This document shows, piece by piece, positions 1-26,172 of a stretch of 26,172 nucleotides of DNA. Origin of the DNA: a virus; IMG/VR virus record IMGVR_UViG_3300009076_000039, positions 1 through 26,172 of that record; one strand, given 5' to 3'. The translations under genes were made by a program, and so were the position numbers. The first letter of the stretch is position 1. Each line of letters begins with the position of its first letter. The notes under the pieces are model-generated. The model was not told where the DNA came from, did not search any database, and saw only the letters and a program-made list of their open reading frames with translations.

Positions 1-947
1 ATAAGATATGGGAAGGCGCAATGCAAAAAACTAACCAGTTTATTCCTTTCAGAGTTGATTGGTGGGATGTTCCAGGCAGAGATGAGATATGGAAACAACA
101 AACAGTAGGTAATACATCACAACTGCAGTTCGACCAAGAATTCGGCAACACGTTCTTCGGAACAGGTGATACTCTTATTGATGCAGAGACATTACTGAAA
201 CTAAGAGCAAAGAATCCTAAAAGGGTAAATGGTGATTGTTTAATATATGAAGATAATATAAAAGATCACGAATATCTTATGATGGTTGATGTTGCAAAGG
301 GTAGAGGTCAAGATTATTCTACATTTAATATTATTGATATTAGTACAGTTCCATTTCAACAAGTAGCTGTTTATAGAAATAATAGAATATCACCTATTCT
401 ATTCCCTGATATTATTGCTAAGTTTGCTACAGCATATAATAATGCCTATGTTATTATAGAATCAAATGATCAAGGTGCTTTAGTATGTAATGGTCTTTAT
501 CAAGACTTAGAATATGAAAATATGCACGTTGAATCAGCAACTAAAAACTCTGGTCTTGGTGTAGAGATGACCAGAAAAGTTAAAAGAATTGGTTGTTCTG
601 GCTTTAAAGATATATTAGAAAGCCATAAACTTGATATTGTGGATGAGCAAACGATTATAGAAATATCCACATTTGAATCTAAAGGCAATTCTTTTGAAGC
701 ATCAAATGGTAATCACGACGATTTGGTTATGAATCTTGTGATGTTTGGTTACTTTGCGAGTTCAGCTTTCTTTAGTGATATGACGGATATTAATATTAAA
801 GATATGCTATTTAAACAAAGAATGGAAGAAATAGAAGCCGATGTATTACCATTTGGTTTTACAGATGATGGTCTAAACGATATACCACCAGAGGTTGATA
901 AAGATAGACTTGGTTGGGCTCTTTCTGATAAGTGGGATCTAAATTAA
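1..947 (+). CDS. 17: Terminase large subunit gp17, C-terminal part (5' end outside window)
   Basis: ATP-driven DNA packaging motor; this part carries the nuclease domain that cuts concatemers at the portal. The frame is open to the left edge (first complete codon at base 3), so the ATG at 21 is an internal methionine and the N-terminal ATPase domain lies outside. Numbering from that methionine, the RNase H-like nuclease triad of T4 gp17 (D401, E458, D542) is recognisable: D90 in VDVAKGRGQDY, E147 in VIIESND, and D233/D234 in HDDLVMNLV. The spacing and flanking text match T4 gp17 closely. It is followed by a late promoter and the sheath gene, the T4 order. Identity is secure; only the true start is unseen. 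Confidence 0.96.
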   Translation, partial: KIWEGAMQKTNQFIPFRVDWWDVPGRDEIWKQQTVGNTSQLQFDQEFGNTFFGTGDTLIDAETLLKLRAKNPKRVNGDCLIYEDNIKDHEYLMMVDVAKGRGQDYSTFNIIDISTVPFQQVAVYRNNRISPILFPDIIAKFATAYNNAYVIIESNDQGALVCNGLYQDLEYENMHVESATKNSGLGVEMTRKVKRIGCSGFKDILESHKLDIVDEQTIIEISTFESKGNSFEASNGNHDDLVMNLVMFGYFASSAFFSDMTDINIKDMLFKQRMEEIEADVLPFGFTDDGLNDIPPEVDKDRLGWALSDKWDLN

Positions 948-963
948 GTAGGAATAATTTTCT

Positions 964-971
964 TATAAATA
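964..971 (+). promoter_or_regulatory. T4-type late promoter upstream of gene 18
   Basis: Exact TATAAATA, the T4 late promoter -10 element recognised by RNA polymerase carrying gp55. It lies in the 87-base gap between genes 17 and 18, in the orientation of gene 18, with no -35 hexamer as expected for this class. The start point should be about 6 bases downstream, giving a leader of about 57 bases before the sheath ATG. Confidence 0.85.
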
Positions 972-1034
972 ACACTGTAACTTGAAATCCCGCCGTATTA
1001 TGAACTATCTTATCATTTAAAAGGAAATAAAAAC

Positions 1035-2762
1035 ATGGCAATTGGAACACCATCCCAAAGTCCTGCGATTGTTATCAAAGAAGTAGATTTATCAGGCATA
1101 GTGCCTAATGTACAATCTACAACTGGTGCATTTGTTGGCGCATTCCGCTGGGGTCCTGTGAACACAAGAGTTAAGGTTTCAAATGAAACTGAACTTGCTT
1201 CAACATTCGGATCACCAGATAATATTTATTCACCAGATTTTCACGGAGCTGCTTACTATCTAAGATATAGCTCAGATTTATTTGTAACTCGTGTAGTAGG
1301 AACAGGGCAGATTAACTCGCATGATAATATAAATGCAACTGGTATTAACCCTACAGTAAACAATGCAGACGATTGGGATACCCAAATCTCTGCACGTGAC
1401 TCAGACTCACATACATTTATCGGTAAATACCCAGGTGAAATCGGTAACACACTACAGATTCAAGTATGTCCAGCACATACTGTATCATTTACTAACTGGG
1501 CTTATAACTCCAGTTTTGACGCAGAACCTGCAACATCGCAATATGCTGCAGATAAAAATGCTTTGAATGACGAAGTACACATTGCAGTTATTGATACCTT
1601 AGGTAGCTTTGGTTCAAAAGGTGGTGTATTAGAAACATTCCCATTCGTATCACTAGCATCTGATGCTAAAAATGCAGATGGATCAACTAACTATGTAAAA
1701 GAAGTTATTAACAAAGGTTCAAACTATGTTTGGATGGCTGGTTTTGAATCAGTATTCTCAGATGTAGGCGCTGGAACTGGAGCGGACAGTGGAGAAAACT
1801 TTATTCTTTCATCACCTGCTATTAAGACTTATAATCTTACCGGTGGCGCTAATGCTTCTGTTATCAGCACTGGGAATATGGCCAGTGGATATGATCTATA
1901 TGAAGATGTAGATACAGTACAACTCGACTTTCTTATTGCCCCAGGCATGACTACTAGTTCAGATCAAGCAACTGTTGTTAATGATCTTGTTGCTACAGCT
2001 AAAGCACGTAAAGATTGTGTTGTTGTAGCTGGTCCAGCTAAGAATGATGTAGTAGGTATTAATGACCCTGCAACAATTACAACTAACATAGTAACTACAA
2101 CTAATACATTTACATTCGATTCAACACTATTTGTTGATTGTAACTGGATAAAAGTATATGATAAGTACAACGATAAGTATATTAACATTCCTTCATCTTC
2201 ATCTACAGCTGGTATTATGTCAGCCGCAGACGCAAATGGCGCACCTTGGATTTCACCAGCCGGTGGAAGACGTGGTCAATATCTAGGTGTAACATCTACT
2301 GTATACAGCCCAACTAAAGCACAACGTGATACATTATATAAAGCTGGTGTTAACTCGGTTGGTAATATCCCAGGTCAAGGTGTTCTATTATTTGGTGATA
2401 AAACTCACTTAACTAGACCATCAGCATTTGATCGTATTAATGTTCGCAGATTGTTCTTAACATTAGAAAGAGCAATTGGAGAAGCAGCTAAGAATGTAAT
2501 GTTTGAACTTAATGATGAGTTCACACGTGCAGAATTTGTAAACATAGTAGAACCACTCCTAAGAGAAATCAAGGGTCGCCGTGGTCTTACAGATTTTAAA
2601 GTAGTTTGTAACGAAACAAATAATACAGCTTCTATTATTGATAGTAATCAATTTGTCGCAAATATCTTCATTAAACCAGCACGGTCTATCAACTTTATCA
2701 CACTTAACTTTGTCGCAGTACGCAGCGGAGTAGAGTTTGAAGAAGTTGTAGGCACTGTATAA
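1035..2762 (+). CDS. 18: Tail sheath protein gp18
   Basis: Contractile tail sheath subunit, polymerising around the tail tube and contracting to drive it through the host envelope. The 575-residue product is somewhat shorter than T4 gp18 (659). The N-terminus (SPAIVIKEVDLSG then GAFVGAFRWGP) and the C-terminal polymerisation domain (RRLFLTLERAIGEAA, then FTRAEFVNIVEPLLREIKGR, then ANIFIKPARSINFITLNF) are the conserved parts of the family; the protruding middle, about residues 100-400, is variable. The start has an AAGGA ribosome site about 9 bases upstream and a late promoter at 964-971. It stands between terminase and tail tube as in T4. Confidence 0.97.
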   Translation: MAIGTPSQSPAIVIKEVDLSGIVPNVQSTTGAFVGAFRWGPVNTRVKVSNETELASTFGSPDNIYSPDFHGAAYYLRYSSDLFVTRVVGTGQINSHDNINATGINPTVNNADDWDTQISARDSDSHTFIGKYPGEIGNTLQIQVCPAHTVSFTNWAYNSSFDAEPATSQYAADKNALNDEVHIAVIDTLGSFGSKGGVLETFPFVSLASDAKNADGSTNYVKEVINKGSNYVWMAGFESVFSDVGAGTGADSGENFILSSPAIKTYNLTGGANASVISTGNMASGYDLYEDVDTVQLDFLIAPGMTTSSDQATVVNDLVATAKARKDCVVVAGPAKNDVVGINDPATITTNIVTTTNTFTFDSTLFVDCNWIKVYDKYNDKYINIPSSSSTAGIMSAADANGAPWISPAGGRRGQYLGVTSTVYSPTKAQRDTLYKAGVNSVGNIPGQGVLLFGDKTHLTRPSAFDRINVRRLFLTLERAIGEAAKNVMFELNDEFTRAEFVNIVEPLLREIKGRRGLTDFKVVCNETNNTASIIDSNQFVANIFIKPARSINFITLNFVAVRSGVEFEEVVGTV

Positions 2763-2785
2763 GTAGCATAGAGAGGAAAAACTAA

Positions 2786-3313
2786 ATGGCTATTCTAGGA
2801 GTAGACGATTTTAAAGCCAAACTTGCTGGTGGCGGAGCTAGACCTAACCTATTTAAGGTAACAGTCAACTTCCCAGCTTATGCAGGTGGCAACGTCGAAC
2901 AAACATCATTCATGTGTAAAGGTGCTCAGTTACCTGCATCAGTAATTTCACCTATCCCTGTATCATTCAGAGGTAGACAATTACAGATTGCTGGCGACAG
3001 AACATTTGAACCATGGACTGTAACGATTATCAACACAACTGACTTTGCTGTTCGTGATTCCATGGAAGCATGGATGAACGGAATTAACGGGCACTCAACT
3101 AATACAGGTCTTGTTAACCCAGCAGATTATCAAGCTGATCTTATTGTTGATCAATTAGATCGTGACGAATCAGTTCTTAAATCATACACTTTCCGTGGTT
3201 GTTTCCCAACCAATGTAGGTGCTATTGATCTGAACTATGACACTACAGGTGCTATTGAGGAATTCCCAGTTGAATTCCAAATCCAGTACTGGGAGTCAAA
3301 TACAACTACTTAA
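2786..3313 (+). CDS. 19: Tail tube protein gp19
   Basis: Subunit of the inner tail tube through which DNA is ejected. 175 residues against 163 in T4. The family pattern is visible: FKVTVNFP near the N-terminus, a central RTFEPWTVTIINT strand region followed by a helix (DSMEAWMNGI), and the C-terminal FRGCFPTNVGAIDLNYDTTG and FPVEFQIQYWES. An AGAGAGGA ribosome site precedes the ATG. It has no promoter of its own and is probably co-transcribed with gene 18. Transcription can end at the hairpin just after it. A diverged relative lies at 8654-9148. Confidence 0.95.
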   Translation: MAILGVDDFKAKLAGGGARPNLFKVTVNFPAYAGGNVEQTSFMCKGAQLPASVISPIPVSFRGRQLQIAGDRTFEPWTVTIINTTDFAVRDSMEAWMNGINGHSTNTGLVNPADYQADLIVDQLDRDESVLKSYTFRGCFPTNVGAIDLNYDTTGAIEEFPVEFQIQYWESNTTT

Positions 3314-3319
3314 AGTTGT

Positions 3320-3327
3320 TATAAATA
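3320..3327 (+). promoter_or_regulatory. T4-type late promoter upstream of gene 20
   Basis: Exact TATAAATA in the 19-20 gap, in the orientation of gene 20. The predicted start about 6 bases downstream falls at about 3333, inside the left arm of the hairpin at 3332-3355. Transcripts from this promoter would therefore begin with that hairpin. Confidence 0.8.
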
Positions 3328-3331
3328 ATAA

Positions 3332-3363
3332 GGTAGAGGGAGAAATTCCTCTACCCTATTTTT
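3332..3363 (+). terminator. Hairpin terminator after gene 19
   Basis: Perfect 8-bp stem GGTAGAGG (3332-3339) with CCTCTACC (3348-3355), an 8-base loop, then CTATTTTT. It fits an intrinsic terminator for the 18-19 transcript. It overlaps the predicted start site of the late promoter at 3320, so it may also be a 5'-end hairpin on gene 20 mRNA. Confidence 0.75.
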
Positions 3364-3378
3364 AAACGGAAAGAAACT

Positions 3379-5034
3379 ATGGCAGAAAATCAAGGTATTA
3401 ATTTATTCGGTTTTGAAATTCGTAGAGCGGGTGCACGTAAAGCCGCTGCTAAGAATCAGCTTGATTCTATTGTCCCTCCAACAGATGATGATGGTGCGGG
3501 TTATGTTACTGCATCTGGTTCTCACTTTGGTCAATATGTAAACCTAGATGGTGATGAATCCAAGGATAATGTAGAGTTAATTAGACAGTATCGAGGTGTT
3601 GCAATGCACCCTGAAGTTGATGCTGCTATCGAAGATATTGTAAATGAAGCTGTTACTATTGAAGATAAGGGGCTTTCTGTTAAATTAGTCCTAGATGATG
3701 TAGAAGCTTCAGATAAAATTAAAAAAGAAATTCAAGAAGAATTTAGTATTGTATTAAATATGCTCAAGTTTAATGACTTAGGGCATGATATTTTTAGACG
3801 TTTCTATGTTGATGGTAGAATATATCATCACTTAGTTGTTAATGATTCTAATTTAAAGGCTGGTATCCAAGAGATACGACCAATTGATGCAACTAAAATT
3901 CGTAAAGTAAAAGAGATCAAAAATAAAAAAGATCCTCTTACTGGTGCTAAAATCGTTGAAAAAGTTGATGAACACTTTATCTATCAAGATAAGCCAGGTC
4001 AACAAGTAAATGGAATTAAACTTACAACGGATTCAGTAAGCTATGTGACGTCAGGTTTACTTGATGAAAGTAGAAAGAAAGTTGTTTCTTATCTGCATAA
4101 AGCACTAAAGCCTATTAACCAATTAAGAATGATGGAAGACTCATTAGTGATCTATCGTTTAGCACGTGCTCCAGAAAGACGTATATTCTATATTGATGTA
4201 GGTAATATGCCACGTGGTAAGTCTGAAGAGTATATGAAGAACATCATGACTAAGTACCGCAATAAGTTGGTATATGATGCAAACACTGGTAAACTTAAAG
4301 ATGATCGTAAACATATGTCTATGTTGGAAGACTTCTGGCTACCAAGACGTGAAGGTGGAAGAGGTACAGAAATCTCTACACTTCCAGGTGGTGAGAACTT
4401 AGGTCAGATAGATGATATTATTTACTTCCAAAAACGTCTATATAGATCATTGAATGTACCTAGTTCAAGACTAGAGCAAGAACAAGCATCTGGACTTCTA
4501 GGTAGATCAACAGAAATTAATCGTGATGAACTTAAATTCCAAAAGTTTATTGACAGACTACGCCGTAGGTTCTCTGGTTTATTCCTTGAGATACTGAGAA
4601 AGCAACTTGTTCTTAAAGGTACTATTACTAATGAAGATTGGGAAGCATGGCGTAATGAATTAGTTGTAGACTTTGTATCAGATAATCACTTTGCAGAATT
4701 GCGTAATGCAGAACTTGTTAGAGAAAGATTGCAGACATTAGATATGACTCAACAGTATGTTGGTGAATTCTATTCTAAAGAATGGGTATTTAAGAATATA
4801 TTAAATCTATCTCAAGAGGAGATGGAAGAGATGAAGAAGCAGATGGCTCAAGAAGAAGCCGATGGTGAAGTAATGCCAGATGAAGATGGTGATACTGACT
4901 ATGATGAACCTAAATCTGCACCAGTTGAAGTTAAGGTTGTACCAGACGAGAAGGAAGAGAAACCTCGAGTTGATACAGATAAGCCTAAGAAAGATCCTAA
5001 GGATCCTAAACAAAAAAAGAAAGATAATGAATAA
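3379..5034 (+). CDS. 20: Portal vertex protein gp20
   Basis: Dodecameric portal at the unique capsid vertex, the nucleus for prohead assembly and docking site for terminase. 551 residues against 524 in T4. The core (about 75-460) matches gp20: RQYRGVAMHPEVDAAIEDIV, IYRLARAPERRIFYIDVGNM, SRLEQEQASGLLGRSTEI. The C-terminus from about residue 490 is low complexity, first acidic and then Lys/Pro/Asp-rich, which accounts for the extra length. The ribosome site is GGAAAG upstream of the ATG. Its stop codon overlaps the next gene's start (TAATG), suggesting coupled translation. Confidence 0.97.
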   Translation: MAENQGINLFGFEIRRAGARKAAAKNQLDSIVPPTDDDGAGYVTASGSHFGQYVNLDGDESKDNVELIRQYRGVAMHPEVDAAIEDIVNEAVTIEDKGLSVKLVLDDVEASDKIKKEIQEEFSIVLNMLKFNDLGHDIFRRFYVDGRIYHHLVVNDSNLKAGIQEIRPIDATKIRKVKEIKNKKDPLTGAKIVEKVDEHFIYQDKPGQQVNGIKLTTDSVSYVTSGLLDESRKKVVSYLHKALKPINQLRMMEDSLVIYRLARAPERRIFYIDVGNMPRGKSEEYMKNIMTKYRNKLVYDANTGKLKDDRKHMSMLEDFWLPRREGGRGTEISTLPGGENLGQIDDIIYFQKRLYRSLNVPSSRLEQEQASGLLGRSTEINRDELKFQKFIDRLRRRFSGLFLEILRKQLVLKGTITNEDWEAWRNELVVDFVSDNHFAELRNAELVRERLQTLDMTQQYVGEFYSKEWVFKNILNLSQEEMEEMKKQMAQEEADGEVMPDEDGDTDYDEPKSAPVEVKVVPDEKEEKPRVDTDKPKKDPKDPKQKKKDNE

Positions 5035-5282
5035 TGGAAATGAATAGTACACTTACAGATTTTATTGATGCAGTTGGAACAAAAGATTTTGCTAAAGCGG
5101 AACCTATGTTTAAAGATATGATGACTTCTAAAGTAGGTGATGCACTTGATGCTGAAAAGATTGCTCTTGCTAATTCCGTATATAATGGTGCTGATGAAGA
5201 ACAATTGGAATTGGAACTAGATGATAATGAAGCTGAAGAACCAGTGGAAGAAATTTCGTCAGAAGAACAATTAGAAGATTAA
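5034..5282 (+). CDS. 67: Prohead core protein gp67
   Basis: Small internal scaffold component, expected to be degraded by the gp21 protease during head maturation. 82 residues, against 80 in T4. The N-terminal half is helical (TLTDFIDAVGTKDFAKAEPM, then LDAEKIALANSVY) and corresponds to T4 gp67; the C-terminal 30 residues are almost all Glu, Asp, Leu and Ser, like the acidic T4 tail. The start overlaps the gene 20 stop (TAATG); ATG at 5040 is an alternative. The position between 20 and 68/21 fits. Confidence 0.85.
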   Translation: MEMNSTLTDFIDAVGTKDFAKAEPMFKDMMTSKVGDALDAEKIALANSVYNGADEEQLELELDDNEAEEPVEEISSEEQLED

Positions 5283-5287
5283 ATTGT

Positions 5288-5295
5288 TATAAATA
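5288..5295 (+). promoter_or_regulatory. T4-type late promoter upstream of the 68-21-22-23 run
   Basis: Exact TATAAATA just after the gene 67 stop and 30 bases before the next ATG. It would feed the protease, scaffold and capsid genes separately from the portal transcript. Confidence 0.8.
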
Positions 5296-5324
5296 TTAGT
5301 TGAAACATAAGGTAACATAACTTA

Positions 5325-5540
5325 ATGAAAACATTTTTGCAAATACGGGAAAAAAGAATAAGTAAAATGCCTCCTGGTGAACATGTTTTTGATACTAAAG
5401 TAAAAGGTATTGAAGTTATGGTACATAAAGAAAAGAATAAATTTGTTACATATGTTGACATGGAAAAATTAGACACATTTCGTGATCTAAATTCAGCTAA
5501 AAAAGCTGGCCTAGAATTTGTCAAACAATTTAAAGGATAA
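5325..5540 (+). CDS. 68: Probable prohead core protein gp68
   Basis: A 71-residue basic protein between the gp67-like and gp21 genes, the slot held by gene 68 in T4. T4 gp68 is about twice as long, so the call rests mainly on position; it fits a shortened form. Visible features: MKTFLQIREKRISKMPPGEH, then two short amphipathic stretches ending VKQFKG, with no membrane segment. It has its own late promoter (5288-5295) and is 5 bases from gene 21, so it should be made with the protease and capsid genes. It could instead be an unrelated small head protein. Confidence 0.6.
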   Translation: MKTFLQIREKRISKMPPGEHVFDTKVKGIEVMVHKEKNKFVTYVDMEKLDTFRDLNSAKKAGLEFVKQFKG

Positions 5541-5545
5541 TTAGA

Positions 5546-6208
5546 ATGAAGCTTATTACAGAATATACAGAAACTGATGTTCAATGTATTGTAGAAGCTA
5601 ACGATAAAGGCGAGAAATCGTATATTATCGAAGGTATTTTTGCAATGGCTGATTCTAAAAACCGTAACGGCCGTATATATCCAAAATCAATTATGGAAAA
5701 TGCAGTTGCTAAATATGTTACAGAACAAGTAAAAACTAAGCGTTCAGTTGGCGAATTAAACCATCCAGATGGTCCAACAGTAAACTTAGATAAGGTATCC
5801 CATCTTATTACTGATCTTCAATTTGAAGGTAGTAACGTGATGGGTAAGGCACAAATATTAGATACCCCAATGGGAAAGATTGTAAAAGGTTTACTTGATG
5901 GTGGTGTTCAACTAGGTGTGTCAACTCGTGGTATGGGTAGTCTCGAACAGAGAAACGGCGTAACAATGGTCAAAGACGATTTCATTCTAAATACAGTTGA
6001 TATTGTACAAGATCCATCTGCTCCACAAGCTTTCGTTAATGGAATAATGGAAGGTGTAGACTGGGTTTGGAATAACGGCGTAATCGAAGCAAGAGAAATT
6101 GAAAGAATGGAGACTGAGATTAAGAAGGCTCCACGTGCTGATCTTTATGAGACACAGACACGTGAGTTTAAGAATTTCCTCTCGTTACTCAAAACAAAAA
6201 GCATGTAA
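5546..6208 (+). CDS. 21: Prohead core protease gp21
   Basis: Serine protease of the prohead, which cleaves scaffold and capsid proteins to trigger maturation. 220 residues against 212 in T4. The fold and active site are those of the herpesvirus-type prohead protease family: His73 in GELNHPDGP and Ser126 in LGVSTRGMGS, corresponding to T4 H85 and S140. The N-terminal region NRNGRIYPKSIM is also typical. A weak AAAGGA ribosome site overlaps the end of the preceding gene. It is followed 11 bases later by the scaffold gene it digests. Confidence 0.95.
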   Translation: MKLITEYTETDVQCIVEANDKGEKSYIIEGIFAMADSKNRNGRIYPKSIMENAVAKYVTEQVKTKRSVGELNHPDGPTVNLDKVSHLITDLQFEGSNVMGKAQILDTPMGKIVKGLLDGGVQLGVSTRGMGSLEQRNGVTMVKDDFILNTVDIVQDPSAPQAFVNGIMEGVDWVWNNGVIEAREIERMETEIKKAPRADLYETQTREFKNFLSLLKTKSM

Positions 6209-6219
6209 AGGAGTACAGC

Positions 6220-7242
6220 ATGTCTGAAGAAAATCAGATCACTGATGCACAACTCCATGACGAGAACGTTGTGGAAGAAGCTCATGATCCTAAAAATGCG
6301 GAAGTTCAATCTGTCGATTCTGTCGACAAGGCGGCTAAAGCAACAACACAGGCGGCGGCACCAAAAACTAAAGCTGGAATGATTAATGCAATGTACGGTA
6401 AGATTTCGAAGATGAAGAAAACAGATCTTCAAGCATCTTACAGTAAAATGATGGGCGAAGAAGTAGACGCTGATGAAACTAATGTGGTAGCAGAGAATGC
6501 TACAGCAGAAGTTGAATTCAATTATACATCTGAGCTTGATGCATTGGTTGAGTCTGAAGCAACTCTTTCAGAAGAGTTCAAGACAAAAACAGCAGTAATT
6601 TTTGAATCCGCAATCAAATCTAAACTTACAGAGGAAATTGATCGTCTGGAAGAAACATATGCAACTGAATTAGCTGAGGAAGTTTCTACTATTAAAACTG
6701 ACTTAGTTGAAAAAGTTGACAGCTACCTAAACTATGTGGTTGAATCATGGGTTGAAGACAACAAAGTTGCCATTCAAGCCGGTTTACGCACAGAAATTGC
6801 AGAAGGTTTCATGAGCAAGTTGAAAGACGTGTTTATTGAATCTTACATTGCCGTACCAGAAGAAAAAGTTGACTTAGTTGACGATTTATCTGAGCAAGTA
6901 AAAGAACTTGAAGAAGCTCTTAATGCACGTACAGAAGATGCAATGACTATCTCTGAGCAACTAGACACTTATAAGCGTAATGCAATTATTGCAGAAGCTG
7001 CAAAGGGTTTAGCAGACACACAAGTTGAAAAACTAACCAAATTGGTTGAAGGCTTTGATTTTGATGACGAAGCTACATTTGCAGAAAAAGTTGCAATTGT
7101 AAAAGAGTCTAACTTCAAACCAGAAGCAATTGAATCCACTATTGCTGAAGAAACTGAAGACGATGCATCTGATGCTATTGTTGAAGGCACTTCCGATGTA
7201 ATGAACACCTACCTTTCTGCAATCAGAAAATCTCAAAAGTAA
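6220..7242 (+). CDS. 22: Major prohead scaffold protein gp22
   Basis: Internal scaffold that shapes the prohead and is destroyed by gp21. 340 residues, longer than T4 gp22 (269). The sequence is strongly acidic and helical, with coiled-coil stretches around residues 95-175 and 205-260 (for example LSEQVKELEEALNARTED). The first 60 residues are Ala/Lys/Asp-rich and look disordered. Likely gp21 sites of the (L/I)-x-E type occur, for instance IAE before AAKGL. The start has a strong AAAGGAG site. Position between 21 and 23 and composition make the call secure although the sequence is poorly conserved. Confidence 0.9.
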   Translation: MSEENQITDAQLHDENVVEEAHDPKNAEVQSVDSVDKAAKATTQAAAPKTKAGMINAMYGKISKMKKTDLQASYSKMMGEEVDADETNVVAENATAEVEFNYTSELDALVESEATLSEEFKTKTAVIFESAIKSKLTEEIDRLEETYATELAEEVSTIKTDLVEKVDSYLNYVVESWVEDNKVAIQAGLRTEIAEGFMSKLKDVFIESYIAVPEEKVDLVDDLSEQVKELEEALNARTEDAMTISEQLDTYKRNAIIAEAAKGLADTQVEKLTKLVEGFDFDDEATFAEKVAIVKESNFKPEAIESTIAEETEDDASDAIVEGTSDVMNTYLSAIRKSQK

Positions 7243-7257
7243 GAGGGAATAATCCAA

Positions 7258-8571
7258 ATGAATACATACGACAACCTAGTCGAAAAATGGAACCCAGTGT
7301 TGAACGAAGAGTCAGCTGGATCTATCACCGATGCCCATAAACGTAGCGTAACAGCTGCTTTGTTGGAAAACACAGAAAATGCGCTAAAGGAAGAGCGTCA
7401 ATTAACAGAAGCAGCTCCAACTAACTCTGCTTTAGGCGCTGGCTCAAACTGGGATCCAATCTTGATCTCATTAGTACGTCGTGCGGCACCTAACATGGTT
7501 GCATACGACCTAGCTGGTGTTCAACCTATGTCTGGTCCTACTGGCTTGATCTTCGCAATGAAGTCACGTTATACAAGCCCATCAGGTACAGAAGCATTGT
7601 TCAACGAAGCAGACACACGTTTCTCTGGTTCACAAGCACAAGCTGCACAAGCTGCAAGCCCATCAGGTCTTGACGTAACTAACGCAAACGATGCAAAAAC
7701 AATTGACTCAGACCGACTAACTGCACTAGGCGCAGGCGGAATGGCTACTGACTCAGCTGAAGCATTAGGCGATACATCTGGTAATGCATTTGCTGAAATG
7801 GGTTTCTCAATCGAAAAAGCAACAGTGACTGCAAAATCACGTGCTTTAAAAGCTGAGTACTCACTAGAACTAGCTCAAGACTTGAAAGCAATCCACGGTT
7901 TGGATGCTGAAACAGAATTAGCAAACATATTGTCTACAGAAATCTTAGCGGAAATGAACCGTGAAGTTATCCGTACAATTAACTCACAAGCTAAATCTGG
8001 TGCACAACAATCTAACGTAGCTGTACGCGGTATCTTTGATATGTCTACAGATGCAGACGGACGTTGGTCAGTAGAGAAGTTTAAAGGTTTGATGGTTCAA
8101 ATCGAACGTGAAGCTAACAAAATTGCTAAAGAAACACGCAGAGGAAAAGGTAACGTAGTTATGTGTTCTTCTGATGTTGCATCTGCACTTGCTGCAGCAG
8201 GCATGTTAGATTACACTCCAGCTATCTCAGCTAACTTAAATGTTGACGATACAGGCAACTTGTTTGCTGGTGTTCTTAATGGCCGTACAAAAGTTTATAT
8301 CGACCCATATGCAACTGTAGACTATGTAACTGTTGGTTACAAAGGTACAAACCCATATGACGCTGGTGTATTCTACTGTCCATATGTACCATTAACAATG
8401 ATGCGTGCTGTTGGTGAAAACAACTTCCAACCAAAAATCGGTTTTAAAACTCGCTACGGCATGGTTTCTAACCCATTCGTTGGTTCAACTGCTGCAAACG
8501 GTCTAGCAACTGCTAAGACTAACCAGTATTACCGTATCTTCCGTGTAGATAACATCTTAACATCTGCATAA
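7258..8571 (+). CDS. 23: Major capsid protein gp23
   Basis: HK97-fold capsid subunit. 437 residues, shorter than T4 gp23 (521). An N-terminal propeptide is expected to be removed by gp21; LTE followed by AAPTNS at residues 49-56 fits the (L/I)-x-E cleavage rule and the position used in T4 (after residue 65). Family text includes SLVRRAAPNMVAYDLAGVQP, PTGLIFAMKSRY and FKTRYGMVSNPF. Codons are less AT-rich and more uniform than in neighbouring genes, as expected for the most abundant product. The ribosome site is AGAGGGA. No gene 24 paralogue follows; the strong terminator at 8594 does. Confidence 0.97.
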   Translation: MNTYDNLVEKWNPVLNEESAGSITDAHKRSVTAALLENTENALKEERQLTEAAPTNSALGAGSNWDPILISLVRRAAPNMVAYDLAGVQPMSGPTGLIFAMKSRYTSPSGTEALFNEADTRFSGSQAQAAQAASPSGLDVTNANDAKTIDSDRLTALGAGGMATDSAEALGDTSGNAFAEMGFSIEKATVTAKSRALKAEYSLELAQDLKAIHGLDAETELANILSTEILAEMNREVIRTINSQAKSGAQQSNVAVRGIFDMSTDADGRWSVEKFKGLMVQIEREANKIAKETRRGKGNVVMCSSDVASALAAAGMLDYTPAISANLNVDDTGNLFAGVLNGRTKVYIDPYATVDYVTVGYKGTNPYDAGVFYCPYVPLTMMRAVGENNFQPKIGFKTRYGMVSNPFVGSTAANGLATAKTNQYYRIFRVDNILTSA

Positions 8572-8593
8572 GATAAGCATAAAAAACTAAACT

Positions 8594-8621
8594 GGGCTGC
8601 CTTCGGGCGGCCCTTTTTTTT
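8594..8621 (+). terminator. Strong intrinsic terminator after gene 23
   Basis: Stem GGGCTGCC (8594-8601) with GGCGGCCC (8606-8613), closed by a C(TTCG)G tetraloop with one G-T wobble, followed by eight T (8614-8621). A textbook intrinsic terminator insulating the capsid transcript. Confidence 0.95.
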
Positions 8622-8622
8622 G

Positions 8623-8630
8623 TATAAATA
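8623..8630 (+). promoter_or_regulatory. T4-type late promoter right after the gene 23 terminator
   Basis: Exact TATAAATA starting one base past the terminator T-run and 24 bases before the next ATG. It restarts late transcription for the second gp19-like gene and possibly uvsY and uvsW. Confidence 0.85.
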
Positions 8631-8653
8631 GACTTATACAATAAGGACAGACA

Positions 8654-9148
8654 ATGGCTGTACTAACTAAAAATTTAAACTTTTTACAACCTACGGGATA
8701 CAAGATTAGTATTGATAGAAAGAACTATCCTAACCTTGAATTCTTTCTACAAAGTATTGTTCACCCAGCAGTATCTGTAGCTCAAACTGAGGTGCCGTAT
8801 AAACGCACTGCTATTCATATGCCTGGTGATAAGATACTTTATGATGAAGTAACCTTTGAAATGTTATTAGATGAAGATATGAATGCATATAAAGAGATGT
8901 ACGGCTGGTTAGAGAGACTTGTTGAAGAAGGTGTTCAATCACCATCTAATAGATCAAATAAGGTGCCTAGTTATTCTGATATAACTTTATCTATGCTATC
9001 AAGTCATAGTAACACAACTAATAAATTTATCTACCGAGATTGTATTCCAACAAATATAGGTAGTGTTAACTTGACTTCAGCTACAACAGATGTAGCATTT
9101 TTGACTATACCGGTATCGTTTAGTTTTAGCTACTTTGATATTGTATAG
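8654..9148 (+). CDS. gp19-family tail protein (second tail-tube-like paralogue)
   Basis: 164 residues with the fold signature of the T4 gp19 tail tube family. The C-terminal YRDCIPTNIGSVNLTSATTD and FLTIPVSFSFSYFDIV run parallel to FRGCFPTNVGAIDLN and FPVEFQIQYWES in gp19, and the central DEVTFEMLLDEDMNAYKEMY matches the strand-helix centre. It is clearly diverged from gp19 and lacks the GDRTFEPW segment. It may be a tube-initiator or baseplate-tube junction protein (the role of T4 gp54 or gp48), or a minor tube subunit; sequence alone does not decide. The late promoter at 8623-8630 and its place after the capsid gene mark it as structural. AAGGA ribosome site. Confidence 0.75.
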   Translation: MAVLTKNLNFLQPTGYKISIDRKNYPNLEFFLQSIVHPAVSVAQTEVPYKRTAIHMPGDKILYDEVTFEMLLDEDMNAYKEMYGWLERLVEEGVQSPSNRSNKVPSYSDITLSMLSSHSNTTNKFIYRDCIPTNIGSVNLTSATTDVAFLTIPVSFSFSYFDIV

Positions 9149-9179
9149 ATAGTATTGTAATTGATTATGGAGATATATT

Positions 9180-9623
9180 ATGAACTTGGAATCCGTTCTG
9201 GAAATGTGGAAAAAAGATAGTGTTATTGAACAGTTTAATTTAGACGACACTAGTAGAAATACACCAGCATTACACGCAAAATATTTAGAACTTCTTTCTA
9301 TTGCTAAACTGCAATTAAAGAAAGCTGATCTTACACAAAAATCCCTATTAAAGAAAAAATGGCTTTACTATAATGGTAAACTCACTCAAGATCAAATTGT
9401 TGAACTTGGTTGGGAATTTGATCCGTTTAATGGCCTTAAAGTCCTAAAAGGTGAAATGGAATATTACTATGATGCTGATGTAGATATACAGAGATCAGAA
9501 GAAAAAATATTATATCATAAAACTATGATTGAAACATTAACAGAAATTGTTACTAATTTAAACTGGAGACATCAGACTATTGGTAATATGATCAAGTGGA
9601 GGCAATTTGAAGCCGGTGGATAA
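9180..9623 (+). CDS. uvsY: Recombination mediator UvsY
   Basis: Loads the UvsX recombinase onto gp32-coated single-stranded DNA in recombination-dependent replication. 147 residues against 137 in T4. Mostly helical and charged, with the family C-terminus (IKWRQFEAGG here, MRAFEAGK in T4) and the LKKKWLYYNGKLTQDQ segment corresponding to the T4 ALKARLDYYSGRG region. A GGAG ribosome site precedes ATG. The last codons overlap the uvsW start, as expected for the uvsY-uvsW pair. UvsX itself is not in the window. Confidence 0.93.
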   Translation: MNLESVLEMWKKDSVIEQFNLDDTSRNTPALHAKYLELLSIAKLQLKKADLTQKSLLKKKWLYYNGKLTQDQIVELGWEFDPFNGLKVLKGEMEYYYDADVDIQRSEEKILYHKTMIETLTEIVTNLNWRHQTIGNMIKWRQFEAGG

Positions 9624-11130
9624 GATTACACTAAAGAAAAAAAACCAGTCAGTAATGCACATTCAGACAGATCCTGGTATAGCAAATGAGTTAAGTGATT
9701 TTTTCTCATTCTTTGTCCCAGGCTATAAATTTATGCCTGCATTTAAAAATCGTATATGGGATGGGAAGATTAGATTGTTTAATGCGCAATCTTGTGAGTT
9801 ACCTATAGGTCTATTCTCATATGTGCAAGAGTTTGCTCAACAGAGAAAGTATATTGTAGAAGTTGAACATGATGCATATTACGGTAGACCAGATTCAGTT
9901 AATGATGTTGACTTAGTTGAACTTGCTACGTTTGTAGAGGGTCTTAACTTAACAAGTCGTGGTAATAAGATTGCTCCTAGAGAATATCAAGTAGAAGCTA
10001 TGGTTGAAGCTATTCATCGTAAACGAGCCATTCTACTAAGCCCAACCGGTTCTGGTAAATCTCTTATCATTTATTTACTTATGCGGTGGTTGTTAGATAG
10101 ATCAACTAAGAAGGTTTTGGTTATTGTACCAACTACATCACTAGTGCAACAAATGTATGCTGACTTTGAAGATTATTCTAAATTTGATGAGACTTGGGAT
10201 GTTGAACTAGAAGTACATAGAATTTACTCTGGTAAACCTAAGATGAATATGAGTCAGAGAATATTTGTATCAACATGGCAATCTGTTTATAAACTTCCAG
10301 GTGCATGGTTTGAGCAATTTGGTACAGTATTCGGCGATGAGTGTCACGGGTTTAAATCTAAATCTCTTACTGGTATTATGAATAAATCGAGGGAAGCTGA
10401 ATATAGATTTGGTACAACTGGTACACTTGACGGCACTCAAACACATAAATTAGTTTTAGAAGGTCTTTTTGGACGGATATATAATGTTACTACCACCAAG
10501 AAACTACAAGATGATAGTACACTAGCTGCATTAGATATTCAGATACTACTATTAAAATACCCTGAAGACATCAGAAAGAATTTTGGTAAACAACAGTATC
10601 ACGATGAACTAGACTATATTGTAAAAAACGAGGCAAGAAATAGACTTATATCAAATCTAGCAATAGATCAAGATGGTAATTCTTTGGTTCTTTTCCAGTA
10701 TGTTGAGAAGCATGGAAAGGTGCTATATAATCTTATAAAGGATAAAGCACACGAACGCAGAAAAGTATTCTTTGTATCAGGTGAGACAGATACTAATGAT
10801 CGTGAAGCAATCAGAAAGATTGTAGAGACACAGAAGAATGCAATAATTGTTGCAAGTTTAGGTACATTCTCTACAGGTATTAATATTAGAAACTTGCATA
10901 ACATTGTTTTTGCATCACCTTCTAAATCTCAGATTAAAGTCCTACAGTCTATTGGACGTGGATTAAGAAATTCAGATGACGGATCAACTACTACTCTATA
11001 TGACATAGCAGATGATCTACACTGGAAGGGAAGAAAAAATTACACACTAGTACATTCTGCGGAAAGAATAAAAATTTACGCCAGAGAATCATTTAATTAT
11101 AAAATATATGAAGTTGAGTTAAAAACATGA
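9616..11130 (+). CDS. uvsW: DNA/RNA helicase UvsW
   Basis: Superfamily 2 helicase that unwinds R-loops and branched intermediates, switching replication from origin to recombination mode. About 504 residues (T4: 503). Motifs, numbered from the possible TTG at 9607: Walker A SPTGSGKS (145-152), DEAD-type DECH (244-247), motif III TGTLDG (270-275), motif VI QSIGRGLR (447-454). No ATG is available. GTG at 9616 gives MDKITLKKK..., which reaches the DFFSF motif at the same distance as in T4; TTG at 9607 is nearer a GGAGG site. I favour GTG on homology. The start overlaps the uvsY end, and the stop overlaps the next start (ATGA). Confidence 0.94.
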   Translation: MDKITLKKKNQSVMHIQTDPGIANELSDFFSFFVPGYKFMPAFKNRIWDGKIRLFNAQSCELPIGLFSYVQEFAQQRKYIVEVEHDAYYGRPDSVNDVDLVELATFVEGLNLTSRGNKIAPREYQVEAMVEAIHRKRAILLSPTGSGKSLIIYLLMRWLLDRSTKKVLVIVPTTSLVQQMYADFEDYSKFDETWDVELEVHRIYSGKPKMNMSQRIFVSTWQSVYKLPGAWFEQFGTVFGDECHGFKSKSLTGIMNKSREAEYRFGTTGTLDGTQTHKLVLEGLFGRIYNVTTTKKLQDDSTLAALDIQILLLKYPEDIRKNFGKQQYHDELDYIVKNEARNRLISNLAIDQDGNSLVLFQYVEKHGKVLYNLIKDKAHERRKVFFVSGETDTNDREAIRKIVETQKNAIIVASLGTFSTGINIRNLHNIVFASPSKSQIKVLQSIGRGLRNSDDGSTTTLYDIADDLHWKGRKNYTLVHSAERIKIYARESFNYKIYEVELKT

Positions 11131-11522
11131 GTGAAATAAGACAGTTTAAGTTGGTTGACGGATCAGAAATAGTTTGTGAAGTTATTGAATGGAATGATGA
11201 TACAACAGATGAGATTGTAATGCGTAATGCACTAGTAATACAGTATATGGTGAGAGATGATCATAGGCTATGTTCTATGAGACCATGGATGCTTCAGCAA
11301 GTCCAAAATGATTATCTACAAACACTTAATGCTGGCCATATTACAGTAGATGCTAAACCAGCACCAGAGACTTTAGAAAACTATGAAGAAACAGTACAAT
11401 TCTTACAAACTAACTTAGAAGACTTGGATGAAGAATCCTTAGATGATCTAATAGAGATTGATGAGGAAGAAAAAGATAATATTCTTAACTTTATGCAATC
11501 AAGAAAAGACAAACTTCACTAG
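11127..11522 (+). CDS. Conserved small protein, possibly Sm/Lsm-like
   Basis: 131 residues, translationally coupled to uvsW (ATGA overlap). The first 45 residues, with KLVDGSEIVCEVIEWND then EIVMRNALVIQ, have the strand pattern and Gly-containing turn of an Sm1 motif (hydrophobic-L-x-DG-x-x-hydrophobic then strand). That suggests an RNA-binding Sm/Hfq-like barrel, but this is fold-level inference. The C-terminal 40 residues are very acidic (LEDLDEESLDDLIEIDEEEK), with no membrane segment. Its placement between uvsW and 55 and the lack of its own promoter suggest expression with uvsW. The leftward promoter at 11554-11582 would transcribe antisense to it. Confidence 0.7.
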   Translation: MSEIRQFKLVDGSEIVCEVIEWNDDTTDEIVMRNALVIQYMVRDDHRLCSMRPWMLQQVQNDYLQTLNAGHITVDAKPAPETLENYEETVQFLQTNLEDLDEESLDDLIEIDEEEKDNILNFMQSRKDKLH

Positions 11523-11553
11523 TCTCTCTCTCCTACCCCAAAATGCTTAATTT

Positions 11554-11582
11554 ATTATACCATAGTTTACACAAAATGTAAA
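11554..11582 (-). promoter_or_regulatory. Leftward sigma70-type promoter (TTTACA-17-TATAAT, extended -10)
   Basis: On the minus strand: -35 TTTACA (11582-11577), a 17-bp spacer, -10 TATAAT (11559-11554), preceded by TGG (extended -10). This equals the best rightward promoters of the window. Transcription would start near 11547 and run leftward, antisense to the small acidic protein and uvsW; no minus-strand gene of credible length follows. Confidence 0.7.
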
Positions 11583-11583
11583 C
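11565..11583. repeat. Perfect inverted repeat over the leftward -35
   Basis: GTTTACA (11565-11571), 5-base spacer, TGTAAAC (11577-11583). The right half contains the leftward -35 hexamer, so a dimeric regulator bound here would block that promoter. It could also be a weak hairpin. No U-run follows on the plus strand. Confidence 0.6.
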
Positions 11584-11626
11584 CCCTAAAATGCATTTAT
11601 TTTACTTTTTTTTATTAATTTAATTG

Positions 11627-11655
11627 TTTACACATACTCAAATATGTGATATAAT
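11627..11655 (+). promoter_or_regulatory. Early-type promoter for gene 55 and downstream
   Basis: TTTACA (11627-11632), 17-bp spacer, TATAAT (11650-11655) preceded by TGA (extended -10). The G before the -35 gives GTTTAC as in T4 early promoters. Inside the spacer is a perfect inverted repeat CACATA/TATGTG (11631-11636, 11643-11648), a possible operator. Confidence 0.88.
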
Positions 11656-11678
11656 GGTTATATTGAAAGGAGTCCATA

Positions 11679-12272
11679 ATGGCAAGAACTAAACGAGCTA
11701 GTATTCATTATGTTAATAACGCAGAATTTTCTAATAGTGTTGTTGAATATGTGAAAACTGTTATAGAAGCCAAGGACAAAGAACAACCGCTACCTATTGT
11801 ACCAGACTATATTGCTCAGTGTTTCTTAAAGATCGCTGAAGGTTTATCTCATAAATCAAACTTTATTCGCTACACATATCGCGAAGAAATGGTAATGGAC
11901 GCAGTTGAGAATTGTTTAAGAGCAGTTGAAAATTATAATATTGAAGCCGCCACACGTACAGGTAAGCCTAATGCATTTGCTTACTTTACACAAATTAGTT
12001 GGTATGCATTCCTAAGGAGAATTGCAAAGGAGAAAAAACAACAAGAAATTAAATATAAGTATCTCACATCATCTGGTGTAGAAGCATTTATGAGCATAGA
12101 CATGTCTGAAGAATTCAGTAAACTTGTTGTAGCTAACTATGTTGATATATTAAAAGATAGAATTGAGAAAGTTAAAGAAGCTGATAATGTTGTTAAGGAG
12201 TTAGTAAAGAAAGAAAAGCGCAAGAAGCGTGAAATAAAGGTAGACTCTGATCTAAGTGAGTTTATAAAATGA
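11679..12272 (+). CDS. 55: Late-transcription sigma factor gp55
   Basis: Highly diverged sigma70-family factor that directs host RNA polymerase to TATAAATA late promoters; with gp33 it is coupled to the gp45 sliding clamp. 197 residues against 185 in T4. Family text: IHYVNNAEF at the start, IAEGLSHKSNFIRYTYREEM, DAVENCLRAVENYN, NAFAYFTQISWYAFLRRIAKE (region 2-like DNA-melting and core-binding helices). The C-terminal third is Lys/Glu-rich and less conserved. It has a consensus promoter and a strong AAAGGAG ribosome site. The stop overlaps the start of gene 47 (ATGA). Its targets lie in the left third of this window. Confidence 0.95.
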   Translation: MARTKRASIHYVNNAEFSNSVVEYVKTVIEAKDKEQPLPIVPDYIAQCFLKIAEGLSHKSNFIRYTYREEMVMDAVENCLRAVENYNIEAATRTGKPNAFAYFTQISWYAFLRRIAKEKKQQEIKYKYLTSSGVEAFMSIDMSEEFSKLVVANYVDILKDRIEKVKEADNVVKELVKKEKRKKREIKVDSDLSEFIK

Positions 12273-13330
12273 AGATAGCAATATTAAATGATACCCATTG
12301 TGGTATTAGAAATAGCTCTGATATATTTCTTGATAATGCGGAGAAATTCTTTACTGATATATTTTTTCCTCATCTGATAGAAAATAATATAACTCACATT
12401 GTTCATCTTGGTGATTATTTTGAGAATAGAAAGTTTATTAACTTCCGTGCACTTAACCGTAATCGACAGTTCTTTCTCGCAAAGCTAAGAGAGTATAAAA
12501 TCACTATGGATATTATTTGTGGTAACCACGATACATTCTTTAAGAATACTAATGAGCTGAATAGTCTTAAAGAATTGCTTGGTCACTATATGAATGAGAT
12601 CCATATTGTACATCAGCCTACAGTAATGAACTATGATGGTTTAAAAATGGCTTTACTACCATGGATATGCCCTGATAATGAAAAGGAGTCACTTGATTTT
12701 ATAAGAAACTGTAAAGCAGATATTCTTGGTGGCCATTTAGAATTAGATGGTTTTGATATGATGAAAGGTATACCAAACACTCATGGTATGGATCCAAGTT
12801 TGTTTAGTAGATTTGAAGCTGTTTACTCTGGTCACTTCCATACTAAATCAACTCAAGGTAATATAACATATCTTGGTTCTCAGTTAGAGTTTACTTGGTC
12901 AGATGCTCACGATAACAAATACTTCCATATATTGGATACTAATACACGTGAGCTAACCGAAGTAAGAAATCCACATACTGTATTCCATCGTATTCATTAT
13001 GATGATACTCAAACTAACTTTGATGATTATGATGTAAAGCAAGTTGATAATAAGTTTGTTAAAATTGTAGTTATAAACAAAACTGATCTATTTACTTTTG
13101 ACCGGTTTGTTGATAGAATACAAAATAGGCCAATTCACGAGTTGAAGATTGCTGAGAACTTTGCGGAGTTTCTTGGTGACGCTGTTGAAGATGAGGGTAT
13201 ATCTGTAGAAGAAACTACAGAATTACTTGATAGTTATATTGATAATGTTGAGACTGATCTCAGCAAAGATAGACTAAAATCTAGCATGCGGGATCTATTT
13301 ACTGAGGCTAACGCACTGGAAATCGCATGA
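12269..13330 (+). CDS. 47: Recombination nuclease subunit gp47 (SbcD/Mre11 family)
   Basis: Manganese-dependent nuclease subunit of the gp46/gp47 complex, which resects DNA ends for recombination and degrades host DNA. 353 residues (T4: 339). Calcineurin-like phosphoesterase motifs in order: NDTHCG (D8, H10), GDYFENR (D49), GNHDT (85-89), GGHLELDG (H156) and SGHFHTK (187-193). The metal ligands of all five motifs are present, so it should be active. The C-terminal third is the family's capping and partner-binding region. The start overlaps gene 55 and the stop overlaps gene 46 (ATGA both times), so the three genes are tightly coupled. Confidence 0.96.
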   Translation: MKIAILNDTHCGIRNSSDIFLDNAEKFFTDIFFPHLIENNITHIVHLGDYFENRKFINFRALNRNRQFFLAKLREYKITMDIICGNHDTFFKNTNELNSLKELLGHYMNEIHIVHQPTVMNYDGLKMALLPWICPDNEKESLDFIRNCKADILGGHLELDGFDMMKGIPNTHGMDPSLFSRFEAVYSGHFHTKSTQGNITYLGSQLEFTWSDAHDNKYFHILDTNTRELTEVRNPHTVFHRIHYDDTQTNFDDYDVKQVDNKFVKIVVINKTDLFTFDRFVDRIQNRPIHELKIAENFAEFLGDAVEDEGISVEETTELLDSYIDNVETDLSKDRLKSSMRDLFTEANALEIA

Positions 13331-15042
13331 TTATTTTTAGAACACTACGTTATAAGAACTTACTATCATCTGGTAATAACTGGACTAAGATTAACTTTAC
13401 TGATACTAAATCAACTCTTGTTGTTGGTCATAATGGTGCTGGTAAATCTACAATGTTGGATGCTTTATCCTTTTCATTGTTTGGTAAACCACACCGTAAT
13501 ATTGGCAAATCACAATTAGTCAACTCTATCAATAAGAAAAATTGTATTGTTGAAATTGAATTTAGTATTGGTAAATCTAACTTTAAAGTCATTCGTGGCG
13601 CAAAACCTAATATCTTTGAAATATGGAAAGATGGTGTTATGGTAAACCAGGCATCTCATTCAAGAGAATATCAAAAGATATTAGAACAAAACATTTTAAA
13701 GTTGAATCATAAATCTTTTCACCAGATTATTGTACTTGGTTCATCATCTTTTATTCCGTTTATGCAACTAACATCTCAGCATAGACGTGATGTTATTGAG
13801 GATCTTTTGGATATTAATATCTTTTCTAAGATGAATTCTATTATCAAAGAAAAGAATGCTATACTTAAAGACAAGATCCGTGAAGTGACTTATGAGATTG
13901 ATCTATTAAAAGAAAAGATTGATCTACAGCGTAAGTATATTAGAGAAGTTGAGAACCTAAGTGATGAGCAAGTAAAAGATAAAGAGGAAGAGGTTGTACT
14001 ATCTCAAGAAAGTATAGTTAATATTCAACTTACAAATGCTATGCTATCCGAAGATGTATCCGAATTATCAGAAACACTTCAAGCTGATCTTAAGGCAGCT
14101 AGTGATAAGAAAACATCATTACTTCATTATCAAGCTACATTTAACCAGCAGATTAGAACTGTTGTTAAAGAAGCAAAATTCTTTGAAGAGAATGAAAGCT
14201 GTCCTACATGTGAACAGAATATAGATGATAATCTAAGAACATCTAAACTTGAATTGGCTAAAGGTAAGGCTAGTGAACTTAATACAGCACTATCACAAGC
14301 TAATGATCAAGCTACTGAAGTTGAAGAAACTCTTTCATCTCTTAGTGATATTGCTAAGAAAGTTGCCAATAAACAAAATGATATTAATAATAATAATAAG
14401 GAAATTGGTAGACTACAAAACACTATCACTAATCTAACTAAAGCTATTGATAATATACGTGGCAAAGATGGTGATATTTCTATTGAGAAAGATAAGCTAC
14501 AACAATTAAATGATACACGTGAATCTTCCTTTGAGAGCCGCCTAGTATCAAACGAAACTCTTTCATATAATATTGCTATGAGTGAGATGCTTAAAGATAC
14601 TGGTATTAAGACTAAAATTATCAAACAGTATCTACCTGTAATGAATAAGCTAGTTAATCAATACCTACAAACACTAGACTTCTTTGTTCACTTTAACTTG
14701 GATGAAAACTTCCAAGAGACTATTAGATCAAGACATCGTGACGAATTCTCATATGATTCATTCTCTGAGGGTGAGAAACAGCGTATTGATCTGGCACTAC
14801 TCTTTACTTGGCGAATGATTGCTAAGATGAAGAATTCTGTAGCCACAAATCTACTGATCTTAGACGAGACTTTTGATTCAAGCTTAGATCATGAAGGTGT
14901 AGATAATCTAATGAAGATCATCTATACACTCGGTGAAGAAACTAATGTCTTTGTTATATCACATAAGGGTGAAATACTAGACGGAAAGTTTGAGAGGAAG
15001 ATTGAATTCTTTAAGGAAAAAAACTTTAGTGAAATTAAATAA
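13327..15042 (+). CDS. 46: Recombination ATPase subunit gp46 (SbcC/Rad50 family)
   Basis: ABC-type ATPase partner of gp47, with long coiled-coil arms. 571 residues (T4: 560). Walker A GHNGAGKST (34-42), zinc hook CPTC (C292-C295) at the midpoint between two coiled coils (about 170-285 and 300-400), signature FSEGEKQR (479-486), and Walker B LLILDET (509-515). The second coil includes a short run of asparagines coded by AAT repeats near 14390. The architecture is complete. It is translationally coupled to gene 47, and the gene 45 promoter begins 6 bases after its stop. Confidence 0.97.
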   Translation: MIIFRTLRYKNLLSSGNNWTKINFTDTKSTLVVGHNGAGKSTMLDALSFSLFGKPHRNIGKSQLVNSINKKNCIVEIEFSIGKSNFKVIRGAKPNIFEIWKDGVMVNQASHSREYQKILEQNILKLNHKSFHQIIVLGSSSFIPFMQLTSQHRRDVIEDLLDINIFSKMNSIIKEKNAILKDKIREVTYEIDLLKEKIDLQRKYIREVENLSDEQVKDKEEEVVLSQESIVNIQLTNAMLSEDVSELSETLQADLKAASDKKTSLLHYQATFNQQIRTVVKEAKFFEENESCPTCEQNIDDNLRTSKLELAKGKASELNTALSQANDQATEVEETLSSLSDIAKKVANKQNDINNNNKEIGRLQNTITNLTKAIDNIRGKDGDISIEKDKLQQLNDTRESSFESRLVSNETLSYNIAMSEMLKDTGIKTKIIKQYLPVMNKLVNQYLQTLDFFVHFNLDENFQETIRSRHRDEFSYDSFSEGEKQRIDLALLFTWRMIAKMKNSVATNLLILDETFDSSLDHEGVDNLMKIIYTLGEETNVFVISHKGEILDGKFERKIEFFKEKNFSEIK

Positions 15043-15047
15043 AGTGC

Positions 15048-15076
15048 TTTACTTTTCCTTTCAATTGAACTATAAT
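15048..15076 (+). promoter_or_regulatory. Early-type promoter for gene 45
   Basis: TTTACT (15048-15053), 17-bp spacer, TATAAT (15071-15076). One -35 mismatch from the window's consensus and no extended -10. It lies in the gap between genes 46 and 45. Confidence 0.75.
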
Positions 15077-15104
15077 AAATATATTATAACATGGAGCCAT
15101 TATT

Positions 15105-15779
15105 ATGGAATTATCTGAAAACACACTATCCATCCTTAAAAACTATGCTGGTATCAATTCCAACATTGTTATCGAGGCTGGTAATACTATTAAGACTATA
15201 TCTGAAGCAAAGAATGTTATGTCTACTGCTGCTATTCGTGAAGAGTTTCCACAGCAGTTCGGCATATATGATCTAAATGAATTTCTAGGCGTGCTATCTC
15301 TTGTTGATACTCCTAACCTAAATTTCTCTAATGATTTTGTTACAGTTAGTGATTCGTCTGGTCGCAGTAAAGTAAAATACTTTTACTCAGATCCAGATAT
15401 GTTAACAAAGCCTGGCAAGAATGTAAATATGCCTACAGCTGATGTTAACTTTGCTTTAGATGCTGACACTCTTAGTAGAATTAAACGTGCTGCAAGTACA
15501 CTAGGCCACACTGATGTGTCTATTACTGGTAAAGATGGTGTTCTAAGTTTATCAATTATTGATAGTAAAAATGCAACTTGTAATGCATATACAATTGATA
15601 TTGCTGGTGACTTTGATTCAACACCATTTAACTTTATACTTAATATTGCTAACTTGAAGATTATGCCAGGTGACTATGAAGTTGCTATATCTTCAAAACT
15701 AATCTCGCATTTTACTAATAAGGAATATGGTATTTCATATTGGATTGCACTTGATAAATCATCTACATACGGAGAATAA
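15105..15779 (+). CDS. 45: DNA polymerase sliding clamp gp45
   Basis: Trimeric processivity ring that tethers gp43 and also activates late transcription through gp55/gp33. 224 residues (T4: 228). Family landmarks: LSENTLSILKNYAGINSNIV at the start, EFPQQFGIYDLNEFLGVLSL, and the second-domain LSRIKRAASTLGHTDV and ISYWIALDK near the end. The start has a GGAG ribosome site about 10 bases upstream and its own promoter. It is followed at once by a 66-residue unknown and then by gene 44, the clamp loader. Confidence 0.96.
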   Translation: MELSENTLSILKNYAGINSNIVIEAGNTIKTISEAKNVMSTAAIREEFPQQFGIYDLNEFLGVLSLVDTPNLNFSNDFVTVSDSSGRSKVKYFYSDPDMLTKPGKNVNMPTADVNFALDADTLSRIKRAASTLGHTDVSITGKDGVLSLSIIDSKNATCNAYTIDIAGDFDSTPFNFILNIANLKIMPGDYEVAISSKLISHFTNKEYGISYWIALDKSSTYGE

Positions 15780-15780
15780 G

Positions 15781-15981
15781 ATGACTAAGACAAATAATAA
15801 ACATGATGAAACATACACACTAATGGCTCAAATTGGTCGCAGTACTGTTGCAGTAATTGATGCAGTAGTGCAACGTGGTGGTTTTCGTGGTGAAGAACTA
15901 ACTACAATTGGTACATTGCGTGATCAGTGCATTCAAGCCATATCTATATCAGAAGCATTTGAGGCTAATGATAAAGAATAG
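15781..15981 (+). CDS. Small hypothetical protein between clamp and clamp loader
   Basis: 66 residues starting at the ATG one base after the gene 45 stop, with GGAG as ribosome site. Soluble, mildly acidic and predicted helical (MAQIGRSTVAVIDAVVQRGG, then LRDQCIQAISISEAFEAND). I recognise no family. Enteric T4 has no gene between 45 and 44, so it is an insertion in the core operon. It probably depends on the gene 45 promoter; the gene 44 promoter begins 4 bases after its stop. Tight spacing and a good ribosome site support it as real. Confidence 0.72.
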   Translation: MTKTNNKHDETYTLMAQIGRSTVAVIDAVVQRGGFRGEELTTIGTLRDQCIQAISISEAFEANDKE

Positions 15982-15984
15982 TTG

Positions 15985-16013
15985 TTTACAATCTTTATTA
16001 ATTATTATATAAT
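15985..16013 (+). promoter_or_regulatory. Early-type promoter for gene 44
   Basis: TTTACA (15985-15990), 17-bp spacer, TATAAT (16008-16013), in the only gap between the 66-residue gene and gene 44. Context TTGTTTACA matches the gene 55 promoter. Confidence 0.87.
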
Positions 16014-16039
16014 GAATTTATTGAATATGGAGAATGTGA

Positions 16040-16978
16040 ATGTCTAATGACTTTTTATGGGTAGAAAAATATAGACCAAAAACAATTGGTGAAACAATTC
16101 TACCTTCTGATTTAAAAGCTACTTTTCAAAAGATAGTTGAGACCGGTGAAGTCCCTAATATGCTCTTTACCGGCTCAGCTGGTCTTGGTAAGACAACTGT
16201 AGCAAAAGCCCTTTGTAATGAACTTGGTTTGGATTATATCCTAGTTAATGGTTCTGAGGAAGGCAATATAGAAACCTTGCGTGGTAAGATCAAGCAGTTT
16301 GCCTCATCTATATCATTGCAAGGTGGATATAAAGTAGTTATACTTGATGAGGCTGACTATCTAAACCCACAGTCAACACAACCTGCATTACGTGGTTTTA
16401 TAGAAGAATTTTCTAATAACTGTAGGTTTATATTAACTTGTAATTTTAAGAATAGAATCATTGAACCACTGCACTCTCGGTGTGGTGTATATGAATTTAA
16501 TACTTCCAAAAAAGATATGGCAGCACTAGCTGGTAACTTTATGGATAGATTAAAGAAAATCTTAACAACAGAAGGTGTTGAATATAATGAAAAAGATGCA
16601 GCTGATATTATACTTAAATACGCTCCGGACTGGCGCAGAATACTTAATGAAGCACAACGCCATGGAAACAGTGGGTTTCTTACTACTAACAGTAGGGTGG
16701 ATGGCTCTGGCAATCAATATGACGTTCTAATGACTCATCTGAAAGGTAAAGATTTTAAGAAGATGCGTACATGGGTTGTTAATAATATTGATGTAGATGC
16801 TTCTGCTATCTTCCGTGGTATCTATGACAATATGGCTAATACAGTATCTCCTCAATCTATACCTCAACTGGTTCTTATTCTAGCTGATTATCAATATAAG
16901 AATGCCTTTGTTGCAGATCATGAATTAAATGTTGTTGCTTGTATGACTGAAGTAATGGCTAATGTGGAGTTTGCGTAA
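16040..16978 (+). CDS. 44: Clamp loader large subunit gp44
   Basis: AAA+ ATPase that, as a tetramer with gp62, opens gp45 and places it on primed DNA. 312 residues (T4: 319). N-terminal FLWVEKYRPKTI, Walker A GSAGLGKTT (45-53), Walker B with DEAD (103-106), and the SRC motif with arginine finger R147. The C-terminal collar helices include an RRIL sensor-2-like segment. It has its own promoter and a GGAG ribosome site. In T4, RegA represses this gene by binding near its start; a similar control is likely here but I cannot define the site. The stop overlaps the next start (TAATG). Confidence 0.97.
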   Translation: MSNDFLWVEKYRPKTIGETILPSDLKATFQKIVETGEVPNMLFTGSAGLGKTTVAKALCNELGLDYILVNGSEEGNIETLRGKIKQFASSISLQGGYKVVILDEADYLNPQSTQPALRGFIEEFSNNCRFILTCNFKNRIIEPLHSRCGVYEFNTSKKDMAALAGNFMDRLKKILTTEGVEYNEKDAADIILKYAPDWRRILNEAQRHGNSGFLTTNSRVDGSGNQYDVLMTHLKGKDFKKMRTWVVNNIDVDASAIFRGIYDNMANTVSPQSIPQLVLILADYQYKNAFVADHELNVVACMTEVMANVEFA

Positions 16979-17562
16979 TGTCTATTATATTTGATTTCGA
17001 AACACTTTCAACAGATCGTGTAAATGGTGTTGTTCTTAGTCTGGCTTTATTAGAGTTTAAGGAAGAACGCTTTACTGAAAAGACAGCTTACTCATATACC
17101 GAATTACTTGAGATGTCAAGATACATTAAGTTTGATGTAGCTGATCAAGTAAAGAATGGTAAACGTAAGATTGATCAAGATACCTTAGAATGGTGGGGTC
17201 AACAATCAGAGTCTGCTCAGAAACAACTTATCCCTGGTCAACACGATAAACCATTGGCTGATCTAATACCTTGGCTGAATAGTAATATAAATGGTTCTGT
17301 AAGCAAAGTTTATTCAAGAGGTAATACTTTTGATCCAATCTTTGTTGATTATATTGCATTACAATACCATCAAGTTGTACCTTGGCCTCATTGGTCTATT
17401 CGTGATACTAGATCAACTATTGATGGAATGGCTTGGGGTTCTGGTCTATCTAATGGATTTGTACCAGAAGGTCTTGAAGAACAGTTTGTCGCACATGATC
17501 CTCAACATGATATTGTAATGGATGTTATGCGATTACAAACTTTAGCTATAGCGTTAGGATAG
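16978..17562 (+). CDS. dexA: DexA-type 3'-5' exonuclease (DEDDh)
   Basis: Exonuclease of the RNase T/DnaQ superfamily, close to T4 exonuclease A. 194 residues (T4 DexA: 227). Acidic and catalytic residues: D6 and E8 in IFDFETLS, D119 in SRGNTFDPIF, and H173-x4-D178 in VAHDPQHDI, giving a complete DEDDh set. The LEWWGQQSESAQKQL and SIRDTRSTID segments also match DexA and the mycobacterial RNase AS-like group. The substrate could be DNA or RNA. In T4, dexA lies elsewhere; here it sits between genes 44 and 62, coupled to 44 by a TAATG overlap, so it is made with the clamp loader. Confidence 0.88.
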   Translation: MSIIFDFETLSTDRVNGVVLSLALLEFKEERFTEKTAYSYTELLEMSRYIKFDVADQVKNGKRKIDQDTLEWWGQQSESAQKQLIPGQHDKPLADLIPWLNSNINGSVSKVYSRGNTFDPIFVDYIALQYHQVVPWPHWSIRDTRSTIDGMAWGSGLSNGFVPEGLEEQFVAHDPQHDIVMDVMRLQTLAIALG

Positions 17563-17565
17563 AAC

Positions 17566-17829
17566 ATGAGTAAACTTGTATTATTTACAAAAGATAAGTG
17601 TGTTTATTGCCATATTCTAAAAGAAAAGTTAGAGGAGTGGGAAATGCAATATGAAATATTAAACAATCACCCTTTACCTGATGGTCATAAAACATATCCA
17701 CAACTTTACTATAAAGGTAAAGATGTACAAAAAGGACCATCTACTGATGTAACAGCATCTAAATTATTAGATGTGATGGAACATATTGATTGGCCAGGAA
17801 TGGATGGAGGTATTGAAGATGAGCGCTAA
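17566..17829 (+). CDS. nrdC: Glutaredoxin/thioredoxin-like protein (NrdC type)
   Basis: 87-residue dithiol redox protein. The active site is CVYC (C13-C16) after LVLFTKDK, with the expected cis-proline in TYPQLYYKGK; both support a glutaredoxin fold. In T4, NrdC (active site CVYC) donates electrons to the phage ribonucleotide reductase. No reductase genes are in this window, so the partner is unknown. It sits 3 bases after the exonuclease and its last codons overlap the gene 62 start. The symbol is by analogy; host-type GrxC is the alternative. Confidence 0.85.
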   Translation: MSKLVLFTKDKCVYCHILKEKLEEWEMQYEILNNHPLPDGHKTYPQLYYKGKDVQKGPSTDVTASKLLDVMEHIDWPGMDGGIEDER

Positions 17830-18217
17830 AGGTCTGAGCCCATTTGATTATAGTAACTCTATAAACTTTTCTAAACTTGATATAATGGTAGATGATATTG
17901 CTGAGAAGAAATACTCACCTTTCATGGTCAATCGTACACTTTCTTACTTTCCTGATACTGTAGCTGCAGCTAATGAGATGAATCGTCATCACCACCTAGA
18001 CAGTAGACTACAATATTCTTTTCTTATAAATATCATTAGAAAACGTAAAAGGTTTTCTAAATGGGCTAAGGCTCAAACTGAAAGTGATATTGAATCTGTC
18101 AAGGAATATTATGGGTATAGTAATACAAAAGCCCGTCAAGCTTTGACTCTGTTATCACCTGAACAATTAACTATAATAAATAATAAGGTGAATAAGGGTG
18201 GAAAAAGAAGAAAGTAA
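17819..18217 (+). CDS. 62: Clamp loader small subunit gp62
   Basis: Non-ATPase subunit of the gp44/gp62 clamp loader. 132 residues, clearly shorter than T4 gp62 (187), mainly from loss at the C-terminus. Matching segments: EKKYSPFMVNRTLSYFPDT (T4 has QKDYSKFMVENALSQFPE), then the KRKRFSKWAKA segment (T4 GKRYGKWAKL). The ATG at 17819 is chosen because GGAGG lies 8 bases upstream and the overlap with the glutaredoxin stop implies coupling; an upstream in-frame ATG at 17786 has no such support. A TATAAATA sequence occurs inside at 18025-18032. Two genes separate it from 44, unlike T4. Confidence 0.88.
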   Translation: MSAKGLSPFDYSNSINFSKLDIMVDDIAEKKYSPFMVNRTLSYFPDTVAAANEMNRHHHLDSRLQYSFLINIIRKRKRFSKWAKAQTESDIESVKEYYGYSNTKARQALTLLSPEQLTIINNKVNKGGKRRK

Positions 18218-18614
18218 AATTATAGAGTGGACTCCTAAGCATATGCTTGAGATAACTCTAAATGAGCCAGATGACTTCCTTAAGATTAGGGAAACATTAA
18301 CTCGTATAGGCGTGGCTAGTAGAAAAGATAATAAACTATTCCAATCTTGTCATATACTACATAAACAAGGCAGATACTTTATTGTACACTTTAAAGAGTT
18401 ATTCTTACTAGATGGTAAGAAATCAAATCTTGAAGAAAACGATTTAGCTAGGCGTAATACTATTGCAACACTAATGTCTGATTGGGGATTAGTTACTATA
18501 GTTACTGGCCAAACTGTTGAACCATTAGCGCAATTAAGACAAATTAAAATAATTCCTTTTAAGGAAAAAGTAAAATGGGAACTTTGTCCAAAATATAATA
18601 TTGGAAATAAGTAA
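18198..18614 (+). CDS. regA: Translational repressor RegA
   Basis: RNA-binding protein that represses early mRNAs, including those of clamp loader and clamp genes, by covering their start regions. 138 residues with the GTG start at 18198, against 122 in T4. The body is very close to T4: LEITLNEPDDFLKIRETLTR, FQSCHILHKQGRYFIVHFKE, DWGLVTIVTGQ, PKYNIGN at the end. The T4 start aligns with the ATG at 18243, so this protein either has a 15-residue N-terminal extension (SIIEWTPKH-like) or starts at 18243. I chose GTG because AAGGTGA lies 7 bases upstream and it overlaps gene 62 by 20 bases. Confidence 0.94.
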   Translation: MEKEESKIIEWTPKHMLEITLNEPDDFLKIRETLTRIGVASRKDNKLFQSCHILHKQGRYFIVHFKELFLLDGKKSNLEENDLARRNTIATLMSDWGLVTIVTGQTVEPLAQLRQIKIIPFKEKVKWELCPKYNIGNK

Positions 18615-18630
18615 CCTTATATATAATACT

Positions 18631-18686
18631 GTGATGCGGAATGATCCGATCACAACAAAATCTTGCTTGCTCAAAAGGAGATAACA
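18631..18686 (+). promoter_or_regulatory. Candidate ROSE-like RNA thermometer in the hsp20 leader
   Basis: Two hairpins can form. The first (18631-18653) is GTGAT-G-CGGA / TCCG-ATCAC with a 4-base loop and one bulged G. The second (18666-18680) pairs CTTGCT with the Shine-Dalgarno AGGAG across a CAAA loop, with G18669 bulged; TTGCT opposite AGGA is the ROSE thermometer core. TTG (18663-18665) can also pair with CAA (18685-18687) at the start codon. The pairing is short, so this is a hypothesis. A TATAAT at 18622 lacks a credible -35. Confidence 0.45.
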
Positions 18687-19136
18687 ATGACAGGCTTACA
18701 CACACTTTTCCCACGTTCATCTTTTGTGGGTTTTGATCATCTATTCAATGAACTAGAGTTCACTGCTAAACATGCTCAAGATCACTACCCTCCACATAAT
18801 ATTATTAAACAAGGTGATGAAGAATACCTCATCGAACTTGCTGTTGCGGGTTTCACAAAAGAAGAAATTTCTGTAGAAGTTAAAGATAGAACTTTGACAG
18901 TAAAGGGAGAACATGTCTCTAAAGGGAGAGAATTTATCCATCGTGGCATTTCGACAAAGAAATTTAAACGAACCTTTAGGCTGTCCGAACATGTAAATGT
19001 AAACGGAGCAGATATTCAGGATGGGATACTAGCAATTGAATTGAAGTATGTTATTCCAGAAGAAATGCGTCCTCGTAAAATCAATATTGGTCAAACGAGG
19101 AATCACAATGACAAATCACGTATTAGCACAAGCTAA
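18687..19136 (+). CDS. hsp20: Small heat shock protein Hsp20 (IbpA-like)
   Basis: ATP-independent chaperone that holds unfolding proteins. 149 residues from the ATG at 18687, which has AAAGGAG 6 bases upstream. Alpha-crystallin domain at about 35-125: YPPHNIIKQGDEEYLIELAV, AGFTKEEISVEVKDRTLTVK, FIHRGISTKKFKRTFRLSEH, then ILAIELKYVIPEE and the C-terminal I-x-I motif INI (132-134) needed for oligomers. The FDHLF start and RGIS loop make it class A, the IbpA/HspA type of proteobacteria. hsp20 genes are common in marine T4-like cyanophages. No terminator separates it from regA. It leads into the DUF1127 gene, whose start overlaps it by 29 bases. Confidence 0.93.
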   Translation: MTGLHTLFPRSSFVGFDHLFNELEFTAKHAQDHYPPHNIIKQGDEEYLIELAVAGFTKEEISVEVKDRTLTVKGEHVSKGREFIHRGISTKKFKRTFRLSEHVNVNGADIQDGILAIELKYVIPEEMRPRKINIGQTRNHNDKSRISTS

Positions 19137-19338
19137 CATTCTACAAAATGCTATTAAAGCATTAATAGAACTTTTAAAGGACTTTTCATCAACACGCAAA
19201 GAAATTTCAGAAGCAAAGCAGACTATTAGAGAGTTGAATAAACTATCTGATGCAGACTTAACTGATATTGGTCTATGTCGTGGAGACATCTGGAATGTCG
19301 CTCATCATAAGCATGACGATATAAGGAGACGTTTCTAA
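19108..19338 (+). CDS. DUF1127-family small protein (YjiS-like)
   Basis: 76 residues, starting at the ATG at 19108 (ACGAGG upstream), inside the end of hsp20. Residues 46-61, LSDADLTDIGLCRGDI, are the DUF1127 signature (L-x-D-x-x-L-x-DIGL-x-R-x-x-I). An N-terminal helix of 45 residues precedes it. DUF1127 proteins are small, often Arg-rich, widespread in alpha- and gammaproteobacteria; some affect RNA stability and stress responses. Function here is unknown. Presence in a phage replication operon is unusual and suggests acquisition from a proteobacterial host. The stop overlaps the next start (TAATG). Confidence 0.85.
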   Translation: MTNHVLAQANILQNAIKALIELLKDFSSTRKEISEAKQTIRELNKLSDADLTDIGLCRGDIWNVAHHKHDDIRRRF

Positions 19339-19508
19339 TGACTGAATCAGTAATGAAATTTGCCCTAGCACCAGTTGGTGGACTCTTTAGTGGATTTAAC
19401 AGCTTCTTCCTATCAGTAGGAAAAGCAAGAGCAGCATCAGAACTTGCTAGAATGGGTTACCATGAAGAAGCAAGATATTTAATGCTTACAGAAACTAAAG
19501 ACCTTTAA
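19338..19508 (+). CDS. Small protein with an Ala/Arg-rich helix, co-operonic with the DUF1127 gene
   Basis: 56 residues, not previously listed among long frames; ATG overlaps the stop of the DUF1127 gene (TAATG) with AAGGAG about 10 bases upstream. The N-terminal 28 residues are hydrophobic and Gly/Phe-rich (FALAPVGGLFSGFNSFFLSV), possibly a membrane-associated or amphipathic helix. The second half, KARAASELARMGYHEEARYL, resembles the Ala/Arg helices found in small proteins encoded with DUF1127 genes. I do not recognise a named family. A terminator follows 23 bases later, so it ends the regA-hsp20 unit. Confidence 0.75.
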   Translation: MTESVMKFALAPVGGLFSGFNSFFLSVGKARAASELARMGYHEEARYLMLTETKDL

Positions 19509-19531
19509 GTGTAAAATATAATAGCAATTAT

Positions 19532-19556
19532 AAGGGGCAATTAATTTGCCCCTTTT
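19532..19556 (+). terminator. Terminator closing the hsp20 cassette
   Basis: Perfect 9-bp stem AAGGGGCAA (19532-19540) with TTGCCCCTT (19546-19554), 5-base loop, then TT. The A-rich left and T-rich right flanks could let it work in both directions. It precedes the gene 43 promoter. Confidence 0.88.
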
Positions 19557-19568
19557 AGCATTTAATGG

Positions 19569-19597
19569 TTTACATCAAGCCAAAAACAATATATAAT
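19569..19597 (+). promoter_or_regulatory. Early-type promoter for gene 43
   Basis: TTTACA (19569-19574), 17-bp spacer, TATAAT (19592-19597). Placed directly after the terminator at 19532-19556, so polymerase expression is independent of the upstream operon. Confidence 0.9.
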
Positions 19598-19624
19598 GTA
19601 ATTAATTAACTTGAAGGGTTTAGT

Positions 19625-22117
19625 ATGTCATTTTATTCCTCCGTAAATCGTTACGGTAATTCCATTTTGTACAGAGGGTACAATGATAATGGAGCAGCAA
19701 TAACAAAAAGGGTTAAGTTTGAGCCTACTTTATATGTGACATCACGTGAAGATAATCCTTCACATAAAGGACTTGATGGCTGGCCTCTGGCTCCAATGAA
19801 GTTTAGTAGAATGTCTGAAGCTAAAGAATTCCTTGATAAGTATAAGGACTTAGATAGTTTTAAAATATATGGTAATACAAACTATATTCAACAATTTATT
19901 ACAGAACGCTTCCCTGAAGATATTAAGTTTCGACCATCACAAGTAAATGTGGTTAACTTTGATATTGAGGTTGCCTCATCAGAGGGTTTCCCTAGACCTG
20001 AAGAAGCATTATATCCAGTTATATCAATTGCACTCAAGTCAAGTAAATCTCGCATTTACAAAGTGTGGGGTCTAGGTGAGTACGATCATGAGAAAACTGA
20101 ACTTAATATGGGTGATGATATTATTCAATATATTAAGTGTGATAGCGAAGAAGAATTATTAACAAAGTTTATTAAGTATTGGACAGATAATCCACCAGAC
20201 ATTATTACTGGTTGGAATATACGGTTCTTTGATGTTCCATACCTAATCAATCGTATTTCCAGAATTGGTTCAGCCGAAGCTGTCAAGAGAATGTCTCCTT
20301 GGAACTTGGTCAACGAACGTAATACTAAGATTATGGGTAGAGAACAACAAGGCTATGAACTAGTTGGTATTCAGCAAGCAGATTATATTGAGCTATTTAA
20401 GAAGTTTGGTTATAGTTATGGTACTCAAGAATCCTATGCCTTAGATCATGTTGCTCATACTGTTCTCGGCGAACGTAAGCTATCATATGAAGAACACGGC
20501 AGCTTACACGAGTTATACAAAAATGATCATCAGAAGTTTATTGACTATAATATTAGAGATGTTCAGGTTGTACAACGTATAGATGAAAAGATGGGCCTAA
20601 TTGATTTAGTTATGACTATGGCTTATCGTGGTGGTGTTAACATATCAGATACTTTTGGCACTACTGCCATATGGGATTCAATTATATATCGTGAATTAAA
20701 TCTAAAGAATATTGTTATTCCACCTTATATTGAAAAGCCAAAGCAAGCTTATCCTGGTGGTTATGTTAAAGATCCTATGGTTGGTTCTCACGATTGGGTT
20801 GTATCATTTGATTTAAACTCTCTATACCCTAATCTTATTGTTCAATATAATATGTCTCCTGAAACTCTTATGCCTGGATTACTAGATCATGGAGTAGATC
20901 GTTACCTAAACGGACCAGCACCAGAAAGTGAATATTCTGTTGCGGCTAATGGTTCTCAATATTCTAAAGAAAAGCAAGGTGTATTACCTAAGATCATTGT
21001 TGATTACTATGCAGAGCGTAAAGCAGTCAAGAAAGAAATGCTTATAACTAAGCAAAGGTATGAGAAATCGCCTACGGTTGAAGATGAGAGAAAGATCAAT
21101 CAACTTGAGAATCAGCAGATGTCTATTAAGATCCTTCTTAACTCTTTGTATGGTGCTTTAGGTAACAGATACTTTAGGTACTATGATCTAAGAATGGCAG
21201 AGGGTATTACATTATCTGGCCAGTTGTCTATCTTATGGGCAGAGAAGGCAATCAATGCCGAAATGAACAAGATACTTAAAACTAATGATAAAGATTATGT
21301 GATTGCAATTGATACAGATTCGCTTTACATATCATTCTCAGACTTGGTTAATAAACTTAATCCAACAGATCCAGTTAAAACATTGGATAAAATCTGTGAA
21401 GAACATTTTACCAAAACTCTTGCTGTATCATATGATCAGTTGTACAAAAAGATGAATGCCTTTGACTCACGTATGATTATGGAAAGAGAAGTCATTGCTG
21501 ATCGTGGTATCTGGACTGCAAAGAAAAGATATATTCTAAATGTTCATAACAGTGAGGGTGTACAGTATGATGTGCCTAAACTAAAGATTATGGGTATTGA
21601 GGCTATCAAGTCATCCACACCAGCGGTTGTTCGTACTAAGTTTAAAGAAATCTTTGGTGTTATTATCAACGGCACTGAATCAGATACTCAAAGATATATT
21701 TCTGACTTCCGTAAAGAATTCAATTCACTTGGACCAGAAGCAGTATCCTTTCCACGTGGTGTGAGTAATGTTACAGATTGGATTGATAATAGAACAGTTT
21801 ATAAAAAAGGTTGTCCAATCCATGTTCGTGGTGCTATTATGTACAATAATACCATCCGTGGGCTTGCGCTAGATAAGAGGTATGGAGTTATTCAGAATGG
21901 AGAAAAGATTAAATTCTGTTATATGCGCCTACCTAACCCTATCAAAGAAAATGTAATTGGTTTCCCTAGCTATCTACCTCAAGAAATGGGCCTACATAAA
22001 TACATCGACTACGATAAACAATTCGATAAAACTTTCTTAGACCCACTGAAGCCTATATTAGATGCTATCGGTTGGTCAGTAGAAGACACAATGACACTAG
22101 AAGACTTTTTTGGATAA
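19625..22117 (+). CDS. 43: Replicative DNA polymerase gp43 (family B)
   Basis: Phage replicase with proofreading. 830 residues (T4: 898). Exo I at FDIEVAS (D113, E115), Exo II in GWNIRFFDVPYL, Exo III in YNIRDVQVV; polymerase motif A SFDLNSLYPNLI (D396), motif B KILLNSLYGALGN, motif C IDTDSLY (D563, D565). All catalytic residues are present. The C-terminus MTLEDFFG matches the clamp-binding tail of T4 gp43, so it should bind gp45. It is one intact frame, with no intron or split as found in some T4-like phages. AAGGG ribosome site, own promoter. In T4, gp43 represses its own translation at its leader; no such operator is evident here. Confidence 0.98.
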   Translation: MSFYSSVNRYGNSILYRGYNDNGAAITKRVKFEPTLYVTSREDNPSHKGLDGWPLAPMKFSRMSEAKEFLDKYKDLDSFKIYGNTNYIQQFITERFPEDIKFRPSQVNVVNFDIEVASSEGFPRPEEALYPVISIALKSSKSRIYKVWGLGEYDHEKTELNMGDDIIQYIKCDSEEELLTKFIKYWTDNPPDIITGWNIRFFDVPYLINRISRIGSAEAVKRMSPWNLVNERNTKIMGREQQGYELVGIQQADYIELFKKFGYSYGTQESYALDHVAHTVLGERKLSYEEHGSLHELYKNDHQKFIDYNIRDVQVVQRIDEKMGLIDLVMTMAYRGGVNISDTFGTTAIWDSIIYRELNLKNIVIPPYIEKPKQAYPGGYVKDPMVGSHDWVVSFDLNSLYPNLIVQYNMSPETLMPGLLDHGVDRYLNGPAPESEYSVAANGSQYSKEKQGVLPKIIVDYYAERKAVKKEMLITKQRYEKSPTVEDERKINQLENQQMSIKILLNSLYGALGNRYFRYYDLRMAEGITLSGQLSILWAEKAINAEMNKILKTNDKDYVIAIDTDSLYISFSDLVNKLNPTDPVKTLDKICEEHFTKTLAVSYDQLYKKMNAFDSRMIMEREVIADRGIWTAKKRYILNVHNSEGVQYDVPKLKIMGIEAIKSSTPAVVRTKFKEIFGVIINGTESDTQRYISDFRKEFNSLGPEAVSFPRGVSNVTDWIDNRTVYKKGCPIHVRGAIMYNNTIRGLALDKRYGVIQNGEKIKFCYMRLPNPIKENVIGFPSYLPQEMGLHKYIDYDKQFDKTFLDPLKPILDAIGWSVEDTMTLEDFFG

Positions 22118-22140
22118 TAAAATTAATAAAGGATTGATTA

Positions 22141-22440
22141 ATGAAACTAATAGTTGAGAACATTGCCCAATGGCATAGAGACCGTAACCTAATTGATGGT
22201 AGTACAGATAAAGATCAATATATGAAATTGATCCAGGAAGCTGGAGAACTATCAGATAATATATGTAAGGGTAAAGACATTCGTGATGATATTGGTGATA
22301 TGATGGTTGTTCTTATTAATATTGCTACTCGTAATAAGTTATCTATGGAAGAATGTCTACAGGTAGCCTATGATGATATAAAAGACCGTAAAGGTAAAAT
22401 GGTTGATGGTGTTTTTATTAAAGAAAGTGATTTACAATAG
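22141..22440 (+). CDS. mazG: MazG-like nucleotide pyrophosphohydrolase
   Basis: 99 residues with the all-alpha NTP pyrophosphatase signature: E33 and E36 in QEAGELSD, then D50 and D53 in DDIGDMMVVL, giving the ExxE...DxxD metal site. The family hydrolyses nucleoside triphosphates, including non-canonical ones, to monophosphates. MazG-type genes are common in marine phages, where effects on nucleotide pools or (p)ppGpp have been proposed. It lies 23 bases after gene 43 with AAAGGA as ribosome site and is probably co-transcribed with it. The promoter of the next gene begins inside its last codons. Confidence 0.85.
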   Translation: MKLIVENIAQWHRDRNLIDGSTDKDQYMKLIQEAGELSDNICKGKDIRDDIGDMMVVLINIATRNKLSMEECLQVAYDDIKDRKGKMVDGVFIKESDLQ

Positions 22441-22459
22441 TATTAAAATGTGCTATAAT
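22431..22459 (+). promoter_or_regulatory. Early-type promoter for the glycosyltransferase operon
   Basis: TTTACA (22431-22436, in the last codons of the MazG gene), 17-bp spacer, TATAAT (22454-22459) preceded by TGC (extended -10). A start near 22466 gives a very short leader with AAGGAGAG as ribosome site. Confidence 0.9.
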
Positions 22460-22481
22460 AGTATTATATTAAGGAGAGATT

Positions 22482-23426
22482 ATGACAGACTACAGCCAAC
22501 CAAAATATCCTATCTATGTTATATCTAAAGGTAGAGCAGAATCACGCCTCACCTCTAAAACATTAGATGAGATAAATGTTCCATATAAAGTTGTTATTGA
22601 AGATTCAGAACATGATGCCTATGCGGCTAATATATCTGAAGATAAACTTCTGGTAATGCCAAGTGACTTTAGAACAAACCCTAAGTTTAATTTTCCAGAT
22701 GCGTCTGGTCGGATGGGTGGTTCTATTCCAGCTCGTAACTTTGTTTGGGAACATTCTATTGAATCTGGAGCAAAACGTCACTGGATTATGGATGATAACA
22801 TTAGACACTTCTATCGTCTGCTCCGTAATAAGAAAACCATTGTAACATCTGGTAATATTATTAGAGCATGTGAAGAGTTTACTGATCGGTTTAAGAACGT
22901 TGCAATGTCTGGCATGAACTATCAATACTTTGTTCCGGCATCTCAAAAGAAAAAGAATCCTTATGTTGTAAATACACGTATCTATAGTTGTATTCTTTTG
23001 CGTAATGATATTGATTTACGCTGGCGTGGTAGATATAATGAAGACACTGATCTCAGTCTCCGCATACTTAAAGATGATCATTGTACTATTCTATTCAATA
23101 CATTCTTATGTGGTAAGATGACTACATTGGTTATGGGTGGTGGTAATACAGATAATGTTTACATTGATGGAGATAATCGCCGTACATTTGCTGAAGCACT
23201 TAAAGAGCAACATCCAGATGTTACCGAGGTGGTTCAAAGATATAATCGGTGGCATCACCATGTAGACTACAGCGGCTTTGCTAAGAATAAACTAATCTTT
23301 CGTGATGACTATGTAAAGAAAACTGGTATTAACGAAATGGGTATGGTTCGTAAGGCACTTACAAAAGAACAACATGCCTTACACAAAACAACCTTTGGAA
23401 ATATGGAGAATAAATATTATGAGTAA
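22482..23426 (+). CDS. Glycosyltransferase resembling TET-associated glycosyltransferases
   Basis: 314 residues, GT-A-like. KYPIYVISKGRAESRLTSKT at the N-terminus, WIMDDNIRHFYRL with a DxD-like acidic site (D104, D105), and RGRYNEDTDLSLRIL (N186, E187, D188) carrying an acidic catalytic-type region. This pattern fits the phage family described with TET/JBP oxygenases, thought to glycosylate oxidised pyrimidines in DNA (TAGT). No oxygenase or modified-nucleotide synthase lies in this window, so the acceptor (DNA base or other) is inference. It heads an operon with its own extended -10 promoter, and its stop overlaps the next gene by 8 bases. A cell-surface or protein glycosyltransferase is the alternative. 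Confidence 0.72.
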   Translation: MTDYSQPKYPIYVISKGRAESRLTSKTLDEINVPYKVVIEDSEHDAYAANISEDKLLVMPSDFRTNPKFNFPDASGRMGGSIPARNFVWEHSIESGAKRHWIMDDNIRHFYRLLRNKKTIVTSGNIIRACEEFTDRFKNVAMSGMNYQYFVPASQKKKNPYVVNTRIYSCILLRNDIDLRWRGRYNEDTDLSLRILKDDHCTILFNTFLCGKMTTLVMGGGNTDNVYIDGDNRRTFAEALKEQHPDVTEVVQRYNRWHHHVDYSGFAKNKLIFRDDYVKKTGINEMGMVRKALTKEQHALHKTTFGNMENKYYE

Positions 23427-23697
23427 GAACAATAAAGGATCTAATCTATTTGTATTAGATGGTCAAGAAGACGAGTGGGATTCAGTTCACTGGGAAGACA
23501 TGCCAGAATTTGAACAAGAAGACCTAGACATCTATGGTTCTATTAATATTGCTTTTCGTACTGAAGAAGACTTTCGTAAGTTTGCAAATCTAATCGAACA
23601 ACCAAGTATTTCTAGGAAATCTCGTGGCGTATATTATCCAGTTCGTGGTGAGAATGAAGCAACACTTCTTAGATGGATGGATGAAGATCAGGTATAA
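23419..23697 (+). CDS. Small acidic conserved protein coupled to the glycosyltransferase
   Basis: 92 residues from the ATG at 23419 (GGAG upstream), overlapping the glycosyltransferase stop. Two parts are visible: DSVHWEDMPEFEQEDL, then INIAFRTEEDFRKFANLIEQ and a short Lys/Arg segment ending GVYYPVR. The strand-helix FRTEEDFRKF arrangement followed by an aromatic-Pro segment resembles a small domain I have seen in phage proteins near DNA-modification genes, but I cannot name a family or function. The stop shares its last base with the next start (TAATG). Coupling on both sides suggests a role with its neighbours. Confidence 0.72.
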   Translation: MSKNNKGSNLFVLDGQEDEWDSVHWEDMPEFEQEDLDIYGSINIAFRTEEDFRKFANLIEQPSISRKSRGVYYPVRGENEATLLRWMDEDQV

Positions 23698-24629
23698 TGT
23701 ACCAGTTAACCATATTCAAAAGTCAGTATGATAATAAGACGCACCGTAAACTCAAGTTGGATACTTGGTCTGAGTTTACTGCGCTTCTTTATAATCTAAG
23801 TAAACAACCTAAGAAAGGTAAGAAAGATGCTGAACTTATTTCGCCAGCTGTATATAAAACTGGCACTACTAGAGCCAATAAAAATGTTTTATCTTGGGCA
23901 AGTTGGGCTGCTATTGATGTTGATGATCATGTCTTCGAAGGAAACCTAGAAAATGCTCTGGCTGAAACTTTTGGTTCTTATGATTATGTTGTGTATAGCA
24001 CTGCTTCAAGTACGGACTTACATCCTAAGTTTAGAATTGTATTCAATCTTGAAACAGAGGTTGAAGAACCTAGAATACGTCACTTCTGGTATGCTCTCAA
24101 TTCCGAGCTTAACTCAATTGGAGATGCACAGACTAAAGACGTGTCTCGTATGTATTATATACCAGCTGACTACACTGACGCTAACAATTTCTTTTTCATT
24201 AATAATGGTAATCCTATTGATGTTGATGCATTAACGGCAAAATGGCCTTATAATAGAGAAAGAGATTCAAAGAATTTTTTAGATAGATTGCCGCAAGAGC
24301 TTAAAGATCAGGTTTTATCTTATCGCAAAGAAAAACTATCTAATACTAATTACACTTGGTCAAGCTACCATGATTGTCCTTTCTGGCCTAAGAATTTGGC
24401 AACCGAATATCTTACTATATCATCCACAGGTTGGTATTCTAAGATGTATGCCATAATGGTAAAGATTGCAGGTAATGCAACTTACCGTGGTTATCCTATC
24501 ACTGCTCAAGAGATTGCAGAACTATGTAAGCAATTTGATCTTGAAACAGGTAACTGGTATGATAATCGACCACTTGAGACTGAAGCAGACCGTGCTTTAG
24601 AATATATCTATAAAAATGGAGTTATGTAA
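23697..24629 (+). CDS. Primase-polymerase-like protein (archaeo-eukaryotic primase superfamily, tentative)
   Basis: 310 residues. The N-terminal half carries AEP-like elements in order: AIDVDD (D74, D76, the hDhD metal motif), STASST then HPKFRIVF (101-116; the place of the SxH nucleotide motif), and DVSRMYYIPA (148-157), which matches the Asp/Arg...PA segment of phage RepB/primase-like proteins. The C-terminal half includes a helical region ending at a WYDNRPLETEADRALEYIYK segment. A typical SHT histidine is replaced, so activity is uncertain. Coupled to its neighbours by TAATG overlaps on both sides. Alternative: a catalytically dead replication or RNA-binding protein. Confidence 0.6.
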   Translation: MYQLTIFKSQYDNKTHRKLKLDTWSEFTALLYNLSKQPKKGKKDAELISPAVYKTGTTRANKNVLSWASWAAIDVDDHVFEGNLENALAETFGSYDYVVYSTASSTDLHPKFRIVFNLETEVEEPRIRHFWYALNSELNSIGDAQTKDVSRMYYIPADYTDANNFFFINNGNPIDVDALTAKWPYNRERDSKNFLDRLPQELKDQVLSYRKEKLSNTNYTWSSYHDCPFWPKNLATEYLTISSTGWYSKMYAIMVKIAGNATYRGYPITAQEIAELCKQFDLETGNWYDNRPLETEADRALEYIYKNGVM

Positions 24630-24754
24630 TGAAAGCTGAGCGAATTAAAAAATCTGAATCTGCAAGAACACGCAGACGAGAACTAAAGCGTATTATTGAA
24701 GATAGAACAACAAGATTATATTCTAAACTGCGTAAATTAAGAAAATCTAAATAA
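24629..24754 (+). CDS. Very small basic protein
   Basis: 41 residues, ATG overlapping the previous stop (TAATG). Nearly half Lys or Arg (SARTRRRELKRIIEDR, then KLRKLRKSK), a single charged helix in prediction. It could bind nucleic acid. I recognise no family. The exact coupling to the primase-like gene and the following ribosome site (AATGGAG) support it as a real gene; length limits certainty. Confidence 0.6.
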   Translation: MKAERIKKSESARTRRRELKRIIEDRTTRLYSKLRKLRKSK

Positions 24755-24775
24755 TTAACAAAAATGGAGTAAATT

Positions 24776-24973
24776 ATGATTACAGTATTACTAACACTTA
24801 TAACACCAATATTAAATTTATTTTTAATATATTCAATGGTCTTAATAGCATGGATTGTATTAACAAATTCAAAATCTAACATTGCAAAGGGAATGTTATT
24901 AGGAGCCGTAGGCATATCATTAGGAGTTTGGATAGTACAGATTACACTTATGCTAGCAATACCAGCCTATTAA
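24776..24973 (+). CDS. Small membrane protein, two predicted helices
   Basis: 65 residues with two hydrophobic segments, about 3-28 and 39-62, separated by a short loop NSKSNIAK. There is no signal peptidase site and few charges, so an inner-membrane hairpin is likely. Possible roles include host envelope effects or superinfection exclusion, none supported by sequence. GGAG lies 8 bases upstream of the ATG. It is the last gene of the glycosyltransferase operon, since a dyad and a new promoter follow. Confidence 0.68.
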   Translation: MITVLLTLITPILNLFLIYSMVLIAWIVLTNSKSNIAKGMLLGAVGISLGVWIVQITLMLAIPAY

Positions 24974-25099
24974 GTGTAACAAATATGTTACAATATCGCA
25001 TTAAATACAAAAAAAGTTAAAAAAGGTAAAGAAAACACTTTACATCTGTGTTTGTTTGTAGTATAAGAGTTATAGAAACAATAACTAAGGAATTATATT
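24974..25099 (+). other. Intergenic region with a dyad and a promoter
   Basis: 126 bases, extremely AT-rich. A perfect 6-bp dyad TGTAAC/GTTACA (24975-24980, 24987-24992) with a 6-base spacer follows the membrane-protein stop; there is no T-run, so a protein site is as likely as a hairpin. The promoter for the next gene is at 25039-25067. No other gene seen. Confidence 0.6.
25039..25067 (+). promoter_or_regulatory. Early-type promoter for the 125-residue gene
   Basis: TTTACA (25039-25044), 17-bp spacer, TATAAG (25062-25067). One -10 mismatch from the window's consensus. Confidence 0.75.
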
Positions 25100-25477
25100 A
25101 TGACAAATACTACTACAATCAAAACAAATGTTTTTAACTCAATGATGGAATTTGCATCAACTAAGTTTGATAACTTTTATAAAGCTACTAACTCAGTTAT
25201 ACCTTGTTACTTAGAAAAAGTTGCAACTATAGGTTGGGTTGCTTCTTATGAAGATCCTAAGTGGAAGCAAACTGGTTTGTCTGTTAAAGAAGCTACTCAG
25301 CAGTTTGGTACTAAAGCTGTAAGAGTTAAGAAAAATGCTCTTAACAACGGCAATGATATGATTGAAGTTCAAGATGGCTTCACATCTGATGAAAAAGAAT
25401 TTGATACACCTAAAGCAGCTATTGCTTGGTTAGAAACTAAAGTTCCTTTCTCAATGAAATTATCAGAATTTAAATAA
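25100..25477 (+). CDS. Hypothetical early protein
   Basis: 125 residues, soluble, roughly neutral. It starts with NTTTIKTNVFNSMMEF and contains one Cys in VIPCYLEKV; the middle is charged (VRVKKNALNNGND) and the end has FDTPKAAIAWLETKVPF. I recognise no family. It stands alone as a single-gene unit, with its own promoter upstream, TAAGGA as ribosome site and a hairpin terminator 8 bases after the stop. Such monocistronic early genes in T4-like phages often encode host-takeover functions, but nothing in the sequence shows one. Confidence 0.75.
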   Translation: MTNTTTIKTNVFNSMMEFASTKFDNFYKATNSVIPCYLEKVATIGWVASYEDPKWKQTGLSVKEATQQFGTKAVRVKKNALNNGNDMIEVQDGFTSDEKEFDTPKAAIAWLETKVPFSMKLSEFK

Positions 25478-25484
25478 ATCAATC

Positions 25485-25510
25485 AGAGAGGGTTTACAAA
25501 GCCCTCTCTT
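25485..25510 (+). terminator. Terminator after the 125-residue gene, overlapping a promoter
   Basis: Perfect 8-bp stem AGAGAGGG (25485-25492) with CCCTCTCT (25502-25509), extendable inward by TTT with AAG (one wobble) to a 3-base loop. Only a short T-run follows, so strength is moderate. The loop and right arm are the -35 and spacer of the next promoter. Confidence 0.78.
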
Positions 25511-25521
25511 TATGCTATAAT
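25493..25521 (+). promoter_or_regulatory. Early-type promoter embedded in a terminator hairpin
   Basis: TTTACA (25493-25498), 17-bp spacer, TATAAT (25516-25521) preceded by TGC (extended -10). The -35 hexamer lies in the upper stem and loop of the terminator at 25485-25510. A start near 25528 leaves a short leader to the ATG at 25551. Confidence 0.88.
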
Positions 25522-25550
25522 ACCCTTTATAACACTTGGAGATTTATATT

Positions 25551-26066
25551 ATGCCTAAGCCTACTATTGAAATTCAAATTAAAAAAGCCGGTACATATCT
25601 TGGTTACTTTACAATTGCTAATCACACCACAAATATCAGCAACGATAAACCTTCTCGTACATTTGAGAAATTGGTTTTCACTAAAGCTGATGGTATGGAA
25701 ACACGTGACTTTAAAGCAATGGGTGATATTGTATATGGTATGTATGTTAACGACAGTCTAGTCAAGATTGGTAAAGCTGGATCAACAAATGGTTGGGCTG
25801 GACGTATCGGTACATATGGTGTCGATCCAAAAGGCGAAGCAACTAATCGTAAGATCATTACTCATCTAAAAGAAGATTTTACATATGAAACTCGTGTTGA
25901 TGTTTATGGTATCTCAGTACCACGTGTACACTCAGAATACTTTTGCCCAGTAACTAATGGCACTGTATCTATTGATCTACCTCGTAATCATCAGGTAGAA
26001 ACTCACTTAACAGCAGAAGCAGAAGCTGAGGGTATTGATCTTATGTTCTGTACGCAGAAAGTTTAA
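25551..26066 (+). CDS. GIY-YIG-like (T5orf172/MUG113-type) domain protein
   Basis: 171 residues from the ATG at 25551, chosen for the TTGGAG site 10 bases upstream; an upstream in-frame ATG at 25536 lacks one. Residues 59-90 read DIVYGMYV, a turn, LVKIGKAG, then GRIGTYG, with R85: this is the two-strand plus Arg helix of the GIY-YIG fold as seen in the T5 Orf172 group. A later ATNRKIITHL and HSEYF could supply the remaining helix and acidic residue, but the catalytic Glu is not certain. It may be a DNA-binding or nicking protein. The N-terminal 50 residues are beta-rich and unrecognised. Confidence 0.55.
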   Translation: MPKPTIEIQIKKAGTYLGYFTIANHTTNISNDKPSRTFEKLVFTKADGMETRDFKAMGDIVYGMYVNDSLVKIGKAGSTNGWAGRIGTYGVDPKGEATNRKIITHLKEDFTYETRVDVYGISVPRVHSEYFCPVTNGTVSIDLPRNHQVETHLTAEAEAEGIDLMFCTQKV

Positions 26067-26104
26067 TTGCGCTATATACAGTGCGTACTAAGAAAGGTAA
26101 AAAT

Positions 26105-26172
26105 ATGAAAAAGATTGCTATCGTTGGTCATGGTTATGTCGGTAAGGCATGCGAATATGGCTTTAATACTAA
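26105..26172 (+). CDS. Nucleotide-sugar dehydrogenase-like, N-terminal fragment (runs off window)
   Basis: Only 22 residues are visible. KKIAIVGHGYVGKA is a Rossmann beta-alpha-beta start with GxGxxG (GHGYVG), typical of the UDP-glucose/GDP-mannose dehydrogenase family, where a Gly-Tyr-Val-Gly turn is characteristic. Such enzymes oxidise UDP-glucose to UDP-glucuronate. AAAGG precedes the ATG. It could supply a sugar to the glycosyltransferase at 22482, or act on host surface sugars. Other NAD-dependent dehydrogenases are possible with so little sequence. Confidence 0.6.
   Translation, partial: MKKIAIVGHGYVGKACEYGFNT

Follow-up and report, generated by a model that had tools for sequence, protein, structure and literature searches.

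Why would a T4-like marine phage carry a consensus promoter that points against every neighbouring gene and leads into no gene of its own? The question is raised by positions 11554-11582 of the stretch of viral DNA analysed here (26,172 nucleotides, referred to in its entirety as the window), where a preliminary description had placed a minus-strand promoter firing antisense into the late region. The comparisons performed in this study indicate that this promoter almost certainly belongs to a cassette of about 60 bp, made up of a leftward sigma70-type promoter, a covarying start-site repeat and a G-rich start, which Kyanoviridae-type marine phages retain behind the uvsY-uvsW operon, at its 3' end, and which opposes all its neighbours and encodes no protein.

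Genomic context and architecture of the leftward promoter

The window covers part of the genome of a T4-like marine myovirus of Kyanoviridae type, and its gene order UvsY-UvsW-small acidic protein-gp55-gp47-gp46 is common to Synechococcus, Prochlorococcus and Pelagibacter phages. The features of the locus are the following:

8623-8630, plus strand: T4-type late promoter motif TATAAATA, ahead of the tail-tube-like gene and of uvsY and uvsW
9180-9623, plus strand: UvsY-like protein, with the position and length of annotated UvsY in relatives
9607-11130, plus strand: UvsW helicase (Pfam UvsW_N, 4.9e-18), toward which the leftward RNA would run
11127-11522, plus strand: small acidic protein, encoded by the final gene of the uvsY-uvsW operon, in the position of T4-GC_139
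11523-11540, minus strand: G/purine-rich predicted first transcribed bases, TGGGGTAGGAGAGAGAGA
11541-11553, minus strand: inverted repeat AAAT-taagc-ATTT, weak in the window (4 bp), with its centre at the predicted start (about 11547)
11554-11559, minus strand: -10 hexamer TATAAT, extended by TGG at 11560-11562
11577-11582, minus strand: -35 hexamer TTTACA (TTGACA, TTTACA, TGTACA or TTGACT in relatives, from 192 aligned promoters)
11627-11655, plus strand: rightward gp55 promoter, TTTACA-17-TATAAT, without a start-site repeat
11679-12272, plus strand: gp55 late sigma factor, 61.6% identical to the annotated gp55 of phage C48C1

The late motif TATAAATA occurs five times on the plus strand of the window and never on the minus strand. 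The small acidic protein gene, annotated in cyanophages as 'methylamine utilization', ends 31 bp from the leftward -10. In the clade of the window (L002-L080), its product very often carries a His directly before the stop (LH*, FH*, IH*, MH*; window 11511-11522), and this terminal His is frequent despite fast divergence elsewhere in the family. A strong intrinsic terminator, GGGCTGCC-TTCG-GGGCGGCCC with a T8 run, lies immediately 3' of the major capsid gene (8594-8613, plus strand).

Re-reading of the minus strand confirmed each element of the proposed promoter, namely TTTACA-ttttgtgtaaactatgg-TATAAT at 11582-11554, with a 17-bp spacer and TGG ahead of the -10. The form TTTACA-N15..19-TATAAT was matched six times in the window, compared with 0.07 matches expected from dinucleotide shuffles; five of these sites are rightward (11627, 15985, 19569, 22431 and 25493) and the one at 11554-11582 is the sole leftward match, in agreement with the earlier statement that the leftward form occurs at no other intergenic site checked. 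A generic promoter scan of the window returned 63 sites against 62.9 expected, that is, no excess, and the case for a leftward promoter therefore rests on its exact form and its conservation. Transcription is predicted to start at about 11547 and, given the orientation of the promoter, would run antisense toward the small acidic protein and uvsW, as had been described. The reported lack of a credible minus-strand gene also held: no leftward ORF of credible length was found near the predicted start in the window, and leftward ORFs across relatives did not exceed those of shuffled sequence in length, so that a minus-strand protein gene was discarded.

An imperfect direct repeat (CCCCaAAATGCttAatTTA and CCCCTAAAATGCATTTATTTT, window 11536-11556 and 11583-11604) flanks the leftward promoter, and its second copy (CCCCTAAAAyGCAT) was found again in many relatives immediately upstream of the leftward -35. 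The inverted repeat GTTTACA-caaaa-TGTAAAC, formed by spacer and -35 (11565-11583), was considered as an operator and rejected, being absent from the closest relatives (L002 and L003).

Conservation of the leftward promoter across relatives

About 400 gp55 loci were gathered and reduced to 272 non-redundant upstream regions, in which a strong promoter was defined by at least 10 of 12 matches and a spacer of 16-18, with dinucleotide shuffles as controls. A leftward promoter of this kind was found upstream of gp55 in 81% of the 272 loci compared with 7% of the shuffles, and one with at least 11 matches in 57% compared with 0.7%, in counts where related clades are not fully independent. By the same rule, the rightward gp55 promoter was detected in 83% and 62% of the loci, respectively. 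A recognisable leftward promoter was missing in about a fifth of the loci. Loss of the motif in close relatives, which the preliminary description had named as a refutation of its proposal, was not seen, nearly all relatives retaining the site.

Among 192 relatives, the leftward -10 reads TATAAT in 109, TAGAAT in 35 and TACAAT in 24; the predicted hexamers drift among variant forms, as would those of a selected promoter, and sigma70-type hexamers with a spacing of 16-18 bp are retained, as in early promoters. The promoter was recognisable in all 11 named Kyanoviridae examined, S-CRM01 (TACACT) and ACG-2014f (TTGCCA) being the weakest; the predicted leftward start falls at about 123,698 (minus strand) in Syn9 and about 80,260 (minus strand) in HTVC008M. 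Exact matches lying with and against the genes numbered 11:1, 11:1, 22:1, 2:1, 21:2 and 16:2 in six long relatives, and in all six the leftward site was among the one or two counter-oriented matches; the second such match in one of them (G018) is upstream of minus-strand ORFs. Two further long records had no exact promoter match on either strand. The Menderavirus phage Marzo has the same gene order, but its small gene and gp55 are only 11 bp apart, which leaves no room for the cassette; thus, the cassette is not universal to the uvsW-small gene-gp55 order.

A covarying inverted repeat at the predicted start

When the leftward promoters were aligned on the -10, an inverted repeat emerged with its centre at the predicted start, 7.7 +/- 1.0 nt past this hexamer. 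The mean best stem at this place was 3.55 bp, versus 2.57 bp when the 3' arms were swapped between loci (z = 21). The same test gave 2.45 versus 2.58 bp at the gp55 promoter, which has no start-site repeat, and little or no stem signal was found at offsets of 20-60 nt. Relatives carry stronger repeats than the window, e.g., AAATCT-aag-AGATTT, GGTCTA-tg-TAGACC and AACGG-tgt-CCGTT, and other lineages have arm pairs such as AAGCT/AGCTT or CCGG/CCGG, with many two-sided changes by which pairing persists although the arms are wholly different. Wobble pairs were considered as a sign of which strand folds (16 G-T versus 2 A-C), but they derive mostly from a conserved TGT(AG) loop and a single-clade consensus, and this indicator was set aside.

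The bases that follow are rich in G: over positions 10-26 in 192 relatives, G reaches 35% and C 12%, and GGG is present in 67%, compared with 9% farther downstream. The conserved unit is the promoter plus about 25 bases predicted to be transcribed. Neither the cassette nor a covarying repeat with its centre at the start of a phage promoter was described in the literature searched, which covered few subscription papers, and no earlier description of a hairpin-at-start architecture was met for either a promoter or an origin.

In four of six long cyanophage records, the promoter and repeat core has one or two further copies on the plus strand, before small ORFs, and the repeat is thus not exclusive to the leftward site; in five other genomes and in the window the core occurs only once. 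The additional plus-strand promoters with a AACACTGTnAGGGTT-like core are L421 (Syn9 52741-52784, plus strand), L424, L425, L428 and L420; related small ORFs of about 67-75 codons, with the motif S-YDLE-YIDGIR...FDYIK, follow the copies in Syn9, G002 and G003 (46.7 kb).

Position at the end of the uvsW operon

Across relatives, the median distance from the preceding stop codon to the leftward -10 is 31 bp. Among 44 non-redundant loci in which inserted genes separate the small protein gene from gp55, 28 retain the leftward promoter directly behind the small gene; in the remaining ones the cassette is mostly found behind the inserted gene, near gp55. It persists whichever gene is last in the operon. 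In the subset of inserted-gene loci inspected, gp55 mostly has its own adjacent promoter, and a rightward promoter stands beside the leftward one in only 1 of 24. Judging from its placement behind the small gene in loci with insertions, the cassette marks the end of the uvsW-containing operon, not the start of gp55, and the predicted leftward promoter is no fixed partner of the gp55 promoter, since insertions separate the two. A cytidylyltransferase-like gene (FTCSxFDLLHAGHxxMLRxAKxxCDY), which seems to lack a strong promoter, is inserted before gp55 in many relatives (L255-L308).

RNA structure, termination and origin signatures

The predicted leftward RNA showed no excess of structure over shuffled sequence in six cases (z from -1.5 to 1.2), and no Rfam family came near its gathering score, the one sub-threshold snoRNA match being attributable to chance; a structured sRNA was discarded on these grounds. 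No intrinsic terminator, i.e., a G+C-rich stem with a U-run, was called on the plus strand at 11523-11560, where the repeat is followed by ATTATA.

In five genomes, cumulative GC skew did not reach an extremum at the cassette, its minimum being 9-39 kb off, and thus does not support the reading of the cassette as an origin. In Syn9, HTVC008M, G003 and G017 this minimum is reached 9-22 kb leftward of the cassette (near the gp13-gp17 region in Syn9 and HTVC008M), and the skew has a range greater than that of block shuffles. T4 oriA and oriC also lie outside nucleotide-skew shifts (PMC3016281), and a single theta origin was predicted for Syn9 (PMC2984593). DNA stability downstream of the cassette is moderately low but not extreme, which marks out no clear unwinding element, and the most unstable DNA is located between the two promoters. 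Cyanophage cassettes hold one G run only and hence lack the strict G-cluster pattern of R-loop-forming sequences. The leftward promoter has a full -35 at sigma70 spacing in place of the MotA box of a middle promoter; cyanomyoviruses are devoid of motA (PMC2984593). No passage on the leftward site was present in the cyanophage RNA-seq literature searched.

Possible functions of the cassette

Antisense RNAs and transcript-primed origins are both already known in T4-like phages, as exemplified by CfrI of cyanophage S-PM2 (PMC2984593) and by T4 oriF and oriG. The T4 origins are elements of about 100 bp with a promoter and an unwinding element, are primed by R-loops and are switched off when UvsW, a late protein that unwinds origin R-loops, appears; one of them, oriE, apparently uses an early promoter (PMC3016281). 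The cassette resembles oriF (ori-uvsY) in its location 3' of uvsW and in an RNA directed back toward this gene, and oriG (ori-34), whose primer RNA opposes the neighbouring gene 34; all three are short and share a sigma70-type -10. In contrast, oriF and oriG combine MotA middle promoters with an A+T-rich unwinding element, and the oriF RNA encodes uvsY, whereas the cassette, a candidate origin only, has a full -35, no ORF, an inverted repeat at the start and a G-rich start. No equivalent repeat exists at the start in oriF, which has its own CACGT-ACGTG repeat upstream of the -10. With the rightward early promoters of cyanomyoviruses, which depend on host sigma70, the cassette shares identical hexamers and spacing, but it differs from ordinary early promoters in opposing genes, in lacking an ORF and in its covarying start-site repeat.

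Because neither an ORF nor a folded RNA in six cases accompanies the promoter, an action in cis at the DNA is favoured. Host RNA polymerase would use the leftward promoter early in infection, and the selected function would be the act of starting RNA at the cassette. The leftward RNA could then form an R-loop and prime DNA replication, or provide its entry point, with the G-rich start stabilising the RNA-DNA hybrid; the displaced non-template strand might fold across the start-site repeat and keep the upstream edge of the loop open, and UvsW produced late from the adjoining operon would subsequently remove it. In view of the parallels with T4 oriF and oriG, of R-loop priming and of the shut-off by UvsW, such a role in R-loop formation or replication priming is tentatively preferred to antisense or collision control, at somewhat below even confidence. 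That the cassette is the replication start of Kyanoviridae, where leftward RNA primes from an R-loop pinned at its upstream edge by a displaced-strand hairpin across the start, is a more speculative proposal and rather doubtful.

The preliminary description had suggested that the leftward promoter may silence late genes or yield a regulatory RNA, which is possible. In its most explicit form, early leftward transcription would oppose late read-through of uvsY-uvsW-GC_139 and prevent premature synthesis of UvsW, an R-loop remover in T4. This is a serious possibility, although a doubtful one. In its favour, the cassette occupies the 3' end of the operon with its promoter directed into these genes, a late promoter motif precedes the operon in the window and exact-class early promoters are absent before 11.6 kb, UvsW is late in T4 and unwinds origin R-loops (PMC3016281), and CfrI provides a precedent for antisense RNA in a T4-like marine phage (PMC2984593), albeit one located at psbA and shown experimentally, whereas the RNA of the cassette is predicted. 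Nevertheless, antisense control leaves the covarying repeat unexplained, the cassette is not lost when a different gene ends the operon, and a leftward transcript would reach uvsW only after about 0.4 kb or more. An alternative is that the repeat is the operator of a phage regulator acting on a class of early promoters, whose leftward member yields an antisense or noncoding RNA incidentally. This explanation is kept alive by the reuse of the promoter and repeat core on the plus strand of some cyanophages, as Syn9, G002, G003 and G006 have AACACTGTnAGGGTT or a close core at other promoters, several of which lead into related small ORFs about 70 codons long. It is unlikely, however, given that the core is single in five other genomes and the window, and that pairing is preserved although the arms of different lineages have almost no sequence in common, a pattern better suited to a structure than to one binding site.

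The distance of about 31 bp from the last stop, whichever gene is last, would also suit a boundary at which the repeat acts as an RNA hairpin ending the rightward late mRNA, or at which a stalled polymerase blocks it. Such a role is very unlikely, since no intrinsic terminator was called at the cassette, the stems are of 3-6 bp, often AT-only and without a U-run, and the position of the repeat follows that of the leftward -10 (SD of the centre, 1.0 nt); moreover, 23 of 24 inserted-gene loci have no strong promoter right behind the cassette, and read-through thus seems to be needed. Non-functional bidirectional leakage from the gp55 promoter region, suggested by -35 boxes that overlap or interleave in some cyanophages (e.g., Syn9 and S-P4), and the relic of a rearrangement that had been put forward earlier are both highly improbable. 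Indeed, both hexamers are strongly maintained together with the spacing, the extended -10 and the covarying repeat, and the gp55 promoter is separable in the inserted-gene loci.

The conservation of a counter-oriented promoter with a start-site repeat suggests that the start of RNA at this site has a job of its own, perhaps the priming of replication. T4-like Kyanoviridae are abundant ocean viruses, and the cassette may bear on how their replication starts and on the timing of UvsW. As a site of about 60 bp kept across Synechococcus, Prochlorococcus and Pelagibacter phages, it offers a precise target at which an origin, antisense control and a regulated promoter can be told apart.
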